A stretch of 64,000 bases of DNA from Sphaerobacter sp. (GTDB lineage Bacteria; Chloroflexota; Chloroflexia; Thermomicrobiales; Thermomicrobiaceae). The notes under the pieces were generated by a model. That model was not told the DNA's origin. It ran no database searches and saw nothing but the letters and a program-made list of their open reading frames with translations. The DNA lies in contig JASBVL010000008.1 in the NCBI GenBank assembly GCA_029961075.1, forward strand, positions 1-64,000, read 5' to 3'. The number at the start of each line of letters is the position of its first letter. Positions within the stretch are counted from its first letter, which is position 1. Position numbers and translations under genes: made by a program. Positions 1-64,000 of this stretch are shown piece after piece.

Positions 1-521
1 TCGAGGAAGATGACCCGGGGGTCGTTCACCAGCGCGAGCGCGATCGAGAGCCGCTGCTGCTGGCCGCCGGAGAGCGCGTTGGCGTAGGCCCCTGCTTTCT
101 CCTGGAGGCTGACCATCTCGATCAAGCGGTCGACCGCGGCCTTCGAGGTGTCGGCGCCGTAGAGGGCGGCGAAGAGGATGATCAACTCCCGCACGGTCAG
201 GTGGTCGAAGAGTGCGGTCGTCTGCAACTGGATGCCGATGACCCGCTTGACCGCCGTGGGGTCGCGCACGGCGTCGATGCCGGCGACCTGGATGGTGCCG
301 TCGTCGGGCACCCGCAGCCCCTCGATCATCTCCAGCGTCGTCGTCTTGCCGGCGCCGTTGGGCCCGAGGATGCCGAAGATCTCGCCGTCGTAGACGGTGA
401 GGTCGACGCCGTTGACGGCGGTGAAGTCGCCGTAGCGTTTGACCAGCCCGCGGGCGTCGATCATCACGGCCCGGCCGGCGTCCCGGTGCCCGTCGTCCGT
501 CCGCGTCGGTGCGCGCTGCAT
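1..521 (-). CDS. ABC transporter ATP-binding protein (partial, 3' end off window)
   Basis: This is the ATPase subunit of an ABC transporter of the broad DrrA/CcmA-like (COG1131) type, which powers a separate membrane permease. ATG at 521 has GGGAGGGAGGG about 8 nt upstream. The frame is open for 173 codons to the left edge. Walker A GPNGAGKT is at residues 53-60, followed by a Q-loop region (IGIQLQTTALF), signature LSGGQQQR, and Walker B ending VIFLD at the edge. The D-loop and H-loop fall outside. An in-frame ATG at residue 20 (MIDARGLVKRYG) is where most family members begin, but it lacks a clear ribosome site. The permease is presumably the next gene leftward. Substrate cannot be told. Confidence 0.95.
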   Translation of the reverse strand, partial: MQRAPTRTDDGHRDAGRAVMIDARGLVKRYGDFTAVNGVDLTVYDGEIFGILGPNGAGKTTTLEMIEGLRVPDDGTIQVAGIDAVRDPTAVKRVIGIQLQTTALFDHLTVRELIILFAALYGADTSKAAVDRLIEMVSLQEKAGAYANALSGGQQQRLSIALALVNDPRVIFL

Positions 522-683
522 TCGGGCCCTCCCTCCCGGTAGTCCGATGAGCCAGCTTGGGACGTGCCCCAGCCGGTGCGATCGTAGGGCAGCGAGGGCC
601 GACGGCGCATCGGACAACGGGCGGGGCGGGTTCCTGGCCTGTTGGACAGGCAATCGGCGGTGTCGTTTGCCCTGTGCGATAGG

Positions 684-848
684 TCAGTGGCCCCGGCGTG
701 CGGCGCGCAGCCGCGCGAGGAGGTCCTGAATGCCGCGCGGGGCGGCGGCGGGATCCGCGCGGTGGATGCCGAGACGCGCCAGCACCCGCTCGATCCCGAG
801 CGTGAGGGCGACGGCGATCACGAGGACGAAGGTGACCCAGGCAACCAT
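684..848 (-). CDS. Small membrane protein, 54 aa
   Basis: I do not recognise this family. The start ATG at 848 follows GGGAGGGGAAGC, a strong ribosome site. The protein has one hydrophobic N-terminal helix (AWVTFVLVIAVALTLGI, residues 3-19) followed by an arginine-rich tail (LLARLRAARRGH), so a single-pass protein with a cytoplasmic basic tail is likely. The frame stays open upstream of 848, but that extension is arginine-rich, antisense-like sequence without a ribosome site. It is divergent from the 1009 gene, with a 160-bp shared region. Confidence 0.55.
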   Translation of the reverse strand: MVAWVTFVLVIAVALTLGIERVLARLGIHRADPAAAPRGIQDLLARLRAARRGH

Positions 849-923
849 GCTTCCCCTCCCGAGGCGGGACGTCGTCGCTCCGAAGTGTAACCGATCCCCG
901 GTCGCCCGTGCCCGCGGTCCGTT

Positions 924-932
924 TGGTACTAT
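924..932 (+). promoter_or_regulatory. Extended -10 promoter (TGG-TACTAT) for the 1009 gene
   Basis: TGG directly followed by TACTAT forms an extended -10 element about 75 nt upstream of the ATG at 1009. No convincing -35 is seen. The same TTGGTAC core occurs before thiI (4317). Confidence 0.4.
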
Positions 933-1008
933 CGGCCGCACGTGGAAGCGGCGGAGGCCGCGCACGGCTCCGGCGAGTCTCGACGCATGACGTGCGAAGG
1001 GAGACGCG

Positions 1009-1398
1009 ATGACTCCCGGCGATGCCCTCTTTGTGGGCGCCTTCATCGTCCTGCCGATCATCCTGATCATCTGGAGCCTGGTCACGCTCCGCACGATCCG
1101 ACGCCGGCGGCAGTGGCCGGCGCAGCCGATCGAGCGCACCGGCACGGCGGAGTTGCCGGTGGTCGAGGAGCCGCCGTCCCGAGACTGGTCGGCGGCGATC
1201 CGGCCGCGGCGGGGCGAGGGGAGGGCGACCGCCATGACGGCCGCGCCGGCGACGCGTCCATTCTGGCCCCCGATCTACCGTGGCCGGGCGCGGGGCGTGG
1301 TGCGGCGGCTGACCCCGCCGGCCGCGCGCTGGCCGCGGGCGCACCGGCGCCGGCCGCGGGATGCGGAGGTGGGCCTCGGCGCGGCCCGCCGCCGCTGA
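1009..1398 (+). CDS. Hypothetical single-pass membrane protein, 129 aa
   Basis: Unrecognised protein. ATG 1009 is preceded by GAAGGGAGACGCG. Residues 5-28 form a hydrophobic helix (LFVGAFIVLPIILIIWSLVTL), followed at once by RTIRRRR, a strong positive-inside stop-transfer signal. The remaining 95 residues are arginine- and proline-rich with no motif I can name. The basic tail could be partly out-of-frame-like composition, so the 3' half is less certain than the 5' half. It ends 21 bp before the convergent DUF1614 gene. Confidence 0.55.
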   Translation: MTPGDALFVGAFIVLPIILIIWSLVTLRTIRRRRQWPAQPIERTGTAELPVVEEPPSRDWSAAIRPRRGEGRATAMTAAPATRPFWPPIYRGRARGVVRRLTPPAARWPRAHRRRPRDAEVGLGAARRR

Positions 1399-1419
1399 AC
1401 CCCGCGCCGGCCCGATGAC

Positions 1420-2199
1420 TCAGGCGAGGAGCGGGGCGACGATGCCGGTGAGGAAGATCCCGTCGAAGACGCCGGCACCGCCGATGCTGAGCATCAGGTG
1501 CTGCTGTGCCGGGAGCTGGCTGATGTACGGCCCGGCCTGCTCGGCGGGGACGGCGTCCAGGCCGGTGAGCTCTCCCCGGAGGATGGCCGGGAGGTTGAGC
1601 AGATCGGCACCGATCAGCGTGCCGAGCGTACCCCCGATGTAGGCCACCGGCGCGGGGTCGGCGCCGCCCCCGACGGCCAGGGTGAGGACATGGGCAGCAA
1701 TGGCCGCAACGAGGGGTGGGATGAAGCTCGGAAGGATGATGCCCACCTGGGGCTGCGGCCGGGCGAGGAGCTTGGCCACCGCCGCCACGATCGCGATCGC
1801 GCCGAGCGCGGCGGGGATGGATGTGCCCGGAAGGCTGCAGAGGTAGATCGAGAAGACGACCGGGACGACGGCGCCGCCGACGTTGATGGCCAGCACCTGC
1901 TCGGCCACGGTGGGCGGATAGAAGTGCAGCACCGGCAGGAGCCAGCGCAGCAGCGATGGGAGCCGGAGGACGGCGGGGTCGGTCAGCACGACCTTCCGGC
2001 GGCTCACCGGGATATTGACGATGCTGCCGAGCAGGGAGGCGCTGAGCATCAGGATCGCGCTGCCGGGCGACAACCCGAGCCGCTCGAACGCCTGCCGCGC
2101 CAGGTCGAAATAGAAGAGCGCGATCAGTGCCGGGAGGATCAGCAGCAGAAGGAGGAGCGGACTCCACACCGGGTAGGCGGTCGGGCGGCGGGGGTGCAC
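1420..2199 (-). CDS. DUF1614 family multi-pass membrane protein
   Basis: Polytopic membrane protein of 259 aa resembling the DUF1614 family, whose function is unknown. GTG at 2199 (VHPRRPTAYPVWSP) was chosen because GGAGGAGTC precedes it closely; the open frame extends 39 codons further upstream with low-quality sequence. Conserved-looking stretches are LLGSIVNIPVS near residue 55, a VGGAVVPVVFSIYL segment, and the C-terminal SIGGAGVFDGIFLTGIVAPLL. I see about seven hydrophobic segments. It lies 43 bp downstream of the aspartate kinase gene on the same strand and may be co-transcribed with it. Confidence 0.8.
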   Translation of the reverse strand: MHPRRPTAYPVWSPLLLLLLILPALIALFYFDLARQAFERLGLSPGSAILMLSASLLGSIVNIPVSRRKVVLTDPAVLRLPSLLRWLLPVLHFYPPTVAEQVLAINVGGAVVPVVFSIYLCSLPGTSIPAALGAIAIVAAVAKLLARPQPQVGIILPSFIPPLVAAIAAHVLTLAVGGGADPAPVAYIGGTLGTLIGADLLNLPAILRGELTGLDAVPAEQAGPYISQLPAQQHLMLSIGGAGVFDGIFLTGIVAPLLA

Positions 2200-2242
2200 G
2201 ACTCCTCCTTCTGGTCCCGTGCCGCCGGTTGGGCGGCGCAGG

Positions 2243-3652
2243 CTAGCGCACGGTGCGACCCAACTCGAAGGCGCGGTGGAGCGCGGGGACAGCCCGCGCG
2301 ACGTCCGCCGCGGCAATCACGCAGGAGATGTTCAACTCGGACGAACCCTGCGCGATGGAGACGATGTTGATTCCCTCCGCACCGAGGGCCTGGAAGACGC
2401 GACCGGCCACGCCCGGGGTGCCGCGCATCCCGGCGCCCACCACGGCCACGATCGCCAGATCCGGATCCTCCCAGACCCGCAGCAGCCGGGCCCGCAGCAG
2501 GTCCAGCTCGAACTCCTCCTCGAGCACGCGCACGGCCGCGCGGGCGTCCGCGCCGCGCACCACAAAGCTCAGGCTGTGCTGCGACGATGCCTGCGAGATC
2601 ATGAAGACGTTGATGCCCACCCGGGCGACGGCGCTGAACACGCGGGCGGTCACGCCGGCGACGCTGAGCAGCCCCGCGCCTTCGACCGTGATGACCGAGA
2701 GGCCCGGGATCGCGGTGATGGCCTTGACCGCCCCGTTCTCAACCGGCTCCGGGCCGATGCGGGTGCCGGGGTGGTCGGGGCGGAACGTATTGCGGATCCA
2801 GATCGGGATGCCGCGCTCGGCCGGGAGCTGCATGGTGCGCGGGTGGATGACCTTGGCGCCGAAGTACGCCAGCTCGGTGGCCTCGGCGAACGACACCGCC
2901 GGGAGCGTGCTGGCCTCGGGGACGAGCCGGGGGTCGGCCGTCATGACGCCGTCGACGTCGGTCCAAATGATGATCTCCTCGGCGTCGAGCGCGCTGCCGA
3001 TCACCGCGGCCGAGAAGTCCGAGCCGCCGCGGCCGAGCGTCGTGGTGGCGCCGGATTCATCGGCGCCGAAGTAGCCGGTGACGACGGGGAGCACGCCACG
3101 GTCAAGCAGGGGGCGGAGGCGCGCCGTCGCCGCCTCACGGGTACGATCGAAGAGGGGCGACGCGGCGCCGAAGACCCCGTCGGTGATGATGACTTGATCG
3201 GCGTCGACGGCTTCGGCGGGGACACCGCGATCTTGCAGGACGGCGGCCACCAGCCGGCTGCTCATGCGCTCGCCGAACGAGACGATCCAGTCGTTGACCC
3301 GAGGCGAGAGATCACCGAGCACCTGGACCGATTCCACCAGGCGCAGGCACTGATCCGCCAGGGCAGCCACGGCCGTGGCCGCCTCCTGCCGCAGGCGCGC
3401 GTCGCGGATGGTCTCGGCCGCGGCGACGAGATGGCGGTCCAGGAGTTGATGGCGGAGGTCTGAGGTGTCGACCAGGCGCCCGTGGGCCGCGTCCTCGGCG
3501 GCGCCCAGGAGCAGGTTGGTGACGCCGCTCATGGCGGAGACGACGGCGATCACGGGCTTATCCGGCTGGTGGGCGGCACTGAGGATCGAGACTGTCTGGG
3601 CGATCGCTGACCCGCTCCCGACGGAGGTCCCCCCGAACTTCATGACCCGCAT
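2243..3652 (-). CDS. lysC: Aspartate kinase
   Basis: Phosphorylates L-aspartate to aspartyl-4-phosphate, the first step towards lysine, threonine, methionine and diaminopimelate; cytoplasmic. The 469-aa length suits a single-chain, ThrA/LysC-type monofunctional kinase. The N-terminal motif KFGGTSVGSG is at residues 5-14, then VVSAMSGVTN and the nucleotide/aspartate segment TLGRGGSDFSA near residue 200. The C-terminal third carries two ACT regulatory domains (around VITVEGAGLLSVAGV and IAVVAVVGAGMRG), implying feedback control by an end product. Start ATG 3652 (MRVMKFGG) has GGGGGAG upstream; a second in-frame ATG lies three codons in. Confidence 0.95.
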   Translation of the reverse strand: MRVMKFGGTSVGSGSAIAQTVSILSAAHQPDKPVIAVVSAMSGVTNLLLGAAEDAAHGRLVDTSDLRHQLLDRHLVAAAETIRDARLRQEAATAVAALADQCLRLVESVQVLGDLSPRVNDWIVSFGERMSSRLVAAVLQDRGVPAEAVDADQVIITDGVFGAASPLFDRTREAATARLRPLLDRGVLPVVTGYFGADESGATTTLGRGGSDFSAAVIGSALDAEEIIIWTDVDGVMTADPRLVPEASTLPAVSFAEATELAYFGAKVIHPRTMQLPAERGIPIWIRNTFRPDHPGTRIGPEPVENGAVKAITAIPGLSVITVEGAGLLSVAGVTARVFSAVARVGINVFMISQASSQHSLSFVVRGADARAAVRVLEEEFELDLLRARLLRVWEDPDLAIVAVVGAGMRGTPGVAGRVFQALGAEGINIVSIAQGSSELNISCVIAAADVARAVPALHRAFELGRTVR

Positions 3653-3785
3653 GCTGCTCGCTCCCCCAACCCGACTGCCGCACCGCCAAGCGCCGGCGTC
3701 CCCATCTCCGCGGCGTGTAAGAATACTCGATCGGGCGGGGCGCGGGTAGCGACGGTGGTGTCGCCCCGCGTCGCGAGCGACCGTG

Positions 3786-4217
3786 TCACTCGCGGTGCGG
3801 CGGCGCCTGCCGCACCCGGTCCGGCCGCACGGCGCCCTGCTCGCGGGGCTGGCCCGGGCCGGGAGGGGCGAGCGCGGTGACCACACGCGCGAGATCGGCA
3901 AGGTCGAAGGGCTTCGGGACCAGAACGTCGATCGGCAGCACGTCCCGCAGCTCCCGGGCGTCGTGCAGGGCCGAGATGGCGACGATGGGGACGGACGCGG
4001 TGCGTGGGTGCCGCCGCAGGATGCGGGATGCCTCGCCGCCGTTGAGACGCGGCATCATCAAGTCCATCACGACGAGGTCGGGAGGCGCGGCGATGGCGCG
4101 CTCCACGGCCTGCTCACCGTCGGGGACCACCTCGACGACGTAGCCCAATTCTGCCAGGTACTCGCCCAGCAGGGCGGCAAGCGTCGGGTCGTCCTCCACC
4201 ACGAGAATTCGGGACAT
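3786..4217 (-). CDS. Single-domain response regulator
   Basis: Stand-alone CheY-like receiver of 143 aa without an output domain. Acidic pocket residues are in ILVVEDDPT (residues 4-12), the phospho-acceptor Asp is in LVVMDLMMPRLNG (about residue 54), the conserved Ser/Thr is in VAISA, and Lys is in VPKPFD. ATG 4217 follows GTGCGGGAGGACA. The C-terminal 20 residues are proline- and arginine-rich. It sits 133 bp upstream of the lysC start on the same strand and is divergent from thiI; no cognate kinase is adjacent, although a histidine kinase is present at 24.7-26.7 kb. Confidence 0.9.
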   Translation of the reverse strand: MSRILVVEDDPTLAALLGEYLAELGYVVEVVPDGEQAVERAIAAPPDLVVMDLMMPRLNGGEASRILRRHPRTASVPIVAISALHDARELRDVLPIDVLVPKPFDLADLARVVTALAPPGPGQPREQGAVRPDRVRQAPPHRE

Positions 4218-4316
4218 GTCCTCCCGCACTCCATTTCCACTGCGCCGGTCACGGTGGGCTGGTCCACGGGCGCCGAGGCGGTGGCGCGGGGCGTTCGGCG
4301 AGGCCGCTAGGTCGGT

Positions 4317-4325
4317 TGGTACAAT
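4317..4325 (+). promoter_or_regulatory. Extended -10 promoter (TGG-TACAAT) for thiI
   Basis: TGG followed by TACAAT (5 of 6 to TATAAT) lies 95 nt upstream of the thiI start, in the gap shared with the divergent response regulator. No good -35 hexamer is seen at 16-18 bp. Confidence 0.5.
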
Positions 4326-4420
4326 CATGGTAACGAAGGGACTGCTGACGATGCGGACCGCGCGGATGCACGCCCGGTGGTCCGGATCGAGATTGCCCTG
4401 CCAGACTCCAGGAGGAAAGT

Positions 4421-5635
4421 GTGCCAGCCATCCGGCCCGTGGTCGTGGTTCGAGTCCATGAGGTTGCCCTCAAGGGGCGCAACCGCCCATGGTTCATGCG
4501 CATGCTCCGCCGCAATCTCGCCCACGCCTTGCGGGGCGTGCCGTACGCGGATCTGAAGCTCCGCAGCGGTCGTGCCCTCATCAGCCTCAAGGACGTAGCC
4601 GAGTGGTCCCAAGTTCGCGAGAGACTGTCCCACGTCTTTGGGGTCGCCAACTATTCGCTGACCGTCGAGTCGGGACTCTCCCTCGACGAGATCCGTGAGG
4701 CGGTCGGGGCCCTGCTGGAGGCCGAGGGGCCGCCGGTGGGGAGCTTCCGCGTCCGTGCGAAGCGCTCGAACAAAGAATACCCGCTCATCTCACCGGAGAT
4801 CGAGCGGGCGATCGGCGCCGACATCCAGCAGCGGACCGGGGCGCCGGTCGACCTGCGTCAGCCGGATCAGACCTACCGCGTCGAGATCCTGCACGACGGG
4901 GCCTATGTGAGCAGTGAAACGATCCCCGGACCCGGCGGGCTGCCGGTCGGGGTCAGTGGGCGCGTGGTGGTGCTGATGTCGGGCGGCTACGACTCGCCGG
5001 TGGCCGCCTACCGGATGATGAAGCGCGGCTGCGAGGTCACGCTCGTCCACTGCCATGCCTACCCGTTCGTGCGGTCGACCTCGATCGAAAAGGTCGTCGA
5101 GCTGGCCCAGCACCTGGGCCGCCATCAGCCGGGCATGCGGCTGACCATCGTCCCGATCGGGCAGGCGCAGCGGCAGATCGCGATCGCTAGCGAGCCGGAG
5201 ATCCGCGTCGTGCTCTACCGGCGGCTGATGATGCGGATCGCCGAGGCCATCGCGCTGCAGGAGGGCGCGGGGGCGATCGTCACGGGTGAGAGCCTGGGGC
5301 AGGTCAGCTCGCAGACGCTGGACAACCTGCGGGCGATCGGCGCCGCCGTTGAGCTGCCGATCCTCCGGCCGCTGATCGGCTTCGACAAGGATGAGATCAT
5401 GGCGGAGGCGGAGCGGATCGGGACGGCGCCGATCTCGCGCGTGCCGGACGACGACTGCTGCACCGTCTTCGTGCCGCGGCACCCGACGACCCACGCCACC
5501 ATCGCTGAGGCGGAGGCGGCCGAGGCGCCGCTCGATGTCCAGGCCCTGGTGGGCGAATCGCTCGCGCAGCGCACGGACTTCCACGGCGACCCCGCGCGCT
5601 GGGACGTCATGCAGGCGCTGGCGGGAGCCGCGTGA
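4421..5635 (+). CDS. thiI: tRNA sulfurtransferase ThiI (rhodanese-less form)
   Basis: Transfers sulfur to U8 of tRNA (4-thiouridine) and, in many bacteria, feeds sulfur to ThiS for the thiamine thiazole ring. GTG 4421 is placed right after GGAGGAAAGT. The 404-aa chain has an N-terminal ferredoxin-like/THUMP region (residues 1-170), then a PP-loop ATP-pyrophosphatase motif SGGYDSP at about 187-193, and ends VPDDDCCTVFVPRHPTTHA. The C-terminal rhodanese domain of the E. coli enzyme is absent, as in B. subtilis and archaeal forms, so a separate persulfide donor is expected. Confidence 0.95.
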   Translation: MPAIRPVVVVRVHEVALKGRNRPWFMRMLRRNLAHALRGVPYADLKLRSGRALISLKDVAEWSQVRERLSHVFGVANYSLTVESGLSLDEIREAVGALLEAEGPPVGSFRVRAKRSNKEYPLISPEIERAIGADIQQRTGAPVDLRQPDQTYRVEILHDGAYVSSETIPGPGGLPVGVSGRVVVLMSGGYDSPVAAYRMMKRGCEVTLVHCHAYPFVRSTSIEKVVELAQHLGRHQPGMRLTIVPIGQAQRQIAIASEPEIRVVLYRRLMMRIAEAIALQEGAGAIVTGESLGQVSSQTLDNLRAIGAAVELPILRPLIGFDKDEIMAEAERIGTAPISRVPDDDCCTVFVPRHPTTHATIAEAEAAEAPLDVQALVGESLAQRTDFHGDPARWDVMQALAGAA

Positions 5636-5638
5636 CGG

Positions 5639-5654
5639 CGCGCACGCGTGCGCG
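5639..5654. terminator. GC palindrome after thiI
   Basis: A perfect 16-bp palindrome CGCGCACGCGTGCGCG begins 4 bp after the thiI stop. It would fold in RNA, but only a weak T-rich run follows, so its terminator role is uncertain. Confidence 0.35.
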
Positions 5655-5763
5655 TTGATATACGTTTCCTGCTTGCGGCCTGATTGTCAGAGATGTAGGC
5701 TGACGCGGCGTGCACCTGCGCAGCCGGAGCCGCGCCGATTCGGCTGACGGGAGGAGCAGCCTC

Positions 5764-6240
5764 ATGAAGCAGCCGCGCCTGTCCCTGAGTCGCTTCTACG
5801 AGGGCTGGGACGTCTACCAGCAGTTGCTGGCCGCCGCGGTTGCGCCGCTACGCCTCAGCAACTCGCGCTCCGCGCGGCGGACTCCCTGCGGCCGGTGAGC
5901 GAACTCGCCGCGCACATCATCAGCGCGCGGCTACGGGTCCCATCGGGTGCTGGGTGAGGGTGACCCCGCCCAGCACCCGATGATGGACTGGGACAAGCCA
6001 GATCAACCGCGGCGGAGCGCCCAGGAACTGGGGGCCGGGCTGTGGGCGAGTTGGCGGCCGATCGCCGAGTCCCTCGCGCGCTGGACCCCAGCCGATCTGG
6101 CCGAGTCCTTCACCACCCCGCGCGGCGAGACCTTTACCCGCCAGTGGGTCATCTGGCACGTGATTGAGCACGATCTGCATCACGGGGGTGAGTTGTACCG
6201 CACGCTCGGCACGCACGGCCTGCCCACCCCTGAGCTGCAG
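5764..6240 (+). pseudogene. DinB family protein, frameshifted
   Basis: Remnant of a DinB-like four-helix metal-binding protein (around 160 aa when intact). It starts at ATG 5764 behind GGGAGGAGCAGCCTC with LSRFYEGWDVYQQLLAAAVAPL. Continuity then shifts frame to QQLALRAADSLRPVSELAAH (around 5853-5915), and shifts again to HRVLGEGDPAQ through VIWHVIEHDLHHGGELYRTL (around 5940-6210). The segments are in the right order for one DinB protein and keep family residues, including the C-terminal H-x3-HDLHH metal site. At least two indels are therefore needed to explain it. Sequencing error is possible but two would be required. Confidence 0.75.
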
Positions 6241-6382
6241 CGTCGCTCCGGCCCCGGGCGAGCAGCACATCCGCCGGGGCCGGCGCCGCCTGCGCCGCCT
6301 CGCGTGCAGACCACGCATTCATCCCTTCCCATGCCGGGCGCCAGGGACAGGATCGCCGATGTCGCGCGCTGACACCACGCGC

Positions 6383-6412
6383 TTGACTGGCGAGGTGTGA
6401 GTCGGATAGACT
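6383..6412 (+). promoter_or_regulatory. Promoter for the Mn riboswitch transcript
   Basis: TTGACT (6383-6388), an 18-bp spacer and TAGACT (6407-6412). Transcription would start near 6419, exactly where the riboswitch P1 stem begins, which supports both calls. Confidence 0.65.
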
Positions 6413-6418
6413 TAGGGT

Positions 6419-6534
6419 TAGTGGGGAGTAGCCTGCTGCCGCCGGAGCTCCGGGGCAGCCCGGCCGATCGTCAATACCGGGTGGCGGCCACCCGCGGTCG
6501 GCCGCGACGCATCGAGCGCGAGGCGAGACCACTA
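6419..6534 (+). promoter_or_regulatory. yybP-ykoY (Mn2+) riboswitch
   Basis: Conserved elements of the yybP-ykoY manganese aptamer are present in order. P1 is TAGTGG (6419-6424) pairing with CCACTA (6529-6534). The L1 strand GGGGAGTAGC (6423-6432) faces GCGAGACC (6523-6530). A P2 hairpin GCTGCC/GGCAGC is at 6435-6459. P3 is CGGCCGA (6461-6467) with TCGGCCG (6498-6504); it encloses the hallmark CGTCAATAC (6469-6477) opposite CGG, capped by CGGGTGG/CCACCCG. The layout matches the B. subtilis yybP leader closely. In characterised cases Mn2+ docks L1 against L3 and turns on manganese-efflux genes. Here the first downstream genes are a 48-aa membrane protein and a zinc metallopeptidase. Confidence 0.9.
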
Positions 6535-6552
6535 CGACACGTCGTGCCGTAG
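6532..6552 (+). promoter_or_regulatory. Candidate switching hairpin of the riboswitch
   Basis: CTACG pairs with CGTAG, and inner CAC with GTG, across 6532-6552. Its 5' arm shares CTA (6532-6534) with the 3' strand of riboswitch P1, so this hairpin and a full P1 exclude each other. This is an inferred expression platform; there is no U-tract and the ribosome site lies 100 nt further on. Confidence 0.4.
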
Positions 6553-6655
6553 GGTCCCGCCATTTGGCATAGGCTCCAGAGGGCGGCAGGATCCACGGCA
6601 CCCCGGCTCAGCGGTGCACCGCGGCTCACCCGCCGGTCACCAAGGAGGCAGAGGA

Positions 6656-6802
6656 ATGATCTCCATTGTCCCGACGATGAACGTGGCAGCGTGGCTGCCG
6701 TACGCCATCGCCGGTGTCGCCTGGTGCGCCAGCGCCCTGCTGGTCGCGCTGGGGTTCCGCCGCCTGACGCCGCGGCCGGAGGCCGTGCCCGTCCGCGCGT
6801 GA
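6656..6802 (+). CDS. Small membrane protein under Mn riboswitch, 48 aa
   Basis: Unrecognised. First gene after the manganese riboswitch. ATG 6656 is preceded by AAGGAGGCAGAGGA, a near-perfect ribosome site that makes the start convincing. There is one hydrophobic segment, about residues 10-33 (AWLPYAIAGVAWCASALLVALGF), followed by RRLTPRPE, so a single-pass protein with a short basic cytoplasmic tail is expected. The 79-bp gap to the metallopeptidase gene, on the same strand with no terminator, suggests one transcript. By position it could act in Mn handling or modulate the peptidase; neither is shown by the sequence. Confidence 0.75.
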   Translation: MISIVPTMNVAAWLPYAIAGVAWCASALLVALGFRRLTPRPEAVPVRA

Positions 6803-6881
6803 GCGGTCCGGCGAACACGGACCCCGCGGGAGCGGCTCGCGTACGGCCACGCTTGCTGCAGGTGGAAGAGAGGCGGTAGGG

Positions 6882-7574
6882 ATGTTCTATTTTGATCCAC
6901 TCTACATCGTGCTCATGGCGCCCACCCTGGTGCTCATGCTGTGGGCGCAGAACCGGGTGCGCAGCACCTTCCAGAAGTTCGTGCAGGTCCCGAACCAGGC
7001 GCGACTGACCGGTGCGGAGGCGGCGCGGCGGATCCTCGACGCGAACGGGCTCTATGACGTGCCGGTCGAGCTCACCAACGGCGAACTGACCGACCACTAC
7101 GATCCGCGGACGCGGACGCTCCGGTTGTCGCAGCCCGTCTATGCGGGGCGCTCGGTTGCGGCGCTCGGCATCGCCGCCCACGAGGCGGGGCACGCGCTTC
7201 AGCACAAGGTCGGCTACGCCCCGCTGCAGCTCCGCTCGGCGCTGGTGCCCGTAGCGAGCATCGGCTCGAACCTGGGCTGGATCATGGTGCTCGCGGGCAT
7301 CGTCATCGGCCTGACGCAGCTTGCCTGGCTGGGCGTGGCGTTCTTCGCGGCCGGCACGGTGTTTGCCCTGGTGACGCTCCCGGTCGAGTTCAACGCCAGC
7401 AGCCGGGCGCTGGCCGCCCTGACGTCGCTCGGGCTGGTTGACCGGACCGAGTACGAGCAGAACAAGCAGGTCCTCAATGCCGCGGCCTGGACCTACATCG
7501 CCGGCTTTGCCGCGGCGTTCGTCCAGCTCATCTACTACATCCTGACGGTCGCCGGACTGTCGCAGCGCGACTAG
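6882..7574 (+). CDS. Neutral zinc metallopeptidase, YugP-like
   Basis: Membrane-bound metallopeptidase of the YugP / Zn_peptidase_2 family (230 aa, typical length). ATG 6882 follows GAGAGGCGGTAGGG. An N-terminal membrane segment (YIVLMAPTLVLMLWA) is followed by a cytoplasmic region and the catalytic helix AAHEAGHALQ (HEAGH, residues about 100-104). Two hydrophobic hairpins follow (LGWIMVLAGIVIGLTQLAWLGVAF and a last one near residues 205-225), with the family's PVEFNASSRAL between them, where the third zinc ligand Glu is expected. It is the second gene of the Mn-riboswitch transcript, an unusual placement for this family. Confidence 0.9.
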   Translation: MFYFDPLYIVLMAPTLVLMLWAQNRVRSTFQKFVQVPNQARLTGAEAARRILDANGLYDVPVELTNGELTDHYDPRTRTLRLSQPVYAGRSVAALGIAAHEAGHALQHKVGYAPLQLRSALVPVASIGSNLGWIMVLAGIVIGLTQLAWLGVAFFAAGTVFALVTLPVEFNASSRALAALTSLGLVDRTEYEQNKQVLNAAAWTYIAGFAAAFVQLIYYILTVAGLSQRD

Positions 7575-7603
7575 CCGGCGCCGGACCGACGGACGTGTGA
7601 ACC

Positions 7604-7633
7604 GCGAGGCCGCGACGCGCGTCGTGGCCTCGC
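7604..7633. terminator. Hairpin after the metallopeptidase gene
   Basis: GCGAGGCC (7604-7611) pairs with GGCCTCGC (7626-7633), and the interior CGACG/CGTCG also pairs, giving a nearly continuous 13-bp stem. There is no T-run. It sits 30 bp after the stop codon, between convergent genes. Confidence 0.5.
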
Positions 7634-7711
7634 GCGCTGGCTGGGGCGGCGACTGCGCGCCTGCGGCGGCGTCCCACGCCGCGCACCCGGCCGCCGCCCG
7701 CGAGCGGGGCC

Positions 7712-9139
7712 CTAGTGCGCCGGCCCGGCCGGGCGCGGGCGCTCGTCGGTGACCCGCCCGGACGTGACCGGCACGGCCGGGCCAGGCTCCTCCACCCGCA
7801 CCTCAACCTCATCGTGGATCCGGGCGCTCGTGATGACCTCGATCCCGGCCGCGGTCGCGATGCTGGCGGCGACCTGGTCGGGAGTCACGACCTCGAGCCG
7901 GATATCGTGGCGCAGCGCGTCGCTTGCGAGCTGCTGCGCGTCCGGCAGATCGTCCCAGGTGACGGCGTGCTCGGCGATCAGGAGCACGACGTGCTGCCGC
8001 GCATACGCCTTGAGCTGCGCGGCGAACGTGCGCAGCTCGCCCGGCTCGCGCAGGGCGACGACGCGCCGGGCGGGCGGGTGGCGCAGCTCCTCAACCACGG
8101 TCAGCACGATGATCTTCGTCGCAGCCAGGACGGGCACCGCAAGGATCAGTCCGAGCGCACCCCCGATCGACGCCCCGGCGAGGACCCCGAAGATCACCAT
8201 CAGCGGATGGATCCGGACAATGCGACCAACCAGTTGCGGGATGACGAACTGATCCTCCAGCAACCGCAGGACCAGGTAGGCAAGGCCGACGGCCGCGGCG
8301 AGCTGCAGCGGCGTCCAGCCGAAGGGCGTCGTGCCCTGCGAGAGGGCGACGGTCATGGCGATGCCGGCGGCGGTCCAGGGCCCGATGATCGGGATGAGCT
8401 CGAGCGCCCCGGTGGCGATGCCCAGGGCGAGGGCGTACTGCACCTGGAGGACCGAGAGGACGATGAAGGTGGCCACCGACATGATGCCGAACAGGATCAA
8501 CTGGGTCCGGATGTAGGCCCCGAAGGCGGCGTTGACCTGGCTGATGATCCGCTCGACGGTCTCGTGGTGACGCGGCGGGAGCAGGAGGGTGAGGCGACCG
8601 ACCGCGCGATCGCCCTGCAGGAGGAAGTAGTAGGTCGCCAGGAGATAGACCAGGAGGTGGATGACGAACCCCACCGTCTGCAGCACGAGCGAGGGCGCCT
8701 CGCGGCTGAAGCGGGAGGCGAACGCCTTGGTCAGCTCTTCAATCTGGGCGTTGATAGCCGCCGTATCGATGGTCACGTCGCCGATGGAGATGCGGGGGTT
8801 GCGCAGGAGCTCCTGACGCGCCGTCTCGATCAAGCTGGGCAGCGCCCGGATAAGGGAGAGGATCTGTTCGTAGAGGGTCGGGACGACCCGGACGCCGACG
8901 ACGACGAGGAGCCCGAAGATGAGGATGAAGAGCGACCCGATGGCGACGCCGCGGGGTACCCCGAGCCGGCGCTGCAGGCGTACCACGAGCGGATGGAGCA
9001 GGTAGGCGGTCACCGCCGCCCACACGAACGGCGGCAGGATGTGCGCCACGCGCAGCAGGAGGAGTCCCAGCGCGGCCAGTGCAAGCCCGATGAAGACCGG
9101 CAAGAGGCGCGTCTCGCGCAGGCGGTCGAGCGGATGCAT
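7712..9139 (-). CDS. AI-2E family transporter (PerM-like permease) with C-terminal extension
   Basis: Polytopic membrane protein of the AI-2E/PerM family, 475 aa. Members include the AI-2 exporter TqsA, but most have unknown substrates. Start ATG 9139 (MHPLDR) follows GGGGGAGGGC; a TTG four codons upstream overlaps that ribosome site. Residues 1-345 hold about eight membrane segments, a long periplasmic-like helical region (GDVTIDTAAINAQIEELTKA), and the family segment PIIGPWTAAGIAMTVAL. Beyond about residue 350 is a soluble tail of roughly 120 residues (ARQHVVLLIAEHAVTWDDL...) that I cannot assign. It is divergent from the 62-aa LexA-box gene. Confidence 0.9.
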   Translation of the reverse strand: MHPLDRLRETRLLPVFIGLALAALGLLLLRVAHILPPFVWAAVTAYLLHPLVVRLQRRLGVPRGVAIGSLFILIFGLLVVVGVRVVPTLYEQILSLIRALPSLIETARQELLRNPRISIGDVTIDTAAINAQIEELTKAFASRFSREAPSLVLQTVGFVIHLLVYLLATYYFLLQGDRAVGRLTLLLPPRHHETVERIISQVNAAFGAYIRTQLILFGIMSVATFIVLSVLQVQYALALGIATGALELIPIIGPWTAAGIAMTVALSQGTTPFGWTPLQLAAAVGLAYLVLRLLEDQFVIPQLVGRIVRIHPLMVIFGVLAGASIGGALGLILAVPVLAATKIIVLTVVEELRHPPARRVVALREPGELRTFAAQLKAYARQHVVLLIAEHAVTWDDLPDAQQLASDALRHDIRLEVVTPDQVAASIATAAGIEVITSARIHDEVEVRVEEPGPAVPVTSGRVTDERPRPAGPAH

Positions 9140-9263
9140 GCCCTCCCCCAACGACTGCGTTGGCGGCTATTCTACCAGGCCAGGTGCCCCGCACACGCCG
9201 CCACGCACCCAGACTCACCCGCTGGTCGCCCCTCCTGATGCGAACATGCGAGCGCATTGGCGC

Positions 9264-9292
9264 TTGACAGGCACGAACGGGTGTTCTAGTAT
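9264..9292 (+). promoter_or_regulatory. Sigma-70 type promoter for the 62-aa gene
   Basis: TTGACA (perfect, 9264-9269), 17-bp spacer, TAGTAT (9287-9292). Expected start near 9299, 50 nt before the ATG. A 10-bp palindrome TGTACGTACA lies just downstream (9294-9303). Confidence 0.75.
9274..9287 (+). promoter_or_regulatory. LexA (SOS) operator inside the promoter spacer
   Basis: CGAACGGGTGTTCT matches the Gram-positive-type SOS box CGAACRNRYGTTYC at 13 of 14 positions. It fills the spacer between -35 and -10, an ideal repressor position. LexA of the Chloroflexota member Dehalococcoides is known to use this Gram-positive-type box. Confidence 0.7.
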
Positions 9293-9348
9293 GTGTACGT
9301 ACATTCGTTCGGGACGCATGTTCGGCACAGGCGTTCGAGGAGGCGGCG

Positions 9349-9537
9349 ATGCGGGCCGGTCTGGTGGTGGGCACGGCAGGGATGGTGGCGCTGGCCGTGG
9401 AGGCGATCGTGGTGGCGCTGGCGGCGGCGCTGGGGGTCGCGGTCGGTCCGGCGCTGGGGCAGGCGCTGCCGGCGGCGCTGGCGGCGGGGGGCGCCTCGGC
9501 GCTCGTTACCCTGTACGCCGGCGAGCCAGCGGCGTGA
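9349..9537 (+). CDS. Small hydrophobic protein, 62 aa, candidate SOS-controlled
   Basis: Unrecognised. ATG 9349 follows CGAGGAGGCGGCG. Nearly the whole chain is hydrophobic: a first membrane segment at about residues 4-33 (VVGTAGMVALAVEAIVVALA) and a second near 38-57 (ALPAALAAGGASALVTLYAG), with only two clearly charged residues before the end. Two-pass topology is likely. Its promoter carries a LexA-type operator, so expression after DNA damage is predicted. Small SOS-induced membrane proteins elsewhere arrest division (YneA, SidA) or depolarise membranes (TisB); no sequence similarity to those is visible. Confidence 0.65.
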   Translation: MRAGLVVGTAGMVALAVEAIVVALAAALGVAVGPALGQALPAALAAGGASALVTLYAGEPAA

Positions 9538-9624
9538 CGGCGCGGCGCGGGCCAGCGTGGCGACCTCACCCGCGCGGGACGCGCACGGTGGTCCACCTGG
9601 CCCTGCGTCGATGACGCGCGCCCG

Positions 9625-10992
9625 CTACCCCCGCAGGCGGCGGGCCCGGCTCAGGAGATAGCGCCCGCCGCGCGGCGCGGCGCCGCGGATGCGTGGCTCG
9701 GGCAGGGCGCCGCTGGCGAGTACCGCCGCGAGACCGACCAGGAAGGCAAGCAGGAACAGGAACTGGAAGCCGAAGCGGTCGACGAGCGCGCCGCCGAGGA
9801 TGGGCGCGCAGGCGACGATGCCGAGCACGGCGTTCACGAGCACGACGCAGGCGGCGCGCCGGTGAGCGGGCGCGAGGTCCAGCAGAAAGGCCATGTTCGC
9901 CAGCGCCTGACCGCTGAGGGACGCGCCGTAGACGACGAAGAGCAGCCCGTAGGCGTAGACGAGCGTGGAGCTATCGACCACCTCCAGGCGCGCAACCGGC
10001 GACCAGCGCAGCAGCGGCGGCAGTGCCAGCGCCAGGAGGGGGATCGCCATGCGCAGGAGCGCGGCGAGCTGGAGCACCAGCCGGCTCCCCTGCCGGTCGG
10101 CCACCCGGCCCCACACGAGGTTCGCGCCGAATCGCCCCGCCAGCAGCGCGGCGATGTAGATCCCGATGACCCCATCCGGTGCCCCGAGCTGGCGGTGCGC
10201 GTAGACGACGTAGAAGGGATCGGCGATGGCCGCGGTGGAGAGCAAGGCGCGGAAGGCGAGGAAGCGCCGGACCGGTGCCTGGCGGAGCAGCCGCGGCGCG
10301 GCCCCAAGCTGAGCACGGAGGTCGATCGGCTCCGCTGTCGTGGGGCGTGGCGGCTCCTGGAGGCGCGCGGCCGCGTAGGTCGCCAGCGCGAGGGACGCGC
10401 CCGCGAGCACGAAGAGCAGGGCGTAGTTGGCCGGGAATGTCCCCAGGCGGCTCAGGACGCGGTAGATGAGGAACCCCGCCAGGATCCCCAGCAGCCCACC
10501 CCACAGGTTGCGCTGGCTGAAGAAGACGCCGAGCCGGTCCACGGGCACCGCCCGTGCCAGGACGTCCCCCAGGGGCACGTGGGCGAACCCGGTGGCCAGA
10601 CTGTGGATCGTGTAGGTGAGGAAGAAGGTGACCAGCAGAACGGACGGGCGGCCGGCGCCGACCACGAGGGCCGGCATGCCCAAGACGCCAAGCGCGGCCG
10701 CGCTCACCGCGCTGGCCCACACCCCCTGGGCCAGGCCACGGGACCGGCCCGGCTCGCCCGTGGCCGCGTCGATCTGCGGCAGGAGCCAGACCGTGCTCGC
10801 CAGGACCGGGACCAGCCCGACGAGCAGGTTGGAGCGGGTGAGCTGGCTGACGAAGAGGGCGAGGACCATGGTGGGGTAGATCAGCGTCTCGCCCAGCATG
10901 CGGAGGGCCCCGTTGGCGATGCCCAGGCCGGGGTTGCGCCGATAGGCGCTCCGCTCCGTGCCGGTTACCGTTGCATCCGTCGTTGCTGACAC
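9625..10992 (-). CDS. MFS transporter
   Basis: Major facilitator carrier, 455 aa, with about 12 membrane segments. GTG 10992 starts MSATTDATVTGTERSAYRRN, with GAGGACAG about 12 nt upstream. The family-like cytoplasmic loop between helices 2 and 3 is replaced by QIDAATGEPGRSRGLAQG, and a second-half loop VWGRVADRQGSRLVLQ resembles the MFS G-x3-D-x2-G-R motif. The substrate is unknown; the weak motif in the first half resembles efflux-type proteins of the DHA group seen in Chloroflexota. A good promoter lies 115 bp upstream. Its 3' end is about 90 bp from the small SOS-type gene, convergently. Confidence 0.85.
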   Translation of the reverse strand: MSATTDATVTGTERSAYRRNPGLGIANGALRMLGETLIYPTMVLALFVSQLTRSNLLVGLVPVLASTVWLLPQIDAATGEPGRSRGLAQGVWASAVSAAALGVLGMPALVVGAGRPSVLLVTFFLTYTIHSLATGFAHVPLGDVLARAVPVDRLGVFFSQRNLWGGLLGILAGFLIYRVLSRLGTFPANYALLFVLAGASLALATYAAARLQEPPRPTTAEPIDLRAQLGAAPRLLRQAPVRRFLAFRALLSTAAIADPFYVVYAHRQLGAPDGVIGIYIAALLAGRFGANLVWGRVADRQGSRLVLQLAALLRMAIPLLALALPPLLRWSPVARLEVVDSSTLVYAYGLLFVVYGASLSGQALANMAFLLDLAPAHRRAACVVLVNAVLGIVACAPILGGALVDRFGFQFLFLLAFLVGLAAVLASGALPEPRIRGAAPRGGRYLLSRARRLRG

Positions 10993-11107
10993 GCCGCTCG
11001 CTGTCCTCGTGGTCGGAGTCGACGCCGCAAGGGGGCCTCTGCCAGGCCAAGAACGTACGAGCCCGCGGCGCTCGCTCGTATCGCAAGTTCGTCACCGGCG
11101 TTGGGCC

Positions 11108-11136
11108 AGTATAGAGGGACGCGGGGACAACGTAAA
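11108..11136 (-). promoter_or_regulatory. Promoter for the 10992 MFS gene
   Basis: On the minus strand, TTTACG (11136-11131), 17-bp spacer and TATACT (11113-11108). Start would be near 11101, leaving a leader of about 110 nt. Confidence 0.6.
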
Positions 11137-11231
11137 CCGGCGCGCCGGTCTTGCCGCGCAACGGCGTGCTGGCGACGTGGCGCGCGCCTTGCAGCACCGG
11201 TGGCCTGATTCGGCGTATGAGGGAGGCATTG

Positions 11232-11684
11232 ATGGCCACCGTGACGAAGACGATCGACGTCAAGGTGCCCCTGCGCACGGCCTACAACCAGTGGACGCAG
11301 TTCGAGGAGTTTCCCCGCTTCATGGAGGGCGTCAAGGAGGTGCGCCAGTTGGATGATCGGCATCTGCACTGGCGCGCCGAGGTCGGCGGCCAGGAGCAGC
11401 AGTGGGAGGCCGAGATCATCGAGCAGGTTCCGGATCGGCTCATCGCCTGGGAGAGCCTCACCGGCGACGCGAACGCGGGCGAGGTGACGTTCGATCCCAT
11501 CGACGCAGAAACCACGCGCATCACCCTCGAGCTGGAGTATGAGCCGCACGGCATGGCCGAGCGCGTCGGCGACACGCTCGGGCTCATGGATCGCCGCGTC
11601 CAGGGTGACCTGGAGCGCTTCAAGGCTTTCATCGAGAGCCGTGGCTACGAGACCGGCGGCTGGCGCGGCATGATCGACGAGTGA
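11232..11684 (+). CDS. SRPBCC / polyketide cyclase-like protein
   Basis: Single START-like (Bet v1 fold) domain, 150 aa, of the cyclase/dehydrase group. ATG 11232 follows GAGGGAGGCATTG. Typical features are an opening strand TVTKTIDVKVPLRTAYNQW, the FEEFPRFMEGVKEV segment, RLIAWES, and a C-terminal helix (VQGDLERFKAFIESRG) that closes the ligand cavity. Such proteins bind hydrophobic ligands or act as stress proteins; the exact role cannot be given. It stands alone, convergent with the maf gene, with a dispersed hairpin repeat between them. Confidence 0.9.
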   Translation: MATVTKTIDVKVPLRTAYNQWTQFEEFPRFMEGVKEVRQLDDRHLHWRAEVGGQEQQWEAEIIEQVPDRLIAWESLTGDANAGEVTFDPIDAETTRITLELEYEPHGMAERVGDTLGLMDRRVQGDLERFKAFIESRGYETGGWRGMIDE

Positions 11685-11775
11685 CCCGCGTTAGCGCCTG
11701 CCGAGCCGGTCGGCGTGTCCGGCTGCAGCGGCGCCCCGGTGCGCCGACCACCGACCAACGTGACGTTGTCTCCGT

Positions 11776-11800
11776 GCGGGAGGGCACCAGGCCCTCCCGC
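11776..11800. repeat. Dispersed hairpin repeat, copy 1
   Basis: GCGGGAGGGC (11776-11785) and GCCCTCCCGC (11791-11800) form a perfect 10-bp stem around ACCAG. The same stem and loop recur at 20564-20586 and, with loop ACAGG, at 20478-20498. Confidence 0.7.
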
Positions 11801-11829
11801 GCTCGTGCTGGCCGCCGCGCCGGGCGGGG

Positions 11830-12504
11830 TCAGTGCGACGCGTGGCGCGCGGCGCCGGCGTGGACGGGGGCGAAGAGTGGGCAGGCGCCGCACTGGGGCG
11901 TGAGGGCAGCCGGGTCGACGTCGGGAACGGCGACGCCGGCCTCGCGCAGGAGCGTGATCACCGGCGCCAGCGGCAGGCCGACGACGTTGCAGTAGCACCC
12001 CCGGTAGCTCGCGACCGGCCGAAAGTCCGGGTCCTGGATGGCGTAGGCGCCCGCCTTGTCGAAGGGCGTTCCGGCGGCGATCGAGGCGGCGATCTCATCG
12101 TCCCCGTAGGCGCGCATCCGGACGGTCGTCACCGCGTGGGTGACGCGCACTCGGCGTCCGACCGCGAGCGCGACGCCGGTGATGACGCGGTGCTGGCGGG
12201 CGCGGAGCGCCCGCAGCATGGCCGCCGCCTCGTCGGCGTCGGCCGGTTTGCCGAGGATGCAGCCGCGCAGGACGACGACGGTGTCCGCGGCGAGCACGGC
12301 CGTGCCTGGCGGGACCTGCGCCGCCACGGCGACCGCCTTGCGCCGCGCGAGCGCCCGCGCCACCCGCTCCGCGCGCGGGGCGACGGTGGGCAGGTGCTCC
12401 TCGACGTCGGCCGGGATGACCGCGAACGGGACGCCGAGGCGTTCCAGCAGCGCGCGGCGGCGCGGAGATGCCGATGCGAGCACCAGGCACCGCACAGCGC
12501 TCAT
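11830..12504 (-). CDS. maf: Maf-family nucleoside triphosphate pyrophosphatase
   Basis: House-cleaning pyrophosphatase that hydrolyses dTTP/UTP or modified nucleotides to monophosphates; cytoplasmic. It is 224 aa from ATG 12504. The family start [18 protein letters not shown] is at residues 6-23, the catalytic-region segment is [20 protein letters not shown], and [11 protein letters not shown] and YCNVVGLPL follow. The ATG overlaps the stop of the upstream methyltransferase gene as ATGA, implying translational coupling. The C-terminus carries an extra tail with a C-x2-C pair ([10 protein letters not shown]) beyond the usual end. Confidence 0.9.
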
Positions 12505-13709
12505 GCCAGCTCCAGCGCGGCGACGCACTCGATGTGGTAGGTCTGCGGGAACATGTCCACCGGCGTCACGTCGAGCAGGCGGTACCCGCCGTCCACCAGG
12601 ATGCGGAGGTCGCGCGCCAGGGTCGACGGGTCACACGAGACGTACACCAGGCGCCGGGGGCGCAGGTCGAGCACGGCCGCCAGCGCCTGGGGGTGACAGC
12701 CGGCGCGCGGCGGGTCGAGGATCAGGGCGTCGGGGCGGGTCTCCAGCCGGGGAAGCACCCGCTCGACCTTGCCCATCAGGTAGTCGACGTTCGGGATCCC
12801 CGCCAGATTGACGGCCGCGTCGTCGGCCGCGGAGGGCGACTCCTCGATGGCGATGACCTTCCGGGCCAAGGGCGCCAGGAGCGCGGCGAAGGTGCCGACC
12901 CCGGCGTAGGCGTCCACCACGACCTCCTGGCCAGTGAGGGCCAGCCGCTCGCGCGTCAGCTCGACCAGGCGCTCGGCCTGCTCGGTGTTGGTCTGGAAGA
13001 ACGAGGAGGCCGAGATGCGGAACCGGTGGCCGAGCAGCTCCTCGTGGAACCAGCGCTGGCCCGACTCAACCTCGGGCACGCGATGGCGCAGGTCGGGCTG
13101 CACCAGCATCTCGCCGGTGTGCTCCCCGTAGCGGATGACGACCTGGTGCTGGCCCGCGCCGCTTCCCTGGAGTTTGGCGAGCGCCTCGTTGATCGCCGGG
13201 TGCATGATCAGGCACCGGTCGATGCGCTGGAACCGATAGCCGGTGCCCGGACGGGTGACGAAGCCGAGATCGCCCTGGCGCGCGGTGGAGAAGCGCGCGT
13301 GGTTGCGGTAGCCGTAGGGCTTGCTGCAGGGGATGGTCGGGAAGACCGGGGCGTCCTCGAACTTCCCGATGCGCCGGAGCTGCTCCCGCACGATGTGCTG
13401 CTTGAACTCCACCTGGCGCTCGTAGGCGATGTGCTGCCACTGGCAGCCGCCGCAGACGCCGAAGTACGGGCACGGGGGCGTGACGCGCTCGGGTGCGGGC
13501 GTCAGCACCTCGACCACGCGGCCGGTGCTGTACTGCCGGCGGCCGCGCTGCAGCTCGACGATGACGTCCTCGCCCGGGATGCCGAAGTCGGCGAAGATGA
13601 CGCGGCCGTCGACGCGGCCGACCGCGGGCCCCTGGAAGGCGATGTCGTCGAGGTGTACCCTCAGTCGCTCGGGTTGCATCTGGGCTTGCTCTTGCTTCTG
13701 CTCTGGCAT
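12501..13709 (-). CDS. rlmD: RNA (uracil-5-)-methyltransferase, RumA/TrmA family
   Basis: SAM-dependent enzyme making 5-methyluridine in rRNA or tRNA. It is 402 aa from ATG 13709 (MPEQKQ), with GGGGA upstream; the open frame extends 23 codons more without support. An N-terminal TRAM domain (residues 10-65) is followed by the 4Fe-4S cysteines [10 protein letters not shown] (near 78-87) plus CLIMHP, the Rossmann motif [19 protein letters not shown], and the catalytic Cys in [13 protein letters not shown]. The iron-sulfur site favours a RumA-type enzyme over TrmA. The exact target base cannot be told. Coupled to maf downstream. Confidence 0.9.
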
Positions 13710-13819
13710 GACGTCCCCACTCGTTCGTCTCGGGCTGTGGCGCCGCGCCGCCGCCGGGCGCGCCCCTAAGTGTTGCACGAACCGGCCGGAAACGCCGGGG
13801 CCGCGGCCGGTGAGGCGGC

Positions 13820-13849
13820 TTGACGCGTTCGGGCTCGAGTCGGTACCGT
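13820..13849 (+). promoter_or_regulatory. Candidate promoter for the 13929 MFS gene
   Basis: TTGACG (13820-13825), 18-bp spacer, TACCGT (13844-13849), 80 nt before the GTG start. The -10 is weak. Confidence 0.35.
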
Positions 13850-13928
13850 ATCACGGCCGACCCGCCTGGCCGGCGATCGGGCCCCACGCGCCGACGACGG
13901 CGCCGAATCAGGAATCGGAGACACCTCG

Positions 13929-15143
13929 GTGGCCAAGACGCACACGGCGCCGGCGGTGACCGAGAGCGCACTGCGCAACCGCCCGCTGGTCACCCTGGCT
14001 CTGGGGCACTTTACCATCGACCTGTACGCGGGCTTCCTGCCGGTCTTGTTCCCCCTGCTCGCCTCGCGCTTTGGCCTGGACCTGAAGACGGTCGGGCTGG
14101 TCAGCCTGGCCTACAGCGGGGTGGGCTCGGTCTCCCAGCCGCTCTTCGGGTGGCTGGCGGATCGCTTCGGCACGCGGCTCATCGGGGCGGCGCTCATCTG
14201 GACGGCGGTCACCTTCGCGGGCATCGGCCTGGCGCCCTCCTTCCCGATCATCCTGCTGCTCGCGGGTCTGGCGGGGCTCGGCTCGGGCGCCTTCCATCCC
14301 TTCGGCGCGTTGAATGCCAACGCCGTGATCTCCGACCGGAACCGCAACGCGGCGATGTCGCTCTACGCCTCCGGGGGGACGGTGGGGTTCGCGCTCGGCC
14401 CGCTGATCGGCGTGGGCCTGCTCGCGCTGTTCGAACTGCGCGGCACCACCGTCATGGTGATCCCGGGCGTGGTCATCGCCTTCTGGCTGCTGTACGAGAT
14501 GCGGGCGATCGCGGTCCGCCCCGGCGGCGCGCGGCGCGGCCAGGCGCAGCCGGCGCCCGCGCCCATTCCCAAGCTCCCCATGGCCGCGGTGATCCTGGTC
14601 ATGATGGCCCGCTCCTGGAGCATGAGCAGCATCCAGGCCTTCGTGCCCACGTGGTACGAGTCGCTGGGCTACTCGGAGGCCTTCTACGGCTCCCTGGCCA
14701 CAGTCATCACCCTGTGCAGCGCGGCCGGCACGATCGGCTCCGGCACCCTCGCCGATCGCCATGGGCGGCGGACGGTCATCCTCGGCTCGCTGATCCTGAC
14801 CATCCCGACGGTGCTCCTCTTCGCCCAGTTCACCGGTCCCATTGCGTTCGTCACCGGTGGGCTGGTCGGCCTGCTGGCGGCCTCGACGGCGCCGCTGCTG
14901 CTGGTCATGGCGCAGCAGCTCATGCGCGGGCGGGCCGGGATCGCCTCGGGGTTGATCCTGGGGCTGGGGTTCGTCACCGGCGCGATCGGCGTCCCCGTCA
15001 CCGGCGCGATCGCCGACGCGTTTGGAATCGACATGGCCATGCGCGCGCAGGCGCTGGTGGCGCTGCTCGCGATCCCGTTGACCCTGCTGCTGCCGACGGA
15101 GCGGCGCATCCAGGAGCTGCACCGCTGCCAGCAGGCGGCGTGA
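13929..15143 (+). CDS. MFS transporter
   Basis: Major facilitator protein, 404 aa, 12 predicted membrane segments. GTG 13929 follows GGAGACACCTCG. The first half has LFGWLADRFGTRLIG, a good match to the MFS loop 2-3 motif, repeated in the second half as GTLADRHGRRTVILGS. The start of the protein (LALGHFTIDLYAGFLPVLFPLLA) resembles fosmidomycin-resistance-like carriers. It opens a same-strand run with a second MFS gene, an M20 hydrolase, a PLP enzyme and a dipeptidase, so a catabolic import or efflux role is plausible. Confidence 0.9.
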   Translation: MAKTHTAPAVTESALRNRPLVTLALGHFTIDLYAGFLPVLFPLLASRFGLDLKTVGLVSLAYSGVGSVSQPLFGWLADRFGTRLIGAALIWTAVTFAGIGLAPSFPIILLLAGLAGLGSGAFHPFGALNANAVISDRNRNAAMSLYASGGTVGFALGPLIGVGLLALFELRGTTVMVIPGVVIAFWLLYEMRAIAVRPGGARRGQAQPAPAPIPKLPMAAVILVMMARSWSMSSIQAFVPTWYESLGYSEAFYGSLATVITLCSAAGTIGSGTLADRHGRRTVILGSLILTIPTVLLFAQFTGPIAFVTGGLVGLLAASTAPLLLVMAQQLMRGRAGIASGLILGLGFVTGAIGVPVTGAIADAFGIDMAMRAQALVALLAIPLTLLLPTERRIQELHRCQQAA

Positions 15144-15147
15144 GCCG

Positions 15148-15164
15148 TCACGCGTCATGCGTGA
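15148..15164. repeat. Short hairpin after the first MFS gene
   Basis: TCACGC and GCGTGA flank a 5-nt loop, 5 bp after the stop; GCGTCA-type half-repeats continue to 15188. Function unknown, possibly a weak terminator. Confidence 0.3.
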
Positions 15165-15311
15165 TGCGTCAGAAGCCGTGCGTCATGCGGGGCTGGGAGG
15201 TCGCCGCGCCGCCCGGTCGGGTCTGAGCGCAGCCACCGGCGCGATGGCCCCGTTCGTCGAGCGCGGCTGACCGGGACGGCGGGGGCCAGCGCCGGACGAT
15301 CTGGAGGAGCG

Positions 15312-16562
15312 ATGCTGCACCGCTGGGTCGAGACGATGAGCCCGGCCGCACGGCGCGCCTTCGTGCTGCTCGGGATCATGTCCGCGGCCTTTGGGATGTC
15401 GATGGCCGTCCAGCAGAACGTCGTTACCAACTACTTCGAGGACGTCCTCGGGCTGGCCGGTCCGGAGTTCGGCTACATCACGGCCATTCGGGAGATCCCG
15501 GGCTTTGTCCTGATCTTCCTGACGGCGCTCTTCTATCGCATGTCCCTGCCCCGCCTGACCGCCCTGGCGCTGGTGCTGCTGGCGGTCGGCTATGGGCTGT
15601 TCGGCCTGTCCCACTCCTTCTGGACGGTCACGCCCTGGGTCATCATCTCGTCCATGGGGTACCACACGGTGCTGCAGACGCAGCCCGCGCTCGGCATGAG
15701 CCTGACGACCGCCGGCCGGGCCGGGGCGGTGCTGGGGCGGATGTCGGCCATCCAGAACGCCGGTGCGCTGGCCGCCATGCTCTTCGTGCTCGTCAGCTTT
15801 CGTGAGGGCTGGCTCTCCTTCCGCGCCAGCTTCGTCCTCGCCGGGGTGCTGGCTCTGATCGGCGCCGTTGCCGCCGTCCTCGTCCCGAACCTGCGCGACG
15901 GTGAGGAGGTGCAGTATCGCCCGCGGCGCGACCCGATCGTCGTCCGGCGAGCCTACCGCTACTACTACTATCTCAGCCTGCTGGACGGCGCCCGGCAGCA
16001 GATCTTCTTCTCCTTCGGTCTGTGGGTGCTGGTGAACCACTACCGGCTCTCCGTGCCCGGGATCAGCGCGCTGCTCGTGATCGTCAGCCTCGCCTCGATG
16101 CTGGCGGGCCCCTGGGTCGGGCGCATGATCGACCTGCGGGGCGAGCGGGACGTGCTCGGCTGGATCAACGTCGCCTACATCGTGGCGCTCCTCGGCTACG
16201 CCCTGATCGACAACCTGTACCTGGCCGCGGCCTGCTATCTCGTCTACTCGCTCATCTTCCCGCTGTCGGCGGTGGGCGCCGCGACCTACCTGCGCAAGGT
16301 GGCCCCGACGGAGGACGTGGCGCCGTCGCTGGCCACCGGGCTCACGCTGCAGCACGCGGCGGCGGTGATCGTGCCGATCACGGCCGGGTTCATTCTGAAC
16401 TTCGCGGGCTACCGGGTCCCGTTCCTGATCGCCTGCGTCTTCGCGTTCTGCACCATCCTGGTCACCCGCCGGCTCGACCCGATCGCCCAGCGCACCACGG
16501 CCAGGCTGGCGGAGGAGCAGGAAGCCGTGGTGGCGCTGTCCGTTTCCGGCGACGCGGGGTAA
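15312..16562 (+). CDS. MFS transporter
   Basis: Second major facilitator in the run, 416 aa. ATG 15312 is preceded by CTGGAGGAGCG. It is not close in sequence to its upstream neighbour: the N-terminus is VLLGIMSAAFGMSMAVQQNV, there is a central cytoplasmic stretch LRDGEEVQYRPRRDPIVVRR, and a VGRMIDLRGERDVLG loop in the second half. Substrate unknown. A strong GC hairpin follows in the 64-bp gap before the M20 gene. Confidence 0.88.
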   Translation: MLHRWVETMSPAARRAFVLLGIMSAAFGMSMAVQQNVVTNYFEDVLGLAGPEFGYITAIREIPGFVLIFLTALFYRMSLPRLTALALVLLAVGYGLFGLSHSFWTVTPWVIISSMGYHTVLQTQPALGMSLTTAGRAGAVLGRMSAIQNAGALAAMLFVLVSFREGWLSFRASFVLAGVLALIGAVAAVLVPNLRDGEEVQYRPRRDPIVVRRAYRYYYYLSLLDGARQQIFFSFGLWVLVNHYRLSVPGISALLVIVSLASMLAGPWVGRMIDLRGERDVLGWINVAYIVALLGYALIDNLYLAAACYLVYSLIFPLSAVGAATYLRKVAPTEDVAPSLATGLTLQHAAAVIVPITAGFILNFAGYRVPFLIACVFAFCTILVTRRLDPIAQRTTARLAEEQEAVVALSVSGDAG

Positions 16563-16573
16563 AAGGCACAGGC

Positions 16574-16604
16574 GCCGGGGCTCGTCGGGCCGACGCCCCG
16601 GCGG
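16574..16604. terminator. Hairpin between MFS and M20 genes
   Basis: CGCCGGGGC (16574-16582) pairs perfectly with GCCCCGGCG (16596-16604), and the interior GTCGG/CCGAC can add pairs. No T-run follows, so it may attenuate rather than end transcription. Confidence 0.45.
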
Positions 16605-16626
16605 TTGGGGGAGAAGGGAGCTGCGC

Positions 16627-17811
16627 ATGACCAACGGGGAGCAGGAGACCGGGATCCCGTTGTCGGATCTGGTGGACTTCGCGCTGCGCCTGGTGCGGGA
16701 GCCGAGCCCATCCGGCGACGAGGGACGGGTCGCCGCGCTCGTGGCCGCGGAGATGGCGCGCCTGGGGTACCGCGTGGAGACCGACGAGCTGGGCAATGTG
16801 GTCGGGACGATCGACGCCGGGCCGGGACCCTGTATCCTCTTCGACGCGCACCTCGACACGGTCGGGGTCAGCAGCGAGGCGGACTGGACACGCAACCCCT
16901 GGGGCGAGGTTGTCGGCGAGCGCCTCTACGGCCGCGGCTCGATGGACATGAAAGGTCCACTCGCCGCCGCGATCTACGGGATCGCCAGCCTGCGCGACGC
17001 GCTGGCGCGCGGCCGGGTGGTGGTGGCCGCCACGGTGGCCGAGGAGCTGGTGGAGGGGCCGGCGCTCGAGCGGGTGGCCGCCCGGGTGCGGCCGGACGCG
17101 GTGGTCATCTGCGAGGCGACCGGGCTGACGGTGGCGCGCGGGCAGCGCGGGCGGGCCGAGATCCGGATCGAGGTGACCGGGCGGCCGACCCACTCCTCCC
17201 GGCCCGAGTTTGGCATCAACGCGGCCGACGCGATGGCCGACGTGATCCTCGCGCTGCGGGAGATCGCGCCGCCCCAGCACCCCGTGCTCGGGCGGGGGAT
17301 CCTCGTGCTGACCGACATCCTGTCCGAGCCGTACCCCGGCCTGTCGGTGGTCCCGCACCGCTGCGTCGCGACCTTCGACCGCCGCACGCTGCCGGGCGAG
17401 ACGGAGGAGGCGCTGCTGGCACCGATTCGGGAGCGCCTGGTCCGGGCGCTGGCGCGGACCGGCGCGCGGGGCAGCGCGGCGATCGCGGTGGACGACTTCG
17501 CCTCGTACACCGGGGCGCGGGTGGAGGCGCCCAACTTCGCACCGGCCTGGTTTTTCCCCGACGACCACCCGCTGGTGGCCGGCGCGCTGGCGGCGCTCGA
17601 CGCGGCCGGCCTGCCGGCGCGCCTGGGGCACTACGCCTTCTGCACCAACGGGAGCGGCACCGCCGGGCGGCTCGGCATTCCGACCATCGGGTTCGGACCG
17701 GGTGACGAGGAGATGGCCCACCGGGTCGATGAGTACGTCGAGATCGCGCAACTCGAGGCGGCGGCCCGCGGGTACGCCGCCATCGCGCGGCGACTGACGG
17801 AGCTGGGCTGA
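16627..17811 (+). CDS. M20 family amidohydrolase / peptidase (YgeY-like)
   Basis: Zinc-dependent hydrolase of the M20 (ArgE/DapE/carboxypeptidase G2) fold, 394 aa. ATG 16627 follows GGGAGCTGCGC. Metal-site motifs are LFDAHLDTVG (residues about 76-85, H and D ligands), RGSMDMKGP (Asp ligand), VAEELVEG (catalytic Glu pair) and a late H in a GDEEMAHRVDEYV segment. The dimerisation domain starts at ARGQRGRAEIRIEVTGRPTH. General features recall YgeY, an uncharacterised purine/selenium-cluster hydrolase of E. coli; the substrate is probably an N-acyl amino acid or dipeptide-like amide. Confidence 0.88.
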   Translation: MTNGEQETGIPLSDLVDFALRLVREPSPSGDEGRVAALVAAEMARLGYRVETDELGNVVGTIDAGPGPCILFDAHLDTVGVSSEADWTRNPWGEVVGERLYGRGSMDMKGPLAAAIYGIASLRDALARGRVVVAATVAEELVEGPALERVAARVRPDAVVICEATGLTVARGQRGRAEIRIEVTGRPTHSSRPEFGINAADAMADVILALREIAPPQHPVLGRGILVLTDILSEPYPGLSVVPHRCVATFDRRTLPGETEEALLAPIRERLVRALARTGARGSAAIAVDDFASYTGARVEAPNFAPAWFFPDDHPLVAGALAALDAAGLPARLGHYAFCTNGSGTAGRLGIPTIGFGPGDEEMAHRVDEYVEIAQLEAAARGYAAIARRLTELG

Positions 17812-17885
17812 GAGACGGGCATGGTGTGGCCGGCGCCGACGCCGCGGACGCGGCGGCCGGCCCGGCCGAGCGTAAGGGGGTCATC

Positions 17886-19103
17886 ATGGGGACGCCGACC
17901 GGCGCGACGGTCGTGTACGCCGATGGGACGGAAGAGCGGTTCACCGATCTGGCGGGCGCGCTGGCGCGCGCCAGCGACGGGCGGGTGGAGTACCACTACG
18001 CCTATGGCCCCGACCTGTTGCCGCCTCCGGCGCCGGACGCCGCCGGGATGTGGCGGTACCGCGCGCTGCTGCCGCTGGACGAGGGACCCATCCGCTACCC
18101 GCTGCCCGTCGGCGGGACGCCGCTGGTGGCGTCGCCGGGGCTGCGGCGACGGGTGGGCATGCCCGACCTGTGGGTCAAGGATGAGACGCGGGGCCCGACC
18201 GGGTCAAACAAGGACCGCGCGACGGCCCTCGTCCTCGAGCACGCGCTGCGGGCCGGTGCCGAGACGGTGAGCTGCGCCTCGACCGGCAACGTCGCGGTGT
18301 CGCTCGCGGTCGGCGCGGCGGCCGCCGGGCTGCGGGCGGTCATCTTCGTCCCGGAGCAGGTGGCCGAGTCCAAGCTGGCGCTGATGCGCCTGGCCGGGGC
18401 GACGGTGCTCAAGGTGCGGGAGGGCTACGACGCGGCCATGCGCTTCTCGCGACAGGCCGCGGCCACCTTCGGCTGGTTCGACCGGAACACCGGCTACAAT
18501 CCGGCGACGCTGGAGGCGAAGAAGACGGTCGCCTTCGAGATCTGGGAGCAGCTCGGGCGCGAGGTGCCCGACGTCGTGGTGTCGCCCATCGGCGACGGGG
18601 TGACGCTCAGCGCGCTGGCCAAGGGGTTCCGTGAACTGATCGCCTGCGGCGCCGCCGCGCGGCTGCCGCGCATCATCGGGGTGCAGGCCGAGGGATGCCA
18701 GCCGGTCAAGCGCGCCTGGGAGCGCGGTGGGCCGGTCGAGCCGGTGACCCCCAACACCATCGCCGACGGCATCGCGGTCGGCGACCCGCTGAGCGGCGCG
18801 CCGGTGCTGCGCGACGTGCGGGAGTCGGGCGGGGAGGTCGTCGCGGTGAGCGATGACGCCATGCTCCAGGCTATCGGCACGCTGGCGGCCGCGGCCGGGA
18901 TCCTGGCCGAGCCGGCCGGGGCGGCCGCGCTGGCGGGGCTGGAGGTCGCGCTGGAGGCGGGGTTGGTGCGCCGGGACGAGCGGGTGGTGGTGCTCGCGAC
19001 CGGGACGGCGCTGAAGAACCCGATCTTCCCGCCGCTCGCCGGCGCCGTGCATACCGTGCATGCCGATCTGGACGCGGTGCGGCGGGCGCTCGGGGGCGGA
19101 TGA
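17886..19103 (+). CDS. Threonine synthase-like PLP enzyme
   Basis: Fold-type II PLP enzyme, 405 aa, most like threonine synthase, which converts O-phosphohomoserine to threonine. ATG 17886 has AAGGGGGT close upstream; an ATG 60 bp earlier in frame would add an alanine-rich stretch. The PLP lysine is in TGSNKDRAT (about residue 104), the phosphate loop precursor SCASTGNVAVSLA follows, and VVSPIGDGVTL and ILAEPAGAAALAG occur later. The first 75 residues differ from classic threonine synthase N-domains. Being inside an M20/M19 peptidase run suggests amino-acid salvage, and a lyase or ammonia-lyase role is an alternative. Confidence 0.8.
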   Translation: MGTPTGATVVYADGTEERFTDLAGALARASDGRVEYHYAYGPDLLPPPAPDAAGMWRYRALLPLDEGPIRYPLPVGGTPLVASPGLRRRVGMPDLWVKDETRGPTGSNKDRATALVLEHALRAGAETVSCASTGNVAVSLAVGAAAAGLRAVIFVPEQVAESKLALMRLAGATVLKVREGYDAAMRFSRQAAATFGWFDRNTGYNPATLEAKKTVAFEIWEQLGREVPDVVVSPIGDGVTLSALAKGFRELIACGAAARLPRIIGVQAEGCQPVKRAWERGGPVEPVTPNTIADGIAVGDPLSGAPVLRDVRESGGEVVAVSDDAMLQAIGTLAAAAGILAEPAGAAALAGLEVALEAGLVRRDERVVVLATGTALKNPIFPPLAGAVHTVHADLDAVRRALGGG

Positions 19104-19152
19104 CCATGCCGCCGGCCCGGCACCGTGGCCGTAAGCGCGGCGCGGCCGGGGT

Positions 19153-19181
19153 TTGACAGGCGCTGCGGATGGCCGTACAAA
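19153..19181 (+). promoter_or_regulatory. Promoter for the M19 dipeptidase gene
   Basis: Perfect TTGACA (19153-19158), 17-bp spacer, TACAAA (19176-19181). Start near 19188 gives a 50-nt leader before GTG 19238. Confidence 0.6.
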
Positions 19182-19237
19182 CCGGGGCGACCGACACATG
19201 GTGGCGCGGGCGATCCGCGATACCGGGAAGGGATAGT

Positions 19238-20365
19238 GTGAGCGTGGCGAGCACGTCAGGTGGGGCGTTCCCACCGATCTTCGATGGCCACAACGATACG
19301 ATCCTGAGCCTGGCCGGCGAGGGATTCGACGGACCGGGCGGGCGGTCCTTCTTCGAGCGGGCGGAGAAGGGCCACATCGACCTACCACGTGCCCGTGAAG
19401 GAGGCCTCGGCGGCGGCTTCTTCGCGGTCTTGCCGCGGAGTCGTAAGCCGCAGCCGGGTCAGGATCCGTCCACGGTGGTCGGGAGCACCGAGTCCGCCGC
19501 GGTCCGAATCGGCGCGAACTTCTCCGAGACCGAGGGGTGGCCGCCGCCGATCCCGCTCGAGGACGCGCAGTCGGATGCGCTGATGCGGATCGGGGACCTG
19601 ATCCGGATCGCGCGGGAGTCGGATGGGCAGGTGCGCATCATCCGGACGGCCGCCGAGCTGCAGGAGTGCCTCGACACCGGTGTCTTCGCCATGCTGCTGC
19701 ACTTCGAGGGGGCCGACGCGTTGGACCCGGATGGGCGGGCGCTCGAGGTCTTCTACGCGGCCGGGGTGCGCTCGGTCGGCATCACGCACTTCCGGCAGAA
19801 CGCCTACGCCGCGGGGGTGCCGAACCTCTTCCCCGGCACGCCGGACATCGGGCCCGGCCTCACCGACGCGGGGAAGGAGCTCATCCGGCAGCTCAACCGC
19901 ATGCGGGTGCTGATCGACCTCTCCCATGCGAACGAGAAGACCTTCTGGGAGGTGGCCGAGCTGTCCGACGCCCCGCTGGTGGCGACCCACTCCAACGCCT
20001 GGGCGCTGACGAACCACCCGCGCAACCTGCTCGACAAACAGCTCGATGCGATCCGTGAGCGCAAGGGGATGGTCGGGCTGAACTTCCACGTCGGCTTCCT
20101 GCGGGCCGACGGGGCCGTGAACCCCGACACGCCCATCTCGACCATGGTGGACCACATCGACTACCTGGTCGACCGCATGGGGATCGACTGCGTCGGGCTG
20201 GGCTCTGACTTCGACGGGGCCGTGGTGCCGAACGAGCTGAAGGACGCCGCCGGGCTGCCGAAGCTGATGCAGGCGCTGCGGGACCGCGGCTACTCCGATG
20301 AGGAGCTGACCAAGCTGGCGCACGGCAACTGGGTCCGCGTCCTGCGCGAGACCTGGGGCGCCTGA
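19238..20365 (+). CDS. Membrane dipeptidase (peptidase M19)
   Basis: Zinc dipeptidase of the renal dipeptidase family, cleaving dipeptides including D-amino-acid forms. The GTG at 19238 (SVASTSGG) was chosen for its GGGAAGGGATA ribosome site; a start at 19169 would overlap the promoter -10. It is 375 aa. Zinc ligands and the active site are seen as FDGHNDT (residues about 15-21), HFEGADAL (bridging Glu), IDLSHAN, VATHSNAWALTNHPRN and GLGSDFDG. No signal peptide is evident, so it is probably cytoplasmic. It has its own promoter, yet ends the peptidase/transport run. Confidence 0.92.
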   Translation: MSVASTSGGAFPPIFDGHNDTILSLAGEGFDGPGGRSFFERAEKGHIDLPRAREGGLGGGFFAVLPRSRKPQPGQDPSTVVGSTESAAVRIGANFSETEGWPPPIPLEDAQSDALMRIGDLIRIARESDGQVRIIRTAAELQECLDTGVFAMLLHFEGADALDPDGRALEVFYAAGVRSVGITHFRQNAYAAGVPNLFPGTPDIGPGLTDAGKELIRQLNRMRVLIDLSHANEKTFWEVAELSDAPLVATHSNAWALTNHPRNLLDKQLDAIRERKGMVGLNFHVGFLRADGAVNPDTPISTMVDHIDYLVDRMGIDCVGLGSDFDGAVVPNELKDAAGLPKLMQALRDRGYSDEELTKLAHGNWVRVLRETWGA

Positions 20366-20432
20366 GGTTCGGCAGGGACGCGAGCGTTGGGAGGGGCGGG
20401 GCTCGGCCCGCTCGGAGCGCACATGCCCGCCG

Positions 20433-20498
20433 GTCGGGGCGGGGCTTGGCGAACCGAGCACCGCCCGCGTTGAACGCGGGAGGGCACAGGGCCCTCCC
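20433..20498. repeat. Dispersed composite repeat, copy 2 (degenerate)
   Basis: Contains GGGGCGGGG, then GTTGAACGCGGGAGGGC and a stem GGGAGGGC/GCCCTCCC around ACAGG (20478-20498). Its order matches copy 3 immediately downstream, but its first hairpin is broken. Confidence 0.6.
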
Positions 20499-20530
20499 CT
20501 ACCACCTACGCCCGGGACGTTCCCACCGGT

Positions 20531-20586
20531 AGGGGCGGGGCGTGTCCCCGCCCGAGTTGAATTCGGGAGGGCACCAGGCCCTCCCG
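20531..20586. repeat. Dispersed composite repeat, copy 3
   Basis: Two hairpins joined by GAGTTGAATT: GGGCGGGG/CCCCGCCC around CGTGT (20533-20553), then CGGGAGGGC/GCCCTCCCG around ACCAG (20564-20586). Located between the convergent dipeptidase and alcohol dehydrogenase genes; this gap of 287 bp holds nothing else I can name. Confidence 0.7.
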
Positions 20587-20652
20587 CACCTGAGAGCGGC
20601 GCGGCACGGCGCGACGACACCCGGTGCCACGCGAGGTGTGTACGGCTCCTCC

Positions 20653-21930
20653 CTACCAGCAGCGCATCGAGTCGAGGAAGAGCTGCCGCAGCTCGGCTTC
20701 CCCGGCCGGGCGCGGCGCCAGCCTGGTCACGCGGTGCTGGGGCAGCGTGCCGGCGACGAGGGCATCCACGTCGTCGGCCTCGAACCCCACCGCGTGCAGG
20801 CCGTTCGGCATGCCCAGCCGCTGCATCAGGCGGACGATCGCCCCGGCCAGGAGGTCCCCGGCGTCCTCCGGCGCGGCGCCCCGCACATCGGCGCCCATCA
20901 GGCGCGCGGCCTCGAGGTGGCGCTCGGGGTTGGCCGGCGCGGTGAAGCGCACCACGGCCGGGGTGTGCAGGATGACCGACATCCCGTGCGGGATGATCGG
21001 GTGGTCCTGCGGGTACCCCGGGGGGACGAAGTCGCGCACCATGCCGGAGACGGGGTAGGACATGCCGTGCGGCAGGTGGACGCCGGCGTTGCCGAAGCCG
21101 ATCCCGGCGAAGGCCGCCGCCAGCAACATCTGCCCGCGCGCCTCCTCATCGTCGGGGTCCTCGACGGCGCGCACCAGATAGCGCGCCACGCGCGCGATCG
21201 CCTCCCGCGCCCAGATATCGCTGATGGGGTTGGCGCCCTGGTAGGCCGGCCGGAGCGCCAGGGACTCCGGGGCCTCGCGCTGGTTATAGGGCAGCGCGGT
21301 GTAGGACTCGATGGCGTGGCTCAGCACGTCGAGGCCGGAGCAGGCCGCGACCATCGGCGGCAGAGACCGCGTGTTGTTGGGGTCGATAATGCCCAGCACC
21401 GGTCGCAGCGCGCGGTGCGCGATCCCGGTCTTGGCGTGCATCTCGGTCAGATCGAAGATCGCCACCCCGGTCGTCTCGCTGCCGGTGCCGGCGGTGGTGG
21501 GGATCGCGATCAGCGGCTTGAGTCGCCCGGGCACCGGGCGCCCCTCGCCGATCGGCCGGTTGACATAGGCGAGGAAGTCGGCCGGGTAGGTCGCGTACAG
21601 GTTGGCGGCCTTGGCGGTATCCATGGCGGAGCCGCCGCCGACGGCGACGAAGCCGTCGAAGTTGCCTTCGGTGGCGAAGCGAATCGCGTCCTTGAACGAC
21701 ACGTCGGTCGGCTCCACGCGGGCCCGGTCGTAGAGCACGGCGTCGATCCCGGCGGCCCGGAGCGACCCCAGGGTGATCGCGACCGCCTCGGTCTGGGCCA
21801 CGCGCGGGTCGGTGACGACCATGACCCGCCGGGCGCCGAACTGGGCCATGTCGTGCCCGACCTCGCGCGTCACACCCGGACCGTACTTGATGCTGGACGT
21901 GTCCATCGTGAACGCGGTCTCAGGCGCCAT
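20653..21930 (-). CDS. Iron-containing alcohol dehydrogenase, hydroxyacid-oxoacid transhydrogenase-like
   Basis: Group III alcohol dehydrogenase, 425 aa, most like the ADHFE1/HOT branch, which couples 4-hydroxybutyrate oxidation to 2-oxoglutarate reduction. ATG 21930 follows CGGGAGGGAGCGGCAGG. N-terminal ETAFTMDTSSIKYGPGV is typical of this branch. Then come the nucleotide motif VGGGSAMDTAKAAN (residues about 98-111), PTTAGTGSETTG, and the iron site residues in GLDVLSHAIESY, LPHGMSYPVS and IPHGMSVILHTPA. It sits divergently from an MFS gene; the pair may handle a small hydroxy acid, an inference from position only. Confidence 0.88.
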   Translation of the reverse strand: MAPETAFTMDTSSIKYGPGVTREVGHDMAQFGARRVMVVTDPRVAQTEAVAITLGSLRAAGIDAVLYDRARVEPTDVSFKDAIRFATEGNFDGFVAVGGGSAMDTAKAANLYATYPADFLAYVNRPIGEGRPVPGRLKPLIAIPTTAGTGSETTGVAIFDLTEMHAKTGIAHRALRPVLGIIDPNNTRSLPPMVAACSGLDVLSHAIESYTALPYNQREAPESLALRPAYQGANPISDIWAREAIARVARYLVRAVEDPDDEEARGQMLLAAAFAGIGFGNAGVHLPHGMSYPVSGMVRDFVPPGYPQDHPIIPHGMSVILHTPAVVRFTAPANPERHLEAARLMGADVRGAAPEDAGDLLAGAIVRLMQRLGMPNGLHAVGFEADDVDALVAGTLPQHRVTRLAPRPAGEAELRQLFLDSMRCW

Positions 21931-22204
21931 CCTGCCGCTCCCTCCCGGTCGCGTGCCCGGCAGCGCCGGGCGACTGCATGAACGAGATACTGGTGCCTAG
22001 CATATACCCATTCCGGCCGGTCGCGGAGACTCCGGGCAGCCAGCCCCGCCAATCGACTACGGGGACGCGGGGTGCTGGCACACGGATGGCGACCGTCGCA
22101 CGTCCAGGTTGCCGGTTCCGGTGGGCCGATACCGGCTCGCCTGACGGCGCCCGCGGTCCCGGGGGCCCGGTCGCGGACGGGCGCGGATCCGGGTAGGACG
22201 GGGA

Positions 22205-23383
22205 GTGATCGGGGTGGAGGCGACGACCGGGGCGCGTCCGCCGCGGGCGGCGCGGCTTGCCGTCGCGGCCATGTTCTTGGTCGCGGGCGCGGGCCAGGGC
22301 ACCTGGGTCGTGCGCATCCCCGACGTGCAGCGGGCGCTCGATCTCAGCCCCGGCGCGCTCGGGCTGGCGCTGTTCGGCCTGCCGCTCGGGCTGCTCGGCG
22401 GCGTGCCGGTCGGCGGGTGGGCCGCGGTGCGCTGGGGCAGCCGGCCGGTGACGGTGCTGGCGGCGCTCGGCTACTGCGCCGCGCTCCCCACGCCGGCCCT
22501 GGCGGCGAGCGCCGCCTGGCTGCTGGTCGCCCTGGTCGCGTTCGGGGCGGCCAGCGGCGCGCTCGACGTGGCGATGAACACCCAGGCCGTGGCCGTCGAG
22601 GCGCGCTACGAGCGGCCGATCATGTCCTCCTTCCACGCCGTGTTCAGCGGGGGCGGCCTGCTCGGCTCAGCGGCCGGCGGCGCGGTCGCCTCGCTCGGTA
22701 TTGCACCCTTACCGCATCTCACGGCCGCGGCAGTGGTCCTCGGCGCCACGTCGTTGGTGGCGGCGGGCCGCCTCCTGCCGGCGACCGTCGAGTCACACGG
22801 GCATCCCGGCCGGCGGCGGGTTCGCCCCTCAGGCAAGCTGGTTGCGCTGGGCGCGTTCGCCTTCGTCGTCCTGCTCAGCGAGGGCGCGGTCGCCGACTGG
22901 AGCGCGGTGTTCCTGCGTCAGGTCCGCGCCGCGGAGGCGGGGCTGGCCGGGCTCGGGTTCGCCGCCTTCTCCCTGGCGATGGCGCTGGGCCGCCTGGCCG
23001 GCGATTCCCTCCGGGCGCGGCTCGGCCCGGTGGCGCTGCTCCGCGGCGGGGCTGTGCTGGCGGCCGCGGGGATGACGCTGGCGGTGGCCCCGGGAAGCGT
23101 ACCGGCGTCCATCGTCGGCTTTGCCCTGGTCGGCGCCGGCCTCTCGACCCTCTTCCCGGTCGTGCTCGGCGTCGCCGGTCGCTCCAGCGACGCCGCCACC
23201 GGCGCCGTGATTGCCACGGTCACCCTGTTCGGCTACGTCGGCTTTCTGGTCGGCCCACCGCTGATCGGGCTGCTGGCGGACGTCGAGGGCCTGCGTGCCG
23301 CCCTGGCGGTAGTGGCCCTCCTCTGTCTCCTGCTCATCCCGCTCGCCGCGCGCGCCGGGGACGCGCCACGCCCGTCGAGTTGA
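22205..23383 (+). CDS. MFS transporter
   Basis: Major facilitator of 392 aa with 12 segments. GTG 22205 sits just after AGGACGGGGA; a later GTG (four codons in) is an alternative. It begins RAARLAVAAMFLVAGAGQGTW, then VGGWAAVRWGSRPVTVL as the loop 2-3 motif. The segment VEARYERPIMSSFHAVFSGGG resembles the YbjJ/FucP-like group often annotated as sugar or efflux MFS. Divergent from the dehydrogenase and convergent with an M20 peptidase. Confidence 0.88.
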   Translation: MIGVEATTGARPPRAARLAVAAMFLVAGAGQGTWVVRIPDVQRALDLSPGALGLALFGLPLGLLGGVPVGGWAAVRWGSRPVTVLAALGYCAALPTPALAASAAWLLVALVAFGAASGALDVAMNTQAVAVEARYERPIMSSFHAVFSGGGLLGSAAGGAVASLGIAPLPHLTAAAVVLGATSLVAAGRLLPATVESHGHPGRRRVRPSGKLVALGAFAFVVLLSEGAVADWSAVFLRQVRAAEAGLAGLGFAAFSLAMALGRLAGDSLRARLGPVALLRGGAVLAAAGMTLAVAPGSVPASIVGFALVGAGLSTLFPVVLGVAGRSSDAATGAVIATVTLFGYVGFLVGPPLIGLLADVEGLRAALAVVALLCLLLIPLAARAGDAPRPSS

Positions 23384-23394
23384 CGGGCGTGGCG
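23364..23394. terminator. Bidirectional terminator hairpin
   Basis: CGCCACGCCCGTC (23364-23376) and GACGGGCGTGGCG (23382-23394) form a perfect 13-bp stem around GAGTT. It overlaps the MFS stop codon and lies between convergent genes. Confidence 0.65.
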
Positions 23395-23416
23395 ACATGC
23401 ACGAGCGCCGCGGCGA

Positions 23417-24592
23417 TCAGCCAGCCGCGGCGCCGGCCTCCCCCGACGGGGCGAGCAGGTCGAGGGCGAGGCGGAGGAGCACCCGGATCGTCGTGGCGAT
23501 CGTCGGGATCGAGACCCACTCGTCGCGCTGGTGCAGGTTGGGGCAGTAGGGGCCGAAGCAGATGGTGGGGATACCCAGCTCGGCGGCGAACAGGTTCGCG
23601 TCGGCGACGCCCGCGAAGTAGCCAAGGGTCGGTGCGCGCCCGAGCTCCGCCTCGTAGGCGCGGCAGAAGCGCCGCACCACGGGGTGCTCGGGGTCGATCT
23701 CCCAGGCCGGGTAGTAGGGCGGGTCGATCGCGAAGTCGAAGGTCGCTGGCGACGCCAGCGAGTCGGCCAGCGCCCGCATCTCCGCGAGCACGCTCTCGTC
23801 GGTCTCGCCCGGCACGGTGTGGCGATTGATGGTGAAGCGCGCGTGCTCCGGCACCATGATGATGTACTGCTCGGGGCCGCTGTGGAAGGACAGCAGGCAC
23901 TGCGAGGAGCGGAGCCGGGGGTGCTGACCCAGCGGCAGCTCGTCGAGCCGCGCCACCAACCGGGCCGCCTCGACCGCGGCGTTGACGCCCTGCTCGGGCC
24001 AGGAGCCGTGGGCGGTGCGGCCGGTGACGTCGGCGCGCACCAGCACCTTGCCGACGCCGCCGATGGCGGGCTGCTCCCAGGCCGGCTCGGTCACGATGCA
24101 GGCATCGGCGCGGATGCCCGCGGCGATCAGGGCCCGCGCGCCGATGGAGTAGGCCTCCTCATCGACGACCGAGGTGAAGATGACCGTGCCGCGCCACAGC
24201 TCGCGCCGCTGGGCCAGGGCGCGCGTGACCAGCATCGCGGCCGCCACCCCGGCCTTCATGTCGCCGGCGCCCAGCCCGTAGAGGCGATCGCCCTCGCGCC
24301 AGCCCTGCCAGGGGTCGCGCGACCAGCCAGCAGCGGCGAGGGCCGTGTCGACGTGCCCATTCAGGAGGAGCGTGGGGCCGGGGCCGTTCTCCACCCGCGC
24401 CAGGACGTTGGGTCGATCGCCCTCCGTCGGCATGAGCTCCGGGGCCAGGTCGTGCTGCCGCAGCCACTCGGCTACGGCCCGCTGCACCGCACCCTCCTCC
24501 CCGGGATAGCTGGGGAAAGAGACCAGATGTGCGGTCAGCGCCGCCGCCTCCTCAGGGTCCGCCGCTGCCCGCAGCCACTGGTCGTCGACCAT
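23417..24592 (-). CDS. M20 family peptidase (ArgE/DapE-like)
   Basis: Zinc amidohydrolase of the M20 family, 391 aa. ATG 24592 follows AGGGAGGGGGAGACGGCG. Motifs: LLLNGHVDTA (residues about 74-83), GLGAGDMKAG (Asp ligand), SVVDEEAYSIGA (catalytic Glu), and a C-terminal ANLFAAELGIPTICFGP with a late H-containing NLHQRDEWV where the last ligand is expected. Acetylornithine deacetylase, succinyl-DAP desuccinylase or a carboxypeptidase activity are all possible; no arginine or lysine genes are adjacent. It is only about 25% like the M20 gene at 16.6 kb by eye, so it is not a recent duplicate. Confidence 0.88.
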   Translation of the reverse strand: MVDDQWLRAAADPEEAAALTAHLVSFPSYPGEEGAVQRAVAEWLRQHDLAPELMPTEGDRPNVLARVENGPGPTLLLNGHVDTALAAAGWSRDPWQGWREGDRLYGLGAGDMKAGVAAAMLVTRALAQRRELWRGTVIFTSVVDEEAYSIGARALIAAGIRADACIVTEPAWEQPAIGGVGKVLVRADVTGRTAHGSWPEQGVNAAVEAARLVARLDELPLGQHPRLRSSQCLLSFHSGPEQYIIMVPEHARFTINRHTVPGETDESVLAEMRALADSLASPATFDFAIDPPYYPAWEIDPEHPVVRRFCRAYEAELGRAPTLGYFAGVADANLFAAELGIPTICFGPYCPNLHQRDEWVSIPTIATTIRVLLRLALDLLAPSGEAGAAAG

Positions 24593-24627
24593 CGCCGTCT
24601 CCCCCTCCCTCTGTGGGCATCGATCAA

Positions 24628-24658
24628 CCGCGCGCCGAACCGGCGCGCGGCTAGTGTA
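24628..24658 (-). promoter_or_regulatory. -10 element and 5' leader hairpin of the M20 gene
   Basis: Minus-strand TACACT (24658-24653), followed at once by a 10-bp hairpin CCGCGCGCCG/CGGCGCGCGG with a 3-nt loop (24628-24650). The transcript would begin with this stem. The same CGCTACACTAG core lies upstream of tRNA-Lys (59726-59736). Confidence 0.4.
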
Positions 24659-24694
24659 GCGTACGGCGCCGGGAGGGTGGCCAACGGGATCGGC

Positions 24695-26722
24695 TCACCG
24701 GGCGTCGTGTGGTGGTTCGGACGGGGGCAGCGAAAGCGACCTGGGCAGGCGGACGGTGAAGGTGCTGCCGGCATTGGGCGCGCTCACCACGGAGATGCGG
24801 CCGCCGTGCAGCTCGGCGATGCGCTTGGCGATGTGGAGCCCCAGCCCGGAGCCTGGGATGCGGCCAGCGATGAGCTGGGAGCGGAAGAAAGGATCGAAGA
24901 CGCGCCCCTGCTCGGTCTCCGTCATCCCGATCCCCTCGTCGCGCACCGTCACGATGGCCTCGTCCCCCTCCTGGCGGACCTCCATCGTGATCTCGCCGTG
25001 GCCGGCGGAGTACTTCAGGGCGTTCGAGAGAAGATTGGCCAGGATCTGCGTCAGCCGCATCGGATCCCAGACGCCCACGACACTCGCGGGCGCCACCAGG
25101 CGCATCCGCTGGAGCGGGTCGTGCTCCTCGCTGTGCTCGATGGCGTCGAACACCTCCCGCGCGAGGACCGCGAGGTCGCACCGCTCCAGGCGGAGCGCCA
25201 GGCGGCCCTCGTCGATGCGCGAGACGTCGAGCAAGTCGCGGACGATCTGCTCGAAACGTGCCAGTTGCGGCCGAAGCTTGGTCATGGCGGCGCGCAGCGC
25301 GCTGATGTCGGGCTGCTCGACGGCCAGCCGGCGCTCGAGCAGCTGCGCGTACCCCTTGACGCTGGTCAGTGGCGTGCGCAGCTCGTGCGCGGCGACGGAC
25401 AGGAAATCCTCGCGGGCGCGGACCGCTTCCCGCGCCTCCTGATAGAGGCGGGCATTGTCGACGCTGAGGGCGCAGCGGCGCCCAACCTCTTCCAGGAAGG
25501 TGATGTCGGTTGGCTCGTAGTCGGGGGTGCCCTCCTGGCGGATCCAGATGATCGCGCCGAGCACGCGGTCACGCGCGACAAGCCCCATGGCGACGAAGGA
25601 GGTGGGGCGGATGGCATCGACGAGGGGGTCTGCGCCGGGCGCGAGGTGCGAGCGCAGCGAGGTCCAGTCTGCGGCGGATCCGAGGTAGGGGCCTCGTGCG
25701 GTGGTGAGCCGGGTTAGCAACGCCTGGACCAGCTCTGGGACCGGGATGTCGCGCAGCGACGCGACCAGCGGGCGCTGTGCGGGGTCGCTCCGCGCCACCG
25801 CGACGCGCTTGAACCCCTGGACCGGGTCGACGAGGTAGACGATGCACCAGTCGGCGAGCGTGGGCACGGCGAGGTCGGCCATGCGTTGGAGCATGGTGGG
25901 ATTGTCCGGTTCGACGGTCGCGAGCTCTCGGCTGATCTCGGCCAGGAACTGCACGCGGCGCGTGGTTGCGGCACGGGCCGCCTCGGCGTCCCGCTGGGCA
26001 TCCTCGGCGACGTGGCGCTCGGTCACGTCGTCGACGTACGCCGTGACACCATCGGCTGCGGGGTAGATGCGGATGTCGAACCAGCGGCCCAAGTCCTTGG
26101 CGTGGACCTCGATGCGCCGGGTCACCCGGGCCTGGAGCGCGTACTGGATCTCGCGCTCGACGACGGTGCCACGGGCAGCGGGGATGACGTCCCACACCTG
26201 GCGGCCCAGCACCTCCTCGCGCGGCGTGCCGAGGAGGGTCTCCGCCCGCCGATTGATGTAGGTGAAGCGCTGGCGGACGTCGAGGGCATAGAACGCGTCG
26301 CTGATGCTCTCCAGGATATGAGCCGACTCGAGATGAGCCGCTTCCGCGACCGCAGCCCGGTCGGCGGCCCGCTCGCGCTGACGCGCGAGCTCGGTCGCGA
26401 GGCCAGCCACGCCGATCAGGCCGCAGAGGGAGGTGAGCGTGACGCTCCACGGTGGAGGCTGCGCTCTCGCACTGCCCAGGTAGAGGAGTAACGCGGCCAC
26501 ACCGACGATCATGGTCCAGCGAGGGGGGAAGCGCCGGGCCGCGAAGAGCATCGGGATCGCATACAGTGTCGGTGCCAGGTAGCCGTTGGGGAGCTGCAAC
26601 GCGATCCAGGTGGCCAGCGCCAGCGCCGCGGCGAGGAGCGCGGCCGCCACCCATTGGCTCCGCTTGCGCGTCGTCGCGACGCCCGTCAGGGAGGCGAGGC
26701 CGTTCGCCCCGCGCGGTGACAT
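24695..26722 (-). CDS. Sensor histidine kinase with PAS and GAF domains
   Basis: Membrane-linked histidine kinase, 675 aa from ATG 26722; a GTG at 26761 would add 13 residues. Order: four N-terminal membrane helices without a large extracytoplasmic loop (residues 20-110), PAS (ILESISDAFYALDVRQRF onward, about 135-245), GAF (about 275-425), then HisKA with the H-box AAHELRTPLTS, N-box ILANLLSNALKYS, G1 VRDEGIGM, F-box VFDPFFRS and G2 GSGLGLHIAKR. The signal is probably sensed in the cytoplasm through PAS/GAF. No response regulator is adjacent; the orphan receiver at 3.8-4.2 kb is one candidate partner. Confidence 0.93.
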   Translation of the reverse strand: MSPRGANGLASLTGVATTRKRSQWVAAALLAAALALATWIALQLPNGYLAPTLYAIPMLFAARRFPPRWTMIVGVAALLLYLGSARAQPPPWSVTLTSLCGLIGVAGLATELARQRERAADRAAVAEAAHLESAHILESISDAFYALDVRQRFTYINRRAETLLGTPREEVLGRQVWDVIPAARGTVVEREIQYALQARVTRRIEVHAKDLGRWFDIRIYPAADGVTAYVDDVTERHVAEDAQRDAEAARAATTRRVQFLAEISRELATVEPDNPTMLQRMADLAVPTLADWCIVYLVDPVQGFKRVAVARSDPAQRPLVASLRDIPVPELVQALLTRLTTARGPYLGSAADWTSLRSHLAPGADPLVDAIRPTSFVAMGLVARDRVLGAIIWIRQEGTPDYEPTDITFLEEVGRRCALSVDNARLYQEAREAVRAREDFLSVAAHELRTPLTSVKGYAQLLERRLAVEQPDISALRAAMTKLRPQLARFEQIVRDLLDVSRIDEGRLALRLERCDLAVLAREVFDAIEHSEEHDPLQRMRLVAPASVVGVWDPMRLTQILANLLSNALKYSAGHGEITMEVRQEGDEAIVTVRDEGIGMTETEQGRVFDPFFRSQLIAGRIPGSGLGLHIAKRIAELHGGRISVVSAPNAGSTFTVRLPRSLSLPPSEPPHDAR

Positions 26723-26782
26723 CAACCTGTGGCTCCAGCCCGCTAGCGTTCTTGGCTCCACTCATCCGTGACGGTGAGAGGC

Positions 26783-26788
26783 ATAATA
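26783..26788 (-). promoter_or_regulatory. -10 element for the histidine kinase
   Basis: Minus-strand TATTAT (5 of 6 to consensus), start near 26776. No good -35. Either kinase start would fit downstream. Confidence 0.4.
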
Positions 26789-27024
26789 CCGCGTTCCGGC
26801 CAGAAATGGAAGACGGGATGTGATCCCGGCAGGCGAACGGCTCCGTGCTTGCGCGAGGAGGAGCGCGACGGCGTACGGACGGAACGCGATGCGGCTGCGG
26901 CGCCGGGCCCCAAGACGGGGCGCGGTGTCCGCAGCGAGGCGGCGCCGGGTGGTGTATGCTGCCTGCCGGCGGCCTGGCGGGCCGCACGCCGAGACCGCGA
27001 GCGAATCGCATGGAGGGGCTGAGG

Positions 27025-28443
<1,419 letters not shown>

Positions 28444-28457
28444 GGTCCCGGGCGCCG

Positions 28458-28490
28458 GCCCCGCGCCGCCCAGGTCAGGCGGCGCGGGGC
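28458..28490. terminator. Bidirectional terminator hairpin
   Basis: GCCCCGCGCCGCC (28458-28470) and GGCGGCGCGGGGC (28478-28490) form a perfect 13-bp stem around CAGGTCA, between the convergent fumC and Mut7-C genes. Confidence 0.7.
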
Positions 28491-29242
28491 TACTCCTTAC
28501 CCCGGAGTGCCTGGATCTGCGCGACCAACTGGCGCAGGTGGGCGTAGTGGGAGCCCTGCCAGAAGACCCGGTCGCACCCCTCGCACACCCAGAACTCGTG
28601 GAAGTCCCGCTGCGTGCGGGGGGGAAGCCGGTCGAGCACCGCGGCCGTGGGCACCGGCCGCAGGCGGCTATTGCAGCGCAGGCACCGGCCGAACGGCTCG
28701 ATGAGGGGGGCCAGGTCGAAGCGGCGGACGACCTCGAGGGCCTGTGCCCGCGGGGCGTCCGCGCGGATGTAGTACCCGTGGGTGACCACGGCGCGCTTGA
28801 GCAGACCGCGATCGCGGGTGAGCAGGATGCGGCGCTGCTCGGCCGAGATGCGCGCGAGGGTCGTATCGTCGGCGTCGTTCCGATAGAGCGTGTCGAAACC
28901 GAGCAGCCGGAGATAGGCCGCCAGCTTGCCCAGGTGCGTGTCGAGGACGAAGCGCGGCTCGCGCAGCGGCCGCGGGCGGACCCGCACCAGCGGGGTGATG
29001 TCGATCGACTCGAACACCGGGTAGACACTGATGTGGTCCCCGGGCTGGACGAGGTAGCGAAAGTCGACCGAGACTCCGTTAGCGAGGATCAGGTCGACCT
29101 CCGTATGTGGGACCCCGAGCGACTCGATCAGGTCCTTGACCGACGTGCGCCGGGCAAGCGGCACCGTGAGCGGCGCCTGCCGGCGGCCGCGGGGCCGGAA
29201 GTCATTCAGCTCGGCATAGAAGCGAACCGTGACCGCATCCAC
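28490..29242 (-). CDS. Mut7-C RNase-like protein with N-terminal ubiquitin-fold domain
   Basis: Two-domain protein, 250 aa. GTG 29242 (VDAVTVRFYAEL) is chosen for GGAGGG 9 nt upstream; the open frame further upstream looks non-coding. Residues 1-85 resemble the ThiS/MoaD-like ubiquitin-fold domain often fused to Mut7-C (TVRFYAELNDF ... DLILANGVSVDF ... GDHISVYPVFE). Residues 95-245 are Mut7-C, a PIN-fold nuclease relative: FVLDTHLGKLAAYLRLLGFD, acidic RNDADD, ILLTRDRGLL, then a zinc knuckle C-x2-C (CLRC) and C-x2-C (CEGC). Probably an RNase; the target is unknown. Confidence 0.88.
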   Translation of the reverse strand: MDAVTVRFYAELNDFRPRGRRQAPLTVPLARRTSVKDLIESLGVPHTEVDLILANGVSVDFRYLVQPGDHISVYPVFESIDITPLVRVRPRPLREPRFVLDTHLGKLAAYLRLLGFDTLYRNDADDTTLARISAEQRRILLTRDRGLLKRAVVTHGYYIRADAPRAQALEVVRRFDLAPLIEPFGRCLRCNSRLRPVPTAAVLDRLPPRTQRDFHEFWVCEGCDRVFWQGSHYAHLRQLVAQIQALRGKE

Positions 29243-29486
29243 GGCGCGCGGCTGCCCTCCGCGTCCTGGGGCGCCGGATGCGCCAAGGGGGCGCGACGCC
29301 CGCATCGGCCGCAGCGCCCCACTACCGTCGGCGCATGGCCAGCGACGCTGACTGAGCCGCGGGCCACGATCGCCGCCCAGGCCGATCGGCCTATGGCGCG
29401 GCGACCACCCTAACCACACATGAGCCCGGGCGGTGGCGGTGCGGGCGCGCCGCCGGGGCCCCTGGGCCAACTGCGGCGGCCCCTGC

Positions 29487-30860
29487 TTAGACGAAGATGT
29501 CCGAGGTTACGTCGCCGCCCGGGTAGCGCATCTCGTGCGCCCGGGCCGGGCCGAGCGGCTCCTTGCCGAAGTCGACCAGGAAGTTCTCGTTGATGCGCAG
29601 CCCGCCCCGCTCGGTGTCGCAGTCGATCTGGAGCAAGACCGAGCCGGTCGTCTTCAGGTCCGGGTAGAACATGTCGTCCCAGGAGCTGAAGAGGGAGGTG
29701 GTGACGTAGAGCCGCTTCCCGTCCAGGCTGAGCTGGAGCATCTGCGGCCCGCCGGTCACCGTCCGGCCCTGCACGGTGGCCGCCTTGCCGAGCAGCCCAC
29801 CCACCCAGACCTGGCCCGTCAGCTTCGGATGGTGCGGGTTGGTGATGTCGTACTGGCGGATGTCGCCGTGCAGCCAGTTCGAGAAGTAGAGGTAGCGGTC
29901 ATCCATCGAGACCATGCAGTCGGTGATCAGACCCGGCACCGGGATGGGCCACCCCTCGAGCTCGACCGGCTCCTCCTGGATCACCTGCTCGGCCTGCCAG
30001 TCACCGTCGGCTTTCCACCAGTGCCAGATGGTGCTGGAGAGGGTGACGCCGACGAACCCGTGGCTGCTGTCGGGGTCGTGCAGGAAGCGGACCTCAAGCG
30101 GGATGAGCCCCGTCTCGCCCAGGTCGACGTGCTTGATCGGCCGGCGCTGCTCCAAGTCCCAGAAGTGCAGCCGATGGCCGTACTTGCCGGCGGCGACGTC
30201 CGCGAGGTCGAAGCCCGGGTAGTAGGTCTCGGGCGCGGCCCACTCGCTGCTGACCATGACGTTGTGGCGCGGCTGGTACCAGAAGTCGTAGGCGTAGGGC
30301 ACGGCATCGTTGTCGAGCTCCCAGCGCCCGGCGACATTGAAGTCCGGGTCGAGCAGGAGGTAGCCCCCGGGACTCCTGCCCGCGGCATCGCCGAGCATCG
30401 AGATCATGATGTTGCCGTCGGGGAGGCAGTGGACCGTGTGGGGGGCGCTCAGATTGGTCTTCGCCTTAACCTCCTCCCCCTCGATCACCTTGGCCAGCGT
30501 CGGCGCGCGCGGGTCGGACGCGTCGAGGATGTGGATGCGGGACGAGCGCTGCCCGGGCACGATCAGATAGCGCCGGGCCTTGCTGGCGTCGGTGTGGCAG
30601 GAGGAGCAGGCGTTCCAGCCGAAGTGATGCACCTCGTCGCCGGGGGCGGCCATCGGCGTGCGGTGGACCACCTGGGAGTAGGTCGACGAGGTGGGGTCGA
30701 CGTCGATGGTGGCCAGGTAGTCCGGCTGCTGGATGCCGCTCCCGGTATACAGGGCGAGGGTGTAGAGGAGCGTCTCGGGCGGGGCATGGACGGCTTCCTG
30801 CGGGGACGCGTAGCCGGGCCCATGCTCGTGCTGGTGGTGATGCTGGTGGGCGACGGACAT
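29487..30860 (-). CDS. Selenium-binding protein 56 family (methanethiol oxidase-like)
   Basis: SBP56-family beta-propeller, 457 aa; characterised bacterial members oxidise methanethiol. ATG 30860 follows GAGGGAGTTATGTCGCC. A histidine-rich start (SVAHQHHHQHEHG) may bind metal. Family features: FGWNACSSCHTD with the CSSC selenium/metal site (about residue 85), LIVPGQRSSRIHILD, VRFLHDPDSSHGFVG, YLYFSNWLHGDIRQYDI, and the C-terminal GPARAHEMRYPGGDVTSDIF. The bacterial enzyme uses copper bound by conserved histidines, several of which are visible. No signal peptide is seen. Confidence 0.93.
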   Translation of the reverse strand: MSVAHQHHHQHEHGPGYASPQEAVHAPPETLLYTLALYTGSGIQQPDYLATIDVDPTSSTYSQVVHRTPMAAPGDEVHHFGWNACSSCHTDASKARRYLIVPGQRSSRIHILDASDPRAPTLAKVIEGEEVKAKTNLSAPHTVHCLPDGNIMISMLGDAAGRSPGGYLLLDPDFNVAGRWELDNDAVPYAYDFWYQPRHNVMVSSEWAAPETYYPGFDLADVAAGKYGHRLHFWDLEQRRPIKHVDLGETGLIPLEVRFLHDPDSSHGFVGVTLSSTIWHWWKADGDWQAEQVIQEEPVELEGWPIPVPGLITDCMVSMDDRYLYFSNWLHGDIRQYDITNPHHPKLTGQVWVGGLLGKAATVQGRTVTGGPQMLQLSLDGKRLYVTTSLFSSWDDMFYPDLKTTGSVLLQIDCDTERGGLRINENFLVDFGKEPLGPARAHEMRYPGGDVTSDIFV

Positions 30861-31120
30861 GGCGACATAACTCCCTCGGCGAGGACACGCCGGATGGCGT
30901 GCCGCCTGCTAGGCTCGGCACAGTGCGTCGGTCGTGCTGTTACGATCGCAGGGTATGGGCCATCGAGGTATGGATGGGCGACCCCATTGCGCGTTCCTGA
31001 GGCAGCGGGGCTTCGCTCGCTCTCTTCCGCGCGACAGCTCACTGCCGCCCGGGGAGGGTGGCGGGTTCGTGCCAGCGCCGCGGGACGGAACCGGGGATGG
31101 CAACCGAGAAGGGAGGCAGC

Positions 31121-32719
31121 ATGGAGCGAGCGCACCACTGGTGGCAGCGGGGCGTCATCTACCACATCTACCCCCGCTCGTTCCAGGACAGCAACGGTGA
31201 TGGGGAGGGCGATCTCGCCGACATCACCAGCCGGCTCGACTATCTGGCCTGGCTCGGCGTCGATGCGATCTGGATCTCGCCGATCTACCCGTCACCGTTG
31301 GCCGACGGCGGCTACGACGTCGCCGACTACACCGACATCGACCCACGGTTCGGCACGCTGGCCGACTTCGACCGGCTCGTGGCCGAGGCGCACCGGCGCG
31401 GCATTCGGGTCATTCTCGACTACGTGCCCAATCACTCGTCCGATCGCCACCCGTGGTTCCTCGCCTCCCGCGCCTCACGCGACAACCCGAAGCGGGATTG
31501 GTACCTGTGGCGCGACCCCGCGCCCGATGGGGGCCCGCCGACCAACTGGCTGAGCTACTTCGGCGGCAGCGCCTGGACGTGGGACGAGCAGACGGGACAG
31601 TACTACCTCCACAGCTACCTGCCCGAGCAGCCGGATCTCAACTGGCGCAACCCGGCGGTGCGCCATGCGATGCTCGACGTGCTCCGCTTCTGGCTCGATC
31701 GGGGCGTCGACGGGTTCCGGGTCGATGCGCTGTCGCAGGTCATCAAGGACGATCGCTGGCGCGACAACCCGCCGAACCCCCACTGGCGGCCCGGCGACGA
31801 CCCGTCGCGGGCTTTGCTGCGGGTCTACACCTCCGACCTGCCCGAGGTCCATGCCGTCGTGCGGGACATCCGCCAGGTGCTCGACGCGTACCCGGATCGC
31901 GTGCTGATCGGGGAGCTGTACCTGCCGATCGAGCGGCTGCTGCCCTACTACGGTGAGCGGGGCGAGGGGTGCCATCTGCCAACCAACTTCCACCTGATCC
32001 TGTCCCCCTGGCGGGCGACCGAGATCGGTGCGCTCATGGAGCGGTACGAGGCGGCGCTGCCGGACCATGGCTGGCCCAACTGGGTGCTGGGCAACCACGA
32101 CCAGCCGCGCGTCGCCACGCGGATCGGCCCGGCGCAGGCGCGGGTCGCGGCGATGCTCCTGCTGACGGCGCGCGGCACCCCCACCATGTACTACGGCGAC
32201 GAGATCGGCATGCAGGACGTGCCGATCCCGCCGGAGCGGGCCCAGGACCCGGTCGCCTGGCGTCTCCCCGGGCTGGGGCTGGGCCGGGATCCGGCGCGCA
32301 CGCCGATGCAGTGGGACCGCTCCCCCGGCGCCGGGTTCACCACGGGCGAGCCGTGGCTGCCGCTGGCCCCCGACGCTGCCCAGGTCAACGTCGCCGCCCA
32401 GCAGGACGACCCGCGCTCGCTGCTGACCCTGTATCGCCGCCTGCTCGCGCTGCGCCGCGAGGAGCCGGCGCTGCAGGTCGGGGCCTATCTGCCGCGCGGC
32501 ATCCATGCCGACGTGGTCGCCTTCGAGCGCCGCGCCGGCGGTCGCCGCTTCCTCATCGCGCTCAACCTCGGGGCGCACCCCACGCGCGTCGAGCCCGACA
32601 CGGGAGCCGGCCGCATCGTGCTGTCCACCGCGCTCGACCGGGACGGCGAGCCGGTCGCCGGGATGCTGGCGCTTCGCGGCGACGAGGGGGTGATCGTGGC
32701 GCTGGATGGGGCAGCCTGA
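31121..32719 (+). CDS. GH13 alpha-glucosidase
   Basis: Alpha-amylase-family glycosidase, 532 aa, of the oligo-1,6-glucosidase/alpha-glucosidase type, releasing glucose from oligosaccharides; cytoplasmic (no signal peptide). ATG 31121 directly follows GGGAGGCAGC. The TIM barrel is entered at WWQRGVIYHIYPRSFQDSNG; region I is LDYVPNHSS, region II GFRVDALSQ (catalytic Asp), region III LIGELYLP (catalytic Glu) and region IV VLGNHDQPR. ARTPMQWDRSPGAGFTTG is a subfamily-typical loop. The C-terminal beta domain ends at VIVALDGAA. It appears monocistronic. Confidence 0.94.
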   Translation: MERAHHWWQRGVIYHIYPRSFQDSNGDGEGDLADITSRLDYLAWLGVDAIWISPIYPSPLADGGYDVADYTDIDPRFGTLADFDRLVAEAHRRGIRVILDYVPNHSSDRHPWFLASRASRDNPKRDWYLWRDPAPDGGPPTNWLSYFGGSAWTWDEQTGQYYLHSYLPEQPDLNWRNPAVRHAMLDVLRFWLDRGVDGFRVDALSQVIKDDRWRDNPPNPHWRPGDDPSRALLRVYTSDLPEVHAVVRDIRQVLDAYPDRVLIGELYLPIERLLPYYGERGEGCHLPTNFHLILSPWRATEIGALMERYEAALPDHGWPNWVLGNHDQPRVATRIGPAQARVAAMLLLTARGTPTMYYGDEIGMQDVPIPPERAQDPVAWRLPGLGLGRDPARTPMQWDRSPGAGFTTGEPWLPLAPDAAQVNVAAQQDDPRSLLTLYRRLLALRREEPALQVGAYLPRGIHADVVAFERRAGGRRFLIALNLGAHPTRVEPDTGAGRIVLSTALDRDGEPVAGMLALRGDEGVIVALDGAA

Positions 32720-33132
32720 GGGCGGGCACGGGGCTCCGGTTCCGGCGCGAGGCCGGTGATCCGTCAGCGCGGCACAGAGATCCCGCAGCCCATCGGCTAC
32801 CTCGCGGGTAGGGTACCGCTGCCGCGACGCCGCTCGGGTCCGCCCCGGCCATGCCGGTCAGCTTCCGCTGCGCGGGTGCTGGGTGGGCCGGAAGGCCGTC
32901 GCGATGCCGTGGCTCCCCGGTCCCACCGCGCCGCCAGGGGCTTCCGAGGGGGGCCGGGTCCACCGGCCCAACGTGGCAGATCGTGCCCCGTTTCCCCACG
33001 GGGTGGAAATGCCGAAGATCCCCACTTCCGCGCCAGACCTTCCCCTGGCATACTCGCCCCATTGTGCACCGCGTGGTGCGATTCCCCGATACGACGGCGC
33101 CAGATGGGGCCGAGCGATGAAAGGAGCACTGC
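32720..33132. other. Intergenic gap without recognised gene
   Basis: About 410 bp between the GH13 and oxidase genes. I see no credible gene; open frames here are arginine/proline-rich shadows. A CATACT element at 33050 lacks a -35. CCCCG (33000 region) and CGGGG can pair, but no terminator is convincing. Confidence 0.5.
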
Positions 33133-34521
33133 ATGGTCGTCGCACCCAGGCCTGCCTTTGAGCGCCTCGATCCGACCCTGATCGAGGCGCTCAAGATGCG
33201 CGTAGTGGGGACGCTCATCCAACCGGGCGATGAGGAGTATGACCGCGCGCGGCAAACCCACGATCCCGCTGTTGACCGCTACCCGGCCGTGATCGTGCGG
33301 GCCGGCGATGCGGCCGACGTCATCCGTGCCGTCACCTTCGCCCGCGAACAGGGGCTGCCGTTGGCGGTGCGCAGCGGCGGCCACAGCCTGGCCGGCCACG
33401 GTTCGGTCGACGGCGGCGTGGTCCTGGATCTGTCGCACATGAAGGCCGTCAGCGTCGACCCGGTGCGGCAAACCGCCTGGGTACAGGCCGGGGCCACCGC
33501 GGGCGACGTGCTCACGCACACGCAGCCTCATGGACTGGCGCTCGCGACCGGGGATACGTCGTCGGTGGGGATCGGCGGTCTCACCCTGGGCGGGGGGATG
33601 GGTTGGCTCGTCCGGAAGTACGGCCTGACGATCGACAACCTGACCGCCGTCGAGATGGTGACGGCCGACGGACGCCTGATCGTTGCCAGCCCGAACGAGC
33701 ATCCGGACCTGTTCTGGGCCGTGCGCGGCGGCGGTGGCAACTTCGGGGTCGCGACCGCGTTCGAGTTCCGCCTCGCCCCCGTCAGCACCATCGTGGGCGG
33801 CGCCCTGATCCTGCCGCCGACGCCCGCGGTGGTGCGTGGCTACGCCGACTACGCGCTCACGGCCCCGGACGAACTGACGACGATCGCCGCCGTGATGCCC
33901 CTGCCGCCGCATCCGGCCATCCCCGCGGAAGTCCATGGGATGCTGACCTTTACCATCCTCATCTGCTACGTGGGCGATCTCGAGGAGGGGCAGCGCGTCC
34001 TCGATCCCCTGCGCGCGCTGGCCACGCCGCTCGCGGACCTGACCGGTCCGATGCCCTACCCGGCGCTGTATCAGTTCACCGCCCAGGCCGCCGAGCGGCA
34101 CACGGCGAGCGTCCGGGCCGGCTTCCTGGACGAGCTGTCGGACGAGGTCATCGGCGCGATCCTGGAGCACAGCCAGAGCCGACCCGCCCCCATGGGCATG
34201 GTCCAGATCCGTGCGCTCGGCGGGGCGATGGCACGGGTGCCCAAGGACACAACCGCGTTCGCCCACCGGGACAAGTCCTTCTTGGTGGCGATCATCAACA
34301 TGGGCGATGGCAGCGAGGTGGCAACCTGGACTGAAGCGCTGTGGCAGCGGCTTCGCCCCTACACCGCAGGCGTGGCCGTCAACTTCGTCGGGGACGAGGG
34401 TGACGAGCGCGTCCGAGAGGCGTATCCGACGCCCACCTACGAGCGGCTCGCCGAGGTGAAGCGGCGCTACGACCCGACGAACCTCTTCCGGCTCAACCAG
34501 AACATCCAGCCGGCAGGCTAG
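33133..34521 (+). CDS. FAD-linked oxidase, berberine bridge enzyme-like
   Basis: Flavoprotein oxidase, 462 aa. ATG 33133 follows AAGGAGCACTGC. The FAD domain has VRSGGHSLAGHG, whose His is the usual covalent 8-alpha attachment (about residue 79). Next come VGIGGLTLGGGMGWL and FWAVRGGGGNFGVAT. The position where bicovalent members carry a Cys is TGDTSSVGIGG here, so attachment is probably through His only. The C-terminal BBE segment is YDPTNLFRLNQNIQP. Likely oxidises a sugar or other alcohol; no secretion signal. Confidence 0.92.
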   Translation: MVVAPRPAFERLDPTLIEALKMRVVGTLIQPGDEEYDRARQTHDPAVDRYPAVIVRAGDAADVIRAVTFAREQGLPLAVRSGGHSLAGHGSVDGGVVLDLSHMKAVSVDPVRQTAWVQAGATAGDVLTHTQPHGLALATGDTSSVGIGGLTLGGGMGWLVRKYGLTIDNLTAVEMVTADGRLIVASPNEHPDLFWAVRGGGGNFGVATAFEFRLAPVSTIVGGALILPPTPAVVRGYADYALTAPDELTTIAAVMPLPPHPAIPAEVHGMLTFTILICYVGDLEEGQRVLDPLRALATPLADLTGPMPYPALYQFTAQAAERHTASVRAGFLDELSDEVIGAILEHSQSRPAPMGMVQIRALGGAMARVPKDTTAFAHRDKSFLVAIINMGDGSEVATWTEALWQRLRPYTAGVAVNFVGDEGDERVREAYPTPTYERLAEVKRRYDPTNLFRLNQNIQPAG

Positions 34522-34528
34522 AGCCCGA

Positions 34529-34572
34529 TGCCGCCTCGCGGGGGCGCGCCCCCGCGCCAGCGCGAGGCGGCA
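34529..34572. terminator. Nested hairpins after the oxidase gene
   Basis: TGCCGCCTCGCG (34529-34540) pairs with CGCGAGGCGGCA (34561-34572). Between them an 18-bp palindrome (34538-34555) offers a competing fold. It starts 8 bp after the stop codon. The remaining 240 bp to the next gene hold nothing I recognise. Confidence 0.6.
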
Positions 34573-34816
34573 CCGGTCGTGGCGCAGGGACGGCTGCGGG
34601 AGTCGCATCACGATGCGTCGCGATCGCGCGATGCGGCGGGGGAGCAGGCCGGGCGCGGCGTCCGCGCCGGCCCGAGCGCGGTCGGGGTGGCGACACCGAT
34701 CGCGCCGACGGTCGTCGCCGCGACCGCGCAGGACAGGTGCCGGACGATCGCGGGTGCTCGTGCGTCCATCCGTGAGGGGCCGGCGTGGCAGCGATCGGCT
34801 GGGCGATTTGGCTGCC

Positions 34817-35893
34817 TCAGCGGGTGCGCTGACCACGCGCGGCCTCACGGTAGGCGTCCGTCAAGGCCTCGAGCCGTTCGTCGGTGATCTCCCGCGCGTA
34901 CGTCCCCTGCCCGAGGGCGGCCGGCGCGATCGCCTGTTCCACCCGAGCGATGCTGGCGGGTGCATGTCGCTCGAAGACGCTTCGCCAAAACGAGAGATAC
35001 GCGCCCCCGTCGTTCCAGATGGTGACGAGCCCCGCCCCAACCCCAGGCAGCCGGGGGAGGAGAGTCAGGATTCCCGACTGTCCCTGGTAGCTGCTGAGCT
35101 CCACGAGACCCTCGCGTTCCAGGTCCAGCGCCCACGCGGCGAGCTGGCGCAGCAGTGGCTGATGTGCCGGCGGGGCCTGGTCGATGGCAGCCAGGAACAC
35201 ATCGGCGCCTCTGGTGAGGCGCCCTCCGCTCGCAGGGCGCTTCTTGGCGGGCACCACCTCGCTTGGGACGCGCTTCGGCTCGAGGCGCTGCGGCACGAGT
35301 ATCTGCGACCCCTCGATGTCGTACGCCGAGACTTTGATCAGGTTGATGACCAGGTTGTTGCTGATGGACTCCAGATAGCCAACGAGCCGCACCAATTCCT
35401 CCGGCGCGTCATCCAGCACGAACACGATGCGGAAGCTGCCTGACGTCAGGCTGTCCGCCAGTCCCTGGGCGAAGGCGGTAGGGTCAAACGACCCCTCCTG
35501 GTCGTTGGCAGCCACCGCCCCAGCCAGACTCTCATGACCACGCCTACGGAGATGGGGACCGAGGATCTGCTGCTCGACGGCTTTGGGATCCAGACCGCGG
35601 AGATGCGCGGCATAGGTGAATGCCTGCGCCACTACCGCCCGGCGTGCCTCCGCATTTCGCAACAACTTGATCTCGATGACCACGCGCTGACCCGAGGGCT
35701 CCACTGCAAGCAGGTCGGGGGCGCCATTGCCCAACTGCACTTCTCGCCCGACGATGGTCAGGCTCGTGCTGCCGGATAAGGGGAGGATGTGTGGTGCCTG
35801 CTCCACCAGCGTGTGGAGCGTGGCCTCGTCGGGAAAGCGGGTCGGCGCTAGGAGCTGCCACCCCGGACCGTCGTTTCGCCAGATCGACGTCAT
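34817..35893 (-). CDS. PD-(D/E)XK nuclease-like protein (NucS/DUF91-type core)
   Basis: 358 aa from ATG 35893, with GAGGAGAGGCGCGG upstream. The first 100 residues form a plausible PD-(D/E)XK core: a helical start LHTLVEQAPHILPLSG, a strand IVGREVQLGNG, then APDLLAVEP (Asp) and RVVIEIKLLRN (E-x-K), followed by AFTYAAHLRGLD. This resembles the C-terminal nuclease domain of NucS and DUF91 proteins. The rest (residues 130-358) is of unknown fold. Its start lies 88 bp from a duplicated comM 3' end, the same arrangement as the broken nuclease at 39.3 kb, so it may be part of a mobile or defence-like insertion at comM. Confidence 0.7.
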   Translation of the reverse strand: MTSIWRNDGPGWQLLAPTRFPDEATLHTLVEQAPHILPLSGSTSLTIVGREVQLGNGAPDLLAVEPSGQRVVIEIKLLRNAEARRAVVAQAFTYAAHLRGLDPKAVEQQILGPHLRRRGHESLAGAVAANDQEGSFDPTAFAQGLADSLTSGSFRIVFVLDDAPEELVRLVGYLESISNNLVINLIKVSAYDIEGSQILVPQRLEPKRVPSEVVPAKKRPASGGRLTRGADVFLAAIDQAPPAHQPLLRQLAAWALDLEREGLVELSSYQGQSGILTLLPRLPGVGAGLVTIWNDGGAYLSFWRSVFERHAPASIARVEQAIAPAALGQGTYAREITDERLEALTDAYREAARGQRTR

Positions 35894-35980
35894 CCGCGCC
35901 TCTCCTCGCTTCACCTGCCACGGGCTGTCCGCCGTACCCGAGGTTCCTGGTCTCGTCGTCTTCCCGCGCCCGAGACGCGG

Positions 35981-36048
35981 TCACGCCACCTCCCGCGGCC
36001 GGTACTGGAGCGCCTCGGCCAGGTGGGCGGGGGCGATGCGCTGGGCGT
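35981..36048 (-). pseudogene. Detached copy of the comM 3' end
   Basis: Repeats the last 22 codons and stop of comM (HLAEALQYRPREV). It is identical to comM over 39 bp (36000-36038 versus 39390-39428) and about 90% identical over 66-68 bp. No upstream comM sequence is attached, so this is a fragment. It and the comM terminus form direct repeats around 3.4 kb. Confidence 0.8.
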
Positions 36049-36229
36049 CAGCGCCTCCACGGCTCCGGCTGGTGGCACGACGGGCTCGATGATGGAGCCT
36101 CACTCGGCTCGTGAACACGTACCGGCCCCGGAGCCCTCGCAGAACCGCCTGTCGCCATCCTGGAGTCCTCGGTCCGAGGACGGCTCGCTGAGGAAGCGGA
36201 GCGCAGCCAGAACGAGAAAGGATCCGGCG

Positions 36230-37834
36230 ATGAGGGGATTGGGGAGGAGCGCGCGACGGATCGCCCGCTTTGGCGCGATACTCGCGCTCACCATAAGCGG
36301 GCTTCTCGGTGACGTTCATCACGTGGAGGCGGTATCGCCCGCTTTCGTGGCGATAGGGGAGTTCCCCAGGACTGACGGCAGGACCATCGTTTGGGAAACG
36401 CGGGGCGGGATGGACATCGGTTACGGTGATATCTTCGCGGCTCGATTGGACGACCTGAAGCCATTCCCGATAGCCACCGGACCGGCCGCGCAAGGGGCGG
36501 CCGCTATCGATGGCGACATCGTGGTCTGGTGGGAGGACTGGGACATCCTGGGGAAGAACCTCGTGACCGGCGAGGAGTTCCTTATCTCCGAGACGGCCAA
36601 CGGGGCGGACAACCCAGCAATCTCGGGCAATTGGGTTGTCTGGCGCGCCCTGGGAGCCGAGACGAAGATCATGGCCCGCGACATTCGTGCCAGGACCGAA
36701 CCGATCACCGTGGTGGCTCGACCGTCCTTGCCGGGCGTCTCGCCGCGCATCCCCCCGCGGCCGAGTCTGACTCGCCCGATCATCGACGGTGACCGCGTGG
36801 TCTGGGGAGAAGATACCGGGGGCAGGAACCGGTTGCTCCTCTGGCGCATTGGCCGTGAGGAGATCGTGACCGTCGCTGAGGGCATCATTGGGTCCTACGA
36901 TCTCAACGGGGATTTCCTGGTCTACGAGGCGCTCCACTACCGACCGCCAAGCGTGGACACGACCATCCATGTGGTGGACCTCACGACCGGTGAGACGCAG
37001 GCTATCGCGACCAATGCCCACGCGCCCACCACAGATGGCCGTCATGTGTTCTGGTTCGAGAATCGGCTCAGCTCCGTCGGGAGCGATGAGACGCACCTGG
37101 TGGGGTACGATCTCACGGTCGGCGGCCGGATGCCGTTCTCAATCGACAGTTCGCGGGCCGGGCTCTCCGCCAGCGACCCACCACACGCACGGGACGGCAT
37201 CCTCGTCTGGGCGCACGGCCTGAGCATTCAGGCCCTTGCGACCGACGGCCTGGGCGAGGGGCAGGCCTGGCGCGTTTTTCCCGAGACCGGCTACACGGTC
37301 AGCCTCGCGTGGCTCGACTTCTGGGAGCACAACGGCGGCCTCCCAGTGTTCGGCTACCCGCTGTCCGAGGTGGTTCTTGACCCGAACGACCTTCAGATGC
37401 AGTACTTCGAGCGCCAACGGATCGAGCACCACGACGCCCACCGCGGCACCCCCTACGAATTCCTGCTGGGACGGCTCGGCTTCGACGATGCGCATGCGCG
37501 GGGCCTGCTGTGGACGGAGCCCTTCGCGGCGCTGCCCCCTGATACGGGCAGCGATGCCCACTGCGAGTTCTTCCCGCAGACGGGCCACCGGCTCTGCCAC
37601 GGCTTCAAGGACTACTGGCACAGCCACGGCCTGGAGTTCGGCGATGCTGGCATCAGTTTCCGGGAGGCGCTGGCGCTCTTTGGCTACCCGATCTCGGAGG
37701 AGTTCACCGATCCGGAGACCGGCCTGACCGTGCAGTACTTCGAGCGCGCCCGCTTCGAGTACCACCCGCACAACCCAGAGCCGCACACGGTGCTGCTGGG
37801 CCGTCTGGGGGCCGACCTGCTGGCTCGGGAGTGA
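36230..37834 (+). CDS. Secreted beta-propeller protein with C-terminal FERxRxEYH repeats
   Basis: Predicted exported protein, 534 aa. ATG 36230 follows GAGAAAGGATCCGGCG; a signal peptide spans about residues 1-33 (RIARFGAILALTISGLLGD). Residues 40-330 contain repeated blades of the IVVW(W/E).D type (IVVWWEDWDILGKNL, WVVWRALG, RVVWGEDTG), consistent with a TolB-like propeller. The C-terminal part holds two copies of a module ending FERQRIEHH and FERARFEYHP, each with an FP(E/Q)TG start and a LLGRLG end; this module is frequent in Chloroflexota exported proteins. Function unknown. The gene lies inside the comM-flanked islet and has somewhat lower GC than its neighbours. Confidence 0.8.
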   Translation: MRGLGRSARRIARFGAILALTISGLLGDVHHVEAVSPAFVAIGEFPRTDGRTIVWETRGGMDIGYGDIFAARLDDLKPFPIATGPAAQGAAAIDGDIVVWWEDWDILGKNLVTGEEFLISETANGADNPAISGNWVVWRALGAETKIMARDIRARTEPITVVARPSLPGVSPRIPPRPSLTRPIIDGDRVVWGEDTGGRNRLLLWRIGREEIVTVAEGIIGSYDLNGDFLVYEALHYRPPSVDTTIHVVDLTTGETQAIATNAHAPTTDGRHVFWFENRLSSVGSDETHLVGYDLTVGGRMPFSIDSSRAGLSASDPPHARDGILVWAHGLSIQALATDGLGEGQAWRVFPETGYTVSLAWLDFWEHNGGLPVFGYPLSEVVLDPNDLQMQYFERQRIEHHDAHRGTPYEFLLGRLGFDDAHARGLLWTEPFAALPPDTGSDAHCEFFPQTGHRLCHGFKDYWHSHGLEFGDAGISFREALALFGYPISEEFTDPETGLTVQYFERARFEYHPHNPEPHTVLLGRLGADLLARE

Positions 37835-37865
37835 GCTCCCCGGTGTCAGGCTGCATCCGTTGGGC

Positions 37866-38420
37866 TCAGCGCTTGGACGCGCCGAACCGCTCGTAGCTCA
37901 CGATCTCGGATAGCGGCTTGCGGCCACCGCGGGCCGGGTTCGGACGGGGATCCCGCGCCGAGATCGGATAGCCGATGGCGACCATCGAGCGCGCCGTCCG
38001 CTCCGTGGGGATGCCGAGAATCCGCTTGGCCTCGGTCTCATGGGAGGCATCACCGAACCAGGCCACCCCACCGCCCAGTCCCAGGACCTGCGCGGCGATC
38101 AGCAGGCGTTCGCTGACCCGACCCTCATCGTACGCTTCGCTCGTCGGCCTCGCCCCGTCGAGCACGATCGCGATCGCCAGCGGCGCGTCGGCGACCCAGG
38201 TGATCGGCGGTCGCAACCGGCTGATCTGGCGGAGTGTCTCCTTGTCGCTGATCACGATGAAGTGCCACGGCTGCGTGTTGCGCGAGCTACCGGTCCAGCG
38301 GGCGATCTCCAGCAGGTCGTTCACTGCCTCCTGTGGAACGGGATCCGGCCGAAACTGCCGGATCTGACGCACCGTGCGAATCCGCTCCAGCACCTCGCGC
38401 GCGTTCGCCCCTGCCGCCAT
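37866..38420 (-). CDS. Nitroreductase family protein
   Basis: FMN-dependent oxidoreductase of the nitroreductase fold, 184 aa. ATG 38420 (MAAGANAREVLERI) has GGAGGGG 7 nt upstream. Motifs: VRQIRQFRPDPVPQEAV (FMN phosphate site), WTGSSRNTQPWHFIVISD (residues about 46-63), ERLLIAAQVLGLGGGVAWFG, and MVAIGYP near residue 150. It reduces nitro compounds, quinones or similar electrophiles with NAD(P)H; the physiological substrate is unknown. It is convergent with the propeller gene, 31 bp apart, within the comM-flanked islet. Confidence 0.92.
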   Translation of the reverse strand: MAAGANAREVLERIRTVRQIRQFRPDPVPQEAVNDLLEIARWTGSSRNTQPWHFIVISDKETLRQISRLRPPITWVADAPLAIAIVLDGARPTSEAYDEGRVSERLLIAAQVLGLGGGVAWFGDASHETEAKRILGIPTERTARSMVAIGYPISARDPRPNPARGGRKPLSEIVSYERFGASKR

Positions 38421-38679
38421 GGGCCGCACCCCTCCGTTCGTCGCTGGCACATACTGCAACCACTACCGTGGGCACCATCATACGGCACGGGGCGGTGCCC
38501 CTGACGAGACGGCGCCGCTCTGTACCGGGGGCACCGGCGAACAAACCGAGAGCTGCGTCGAAGACGCGGCGATGGACGTCGCGCGTCAGACGGCAGACTT
38601 CTCCCCAAGCGGTGAGTGCTCGGCCCAGGGACTGAGCCGGTTCGTGTCCGGGCCTGTGGCCTTCCGCGCCATCTCCCGT

Positions 38680-39330
38680 TTACGGGGCAGTGGGTCGCCT
38701 ATCCGGGCTGGTTACCGTGAGGAGCAAGTACCGAAAGGTCCCGTATGACCCGGCAGTCACCGTGGAGTAGTCCCGCCAGTGGAGCGAGTATTCAGGCATG
38801 AGCACGAGCGGTGCTTCGCGTCCCTGCGTGGTCCCTGCGCCTGCGGCGGGCGGCGAGGCGAGCCTCCCCTCCAGCATGCGCCCTTCGGGCAGCCGAATCG
38901 CCGCATCGACCGTGCCGAAGTGCCGAGGGCTCTCCCAATAGGCGCTATCGTTGGTCAAGAGGATAGCGTATCCGGCCGTGTTGGGGCGGTGCGTCGTGAT
39001 GCGCTCCAACCTGACGGGACCCTTACATTAGTCGTACCGGAGGAGATCCTGCGCCCCTTGGCTCTTCAACAAGAAGGACTCTCCGGCAACGGTAGACGAC
39101 AGTACCCGCGTGGGGTACTTGAGCTCGATGGCGACGGAACCGGACGCCGCGCGCATCCAGATATCGACGTAGAAGCGCTCGTCCGGGAATGGCTTGAACT
39201 CGAGCCGCATCTGTGCGTCGGGAGCGGCCTCGTGGAGTTTCCAGGCCAAAGCATGTTGAAAGTCCGCCTCCGAGTGGAATAGCGGCCGCTCCGCAGCCAG
39301 GCCCCGCAGTACCGCATCGAGGTCAATCAT
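38680..39330 (-). pseudogene. Predicted PD-(D/E)XK-like protein interrupted by an in-frame TAA
   Basis: One reading frame of 217 codons from ATG 39330 to 38680 is broken by a single TAA at 39030-39028. The first part ends GESFLLKSQGAQDLLRYD; the same frame resumes CKGPVRLERITTHRPN and ends LHWRDYSTV...YLLLTVTS. By family recollection the missing residue is the F of a 'RYDFxKD' motif, so the two halves form one protein. The nuclease-like core is RLEFKPFPDERFYVDIW followed by AIELKYPTR (E-x-K). No frameshift is needed, so a nonsense mutation or a sequencing error explains it. It begins 40 bp from the comM stop. Confidence 0.75.
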
Positions 39331-39370
39331 CGTTTCCCCCTTCGCTCACCCCCCGCGACATCCGTTCCGC

Positions 39371-39438
39371 TCACCCCACCTCTCGCGGTCGGTACTGGAG
39401 CGCCTCGGCCAGGTGGGCGGGGGCGATGTGCTCGGCGC
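39371..39438 (-). repeat. Right copy of the comM-tail direct repeat
   Basis: Matches 35981-36048 with 39 identical bases in the core and about 90% identity overall. It lies within the functional comM 3' end. The two copies bracket the propeller gene, nitroreductase and broken nuclease. Confidence 0.75.
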
Positions 39439-40891
39439 CGGCCAGGTCGGCGATGGTGCGGGCCAGCTTGAGCACCCGGTGGTAGGCCCGGGCCGAGAGG
39501 GAGAGCTGCTGCATGGCGGCGCGCAGCAGCCGCTCGCCGGTCTCGTCCAGCCGGCAGTGCTCGCGGATCTCGGCGGGCCCCAGGTCGCAGTTGAGGTGCA
39601 GGCCGGTGCCGGCCAGGCGGCGGGCCTGGATGGCGCGGGCGGTCGCCACCCGCTCGCGCACGGCGGCGGAGGGCTCGCCCAGGCGGCGGTCGGCCAGCTT
39701 GTCGTACTCGATGCGCGGGACCTCGAGGTGGATGTCGATGCGGTCGAGCAGCGGGCCGGAGATGCGCTTCTGGTAGCGGGTGATGGCGCTGGGGGCGCAG
39801 GCGCAGGGCTTGACCGGGTCGCCGAAGAAGCCGCAGGGGCAGGGGTTCATGGCGGCCACAAGGATGAAGTTGGCCGGGAAGGTGATGGCGCCGGTGGCGC
39901 GGGAGATGGTGACGATGCGGTCCTCCAGCGGCTGGCGCAGCACCTCGAGCACGCGCCGGCTGAACTCCGGCAGTTCGTCGAGGAAGAGGACGCCGCGGTG
40001 GGCCAGGGTGATCTCGCCCGGGCGGGGCCAGGTCCCGCCGCCGACCAGCCCCGCGTAGCTGATGGTGTGGTGCGGGGCGCGGAACGGGCGCTGGCGCAGC
40101 AGCGGGCGGTCGGCCGGGAGCAGGCCGGTGACCGAGTAGATCTTGGAGACCTCCAGCGCCTCGTCGCGGGTGAGCGGGGGGAGGATGCCGGGCATGGCCC
40201 GGGCCAGCAGCGTCTTGCCGGCGCCGGGCGGGCCGGACATCAGCACGTTATGCCCGCCGGCGGCCGCCACCTCCAGCCCGCGCTTGACGTGCTCCTGTCC
40301 GCGGATGTGCGCGAGGTCGACGCCCAGGTCCGGGCCGTCCTCGACGGCGGGGGTGGCACAATCGACGAAGGGGGCGAGGGGCGCCTCGCCGGTGAGGTGG
40401 CGGACCAGATCGGCCAGCGTCGCGACGGGGATGACCTCGACGCCGCTGACCAGCGCCGCCTCGGCGGCGTCGACGGCCGGGACGAAGGCGCGCCGCAGCC
40501 CGTGCTCCTGCGCCACGCCGACCATCGGCAGCACGCCGGTGGTGTGGCGCAGCGAGCCGTCGAGCGAGAGCTCCCCGATGACCAGCGTGTCGCGCAGGTC
40601 GGCGTCCACCTGGCCGGAGGCAACCAGGATGCCGAGGGCGATGGGCAGGTCGTAGGCTGGGCCCTCCTTGCGGATGTCGGCCGGTGCCAGGTTGACGGTG
40701 ATGCGGCCGAGCGGGAAGCGGGAGCCCGAGTTGCGGATGGCGGCGCGCACGCGCTCGCGCGACTCCTGCACCGCCGCGTCGGGCAACCCGACGATGGTTA
40801 GCCCGGGCTTGCCATGGCCGGTGTCGACTTCGACCTCCACCAGGACGCCGTCCAGCCCAATGACGGCGCAGGTCAGCACTGTCGCCAGCAC
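39371..40891 (-). CDS. comM: YifB/ComM family Mg-chelatase-like AAA+ ATPase
   Basis: AAA+ protein, 506 aa; ComM in naturally competent bacteria is a branch-migration helicase aiding integration of transformed DNA. GTG 40891 follows GGGAGGGGGAGCGG. The N-terminal Lon-like domain (residues 1-165) starts TCAVIGLDGVLVEVEVDTGHG. Then Walker A SGPPGAGKT (about 218-226), Walker B GVLFLDELPEF, sensor-1 region VAAMNPCPCGFFG with zinc-type cysteines (CPCGFFGDPVKPCACAP), and a C-terminal Mg_chelatase_C part. Its 3' end is duplicated 3.4 kb away, consistent with comM as an insertion hotspot. Confidence 0.95.
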   Translation of the reverse strand: MLATVLTCAVIGLDGVLVEVEVDTGHGKPGLTIVGLPDAAVQESRERVRAAIRNSGSRFPLGRITVNLAPADIRKEGPAYDLPIALGILVASGQVDADLRDTLVIGELSLDGSLRHTTGVLPMVGVAQEHGLRRAFVPAVDAAEAALVSGVEVIPVATLADLVRHLTGEAPLAPFVDCATPAVEDGPDLGVDLAHIRGQEHVKRGLEVAAAGGHNVLMSGPPGAGKTLLARAMPGILPPLTRDEALEVSKIYSVTGLLPADRPLLRQRPFRAPHHTISYAGLVGGGTWPRPGEITLAHRGVLFLDELPEFSRRVLEVLRQPLEDRIVTISRATGAITFPANFILVAAMNPCPCGFFGDPVKPCACAPSAITRYQKRISGPLLDRIDIHLEVPRIEYDKLADRRLGEPSAAVRERVATARAIQARRLAGTGLHLNCDLGPAEIREHCRLDETGERLLRAAMQQLSLSARAYHRVLKLARTIADLAGAEHIAPAHLAEALQYRPREVG

Positions 40892-40968
40892 CCGCTCCCC
40901 CTCCCGCGGCCGCCCCGTCGGCCAAGATTCCCGTATTCCGCAGGTTATTTGTACAGGTCAGTGGACCA

Positions 40969-40977
40969 AGTATAGCA
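40969..40977 (-). promoter_or_regulatory. Extended -10 promoter (TGC-TATACT) for comM
   Basis: Minus-strand TGC plus TATACT, 78 nt upstream of the GTG. The 13-mer CTCTGCTATACTT is shared exactly with the promoter of the sugar-transferase gene (52068). Confidence 0.55.
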
Positions 40978-41166
40978 GAGTGCGGGTCGTCATTGTGCAA
41001 GGGGCAATGCACGCGTGGGAGGGCATGGCAACGCGGGGATGGGATAGCATGGGTGAGCGCGCGCCGATCGGCGCAGGCTCACCTATGACGCGGCTGGCCT
41101 GCGGCGGGTAAGGCGTGGCCACGGCGCGCGTCGCGCGCCGTGCGTGCGAGCCACTGCCGCAGCGGG

Positions 41167-41379
41167 CTAGGCCTCCGCTGCTGGCTGGGCGGTCGCGGCG
41201 CGGCGGGACGCGCGGAATGCCAGGATCGCGGCGGTGTCCTCGGGGGTCACACCGACGCGGCCGCGCCGTGTCTGCCGGAAGCGGTAGGGGTAGCTACGAT
41301 GGGTCGGCTGCCTGGACACGCGCTGCGGGCCCAGCGAATAGTGGATCTGGGGCAGCGCGATCTTTCGCCCGGGCGTCAT
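41167..41379 (-). CDS. Hypothetical small basic protein, 70 aa
   Basis: Unrecognised. ATG 41379 follows GGAGGAAGGCAGAT, a strong ribosome site. The sequence begins MTPGRKIALPQIHYSLGPQR and contains SYPYRFRQTRRGRVGVTPED, then an alanine-rich helix-like end. It is soluble, basic and has no membrane segment or metal motif. It lies 35 bp downstream of the P-type ATPase gene on the same strand, so co-transcription is likely. Confidence 0.6.
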   Translation of the reverse strand: MTPGRKIALPQIHYSLGPQRVSRQPTHRSYPYRFRQTRRGRVGVTPEDTAAILAFRASRRAATAQPAAEA

Positions 41380-41414
41380 ATCTGCCTTCCTCCTGCATCC
41401 AGGCTGATGTCGCC

Positions 41415-44066
41415 TCAGCGCCGGGTACCCTCCGCTCCGGCGCCCGCTCCCGGCTGCTCGCCAGTTCCATACCGCGGGGTTCCACGGCGCGCCCGGGCGC
41501 GTCGCCGGTAGAAGATTCGCTTGGTCAGCTCAGCCAGGAGCAGGTAGCTGGCAACTACCCCCGTGATGAAGAGGAGCAGCGGCGGCGAGGGGCGCACGAA
41601 CCCCAGCGGATCGGCGAGCGGGGTAAAGGGGAGGAGCAGGGTGGCCGTGACCACGGCCACGACGGTGGCGACGAGCGCGGCACTGGGCCGGCTGCGCAGC
41701 GGATTCCCCGCCGTGCGGATCACGAAGATGATCAAGGTCTGTGATGCCACCGACTCGATGAACCAGCCGGTATGAAAGGCCGGCTCGGTTGCGTGGAACA
41801 GGCGGAGCAGCGCGCCGAAGGTCAGGAAGTCGAACACGGAACTGAGCGGTCCCATCAGCAGCATGAAGTCGCGGATGGCGCGCCCGTCCCACCGCTCCGG
41901 GTGCCGGAGCGCGGCCGCATCCACGCGGTCGGTCGAGATGGCGACCTGGGCCAGGTCGTACAGGAAGTTGTTGAGGAGCACCTGGGTCGGGAGGAGCGGC
42001 AGGAATGGCAGCACGACGGCTGCGGCGGCCATGCTGAGCATGTTGCCGAAGTTCGAGCTGGTCCCCATCATCACGTACTTCATGACGTTGGCGAAGGCGC
42101 GCCGGCCCTCCATGACGCCGGTGTGGAGTACCCCTAGCCCCCGCTCCAGGAGCACGATCTCGGCCGCCTCGCGGGCGATGTCCGCCGCGTTGTCGACGGA
42201 GATCCCGACGTCGGCGCTGTGCAGTGATGGGGCGTCGTTGATGCCGTCGCCGAGGAAGCCGACGACGTGTCCGCGGCGCTTTAGCGCCAGGAGAATACGG
42301 TGCTTCTGCTCCGGCGAAACGCGGGCGAAGAGGGTCACCTCGTCGGCCACAGCGCTCAACGCGGCGTCGGTCATGCGGTCGAGCTCGCTGCCCAGCACGA
42401 TACGGCCGGGCGGCAGGCCGACTGACTGGCACACACGCGCGGCGACGTGCTCGTTGTCGCCGGTCAGGACCTTGATGGCGACCCCGTCCGCCTGAAGGGC
42501 AGCGATCGCGGCGCGCGCGTCGGCGCGTGGGGGATCGGCGAAGGCGACGAACCCGACCAAGGTCAGATCTCGCTCATCCTCGATCCCATACCGTGCCTGC
42601 GCTGGCACCTGGGCGACCGCGACGGCCAGGCAGCGCAGCCCATCGCGACCGAAGCCGTCGACGGTGCGGGCGATCAGGTCGCAGCTGGCGGGGTCCAAGG
42701 GTCGCGTCTCGCCGGCAGTGCGGTAGGTGCGGCAGACGGCAAGCAGGCTCTCCGGCGCGCCCTTGCTGATGAGCAGGCGCCGGCCGTCCGCCTCGACGAT
42801 GACCGAGAGCCGGCGGCGGGCGAAGTCGAACGGGATCTCGGCCACCTTCCGCGCGCCGGTGGCCGGGACTGGCTCGGGTGCTGCCTGGAGGATCGCCGCG
42901 TCAAAGGGGCTGTTGATGCCGCTCTGGAAGCGGCTGTTGAGCGCGGCAAGCTGCCGCACCTCCGGCGCGTCACGGCCCGCGGCATCCACCGCGGCCGTGA
43001 GGGTCATCACCCCCTCCGTGAGCGTCCCGGTCTTATCGGAGCAGAGGATGTCCATGCTGCCGAAGTTCTCGATGGCGGGCAGATGCCGGACGATGACCTT
43101 GCGCTGGGTCATCCGCCTGGCACCGCTCGCCAGCGTGACAGCCACGATCATCGGCAGGAACTCGGGGGTCAGGCCGACTGCCAGCGCCACAGCGAAGAGG
43201 AGCGACTCCAGCGGCGGGCGGGAGTGCAGGGTGTTGGCCAGAGAGACGAAGAGGACCAGGAAGAGAACGGTGCGAGCGATCAGGTGGCTGAACTGGCGCA
43301 AGCCGCGCTCGAACTCCGTCTCCGGTGGCCGCGCCGCGAGCCGGCGGGCGATGCCCCCGTAGGCGGTGGCGCGGCCAGTGCGGACCACGACCGCCGTGCC
43401 CGCCCCGCTGGAGACGGATGACCCGAGGAAGACGGCATTCGTCGCGTCGACCAGCCCATGCACGCCGGGGCCGAGCTCACCTGCGACTTTGGCGGCCGGG
43501 GTCGACTCGCCGGTGAGCGCCGCCTGGTTCACGCTCAGGTCATCGGTCTCGAGCAAGCGGCAATCGGCCGGCACGAGGTCGCCGATGCTGAGGCGCACGA
43601 CGTCGCCCGGGACGAGCGTGCTGGGCGCTACCTCTACCCAGCGACCGTCGCGCAGGACGGTGGCGTGGGCGCGGACCATCCGCTGGAGCGAGGAGACCGC
43701 ACGTTGGGACCGGTAGCTCTGCAGGATGTTGAGGGCGGCGCTCAGCAACACGATGGTCGCGATGATGGCGCTGTTCACCCGCTCGCCGAGGACCGCCGCG
43801 GCAGCGCTGGCCAGGAGCAGGATGGCAACCAAGGGGCTCAGGAAGTAGCGCAGGGACTCCGCCAGCGGGCCGGTCCGCTGCTGGCCGGTCACGTCGTTTG
43901 GCCCGATCACGCGCAGTCTGCGGGCTGCCTCGATCTCGGTCAGCCCGGCCGGCGAGGTGTGCAACTGCTCGAGCAAGGTTGGCAGCGGGATATCCCAGAA
44001 CGCGGCACCGGAAGGGGATCCCGGTGCCGTGTCCGTGGGGTCTGCCCGCTTTAACATCGCTCGCAT
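41415..44066 (-). CDS. mgtA: P-type ATPase, magnesium-translocating (MgtA/MgtB-like)
   Basis: P3-type cation ATPase importing Mg2+ in characterised relatives; inner membrane. 883 aa from ATG 44066 (AGAAGGCACCG upstream); a second ATG is three codons in. Motifs: actuator TGES (ALTGESTP), phosphorylation site DKTGTLT (about residue 345), GDGINDAPSL, and about ten membrane helices. The C-terminal NNFLYDLAQVAISTDRVD and VASQTLIIFVIRT are typical of MgtA. A cytosolic C-terminal tail of 30 basic residues is extra. No M-box or other magnesium sensor could be made out in the 307-bp leader. Confidence 0.92.
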   Translation of the reverse strand: MRAMLKRADPTDTAPGSPSGAAFWDIPLPTLLEQLHTSPAGLTEIEAARRLRVIGPNDVTGQQRTGPLAESLRYFLSPLVAILLLASAAAAVLGERVNSAIIATIVLLSAALNILQSYRSQRAVSSLQRMVRAHATVLRDGRWVEVAPSTLVPGDVVRLSIGDLVPADCRLLETDDLSVNQAALTGESTPAAKVAGELGPGVHGLVDATNAVFLGSSVSSGAGTAVVVRTGRATAYGGIARRLAARPPETEFERGLRQFSHLIARTVLFLVLFVSLANTLHSRPPLESLLFAVALAVGLTPEFLPMIVAVTLASGARRMTQRKVIVRHLPAIENFGSMDILCSDKTGTLTEGVMTLTAAVDAAGRDAPEVRQLAALNSRFQSGINSPFDAAILQAAPEPVPATGARKVAEIPFDFARRRLSVIVEADGRRLLISKGAPESLLAVCRTYRTAGETRPLDPASCDLIARTVDGFGRDGLRCLAVAVAQVPAQARYGIEDERDLTLVGFVAFADPPRADARAAIAALQADGVAIKVLTGDNEHVAARVCQSVGLPPGRIVLGSELDRMTDAALSAVADEVTLFARVSPEQKHRILLALKRRGHVVGFLGDGINDAPSLHSADVGISVDNAADIAREAAEIVLLERGLGVLHTGVMEGRRAFANVMKYVMMGTSSNFGNMLSMAAAAVVLPFLPLLPTQVLLNNFLYDLAQVAISTDRVDAAALRHPERWDGRAIRDFMLLMGPLSSVFDFLTFGALLRLFHATEPAFHTGWFIESVASQTLIIFVIRTAGNPLRSRPSAALVATVVAVVTATLLLPFTPLADPLGFVRPSPPLLLFITGVVASYLLLAELTKRIFYRRRARARRGTPRYGTGEQPGAGAGAEGTRR

Positions 44067-44373
44067 CGGTGCCTTCTAGGTTCGCGGCGTGCCGGCGGAT
44101 GGCCCCTCCCGACCGTTCGGGTCTCACGGTCACGCCGCCCCACGTCGACCACGCGCCTGTCGTCGACGCCGTGCGTGCGAATTGCGTGCCAACCCTCCGT
44201 CGCGGCCGGCAGGCGTCGGACGCCGCGGGCGGAGCCCGTGTGGTACAGGTGGCCGTTCGTGTTAGGACCTCCGGTCGTTGACGGGTCGTGGAGCCGACGG
44301 CTACGGTTGGGGCGGGATGTCGCCCAGACGATGATCGCGGGCACGGTGGAGCGGCGACGTCGGGGGAAGGCTC
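44067..44373. other. Divergent intergenic region, mgtA / 44374 gene
   Basis: About 300 bp between divergent genes. I looked on the minus strand for an M-box (expected GGTGAGGCTCCT-like core) and found none. No strong promoter pair is seen on either strand. Confidence 0.5.
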
Positions 44374-44826
44374 ATGCGTGACCCGGCTGATGCCAACTAT
44401 GCCAACGGGAGCGGGCGGCGCAGTGCTGTCGATGTCGCGGAGGCCGACGAGGCGGTGCGGCGGGAGTTCGCCGCCCTGACCGGGTATCTGGCAACGCTGC
44501 GCGACCAGGCGGCGGTGCCGCCGCTGCCGTCGATCTCGACGGCGCTGGCCCCGAGCGGGCTGGAGGAGATCGCTCGCTGGTCCGTCGTGCTGCGGGGCGT
44601 GCGGCGGCTGACCGAAGTGGCGGAGCTGCGGGCCCACCTGCTGCGGCTGCCGCGCTGCATCAATGTGCGCGTGGTGGCCCTGTCGTCGCGGGAGATTCGC
44701 ATGGTGCTGACCGCGACGGCGCGCCTCGATCGAGCGCGGCTGGAGGAGCACATCGCGGACGGACTGCGGCAGCAGGGGTCAGCGGCGACGTTCGATGTGC
44801 TGCCGGCCGCGCAACCGGCGGTCTGA
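44374..44826 (+). CDS. Hypothetical protein paired with DUF4388 protein, 150 aa
   Basis: I do not recognise this family. ATG 44374 follows GGGGGAAGGCTC. No membrane segment. Residues 20-50 are helical (VDVAEADEAVRREFAALTGYL). Residues 62-140 read as an alpha-beta unit: LEEIARWSVVLRGVRRL, HLLRLPRCINVRVVALSSREIRMVLTA, LDRARLEEHIADGLRQQG. That layout resembles small ACT- or ferredoxin-like folds, but this is only an impression. The stop is 1 bp before the ATG of the DUF4388 gene, so the two are surely co-expressed. Confidence 0.7.
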   Translation: MRDPADANYANGSGRRSAVDVAEADEAVRREFAALTGYLATLRDQAAVPPLPSISTALAPSGLEEIARWSVVLRGVRRLTEVAELRAHLLRLPRCINVRVVALSSREIRMVLTATARLDRARLEEHIADGLRQQGSAATFDVLPAAQPAV

Positions 44827-44827
44827 C

Positions 44828-45559
44828 ATGGGCTTCTACGGCGACCTCGCGGACCTACCACTCGCGGACATCCTGCACGTCCTGTCGAGCCACGGGAAGT
44901 CGGGACGCCTGACGCTGAGCATCCCGACCGATGAGATCACGCTCGTCTTCTACCGCGGTCGCGTGGCGTCGGTGACGTCCGGCGATGTCAACCTGCGGAT
45001 TGGTCGCCTGCTGGTCGACCAGGGGTACATCACCGAGGATGACGTCGAGCAGGCCCTCGCGCTCCAGGCGGTGGACCCGCAGCGCACGCGGTTCGGCGAT
45101 GTCCTGGTCGAGCTCGGCCTGGTGACGCGCCAGCAGATCTTGAAGGCGGTGGCGGCGCAGTTTGAGGCGTCGCTGTTCCGGATCTTGATCCAGCCCGGCG
45201 GCACGTTCGTCTTCACGCCCGACGAGGTGGAGTGGGACACGCCGCTCGTCGAGGAGATCCGGATCGAGCCGATCGTGCTCAATGCGGTGCGCATGGCGGA
45301 CGAGTGGCTCGCCACGCACGCGATGCGGGATGTGGTCGCGCTGGCGGACGCGCCCTTCGTGCCGGAGACGCTGGATCAGCTCGACCGCGCCGAGCGGGAG
45401 GTGCTCCTCGCGGTGCTCAACGGCGCCACAACCCTCTACGAGGTGGCGGCGAAGACCGGCCGCGGGGCGGACCATCTCGATGAGGTGGTCGACCGGCTCG
45501 TCGCGCGCGGCCTCCTCACCCGCGCGACGACGCCGGAGCGGTCGGCGGCGCCGGACTAG
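44828..45559 (+). CDS. DUF4388 (PATAN-like) domain protein
   Basis: 243 aa, ATG 44828, 1 bp after the previous stop. Residues 1-60 match DUF4388/PATAN: GFYGDLADLPLADILHVLSS, GRLTLSI, ITLVFYRGRVASVTSG. A middle part (LGRLLVDQGYITEDDVEQAL and VLVELGLVTRQQILKAV) holds two copies of a T2SS-E N-like helical motif. The C-terminal 75 residues (PETLDQLDRAEREVLLAVLNGATTLYEVAAKTG) look like a winged-helix. Such proteins are linked to gene regulation or two-component scaffolds, including pattern formation in cyanobacteria. A relative lies at 54.2 kb. Confidence 0.85.
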   Translation: MGFYGDLADLPLADILHVLSSHGKSGRLTLSIPTDEITLVFYRGRVASVTSGDVNLRIGRLLVDQGYITEDDVEQALALQAVDPQRTRFGDVLVELGLVTRQQILKAVAAQFEASLFRILIQPGGTFVFTPDEVEWDTPLVEEIRIEPIVLNAVRMADEWLATHAMRDVVALADAPFVPETLDQLDRAEREVLLAVLNGATTLYEVAAKTGRGADHLDEVVDRLVARGLLTRATTPERSAAPD

Positions 45560-45575
45560 GCGGCCGTCGCGCCGA

Positions 45576-46283
45576 TCAGGCGCTGCCGCGACGCTTGGGC
45601 CGGCCGCTGTCGGTCAGCACGGCGCCGAGGATGCGGGCGCCGACGCGATCGAGGGCGTCCTTCGCGCGCTGGGCGGCCGCGCGCTTGGTCTTCCCGGAGC
45701 GAATCAGGAGCAGGACAGCGTCCACCCGCGGCGCGATGGCGAGTGCGTCGCCGACATCCGGCAGCGGCGGGGTGTCGACGACGACGAAGTCGGCGTCGTC
45801 GCGGAGCCGCGCGAGGAGTGTCGCGCAGCGGTCGCTGCCGAGGAGGTCCGCCGGGAGCGGGCCGCCGGCCTGGGCTACGTGCCCGGCGGTGAGCAGGGTC
45901 AGCCCGGCGATGCCGGTCTCGACCAGCGGAAGGGCCGCCCCCGGGTCGCCCGCGGCGAGCCACTCGGCCAGCCCGGTCTCGTTCGGCAGGCGGAAGCGCT
46001 CGTGGAGCCGCGGCTGCCGCAGGTTGGCATCCACCAGCACCACACTGTCGCCGCCGAGCGCGAGCGCGGCCGCCAGGTTGGCCGCGGCCTCCGCGTGCTG
46101 GCCGCCGGTGCCGGCATCGACGATCGCCACCGCGCGCACGGGCGGCTCGACGCGCGCGAACTTCACGGTCGCCCGGAGGGACCGGTAGGCCTCGGCGACC
46201 GGCGAGGCCGGATCCGTCACCAGCACCAGGTCAACACTGTTCGCGCGCGGCTGGCGCTCGGCCCGCTCCTGAATCTGGCTCAC
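45576..46283 (-). CDS. CpsD/CapB-like ATPase with degenerate Walker A
   Basis: Relative of bacterial tyrosine kinases and Wzz-partner ATPases of capsule export, 235 aa; GTG 46283 follows AAAGGAG. The core is recognisable: PVAEAYRSLRATVKFA, then AANLAAALALGGDSVVLVDANLRQPRLH (Walker A') and FVVVDTPPLPDVGD (Walker B). The Walker A site, normally PGEGKST, reads TGGQHAE (residues about 59-65), so the catalytic Lys and Ser/Thr are gone. No tyrosine cluster ends the chain. It probably keeps a structural or regulatory role with the Wzz proteins just upstream on the same strand. Confidence 0.85.
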   Translation of the reverse strand: MSQIQERAERQPRANSVDLVLVTDPASPVAEAYRSLRATVKFARVEPPVRAVAIVDAGTGGQHAEAAANLAAALALGGDSVVLVDANLRQPRLHERFRLPNETGLAEWLAAGDPGAALPLVETGIAGLTLLTAGHVAQAGGPLPADLLGSDRCATLLARLRDDADFVVVDTPPLPDVGDALAIAPRVDAVLLLIRSGKTKRAAAQRAKDALDRVGARILGAVLTDSGRPKRRGSA

Positions 46284-46325
46284 CCCCGGTTCTCCTTTCT
46301 CGGGTCGCGTCGACTTCGTCGCGGG

Positions 46326-47009
46326 TCAACCGCGCGGGATGCCGGCCACCGTCGGCAGCGCCAGGTAGCGCTCGACATCCTCCTCGGTGCGGAGCGTGTC
46401 GTCGAGGTACTCGCCCGCGAAGGTGAGGAGGACCCCGAGGACCAGGCCGAGCAGCAGGGCGGCCGCGGTGTGCAGCTTCACCCGCGGCCCGATCGGCGTG
46501 GTCGGTGCGCTGGGCGTATCGAGCTGCTCGATGCGCACGGTGCCGCGCTTCTGCCCGTCGGCCCCGCCGGGGTACTCGGCGACGATCTGGTTGTTCTCCT
46601 CCTCGGATCGTGCGACGAAGGCGGCCGCCAGCGCGTTCACGACCGCGGCGGCGCGCTCCGGGTCGGTGTCGGTGACGACGATCTGCACGACGTTGCTGTC
46701 GGGTGTGCGGCCGACGGCCAGGCCGCGCATGGCCTGGCCCGGGTCGATGTCGAGCCCCGCGCGGCGGAGCGCATCGGCAACGAAGTTCCAGTTGTTGATG
46801 AGGTCGCCGTACGAGGCGAGGCGGTTCTTGGCGTACAGGTCGAGCCAGTAGTCGGGTGGCTCGGCGATGGCCATGAGGCGGGCGCTGACCTGATAGGTGC
46901 GGGGCTGGGACACGCTGTAGCCGTAGGCCACCGCCGCGGCGATCACGGCCGCGGCCAGTACCAGCCACCAGCGACGCAGCACGATCAGCGCGTACTCCTC
47001 CGGCCTCAC
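46326..47009 (-). CDS. Wzz/chain-length determinant family protein
   Basis: Polysaccharide co-polymerase-like membrane protein, 227 aa. GTG 47009 overlaps the preceding stop as GTGA and has AGGAGGG upstream. It has a classical layout: N-terminal helix (WWLVLAAAVIAAAVAYGYSV, residues 14-33), periplasmic coiled region with VVQIVVTDTDPERAAAVVNALA, and a C-terminal helix LLGLVLGVLLTFAGEYLDDTL. The proline-rich segment before the last helix is short. It is the second of two tandem Wzz genes. It would set exopolysaccharide chain length with the ATPase-like protein downstream. Confidence 0.85.
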   Translation of the reverse strand: MRPEEYALIVLRRWWLVLAAAVIAAAVAYGYSVSQPRTYQVSARLMAIAEPPDYWLDLYAKNRLASYGDLINNWNFVADALRRAGLDIDPGQAMRGLAVGRTPDSNVVQIVVTDTDPERAAAVVNALAAAFVARSEEENNQIVAEYPGGADGQKRGTVRIEQLDTPSAPTTPIGPRVKLHTAAALLLGLVLGVLLTFAGEYLDDTLRTEEDVERYLALPTVAGIPRG

Positions 47010-47710
47010 CGGGCCCTCCTCTCGTTCGGGATCGTGCCGATGACCGGCAGATCCAGCGCGGCGGCTACCATCTCGGGCGAGCGCAGCGTGTCGTCCAGGT
47101 AGTCGACCAGGAAGGCGATGAGCAGCCCCGCGAAGAGCCCGACGATGACCTGGAGCGCCAGGAGAAGCAACTGGCGCTGGGTGTTGGCGACGGCCGTCTC
47201 GGGTAACTCCACCGGTGCCACGATGGCGGCTGTCTGCGCGTCGGGAAAGTTGAAATACTCCGCGGCCTTCTGCTCCAGGGTGGCCCCCGCGGCCCGGGCA
47301 AGCATGACGGCCCGGTCGGGGTCGCGGGAGGTGACGTGGATCGAGAGGATGCGGTTGATCCGCTCCGAGCTGATCGAGCCCTGGATCTCGCCGGGCGAGA
47401 CGTCGGCGCCGTCGCTGGCGACGAGCATGCGCGAGACGTCGTTGGCAAAGACGTTGCCGCGCACCACCTCGACCAGGTCGTCGAGCAGGTACTCGCTGGA
47501 GAGGTAGGCGTAGTAGCCGTCGTAGCGGAAGAACGCCGGATCGGCCGGCGCTGGCTCGGGCGCACGGGTGACGGCGAGCCGGACGGTGGCGGTGTAGGTG
47601 GTCGGGGCCTGGGAGGCCTGGTAGAGCACGGCGGCCAGCACGAGCAGCGGCACCACCACCACGAAGGGCCAGCGCCTCCGGAGCACACTCAGATAATCGA
47701 CTAACTCCAC
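47006..47710 (-). CDS. Wzz/chain-length determinant family protein
   Basis: First of the tandem Wzz pair, 234 aa. GTG 47710 overlaps the end of the glycosyltransferase gene by 10 bp. N-terminal helix PFVVVVPLLVLAAVLYQAS, periplasmic part (residues 35-180) with the family's IHVTSRDPDRAVMLARAAG, and C-terminal helix LLALQVIVGLFAGLLIAFLVDYLDD. Clear paralogy with the next gene at both ends, but the periplasmic domains differ, so the pair may form a mixed oligomer. Confidence 0.85.
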   Translation of the reverse strand: MELVDYLSVLRRRWPFVVVVPLLVLAAVLYQASQAPTTYTATVRLAVTRAPEPAPADPAFFRYDGYYAYLSSEYLLDDLVEVVRGNVFANDVSRMLVASDGADVSPGEIQGSISSERINRILSIHVTSRDPDRAVMLARAAGATLEQKAAEYFNFPDAQTAAIVAPVELPETAVANTQRQLLLLALQVIVGLFAGLLIAFLVDYLDDTLRSPEMVAAALDLPVIGTIPNERRAR

Positions 47711-48849
47711 GTGACGACCTCCGTCGAGTGCGAGGCCAGCGAGGCCCGGCGCGCGGCCAACCGCTCGGTGACGAAGTCAGCGATCTCCCGCTGGAAGCGC
47801 GCCCGGCTGAAGCGTGCGGCGTGTGCGACGATCTGCTCCGGGGAGAATGATACCTGCTCGAAGCGCCGCACGGCGTCGATCAGCGCGGCGGGCGTCTGGG
47901 GGGCGAAGAGGACCCCGGTGACGCCGTCGATGACCGTATCGAGCGCGCCACCGGCAGCCAGGGCGATCGCCGGGCGCCCCGACGCCTGGACTTCCACCTG
48001 GGCGATGCCGAAGTCGTCTTCGGCGGGAAAGACCGCGGCGCGGCAGCGCGCGTAGAGGCGGTACTTCTCCTCGTCGGAGAGGGCGCCCAGGAACTCGATG
48101 GTGGGGCCGGCAATGCGCTCCAGGTCCGGGCGGGCGCGTCCCTCGCCGACGATCTTCAGCGGCAGGCGAAGCGCGTTGAACGCCTCGATCGCGATGTCGA
48201 TACGCTTGTAGGGCACCAGCCGCGAGACGAGCAGGAAGTAGTCGCCGACCTGGGATGGGGCGACGGGCTGGGCACCGTCGGTGTCGACCGGCGGGAAGAT
48301 CACAGTCGCCTCGCGCCCCCAGAAGTCGGCGATGCGCCGGGCCACGGCGGTGGAGTTGGCGATGAAGTGGTCCACCCGGCGGCTGGTGGCCACGTCCCAG
48401 CGGCGTAACGCGGCGAGCAACGGGGGGAGGAGGCGGCGCAGACCGCTGCCGAGCCGCTCGCGCTCGGCGTAGCGGCGGAAGTCCCAGGCGAAGCGCATCG
48501 GGCTGTGGCAGTAGCAGATGTGGAGTGCGCCGGGAGGTGTCGGCACCCCCTTGGCCCAGGCGCTGCTGGAGCTCAGGATCAGGTCGAACCCGTCAAGGCG
48601 CAGGCGCTGGAAGGCGAGCGGGTAGAGCGGGAGGTACACCTGGTGGCGCTGATGCACCGCGGGTAGCCGTTGCATGAACGAGGGGCGGATATCCCACGAG
48701 CGGTACGCCTGCGGCATGAGGTCGGGCGCGTAGATCGACGTAAACACGGGCGCGTCCGGATACAGGTCGTGAAGCGCCTCGAGCACCCGCTCCGCCCCGC
48801 CGTACTGGTTGAGGTAGTCATGGACCAGTGCCACGCGCTGTTCTGGCAT
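47701..48849 (-). CDS. Glycosyltransferase family 4
   Basis: GT-B retaining glycosyltransferase, 382 aa, cytoplasmic or membrane-associated. ATG 48849 (MPEQRVALVHDYL) has GGGGGA upstream; the frame is open 29 codons further without support. Motifs: N-terminal HDYLNQYGGAERVLEAL, acceptor part ICYCHSPMRFAWD, sugar-nucleotide part YFLLVSRLVPYKRIDIAIEAF, and the E-x7-E like segment FPAEDDFGIAQVEVQASGRP. HSPMR and GGAERV stretches resemble mannosyltransferases (WbaZ-like). It likely adds a sugar in exopolysaccharide repeat-unit assembly. Confidence 0.92.
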   Translation of the reverse strand: MPEQRVALVHDYLNQYGGAERVLEALHDLYPDAPVFTSIYAPDLMPQAYRSWDIRPSFMQRLPAVHQRHQVYLPLYPLAFQRLRLDGFDLILSSSSAWAKGVPTPPGALHICYCHSPMRFAWDFRRYAERERLGSGLRRLLPPLLAALRRWDVATSRRVDHFIANSTAVARRIADFWGREATVIFPPVDTDGAQPVAPSQVGDYFLLVSRLVPYKRIDIAIEAFNALRLPLKIVGEGRARPDLERIAGPTIEFLGALSDEEKYRLYARCRAAVFPAEDDFGIAQVEVQASGRPAIALAAGGALDTVIDGVTGVLFAPQTPAALIDAVRRFEQVSFSPEQIVAHAARFSRARFQREIADFVTERLAARRASLASHSTEVVTWS

Positions 48850-48979
48850 GACCGTCGCGTCCCCCTGCGATCCCCCCAAGGTGGGGCCGATCGACGCCAC
48901 GGGGCTAAGGATACACGCTCCCCTGGGCGGCGCCACCGGGGCGGGGCGCGGCCGCCGCGCGCGGCTCGTCTGCTGTGTC

Positions 48980-49564
48980 TCACTCGATCACGCGGCGCAT
49001 GATCGGCCGACGCGGCGAGCGCCCTGCCACCTCGCTGAAGCCGGCCTGGGCGAAGGTTGCGGCAATCCCGGTGAAGGCCGACCCCGCGTCGATGCGGCCA
49101 TCCTCGACATCGACCGGATAGGCTTCGACGATGCGGGCGCCGCGGGAGGCGGCGAACTCGACCGCGGCTTCCATGAGGGGCCGCAGCAGGCCGCGACGGC
49201 GATAGGTGCGGGCGACGTAGAAGCAGACGATGGATCAGACCGGCTCGTCATCCACCCGCTTGAGGGTGCACGAGCGCTCCAGCGCGGGATAGCGCTCGCG
49301 CGGCGCGACGGCGCACCAGGCGACGGGCTCATCTCCGACGTAGGCGAGGAGCCCGGGCTGGTCACCCGCGGCGACGATCGCGGCGAGGCCGGCGCGCCGC
49401 CCGGCGGCGGTCTGCCGGCTGAACTCGGCGCGGCTGAGCCGCCACCACATACACCAGCAGCCGGCAGTGGCACCGCGAGGGCCAAACAGGCGCTCGAGGT
49501 CCGGCCAACGGTCCGGCGTCGCGGGACGCACGTCGATCGGGCTGGACGCTGAGGGGGAGGGCAT
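48980..49564 (-). pseudogene. GNAT N-acetyltransferase with in-frame TGA
   Basis: One continuous frame from ATG 49564 (GAGGAG upstream) to 48980 is broken only by TGA at 49237-49235. Before it: PSPSASSPIDVRPATPDRW ... ALERSCTLKRVDDEPV. After it: SIVCFYVARTYRRRGLLRPL (the acetyl-CoA binding R-x2-R-x-G region) to RPIMRRVIE. In related acetyltransferases the stop position is a Trp (VDDxPVWSI), so a single TGG to TGA change accounts for it. About 194 aa if read through. TGA is a normal stop in the neighbours, so recoding is unlikely. Confidence 0.8.
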
Positions 49565-49639
49565 GCCGCTGCTCCTCTCGCTGGCCCGGGGGTGCACTGC
49601 TTGGCGCGGCTGGCAACGCGTGCGGCGGCACCGCTTGCC

Positions 49640-49671
49640 CCTAACCGATCGCCCGCCTACCATTGGTTAGG
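49640..49671. promoter_or_regulatory. Inverted repeat, candidate operator of the CGNR regulator
   Basis: CCTAACCGAT (49640-49649) and ATTGGTTAGG (49662-49671) are inverted copies matching at 9 of 10 positions, centred 22 bp apart (two helical turns). They lie between the divergent acetyltransferase pseudogene and the CGNR regulator gene. Confidence 0.5.
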
Positions 49672-49733
49672 AGCATCATCGAGCGCGCCGGCGGTGTCAA
49701 GCGCGTGGCCCCAGGGCCCGGGAGGAGCGGCGA

Positions 49734-50384
49734 TTGGCCATGCAGCCAGCGAGCCAAGCAAGCAGCACGGGCTTCAAGCGTGTCGGGGGCGCGGTCTGCC
49801 TCGACTTCGCGAACACCCGCGCGAATCGCGACACGGAGGCGCCGAAGGAGTACCTGCACAGCTACGCGGATCTCGTCGCCTGGGCCGGGGCGGTGGGCGT
49901 CCTGAGCGCGTCTGCGTGCCAGGCACTGCTCGCCGCGGCGCGGGCGCGCCCGTCTGAGGCGGACGAAACGCTGGCCGCGGCGCGGAAGCTGCGCGAGGCA
50001 ATCTACGGGATCTTCTCCCGGATCGCGACGGGTGAGCCCGCGCCAACGCCCGACCTGGAGACGCTGAACGCGGCGCTGGCGCGCGCCATGAGCCGGGCGC
50101 GGGTGGCACCCCAGCCCGGGGGCGGCTTCGGTTGGGCATGGGCCGCTGAGCCGGACGCGCTGGACCCGATGCTCTGGGCGGTGGCGCGATCGGCGGCCGA
50201 GCTGCTCACCTCGCCGCTGCTAGACAGGGTGCGGGAGTGCGCCGGCCATCCCTGCGGCTGGCTCTTCCTCGACATGAGCCGGAATCGGAGCCGACGCTGG
50301 TGCGACATGCGCGACTGCGGCAACCGCGCCAAGGCCCGCCGCCACTACCAGCGCGTTCGCGCCGCCCGCGCCGCGCCGCGCTGA
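49734..50384 (+). CDS. CGNR zinc-finger regulator with ABATE domain
   Basis: Probable transcription regulator, 216 aa. TTG 49734 has GGAGGAG 6 nt upstream; ATG at 49740 is two codons in and equally possible. An N-terminal ABATE domain opens with GGAVCLDFANTRANR; a C-terminal CGNR zinc finger reads CGWLFLDMSRNRSRRWCDM followed by RDCGNRAKARRHYQR, with ligand cysteines CAGHPCGW..., CDM and CGN. It stands divergently from an acetyltransferase gene, a common regulator-target layout, with a candidate operator between. It interrupts the minus-strand exopolysaccharide genes, suggesting a later insertion. Confidence 0.88.
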   Translation: MAMQPASQASSTGFKRVGGAVCLDFANTRANRDTEAPKEYLHSYADLVAWAGAVGVLSASACQALLAAARARPSEADETLAAARKLREAIYGIFSRIATGEPAPTPDLETLNAALARAMSRARVAPQPGGGFGWAWAAEPDALDPMLWAVARSAAELLTSPLLDRVRECAGHPCGWLFLDMSRNRSRRWCDMRDCGNRAKARRHYQRVRAARAAPR

Positions 50385-50402
50385 GCGCCGCGCGGGCACG
50401 CT

Positions 50403-50494
50403 CGCCCACGCCGACCTTGCCATCGGTCGGTCCCGGCTCGAGCGAGCGGCCGGGGATGGCTGCCAGCGCGATGGACCCAAGGTCGGCGTGGGCG
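50403..50494. terminator. Long inverted repeat between convergent genes
   Basis: A perfect 17-bp inverted repeat (50403-50419 and 50478-50494) encloses 58 bp, inside which GCCATC (50419-50424) can pair with GATGGC (50455-50460). The right arm ends at the stop codon of the sugar-transferase gene. Probably a structured bidirectional terminator, but unusually large. Confidence 0.5.
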
Positions 50495-52018
50495 CTAATA
50501 GGCGCCCCGCCCCAGGAGCACCGCCGGGATGGTGCGCAGGATCAGCTTGATGTCGAGCCAGGGGGACCAGTTCTCGGCGTAGTAGAGATCGAGCTTGACC
50601 ATCTCATCGAAGGTGAGGTCGCTGCGCCCGTTGACCTGCCAGAGACCGGTCAGGCCCGGGGTGACGAGCAGGCGCTGGTAGTGCCAGTCCGCGTACGCCG
50701 CCACCTCTGACGGCACCTGCGGGCGCGGCCCGACCACGCTCATATCCCCTAGCAGCACGTTGATGAACTGCGGGAGCTCATCCAGCGAGGTGCGGCGGAG
50801 GATGCGCCCGACGCGCGTCACGCGCGGGTCGTCCTTCAGCTTGAAGAGGAGGCCGTCCTTGGGCGTGGCCAGCCGCATCAGCTCGGCCTTCTTCTGCTCG
50901 GCGTCCTGGCACATGGAGCGGAACTTGTAGAGCGTGAAGCGTCGCCCGTCCTTGCCGACGCGCTCCTGCCCGAAGAGGACCGGCCCCTCGGAGTCCAGCT
51001 TGATCGCGAGGGCGATCAGGAGCATGAGCGGCGCGCAGAGGGTGAGCACGGTCGTGGCGATCACGATGTCCATGGCGCGCTTGACGGCGTAGTTCCAGCC
51101 CCGGATCCGCGCCTCTTTGATCTCGATCAGGGCGAGGCCGGCGACCTCGTTCACGCGCACGCGGTCGAGGGACAGCTCGAACAGGTCGGGCACGACCAGG
51201 AACGGCACGTCGTCCTGCCGGCACTGCGCGATCACCTGGGTGACGCGCTGGTGGGCCGTCGGCGGGAGGGCGATCATCACCTCGTCGACCTCGTGCCGGT
51301 GCAGGATCTCGGGCAGGTCGGCCAGGCGGCCGAGATACGGCGGGCGCTCGACGCGGCGCTCGGTGGCGATGCCCCAGTCGTCGTCGACGGGCACGTCATC
51401 GACCACGCCGACGACGCGGTAGCCGAGCTGGGGCTGGTTGTAGATGTACTGCATCAGCCGCTGGCCGGCTCGCCCGGCGCCCACAATCAGCACCCGCTCA
51501 ACCCCGATGCCCCGGCGCCAGAGCAGCTCGCGACCGACGCGCACGGCCAGGCGCTTGGTCAGGAGCAGCGCGATCATCAGGAGCCAGGCGTAGATGAAGA
51601 TCAGCCGAGAGGGGTAGAACCGCTGCAAGAAGCTGTAGAGGATCAGGATCGCCATGGCCGTCGTGCTGCCGCTGACGACGGTCGAGGCCTCGTCGAGGAA
51701 GCTGGTCCAGCGCGGCAGGCGATAGAGGCCGCGCAGGTGGTAGATGAGAACCGAAATGACCACCAGGAGGGCGGCCTTGCCGAGGAAGAAGTCGAAGGGT
51801 TGCGCGAACCCGGGCAGGACCGCGCCGCCCAACTCGAGCCGGTAGCGCAGCCAGTAGGCCAGCGCGAAGGCGAGGAGCACCAGGGCCGCGTCGGTGCCGG
51901 CCCGGAGGAGCTGCGCCAGCCAGCGCGGCTCCCGCCGCGTGCTGGCGGGCTCCCGCTCGGGCCCGACGGTGCGCGCCGGTGCGTCCGCTGTCGTGTCCTG
52001 GTCTGTCCGCGCTGCCAT
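50495..52018 (-). CDS. Polyprenyl-phosphate sugar phosphotransferase (WbaP/WcaJ-like)
   Basis: Initiates exopolysaccharide synthesis by moving a sugar-1-phosphate onto undecaprenyl phosphate; integral membrane. 507 aa from ATG 52018, AAGGAGG 11 nt upstream. Residues 45-170 hold four or five helices, 175-310 a CoA-binding-like Rossmann segment ([17 protein letters not shown]), one helix at 335-355, then the catalytic domain: [58 protein letters not shown] and VVGPRP. Full-length family architecture. It is the first enzyme of the pathway served by the GT4, Wzz and ATPase-like genes downstream. Confidence 0.93.
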
Positions 52019-52067
52019 GTGCGCTTGCGCCTCCTTGCGTCTTCCCCCTGGCAACGCAGCAGGCCGA

Positions 52068-52076
52068 AGTATAGCA
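52068..52076 (-). promoter_or_regulatory. Extended -10 promoter (TGC-TATACT) for the sugar transferase
   Basis: Minus-strand TGC plus TATACT, about 50 nt upstream of the ATG; shares CTCTGCTATACTT with the comM promoter. Confidence 0.55.
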
Positions 52077-52163
52077 GAGGGGTCGGCTCCGGCCGTGCCG
52101 CTGCGCGTCCGTTCGTCTTCAGCGGCCTGGGGCGCGCCGAAGGGAGCGGTCTCCGATGGGCTG

Positions 52164-52172
52164 TGCTAAGAT
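52164..52172 (+). promoter_or_regulatory. Extended -10 promoter (TGC-TAAGAT) for the HIT-Nudix gene
   Basis: TGC directly before TAAGAT, 36 nt upstream of ATG 52209. No -35 match. Confidence 0.45.
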
Positions 52173-52208
52173 CAGCTCCAGCGACGGATCGTGGCGCGGG
52201 ATGGGTTG

Positions 52209-53120
52209 ATGGAACGCCTTTGGACCCCATGGCGGATGCGGTACGTGGGCGGCGAGACCCGCGAGCCGGGGTGCATCTTCTGCACCCGCCCGGCTGCGGG
52301 GGACGACGTCGCGGAACTGATCCTCCACCGTAGTACGTCCGCCTTTGTGATCATGAACCTGTACCCCTACAACACGGGTCACGTGATGGTGGTCCCGTAC
52401 CAACATGCGGCCACCCTGGAGGATCTGGACCCGGAGACGGTCAGCGACCTGTTTGGCCTGCTCCCGTGGGTCACTCGGGCGCAGCAGCGCGCGCTCCGGT
52501 GCGAGGGGTTCAACATCGGGCTCAACATCGGGAGCGTGGCTGGTGCCGGGGTTGCCGAGCATCTACACGTGCACGTCGTGCCCCGGTGGGAAGGCGACGC
52601 CAATTTCATGCCAATCCTGGCGAACACGATGGTCCTGCCCGAGTTGATCCCCGTCACCTACGCCAAGCTTCGGGCTGAGCTGGCCGTCTCCGGGCTCGGC
52701 CGGGGCGCGGGGGATGACGCCGTGCCGCAGGCTGGCGCGGTGGTCCTGCTGCCCGCGGAGGGCCAGGTCGCCCTGCGCCGGGCGGCGGACGGAACGATCG
52801 TCCTGCCGAAGGGGCACATTGAGCCGGGCGAGGCCGTCTGGAAGGCGGCGGTGCGCGAGGTGCGCGAGGAGATGGGGCTCGAGGCGCAGGTCGCGGGCTG
52901 GGCGGGCACTGCCCGGTTCTCGGCCGGTGGTCGGGAGCGGCTCGTGGCCTACCTGATCGTGACGGCGGAGCCGGGGCCCGAGTTCGCCCGTCACCGCGAC
53001 GTCGATACCCTCCTCTTCGATCCGGACGAGGCCCTGTCGGCGCTGACGCACGACAGCGGGCGGGTGGTCTTGCGAGCGGCGCTGGCGCGGTGTGGCCCGC
53101 TGCTGGGAGCGGACCGGTGA
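52209..53120 (+). CDS. HIT-Nudix fusion protein
   Basis: Two nucleotide-hydrolase domains in one chain of 303 aa. ATG 52209 (MERLWTPWRMRYV) is chosen as the typical start of bacterial Ap4A phosphorylase-like HIT proteins; a GTG at 52191 is possible. HIT (residues 1-150): GCIFCTRP, NLYPYNTGHVMVVPYQH, and the histidine triad EHLHVHVVPRW near 117. Nudix (residues 170-300): box GHIEPGEAVWKAAVREVREE then MG, a full match to G-x5-E-x7-R-E-x2-E-E-x-G. Both domain types act on diadenosine polyphosphates in known proteins, so a combined Ap4A-type clearing role is plausible. The next gene overlaps its stop. Confidence 0.92.
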   Translation: MERLWTPWRMRYVGGETREPGCIFCTRPAAGDDVAELILHRSTSAFVIMNLYPYNTGHVMVVPYQHAATLEDLDPETVSDLFGLLPWVTRAQQRALRCEGFNIGLNIGSVAGAGVAEHLHVHVVPRWEGDANFMPILANTMVLPELIPVTYAKLRAELAVSGLGRGAGDDAVPQAGAVVLLPAEGQVALRRAADGTIVLPKGHIEPGEAVWKAAVREVREEMGLEAQVAGWAGTARFSAGGRERLVAYLIVTAEPGPEFARHRDVDTLLFDPDEALSALTHDSGRVVLRAALARCGPLLGADR

Positions 53121-54184
53121 GCCATGCCTGCCGTGGCGGCCGGGCTGGCGCTATCCTGGCCGTGGCGCTCGTCGGGGCGCTCCTCACGCCGCTCACGGCA
53201 TGGCTGACTGGCCCGGCGGCAGCGCAGCCGGCCCCAGCCGAGCAGGTCTACCTGGCCCTCGGCGACTCGATCGCGGCGGGGCTGGTGACGACGTTGCCGC
53301 GGCTGCGCGGCTACCCGTGGCTGGTGCGGGACCTGATCGCGCAGAGCGCGGTGGGCCGGGAGGCGCCCGCGGTGACGCTGATCAACCGCGCCGTGCCCGG
53401 TGAGACCGCGCGCTCCTTTCTGGCTGGCGGTCAGGTGCAGCAGGCGCGGGCCGACATCGCGGCGGCCCGGGCGCGGGGCGCGCAGGTGCGCGCCGTCACC
53501 ATCTCGCTCGGCGGCAACGAGCTGCTGAACCTCGCGGGCAGCGGTGAGGCCGAGCGCCAGGCAGGGCTGACGCAGTTCCGCAGCGTCTACCCGGCCGTGC
53601 TGGGGGCGGTCAAAGCGGCGCTCGGCGACACCCCGGCCGAGATCGTCGTGACCACCAGCTACGACCTGAGCGCGGGGGATCCCAGCGTGGCCGGGAGCGA
53701 TGCCTGGTGGGTGCACCAGTTCAACGAGGTGATCCGGCAGGCGGCCGCGGCCGCAGGCGTCCGTGTCGCCGATCTGGAGCCTGCCTTCCGTGGCCACATC
53801 CGCGACTGGACGTGGTACCCGACCGACGTGCATCCGAACAATGCCGGGCACGCCGCGATCGCCCAGCTTGTCTGGCAAGCGTTGGGTTACGATCAGACCC
53901 CACCCAGCGTCACGGTCGAGCGCCCGGCTCCGCGTGCGCTGGATCGCCGGCTCGCGACGGTGCGCGTCCGGGCGACCGACGACGTCGGCGTGACCCGCGT
54001 GGAGCTGCTGGCGGGCGGGGAGTACGTCGGCGAACTGCTCTACGTCCCATCCCAGGATGCCTACCTGGGCATCTGGGACGGTCGTGACTGGGCCGAGCCA
54101 ACCGCGCGCCTGACGGTGCGTGCCAGCGATCTCGCCGGGCACCAGACCGAGGCGCAGTTCGAGGTGGCGCTGCCCGGGAGCTAG
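53117..54184 (+). CDS. Secreted SGNH/GDSL hydrolase
   Basis: Exported esterase/lipase-like enzyme, 355 aa. GTG 53117 overlaps the preceding TGA (GTGA) with GGGAGC upstream. Signal peptide at about residues 8-38 (GAILAVALVGALLTPLTAWL). SGNH blocks: LALGDSIAAG (catalytic Ser), an Asn-containing turn after LINRAVPGETA, SLGGNEL (block III Asn) and DVHPNNAGH (catalytic Asp-His). Residues 270-355 add an Ig-like domain (SVTVERPAPRALDRRLATV ... VRASDLAGHQTEAQF). Substrate unknown; acyl groups on polysaccharide are one idea given the neighbourhood. Confidence 0.9.
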   Translation: MSHACRGGRAGAILAVALVGALLTPLTAWLTGPAAAQPAPAEQVYLALGDSIAAGLVTTLPRLRGYPWLVRDLIAQSAVGREAPAVTLINRAVPGETARSFLAGGQVQQARADIAAARARGAQVRAVTISLGGNELLNLAGSGEAERQAGLTQFRSVYPAVLGAVKAALGDTPAEIVVTTSYDLSAGDPSVAGSDAWWVHQFNEVIRQAAAAAGVRVADLEPAFRGHIRDWTWYPTDVHPNNAGHAAIAQLVWQALGYDQTPPSVTVERPAPRALDRRLATVRVRATDDVGVTRVELLAGGEYVGELLYVPSQDAYLGIWDGRDWAEPTARLTVRASDLAGHQTEAQFEVALPGS

Positions 54185-54207
54185 CAGCAGCGGGGAAGGC
54201 TGGGGCG

Positions 54208-55338
54208 ATGACCGCGGTGCGGGAGTCACGACCCGGAGACGACACGGAGCTGGACCTGCAAGGGCGGCTCGGCGCGTTCTCGCTCTCCGACCTCGTCCAG
54301 ATGCTCAGCTTCACCCGGAAGACGGGCGTCCTGACGCTCATCCAGGGCTGGAACACCCGGACGATCACGTTCGAGGACGGGCGCGTCAGCTACGTCGCCG
54401 CCGGCAGCCGGCTCCCGACCATGACCGAGCTGCTGGCGCGGCAGGGCAAGCTGACCCGCGCGCATCTGGAGGAGCTCCGCCGGCAGGGGCTGCGGAGCGA
54501 CGAGGCCGTCATCCAGCACCTCCGTCGCACCCACGCGATCACCGACCAGGACCTGCGCACCTGCGAGGAGCAGTTGCTGGAGATCTCGATCTACACGCTG
54601 TTCCTTTGGCGCAACTGCCGCTTCACCTTCAAGGCCGGTGAGGTTGTCCGCGAGGGCGGGGTGCCGGTCTCCATCGACGCCATGCGGCTCATCATCGAGG
54701 GGACGCGGCGGGTTGACGAGTGGATCGAGATCTCCCCGGTCGTGCCCTCGGTCTACATGATCTTCCGCCACCGGGCGCGCCAGCCGGAGGCCCCGCCGCC
54801 CGAGGAGCTGCTCCCCGTCTTCCGGCTGGTCGACGGGCAGCGCGACGTCGTCACCATTGCCCAGGCGGCGGGGTTGACGCAGTTCGACACCGCCCGCGCC
54901 CTCTACCGCCTGGCGACCCAGGGCTACATCGAAGCCATCCCGCCGAACAGGGCGAAGGTGATCGAGCTCTTCAACCTGGCGGTCGAATCGATCTACCTCA
55001 AGCTGGTGCTCTTCGACCACGCGCGGGTGGCCCTCGAGTTCGAGAACCAGCTCAACCGCTTCGCCGTCGAGAACCGGCTCAAGGTGCGGATGGCGGCGGG
55101 GAAGGTCATCATGAGCGACCAGACCACCCGCATCGGCCCAACCGAGCTGGTGGACCTCTACAAGCTGTTCATCGCCATTCAGAACAACAAGTTCGCCAAG
55201 ATGTTCGATCCCGTCGTCGCCCAGGGGCTGATGGAGGGCCTGTATCTCCACACCGACGCCGAGTTCCAGCAGATGATGCGCATGTACGAGTTCATCGAGA
55301 TCGAGGGCCTCCTGCTGCGGGAGATGATGGCCGGCTAG
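54208..55338 (+). CDS. DUF4388 (PATAN-like) domain protein, long form
   Basis: 376 aa; ATG 54208 follows GGGGAAGGCTGGGGCG. The DUF4388 domain (residues 14-60) reads DLQGRLGAFSLSDLVQMLSF, GVLTLIQ, ITFEDGRVSYVAAG. A helical middle (LLARQGKLTRAHLEELRRQG, HAITDQDLRTCEEQLLEISIYTLF) matches the layout of the 44.8-kb paralogue. Residues 190-265 add a winged-helix-like part (VFRLVDGQRDVVTIAQAAG). The last 110 residues (VESIYLKLVLFDHARVALEFENQLNRF onward) are alpha-helical and unassigned. A scaffold or transcription-linked role is likely; the two paralogues bracket the polysaccharide genes. Confidence 0.85.
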   Translation: MTAVRESRPGDDTELDLQGRLGAFSLSDLVQMLSFTRKTGVLTLIQGWNTRTITFEDGRVSYVAAGSRLPTMTELLARQGKLTRAHLEELRRQGLRSDEAVIQHLRRTHAITDQDLRTCEEQLLEISIYTLFLWRNCRFTFKAGEVVREGGVPVSIDAMRLIIEGTRRVDEWIEISPVVPSVYMIFRHRARQPEAPPPEELLPVFRLVDGQRDVVTIAQAAGLTQFDTARALYRLATQGYIEAIPPNRAKVIELFNLAVESIYLKLVLFDHARVALEFENQLNRFAVENRLKVRMAAGKVIMSDQTTRIGPTELVDLYKLFIAIQNNKFAKMFDPVVAQGLMEGLYLHTDAEFQQMMRMYEFIEIEGLLLREMMAG

Positions 55339-55830
55339 CCGCGGGCACGGCCGTCGCGGGCCGCCGCGGCAGGCGCGGCCGTGACCTGGACGCGGGCGAA
55401 CGTCCTCGATGCCTTCTTCCTCCGAGTCGGCCCGAGGACACGGATTGTTCCTGATCGAGGCGTCGGTCTCACGCGCCGTCGAGCACAACTCCCCTGCCCC
55501 AGCGGTCGCTGAACTCGCAGGAGTCTGGCGCAGCGCGACCACGCGACTCCGGCAACCATTCCCATCTGATGAGGTGCAACGGGCGGTGGCCATGCCGCTG
55601 GGCGATCGGCTCCGTCTCGCTCTCGTCTCGCCACCCTACACAACATACGGAACAGCGGCGCGTCCGCGGGTGCCGGTGGTCGTCCTGCGACACGAGGAAT
55701 GGTGGGTCGAAGTCAGGGTGGGCAAACCCAATGCACCCTCCCTGTCGGGCACCCAGCGCCGTCAGTCGTCACCGCGCCTCTATGCCCACCACAGGTATCG
55801 GATCTCCTGCGCCGTGCCTCGCAGCAAGAC
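55339..55830. other. Gap between DUF4388 and mannosyltransferase genes
   Basis: About 490 bp. A plus-strand open frame (55409-55906) exists, but it lacks a ribosome site, has weaker third-position GC than true genes here and overlaps the next gene antisense, so I do not call it. The GC drop relative to flanks suggests decayed foreign DNA. Confidence 0.5.
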
Positions 55831-57075
55831 TCACGTCGGATACCAGTTCGTGTGCAGTGCCGAGAAGAGCCCAAACAGGGGCAGACACACCCCAAGGATC
55901 GCGTGATGCACGAACGGCCGGTGCCCCCATTTGCCGAGTGACAGGTAGACGGGGAACAGCACCATGACATAGCGCCCCATGGAATGCATCGTCCACGCAC
56001 CGGGCAGCGGCATCGAGAGCACCATCGTGAACAGCAGCGCGCCATACACCAGGTACGACGCCGGCCAGGAGCGCCAGGAGGCGAGCAGAATCAGGCCAAA
56101 CGCGAGGACCACGACGAGATGCACGACGCCGACTGCCCAGATCGCGGGCGTGTTGCTCCAATCGGGGTGCAGCGCGAATCGGATTCCACGATAGAGGGTC
56201 TGAATCGGCAGCAGTCGGTCATGGTGCCATTCGGTCTCATGGACGTGCACAAACGCCAGCGGATCCCCGTAACGCTGCCACAGATACGCCATGTACCCGA
56301 GCAAGCCGATCGGGCTGAGCGCTACCCCGACCGCTGCGCGGAACAGTTCCCGCCGTGAGGGCTGCCGTCTTCGGTACGCGGCGATGAGCTCGACCATGAG
56401 CGCCGGTGCGACGAGGACGCCGAGTGGTCGGGTCGCGCTCGCCACCGCTGCCCAGAGTCCCGCGCTGATCCATCGACCTCGCCGTGCCGCGAGGAAGGCG
56501 CCGACACTCACCGCGAGAAAGGTCGCCTCCGTGTGCGGCGTGTTGGAGATGAACGCCAGCGGGAACACCGCGGCGTAGCGGGTCGCTCGTGCGGCGACCT
56601 TGGGATCCTGGGTCTCATGCTCGGCGAGCCGATAGAGCAACCAGAGCGCGAGCAACGTCGCCGCGTGCGCCACCAGCACCCCGGCGATCAGGGCAGCCGG
56701 GGACGCATCGGCGATCGGCAGTGGCGACGGCGGCTGTAGTCCGCCCAAGCCGGTCGCACCCAACCAGAGCAGGACGGGCAGCACCGGGAAGAACGCCGTG
56801 AGTCCCAGCCACGGGTAGCCCTCAACCGCGATGTGGTAGTAGTACACCGCGTCCCAGCGCCAGTGGAGCGCCAGTGCCGCCGGTCCGCCGACCTCTACCC
56901 GCGCCGGTTCAAGCGCCGGCGGTAGGATGGCAAGACCGAGCGCCGCAGACGCGTAGAAGGCGATGCGGCTGATGCCGAACGCGGTCGCGACAGCGGCGAG
57001 CGTCGCTGCCCGAGGAGAGCGGAGGGCGCATGCGTTGCGATCGGCTCCAGCCGGCGCACCTGTTGTGTCCGTCAC
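55831..57075 (-). CDS. PIG-V-like mannosyltransferase
   Basis: Multi-pass GT-C glycosyltransferase resembling the PIG-V/GPI mannosyltransferase 2 family, 414 aa; uses lipid-linked mannose in known relatives. The GTG at 57075 (VTDTTGAPAGADRN) gives a protein of family length; the ribosome site (GGTGG) is weak and the open frame upstream is low-complexity. About ten helices. Family signature WRWDAVYYYHIAVEGYPWLG (residues about 70-90) and FFPVLPVLLW follow, then FISNTPHTEATFLAVSVGAF and SATRPLGVLVAP; the C-terminus is GPWTMHS-like (GAWTMHSMGRYVMVLFPVYL). GC is lower than surrounding genes. Confidence 0.85.
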   Translation of the reverse strand: MTDTTGAPAGADRNACALRSPRAATLAAVATAFGISRIAFYASAALGLAILPPALEPARVEVGGPAALALHWRWDAVYYYHIAVEGYPWLGLTAFFPVLPVLLWLGATGLGGLQPPSPLPIADASPAALIAGVLVAHAATLLALWLLYRLAEHETQDPKVAARATRYAAVFPLAFISNTPHTEATFLAVSVGAFLAARRGRWISAGLWAAVASATRPLGVLVAPALMVELIAAYRRRQPSRRELFRAAVGVALSPIGLLGYMAYLWQRYGDPLAFVHVHETEWHHDRLLPIQTLYRGIRFALHPDWSNTPAIWAVGVVHLVVVLAFGLILLASWRSWPASYLVYGALLFTMVLSMPLPGAWTMHSMGRYVMVLFPVYLSLGKWGHRPFVHHAILGVCLPLFGLFSALHTNWYPT

Positions 57076-57188
57076 GATGTGGCCACCATGCCAACCCCGT
57101 TGCAGTCCACGACGCCGCTCGCACCAGCAGCGAGCCCGCCACGTCGCGGCGGCGAAGTGCGCTGGAAACCGCGTGCCACGTCCACCAC

Positions 57189-58112
57189 CTATCCGCTCCG
57201 CCAGCGTGGGCGGTTGTCTTCTGGCGTCGTCGAGCAGACCATCGGCTTCCCGGTCTTGGTCACGCCGGTCGCCCCCACAGGTGAGCAGAAGGCGCCCGGA
57301 TGAACGACTTGCTCCCCGCTCGACGGCGGGTCGGTCGGCTGGGAGATCGGGGCTGGTGTCGGCGTCGCTGTCGGCACCGGTTGTGGTGTTGGGGTCGGTG
57401 TAGCAGTCGGTGCCGGTTGCGGTGTCGGCGTGGGCGGCACCGGCGCCGGCGTCGGCGTCGGGGTGGCCGTCGGCGTGGCTGCGACGGTGGGGGTTACCCC
57501 GGCAGACGTGGTGCTCGCGCCGACGGCTGGCGGTGGGGTCGCGGGGGGTGGCGGTGTCCTGTCTTCGCCATAGACGGCGACGCCGGCGAAGGTCGACACC
57601 GGGATGAGGATGAGTGCCACCACCACCGCGAAACGCAGCGGCGTGGCGCGCATCCACAGCGGCAGGCGCGCCGCCCAGCGGCTGTCCACGAGGCGCTGGA
57701 CCATGGCCGGCTTCTTCCAGGCAAGCCCCAAGAGTGCGAGGGCACCTGCGATGACCAATGGGAAGAGATATCCGAGCATAGCCAGCCCCAGGCCGATCGC
57801 GAGCACGCCGATGAAGATGGTCAGACACCCCCGACCCACGCCAGACGAACGCGGCGGGGACTGATGCCCACCATCACCGCCAGCCGATCGACGCGCCAGC
57901 GCTGGCTTGGAATGCTTCGGCCGGGTACCGGCGCTGATGGTCCGGCTGTAGGAGAGTCCGGTGCCCGGGACGCTGGTCGTCGCGCGAATCCCGCCCCTGC
58001 TGAAGTTCAGCTTGGCGCCCCGGGGCCCGACGCTGGCGCTGACCCCGCGCTTGCTGACGTTGATCCGGACTCCGGGGGCGATGTTGAAGCGCTTCCGGAA
58101 TCGAAACCCCAT
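57189..58112 (-). CDS. DUF4236 membrane protein with Pro/Thr linker and C-terminal Cys motif
   Basis: 308 aa from ATG 58112, with GAGGGGGA 7 nt upstream. Residues 1-60 are DUF4236: GFRFRKRFNIAPGVRINVSK, GVSASVGPRGAKLN, GTGLSYSRTI. A hydrophobic hairpin (residues 98-135) and another helix near 165-182 follow. Residues 195-270 are a PTPTPxP repeat, a long extended linker. The final 35 residues (GAFCSPVGATGVTKTGKPMVC then STTPEDNRPRWR) form a small two-Cys module seen at the ends of actinobacterial exported proteins. The linker and end are probably outside the cell. Function unknown. Confidence 0.8.
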   Translation of the reverse strand: MGFRFRKRFNIAPGVRINVSKRGVSASVGPRGAKLNFSRGGIRATTSVPGTGLSYSRTISAGTRPKHSKPALARRSAGGDGGHQSPPRSSGVGRGCLTIFIGVLAIGLGLAMLGYLFPLVIAGALALLGLAWKKPAMVQRLVDSRWAARLPLWMRATPLRFAVVVALILIPVSTFAGVAVYGEDRTPPPPATPPPAVGASTTSAGVTPTVAATPTATPTPTPAPVPPTPTPQPAPTATPTPTPQPVPTATPTPAPISQPTDPPSSGEQVVHPGAFCSPVGATGVTKTGKPMVCSTTPEDNRPRWRSG

Positions 58113-59421
58113 TCCGCGGTCCCCCTCGAATCCTTGTCCTACACCCCTGGCACCGCTGTCGACGCCGCCTGGTCTCTCCGATACTGGCCCCGCAGGGGTC
58201 CACGACCATCACAGGCGCGCGTCGCGGCATCGAGGCGCGATGCGCGCCGACCTAGCCACGGCTTCCGATCCGAGCCATGGCCCCTGTGGCCGGATGGATC
58301 CGCCGTTCCCCTGAGCTGGAGCGACCGGCACGGCCACGGGAGATCCAGATGAAGCGGTCCCTGCGGACGAGAGGTTCCGGTGAGGGCTTCGGCTGTCCGG
58401 TAGATGGCGAGGTAAGCGGGCCGCCGAGCGCAAAGGCGCTGTCCCCGATGGTGTTGACCGGAACCTCTGTCCGGTGGAGCGCGGGCAGGTCGACCAACCT
58501 ATCCTCCTCGTGCTTCAGCGCGTGGTCGGCGTGTTCCGGGGTGTCGCACGCGCAGCCGAGGGTTGGGATCTGGTCGGATGGGATGATGGCGCTGCTCGGT
58601 GTTGGTGCCAGCGCCTGCGAGTGGATGTACGACCGTACGAGGCTGACCGCACATGCCCGTCGGCCGGGTGCCGAGCGGCCGTCCGTGGAGAAGACCAACC
58701 CGTCCGGCATGTTCTCGTTCTCCGCATCCGTGCCTTGCCCTCAGCGCCCGACCCCCTGCGGATGACCCGTGGTTGGCCACCTTGCCGGAGATTCGGTGTT
58801 GTGGCCCTCGCGATCTCCGGCGATTGTCGCGCACAACCAGTCTAGGAACAGCTGCGCGATCCGGCAACCTGGACGAGTCGACGCGTGCGAGACTTTGACA
58901 CCATCGGGCAGTGGGGCGCCCGACGCGGTGCCGGGGGCATGCTGCGGTGATGCGGCCTCCCGGCGGGGCGCGCCGCTGCTGGCCCTGCTGCGGCGCAACC
59001 AGCACGCGCGCCTGCCGGCGGCGCTGCGCCGCCAGCTCACCCACTGGCGCCCGATCGTCGCGAGGGTCCACCGCCCCGTGACGGGCCAGGTCCACCTGGC
59101 CAGGCATCATGCCCGGACCTTCTGGGGGCGGTGTGCCCGGCTGGTGCCCAAGCTGACGGCACGTGGCCGTGTCGCCCTGTCAATCGGTGCTTGGGCTATC
59201 CGGCACCCCTGCAGATCACGGTGCTGGTTTTCCGGAGCAACGAGCACAAGGCCGATTCGTCGCAACGGAGTCCCTGGGCGTCGGGTCGGTGTGTCAAGCG
59301 GGGGAAGGTCGGTCAACTACCGCGACCCCGCCCAGCCCACGCCGGGCACCGTCTTCGCGCCCGGGGATCAGCCCAGCGAGGGCCGCCCCGGCCTGCTGTG
59401 CTACTGCTACGCTGCGCCCAC
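58113..59421. other. Gene-poor 1.3-kb region
   Basis: No credible gene, though many arginine/proline-rich open frames exist on both strands without ribosome sites or recognisable domains. It leads into the recombinase remnant at 59422. Taken together with lower GC and low gene density, it looks like the decayed interior of an integrated element. Confidence 0.55.
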
Positions 59422-59514
59422 TTCAGCCTGACGATGGACACTTGCACGCACGTCGCGCCGGAGCTGGCGCGCGCGGCGGCACGGGAGATCGACGGCATCG
59501 TGGGCGCCGGATAG
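59422..59514 (+). pseudogene. Tyrosine recombinase (integrase) C-terminal remnant
   Basis: The frame ends FSLTMDTCTHVAPELARAA then REIDGIVGAG and TAG. This is the typical C-terminal end of phage-type integrases (LTMDTYxHVxPELxxxAAxxID). The catalytic Tyr position of TMDTY is a Cys (TGC) here, and upstream in this frame nothing integrase-like continues. It sits 112 bp from the 3' end of tRNA-Lys, the usual address of such integrases. Confidence 0.65.
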
Positions 59515-59528
59515 GGGCGTATCGCGCC

Positions 59529-59549
59529 GGGTTGGGGTATGGGTTGGGG
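59529..59549 (+). other. Putative G-quadruplex motif
   Basis: Four G-runs with short loops: GGG-TT-GGGG-TAT-GGG-TT-GGGG. Located between the integrase remnant and tRNA-Lys. Confidence 0.5.
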
Positions 59550-59566
59550 TAGTACGCCATGATCCG

Positions 59567-59588
59567 GCCCACCCGCCGGCGGGCGGGC
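59567..59588. repeat. GC palindrome
   Basis: GCCCACCCGCC followed directly by GGCGGGCGGGC, an almost perfect 22-bp dyad (one A-C mismatch pair). Could end either tRNA read-through or rightward transcription. Confidence 0.4.
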
Positions 59589-59590
59589 GT

Positions 59591-59622
59591 CTCAGATTCC
59601 GCTTCCCGATGCGGTTTCTGAG
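59591..59622 (-). terminator. Hairpin downstream of tRNA-Lys
   Basis: CTCAGA (59591-59596) pairs with TCTGAG (59617-59622) and CCGC (59599-59602) with GCGG (59611-59614), three bases beyond the tRNA 3' end. Terminator or processing stem. Confidence 0.5.
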
Positions 59623-59625
59623 GGG

Positions 59626-59697
59626 TGAGCCCGCTGGGATTCGAACCCAGGACCCACGGATTAAAAGTCCGCTGCTCTACCGCTGAGCTACGGGCTC
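59626..59697 (-). tRNA. tRNA-Lys (anticodon TTT)
   Basis: Full 72-nt cloverleaf on the minus strand: acceptor GAGCCCG/CGGGCTC plus discriminator A, D arm GCTC-AGCGGTA-GAGC, anticodon stem GCGGA/TCCGT with loop CTTTTAA (anticodon TTT), short variable loop, and T arm CTGGG-TTCGAAT-CCCAG. CCA is not encoded. A minus-strand TACACT (59734-59729) is a likely -10 about 30 bp upstream. Confidence 0.97.
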
Positions 59698-59881
59698 GCG
59701 TGCCGCCGGGTGGGAGCACCTTTCACCTAGTGTAGCGCATTCGGTGGGGGCGTGCCGTGGATGGGGCGGGCGGGAACGACGCTGGTGCGTGGGGGCGCGG
59801 CGCTGTGGGGGCCGCTGGCCGGGATCGGATGGCGTATGCTAGGGGCGCGCGGGCTTGCGTGCGCAGCGAGAGGAGCTGGTG

Positions 59882-60127
59882 ATGGTGCTCGACGAGGAGA
59901 CGGCGCACCGTCTGGTGCTGGAGGCGATCGAGCAGGTGGGCGGGACCCGGCGGATCCACGGGAACCCGCGGCATCCGTTCGCGCTCGATGCGACGCGCGA
60001 GGTGGAGGTCGAGGGGCAGCGGGTGCTGATCCGCTACGGTGAGATCTCCAGCCCGGCGGTGGCGGAGGTGGCCGGGTACGTGTTCGAGATCCGCGCCGAC
60101 GAGGTGGTCAAGCTCTTCGGGCCGTGA
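59882..60127 (+). CDS. Hypothetical small protein, 81 aa
   Basis: Unrecognised. ATG 59882 follows GAGAGGAGCTGGTG. Soluble, acidic, mixed helix-strand: helix DEETAHRLVLEAIEQVGG, then RHPFALDATREVEVEGQRVLI and GEISSPAVAEVAGYVFEIRADEVVKLFG. No motif. The stop is followed by GGGG and the ATG of the DUF92 gene 4 bp later (TGAGGGGATG), so the two are co-translated, and this protein may assist the membrane enzyme. Confidence 0.75.
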   Translation: MVLDEETAHRLVLEAIEQVGGTRRIHGNPRHPFALDATREVEVEGQRVLIRYGEISSPAVAEVAGYVFEIRADEVVKLFGP

Positions 60128-60131
60128 GGGG

Positions 60132-60965
60132 ATGCGCGTGCTGGGGAGTGGGGGGCGCGGCGTGCGCCTGGGGCGGGTCGCGCTTGGGGCGGTCGCGGCG
60201 GGCGCCGTGGCGGGTGCGGGCTGGCGCACGGGGGCATTGACTCCCGGGGGAGCGGCGGCTGCGGTCGCGGTCGGGACCCCGGTGTTCGCGACCGGCGGGC
60301 TGCACTGGGCGTCGGTGCTGTTCGGCTTCTTCACGCTGTCGAGCGCGCTCTCGCGGGTGGGGGGTGCGCGGAAGGCGGCTGGCGCGGACGTGGCGGCCAA
60401 GGGGGGTCGGCGGGACGAGGGACAGGTGCTGGCCAACGGCGGCGTCGCGGCGGTGGCGGCGCTCGCTGCGGCGGCTGCCGGCGGGGAGGCGGCGTTCCCG
60501 GCGTTCCTGGGGGCCGTGGCCGCCGCGGCGAGCGACACCTGGGCGACGGAGGTGGGGATGCTGAGCCGACGCCCGCCACGGTCGATCGTGACGCTGCGCC
60601 CGGTGCCGCCGGGGATCTCGGGTGGGGTGACGCCGCTCGGGCTGGCCGCGGCCGCGGCCGGTGGGGCCGCGATGGGGCTGATCGCCGCCCTGGGTGGGGG
60701 CGAGGGATCGGGCGGGAGCCGCGCGGGCGTCGTGGCGCTGGCGACGGTGGCGGGACTGAGCGGGTCGCTGGTCGACAGCCTGTTGGGTGGGACGGTGCAG
60801 CGGGTGTTCCGCTGCCCGTGCTGCGGCGTGGAGACCGAACGGCAGGTGCATGGCTGCGGCGCGACGACGGTCCCGGTCCGCGGCGTGGGCTGGATCGACA
60901 ACGACGTGGTGAACCTGGTCGGGACCGCGGCCGGCGCGGCGACGGCGCTCGTGATGGCGCGGTGA
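60132..60965 (+). CDS. DUF92 family membrane protein
   Basis: Integral membrane protein, 277 aa, of the DUF92/TIGR00297 family. The plant member VTE6 phosphorylates phytyl phosphate; prokaryotic roles are unproven, possibly isoprenoid-phosphate metabolism. ATG 60132 is coupled to the preceding gene. Signature segments: LSSALSRVGGARKAAG, the DEGQVLANGGVAAV stretch (residues about 95-108), AAASDTWATEVGMLS, LRPVPPGISGGVTPLG, SLVDSLLGGTVQRVF and VNLVGTAAGA. Six or seven helices. A C-x2-C pair (RCPCCGVETERQVHGCG) in the last loop may bind metal. Confidence 0.88.
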   Translation: MRVLGSGGRGVRLGRVALGAVAAGAVAGAGWRTGALTPGGAAAAVAVGTPVFATGGLHWASVLFGFFTLSSALSRVGGARKAAGADVAAKGGRRDEGQVLANGGVAAVAALAAAAAGGEAAFPAFLGAVAAAASDTWATEVGMLSRRPPRSIVTLRPVPPGISGGVTPLGLAAAAAGGAAMGLIAALGGGEGSGGSRAGVVALATVAGLSGSLVDSLLGGTVQRVFRCPCCGVETERQVHGCGATTVPVRGVGWIDNDVVNLVGTAAGAATALVMAR

Positions 60966-60972
60966 CGCCGGT

Positions 60973-61000
60973 CGCGGGGCGTGGCGCGCCACGCCCCGCG
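60973..61000. terminator. Bidirectional terminator palindrome
   Basis: A perfect 28-bp dyad with arms CGCGGGGCGTGGCG and CGCCACGCCCCGCG lies between the convergent DUF92 and hemQ genes. No T-run on either side. Confidence 0.65.
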
Positions 61001-61016
61001 GAGCCGTGGGTAGGCG

Positions 61017-61688
61017 CTAGAAGTCCCGGAGCGCTTCCTCGGGGTCTTTCCGGCGACCCAGGAAGATCGGGGTGTCGACCTTGGTGTAGATGCGCACCTC
61101 GGCGGCGCGGAGGCGCTGCACCATCGCGACCAGGGTCGCCGGGTCGTCGTCCTCCAGCGCCACGACGAACTCGTGGTCGGCGATGCCGAAGGCGCTGACC
61201 GTGTTCGTCAGGATGGTGGGGAACTCGCGGCCGAGCTCGCCATGGACCAGCATCAGCTCCCGCCGCTTCTCGAAGGGCAGCAGGTACCACTCCGGCGTCT
61301 TGGTGAAGGGGTAGACGCTCAGGTACCGCTTGGGCGGGATGCCCCGGAGGAAGGCCGGGCCGTGCTCGGGGTCGTACTGGGAGGGCATCCCGAGACCCAG
61401 GTAGGCCTGGCGCATCTCCAGGTGCTGGCCGAGCGGGGTACGGTTGAGGTCGACGGCGAGCTGCTGGAGCGCGTCGATCTCCTGCGCGACCGCCCACAGG
61501 ATGAGGTCGACGTCGGCGCGGAAGCCGACGGTGGAGTAGGCCGCGCGCAGCGGGGCGGTCTCGCGGTGCGCGTCCAGCGTCTGCAGGAAGGCGTCGCGGC
61601 CCGCGGCGCGCTCAGCGTCGGACAGGGTGCGCCACTCGGGTTGCGCCTTGTAGAGCCAGAAGACCGTATACGTCGGCGAGCTGTGCAT
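61017..61688 (-). CDS. hemQ: Coproheme decarboxylase HemQ (chlorite dismutase-like)
   Basis: Final enzyme of the coproporphyrin-dependent heme route, decarboxylating coproheme to heme b. 223 aa from ATG 61688 (MHSSPTYTVFWLYK), AGGAGAGGAGTACC upstream; the frame stays open upstream as low-quality sequence. Two ferredoxin-like halves. The second has RYLSVYPFTKTPEWYLLPFE followed by KRRELMLVHGELGREF, containing the Tyr of the catalytic region and the heme-proximal His (MLVHG). It lacks the distal Arg pattern of true chlorite dismutases as far as I can judge. No other heme genes are in the window. Confidence 0.88.
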   Translation of the reverse strand: MHSSPTYTVFWLYKAQPEWRTLSDAERAAGRDAFLQTLDAHRETAPLRAAYSTVGFRADVDLILWAVAQEIDALQQLAVDLNRTPLGQHLEMRQAYLGLGMPSQYDPEHGPAFLRGIPPKRYLSVYPFTKTPEWYLLPFEKRRELMLVHGELGREFPTILTNTVSAFGIADHEFVVALEDDDPATLVAMVQRLRAAEVRIYTKVDTPIFLGRRKDPEEALRDF

Positions 61689-61744
61689 CCGGGTAGGTAC
61701 TCCTCTCCTGGACCGTCGGTGACGAGTCCCCTCCGTCCGGCCGG

Positions 61745-61753
61745 ATTGTAACA
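61745..61753 (-). promoter_or_regulatory. Extended -10 promoter (TGT-TACAAT) for hemQ
   Basis: Minus-strand TGT plus TACAAT, 57 nt upstream of the hemQ ATG; no -35 match. Confidence 0.5.
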
Positions 61754-61870
61754 CTCGCGGCGCGACCGGGTCGGATCGGGCCCTGATCGGCCGAGGATGG
61801 CCAGGCAGCCGGGACGTGCCGCCCGTGGTCGGGGCGCCCGGCTGCGGCGGCAGCTCCGGCTCGGGGCCGG

Positions 61871-64000
61871 TCAGGGCCAGGTCGCAGCCTGTGGTCCGAC
61901 GATGACGACCACCATCCGGTCTGGCAGGAGGTAGCGGGCGGCGACCTCCCGGATCTGCTCGCGGGTGAGCGCCGCGATGCGGGCGGGCAGGCGCTCGATG
62001 TAATCCAGGCCGAGGTCGTAGAAGGCGATGTCCAGCGCCGTCCCGGCAATCGCGCCGCTGCTCTCCAGGCTGAGCGGCAGGCTGCCGATCAGGTAGCTCT
62101 TGGCGTCTTCCAGTTCGTCGGTCGTCGGCAGGTCGCCGCGGAAGCGCTCGACCTCCGCGATGATGCTCTCGACGGCGCGCTCGACGTTGACGGGATTGAC
62201 GCCTGCGTGCGCGGCCCAGAGGCCGCGACCGCGGCCCGCTTCGAGGGAGCTGTAGACGTAATAGGCCATGCCCTGCCGCTCGCGGACGCTGGCGCCGAGC
62301 CGCCCCATGAGCCCCAACCGGCCGAGGATCAGGTTGGCGACGCGGAGCGCGTCGTAGTCCGGGTGGCTCCGCTCCAGGGCCGGCAGGCCGAGCGCGATGT
62401 CGGCCTGGCTCTTGCCCGGGAGCTGCTCCTCGCGGCGGACGCGGCCCGGGGGCGGGTCGACCGGCGGGATGTCGACGGCGGGGAGGGTCTCGGTGGTCCG
62501 CCAGCCCCCGAAGACACGCTGCACCTGGTCCCAGGCCTCCTCGACCGGGACACCCCCGGACACGGCGAGGATGGCGCGCTCCGGCTGGTAGTAGCGCCGA
62601 TGGAAGGTGATCAGCGCGTCGCGGCTGATGGTGCTTAGCGTGGTCTCCGTGCCGAGGACGCGGTGGTGGTAGGGGTGGCCGGCCGGGTAGATGGTGCTGC
62701 GCAGCGTGTGGCTCGCCTGGGCACGGGTATCGTTGAGTGCCTGGCGCAGCGCGGTCAGGGACTGCTCCCGCATCCGCTCGATCTCGTCCTCCGGGAACGC
62801 AGGCTCGAGCACGACCTCGGCCAGCAGCTCCGCCAGACGGGCGACATCCTCCTTGAGGCACGTCGCGGCGATATCGACGTAGTCGCGGCCGGGACTAACT
62901 GACAGGCCGGCGCCGAGGCTGTCGAGTTCCTCGTTCAGCTCGGCGAAGGTGCGGTGCGCCGTGCCGCGGGGCAGCATCTGCGCGGTGAAGCGGGCGAGGC
63001 CGGGGGTCTCGCCGTCGGCGACCGCCCCGGTCGGGAGCCGCAGGCCGAGCACGGCCGCGTCGCTGGTCGGGTCGTGGTGCCCCAGCAGCCGGAGCCCGCT
63101 GTCGAGGGTGTGCTCGCGGAGATCGAGGCGCGGGGCGGGGAACGCGCCCGCGCCGCTCCCGCGCGCGTCCGACAGGAAGTGCGGCCGGGCCGCCAGCGGC
63201 ACGACGTCGGCCGGTGACGGCGCGATGGCGGTCGGTTCGAGCCAGCCGACGGTGGCCTGGTCGGGCGTGAGGTAGGTGCGCGCCACGCGCAGCAGGTCGT
63301 CGGGCGTCAGCGCGGCGAGGCGGTCGATCACCGTGTCCGGGTCGAGCCCGGGCGCGACGGTGCGCAGGGCGCCGAGCCAGTACGCCTGGCTGCTGACGCT
63401 CTCGCCAGCGTAGGCGAACTGCGCGCGGAGCTGCTTCACGGCCCGGGCGAGCTCCTCCTCGGGCACCGGCTCCTCACGCAGCCGGGCCAGCTCCTCCTGG
63501 ACGATCGCTTCGACGCGGGCCGGCTCGGCGCTGGGGACGAGCGCGGCGGAGATCGTCATCAGGTACGGGTCGATGGTCAGGGTGAAGGAGGAGCCTGCCG
63601 CGCTGCACAGGCCGCTGGCGACCAGCGCACGGTAGAGCCGCGAGCTGCGGCCCATGCCGCCGCCACCGCCGAAGCCCATGGCCTTGCCACCCGACAGGAC
63701 GGTGTCGAGCAACATCATCGGGAGCGCGTCGGGATGCTCGGCCGCCGGGGCGTGGAAGGCCATCAACAGCGTCGGGTTGGGGGCCGGCCGGCGCACCACC
63801 ACGCGCCGCTCGCCCTGCTGCGGCGGCTCGGCGGTGCGGACCGGGGCCGGCTCCGGGCCAGCCGGGATGGCCCCGAACCGGCGCTCGATCTCCGCCAGCG
63901 TCGCCTGGGCATCGACGTCCCCGACCACGACCACGGTGGCGTTGTTCGGCACGTAGTAGGTGCGATAGTGGCGGTAGAGGTCGTCGCGCGTGATCTGGCG
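61871..64000 (-). CDS. M16 family peptidase, two-domain (5' end off window)
   Basis: C-terminal 709 residues of a pitrilysin/insulinase-type zinc peptidase; the N-terminal part with HxxEH lies beyond the right edge. Visible: the end of the first M16 pair (RDDLYRHYRTYYVPNNATVVVVGDV, RRVVVRRPAPNPTLLMAFH, GESVSSQAYWLGALRTV), a linker, then a second full half from LREHTLDSGLRLLGHHDPTSD. In that half the position of HxxEH reads GLARFTAQML, so its metal site is lost, as is normal for the inactive half of such proteins. The later RVFGGWRTT and SQADIALGLPALERSHPDYD are typical. Probably processes peptides at or near the envelope. Confidence 0.92.
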   Translation of the reverse strand, partial: RQITRDDLYRHYRTYYVPNNATVVVVGDVDAQATLAEIERRFGAIPAGPEPAPVRTAEPPQQGERRVVVRRPAPNPTLLMAFHAPAAEHPDALPMMLLDTVLSGGKAMGFGGGGGMGRSSRLYRALVASGLCSAAGSSFTLTIDPYLMTISAALVPSAEPARVEAIVQEELARLREEPVPEEELARAVKQLRAQFAYAGESVSSQAYWLGALRTVAPGLDPDTVIDRLAALTPDDLLRVARTYLTPDQATVGWLEPTAIAPSPADVVPLAARPHFLSDARGSGAGAFPAPRLDLREHTLDSGLRLLGHHDPTSDAAVLGLRLPTGAVADGETPGLARFTAQMLPRGTAHRTFAELNEELDSLGAGLSVSPGRDYVDIAATCLKEDVARLAELLAEVVLEPAFPEDEIERMREQSLTALRQALNDTRAQASHTLRSTIYPAGHPYHHRVLGTETTLSTISRDALITFHRRYYQPERAILAVSGGVPVEEAWDQVQRVFGGWRTTETLPAVDIPPVDPPPGRVRREEQLPGKSQADIALGLPALERSHPDYDALRVANLILGRLGLMGRLGASVRERQGMAYYVYSSLEAGRGRGLWAAHAGVNPVNVERAVESIIAEVERFRGDLPTTDELEDAKSYLIGSLPLSLESSGAIAGTALDIAFYDLGLDYIERLPARIAALTREQIREVAARYLLPDRMVVVIVGPQAATWP

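Follow-up and report, generated by a model that had tools for sequence, protein, structure and literature searches.

Positions 6,383 to 7,574 of the window, which is the whole stretch of 64,000 nucleotides analysed here from a Sphaerobacter sp. contig (JASBVL010000008.1), hold a promoter, a yybP-ykoY riboswitch aptamer, a terminator-like hairpin, a short membrane ORF and the gene yugP (Table 1). A first-pass annotation had read the region as a complete aptamer whose start is set by a TTGACT-N18-TAGACT promoter, and the promoter is indeed present, with 0.0 matches expected in shuffles, the transcription start that it predicts being the 5' base of P1.1. The same annotation had remarked that no exporter follows, which agrees with the layout, since the next gene after yugP is a convergent AI-2E-family transporter and no Mn exporter stands behind the riboswitch. 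The 48-aa single-pass ORF that it had placed 79 bp before yugP, with a good ribosome site, was recovered with the same 79-nt gap.

The riboswitch, the 48-aa ORF and yugP are part of an extra block that is missing as a whole from two genus mates, where the AI-2E gene comes straight after ThiI. The genus mates carry yugP elsewhere in the genome, and no riboswitch was detected in them by a clade-model scan of the genomes or at their yugP loci. The block also contains a DinB-like gene that is broken between frames, with its match confined to the C-terminal part, and this gene is not found at the corresponding place in the genus mates.

Table 1. Features of the riboswitch-yugP locus, in window coordinates
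Feature	Position	Strand	Basis
Extra block (broken DinB-like gene, riboswitch, 48-aa ORF, yugP)	5636-7711		comparison with two genus mates
DinB-like gene, broken	5710-6372		
Sigma-70-type promoter TTGACT-18-TAGACT	6383-6412	+	consensus scan
yybP-ykoY (Mn2+) riboswitch aptamer	6419-6534	+	clade model, RF00080 score, fold, family covariation
P1.1 5' strand UAGUGG	6419-6424		
L1 motif GGGGAGUAG	6423-6431		
Aptamer segment GGGGAGUAGCC	6423-6433		
L3 motif CGUCA	6469-6473		
Aptamer segment CGUCAAUAC	6469-6477		
Aptamer segment GGCGAGACCACUA	6522-6534		
Closing strand GCGAGACC	6523-6530		
Switch hairpin, terminator-like, takes up P1.1 3' strand	6522-6561	+	folding energy; same hairpin in relatives
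Shine-Dalgarno AAGGAGG of 48-aa ORF	6642-6648	+	sequence
48-aa single-pass membrane ORF, lineage-specific	6656-6802	+	GC3, ribosome site, no family, no homologue
yugP, membrane zinc metallopeptidase PF04298	6882-7574	+	Pfam, invariant columns, AlphaFold2
AI-2E-family transporter, convergent	7712-9151	-	

The aptamer and its switch hairpin

The motifs of the family are all present, and the parts of the aptamer follow one another in the order P1.1, L1 GGGGAGUAG, P2, P3, L3 with A6473, P4 and GGCGAGACC, P1.1 being formed by the pairing UAGUGG/CCACUA. In solved yybP-ykoY members an L3-type adenosine contacts Mn2+ (PMC6754395), and the Mn-sensing adenosine of the family is A6473 in the window, within L3. 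Unconstrained folding gave a four-way junction with P1.1, P2, P3 and P4. The search with RF00080 that had been suggested as a check had a divided outcome, in that the element was matched at 16.4 bits (E 0.015, 401 nt searched) but missed the Rfam gathering cut-off of 45 bits. A covariance model, R1, was built from 15 Chloroflexota elements found by RF00080 in the class, with the window left out, and its alignment has 30 pairs, 16 of them with compensatory changes. With R1 the element reached 56.7 bits (E 1.3e-13) against 11.7 bits for the runner-up in the window, and genome-wide it was the sole match in this genome (E 7e-12). It was detected as well by an independent covariance model, R2, whose elements come from a different family of the order (32.8 bits, E 1.6e-5). 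When 33 elements, including that of the window, were aligned by fitting them to the covariance model, 95.6% of pairs were kept, 20 of the 30 pairs were doubly changed and none of 500 shuffles was as good. Judged by its sequence, the element is a complete and genuine yybP-ykoY Mn2+ riboswitch aptamer, as originally proposed, the ligand being taken from the known family.

Failure to reach the Rfam threshold is a general property of these elements in the phylum. The RF00080 cut-off was passed in 2 of the 158 class genomes, against 87 with matches to R1 at E 0.1, and almost every Chloroflexota element that precedes TerC, a CaCA-type exchanger or an ATPase lies below it too. Since the elements of the phylum nearly all miss it, this cut-off is not diagnostic in Chloroflexota, and the Mn riboswitch regulon of the phylum has been under-read because most of its elements have been passed over at that threshold.

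The switch hairpin has a folding energy of -24.1 kcal/mol (z -5.0), and its 5' part is the 3' strand of P1.1. There is just ATTT behind it, with no T-run, and no terminator was scored by a terminator scan. A T-run follows the corresponding hairpin in relatives, and in close relatives controlling TerC the hairpin is likewise without one, which makes the missing T-run a shared trait of the group, as opposed to simple decay. Given its absence, termination in the window may be weak or Rho-dependent, or the switch may work in another way. In four leaders of relatives (L112, L117, L119 and L120) the 3' strand of the hairpin, GGCTCGCC, has a second possible partner, a further GGCGAGCC immediately upstream of the ribosome site, and this alternative pairing is possibly that of a three-state switch.

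YugP and its recurrent linkage to the riboswitch

The identification of the peptidase as YugP-type holds at 5.2e-87 to PF04298 (291.4 bits, cut-off 27) over residues 8-222, which is the full length. The HExxH motif lies at residues 100-104, and H100, E101 and H104 are invariant among 37 sequences, as is E169, a candidate third ligand. The AlphaFold2 model has a mean pLDDT of 93.6; a structure search in the PDB found no global relative but a local resemblance, weak at E 0.29, to the minigluzincin selecase, and a sequence search in the PDB found no match. The product is predicted to be a membrane zinc metallopeptidase and would act as such an enzyme. In Bacillus subtilis YugP has a mild effect on spore germination jointly with htrC, with no Mn link (PMC13393411), and the literature search found no experimental record of YugP besides this one.

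An Mn riboswitch stands before yugP in 13 further Chloroflexota genomes, which belong to three other families and at least two classes, the class of families f77 and f124 being taken as different from that of the window on the kinship label 'same phylum' and a class search around G341. In 12 of these genomes yugP is first or lies behind one small ORF, and in 1 it lies behind TerC. In family f3, which is of the same order as the window, the riboswitch is directly before yugP in G022, G031 and G037, and in G035 a small Asp-rich ORF comes between them. It is directly before yugP in five f77 genomes (G341, G400, G605, G638 and G653) and at 53-90 nt in three f124 genomes (G602, G635 and G708), a fourth member of f124 (G733) having the operon riboswitch-TerC-yugP. 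The layout in f124 and f77 is a textbook one of aptamer, terminator with T-run, ribosome site and yugP. A cation P-type ATPase comes immediately after yugP in G605, G638 and G653, giving an operon riboswitch-yugP-ATPase, and elsewhere in the class ATPases of this type are themselves controlled directly by riboswitches. Within the order 5 linkages were seen against about 0.013 expected by chance, a rough figure that assumes random and independent placement and is set against counts resting partly on MAGs.

Mapped onto the YugP tree, the presence of a riboswitch takes 6 changes to explain; well-supported branches force at least 5 of them, and the linkage therefore arose repeatedly. In the order as a whole yugP mostly lacks a preceding riboswitch, as it does in the two genus mates, so that riboswitch control of yugP is optional. 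The expectation that relatives would share the gene order is right in one respect and wrong in another, for the order riboswitch-48 aa-yugP is absent from them but the order riboswitch-yugP is present. Of the options left open by the first-pass annotation, it is the control of membrane proteolysis by Mn that gains strong comparative support, from linkage in 13 other genomes and several independent lineages.

At yugP loci of other phyla in the collection scan the Chloroflexota model R1 had 0 matches in 80, and Rfam, applied to 20 of them, gave no match at cut-off; such pairs may nonetheless occur there, because Rfam also misses confirmed Chloroflexota pairs. A candidate motif, GGGGAGTAG, near yugP in L019 was rejected as the end of a coding frame. 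No literature linking yybP-ykoY riboswitches with YugP or PF04298 was found among open-access papers, a scope that leaves priority uncertain, and transporters were named as the main riboswitch targets in a survey of regulons whose genomes included five from Chloroflexi (PMC3766115). The riboswitch class is thus a known one, and yugP is a new, recurrent target and a new member of its regulon.

An important consideration is whether the unit in the window is instead a leftover of an ancestral riboswitch-TerC unit from which TerC has been lost, with yugP behind the riboswitch by chance and the 48-aa ORF a small orphan. The family offers some grounds for this, as each of 11 family mates has a single element with a long TerC behind it in every case, the window's own genome has no long TerC and no MntP in an assembly that is 91% complete, and the riboswitch-TerC unit of the family mate G006 adjoins the orthologue of this AI-2E gene, arranged as in the window. 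The hairpin without a T-run could also be read as a sign of decay. Such an origin is nevertheless unlikely, given that the core, all helices and the promoter are intact, that the missing T-run is common to relatives that keep TerC, and that the riboswitch-yugP pair recurs across several lineages independently, the terminator and ribosome site there being placed to serve yugP.

The 48-aa ORF and the origin of the block

The 48-aa ORF has one hydrophobic stretch (residues 16-34, mean Kyte-Doolittle 1.93) and a GC3 of 45/49, and a ribosome site with an ORF of at least 40 codons would arise by chance in 0.5% of resampled leaders. Because of its strong ribosome site, its GC3 and this low chance figure the protein is probably translated. 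No Pfam or NCBIfam family was assigned to it, only chance-level matches were found among 60 relatives and all fetched loci, and it is not present at the other riboswitch-yugP loci. Aligned with TerC as a possible remnant of it, the ORF gave weak matches within that protein and nothing convincing. The protein is probably an accessory of the window's own lineage, in which it could serve as an adaptor of YugP.

It had been suggested that this protein is a new Mn-handling or Mn-sensing factor, or a regulator of the peptidase, which would make it the main target of the riboswitch and yugP a mere follower. Its place as the first of the ORFs, its ribosome site, which is the best, the GC3 and start context that argue for translation, and the frequent presence after the riboswitch in relatives of another small protein rich in Asp, His and Arg all lend something to this idea; conservation does not, since no homologue was found in the relatives or near other riboswitch-yugP pairs, and the protein has no metal-ligand pattern, with no His and one Cys. 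The 48-aa protein is very unlikely to be the main target. Acquisition of the whole block by horizontal transfer from a lineage like f2, with no special Mn role here, is the least probable of the readings weighed, for although the direct succession of ThiI and AI-2E gene in the genus mates and the grouping of the window YugP with the f2 genomes G032 and G025 (support 99/86), and not with the genus mates, would fit it, function is compatible with transfer, and the f2 yugP genes have no riboswitch within 1.5 kb upstream, so that the pair was not imported ready-made from the f2 genomes examined.

A variety of other genes were noticed behind Mn riboswitches. Family f3 has a small protein of 77-105 aa, rich in Asp, Arg and His, after the riboswitch and before TerC or, in G035, yugP (in riboswitch-strand coordinates, L193 1682, L197 1676, L198 1677, L181 6598 and L177 1483); these proteins start with LDDLLD or similar, mostly end with FDFD or similar, belong to no Pfam family and are candidates for an Mn-binding or buffering protein. 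By sequence only, an NhaA-like antiporter follows the riboswitch in L123 (G025) and a DedA-like membrane protein in L141 (G148). In G091 (L185 3105-4424, minus strand) an M50 site-2 protease with CBS domains lies behind an Mn riboswitch (98.6 bits), which is again a membrane metalloprotease in that position but, unlike YugP, one of an unrelated family and a single case.

Manganese and membrane proteolysis

The aptamer, promoter, hairpin, gene order and recurrence, all read directly from the DNA, are probably best explained by an Mn2+ riboswitch that controls a short, presumably co-transcribed operon of the 48-aa protein and YugP, acts as an ON switch and places YugP in an Mn-overload programme. 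The yybP-ykoY family includes Mn-dependent ON switches whose P1.1 is stabilised by Mn2+ (PMC6754395). High cytoplasmic Mn2+ would accordingly be expected to lead to the binding of Mn2+ between L1 and L3 and the stabilisation of P1.1, and the stabilised P1.1 would block the competing hairpin and allow the operon to be expressed. That Mn excess turns yugP on, and not off, is proposed because of the analogy with these known ON switches.

YugP would then be a member of the Chloroflexota Mn-overload programme, beside TerC and cation P-type ATPases, and the recurrent pairing of switch and protease, sometimes with a likely metal pump, suggests a place for YugP in the bacterial manganese response. Its task would most likely be to clear membrane proteins, or exported ones, that carry the wrong metal or have stalled at the translocon under excess Mn, much like the task of FtsH in Bacillus cells without TerC. 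FtsH and HtpX co-purify with the TerC proteins of B. subtilis, and cells that lack the latter cannot do without FtsH (PMC10550928). By this analogy the role of YugP is probably membrane-protein or secretory quality control under Mn stress. There is about an even chance that YugP is a dedicated Mn-stress membrane protease, and that Chloroflexota meet an overload of Mn with regulated proteolysis in the membrane in addition to export; if so, the protease family would gain a physiological role. The targets known for manganese riboswitches are exporters and TerC proteins, and a recurrent link with a membrane peptidase would add regulated proteolysis to Mn homeostasis. YugP is widespread in bacteria and hardly studied, and the linkage would give it a testable role.

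With the RF00080 class the window element shares the L1 and L3 motifs, the Mn-sensing adenosine, the four-way junction and, as predicted by folding, a terminator-like hairpin that overlaps P1.1 and may compete with it; it differs in lying below the Rfam cut-off, as do nearly all Chloroflexota elements, and in having as its target a membrane peptidase gene and not that of an exporter or TerC protein. The window YugP has the full-length match, HExxH motif and long membrane helices of the PF04298 Zn_peptidase_2 family, of which the B. subtilis member has been studied as one of several spore-membrane proteases (PMC13393411), with no Mn control in the papers found. A further parallel is that of the TerC proteins MeeF and MeeY of B. 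subtilis with FtsH, where likewise an Mn-linked membrane factor and a membrane quality-control protease act together (PMC10550928). There, however, FtsH is linked by genetics and co-purification, whereas in the window a protease of another family lies behind the riboswitch itself.
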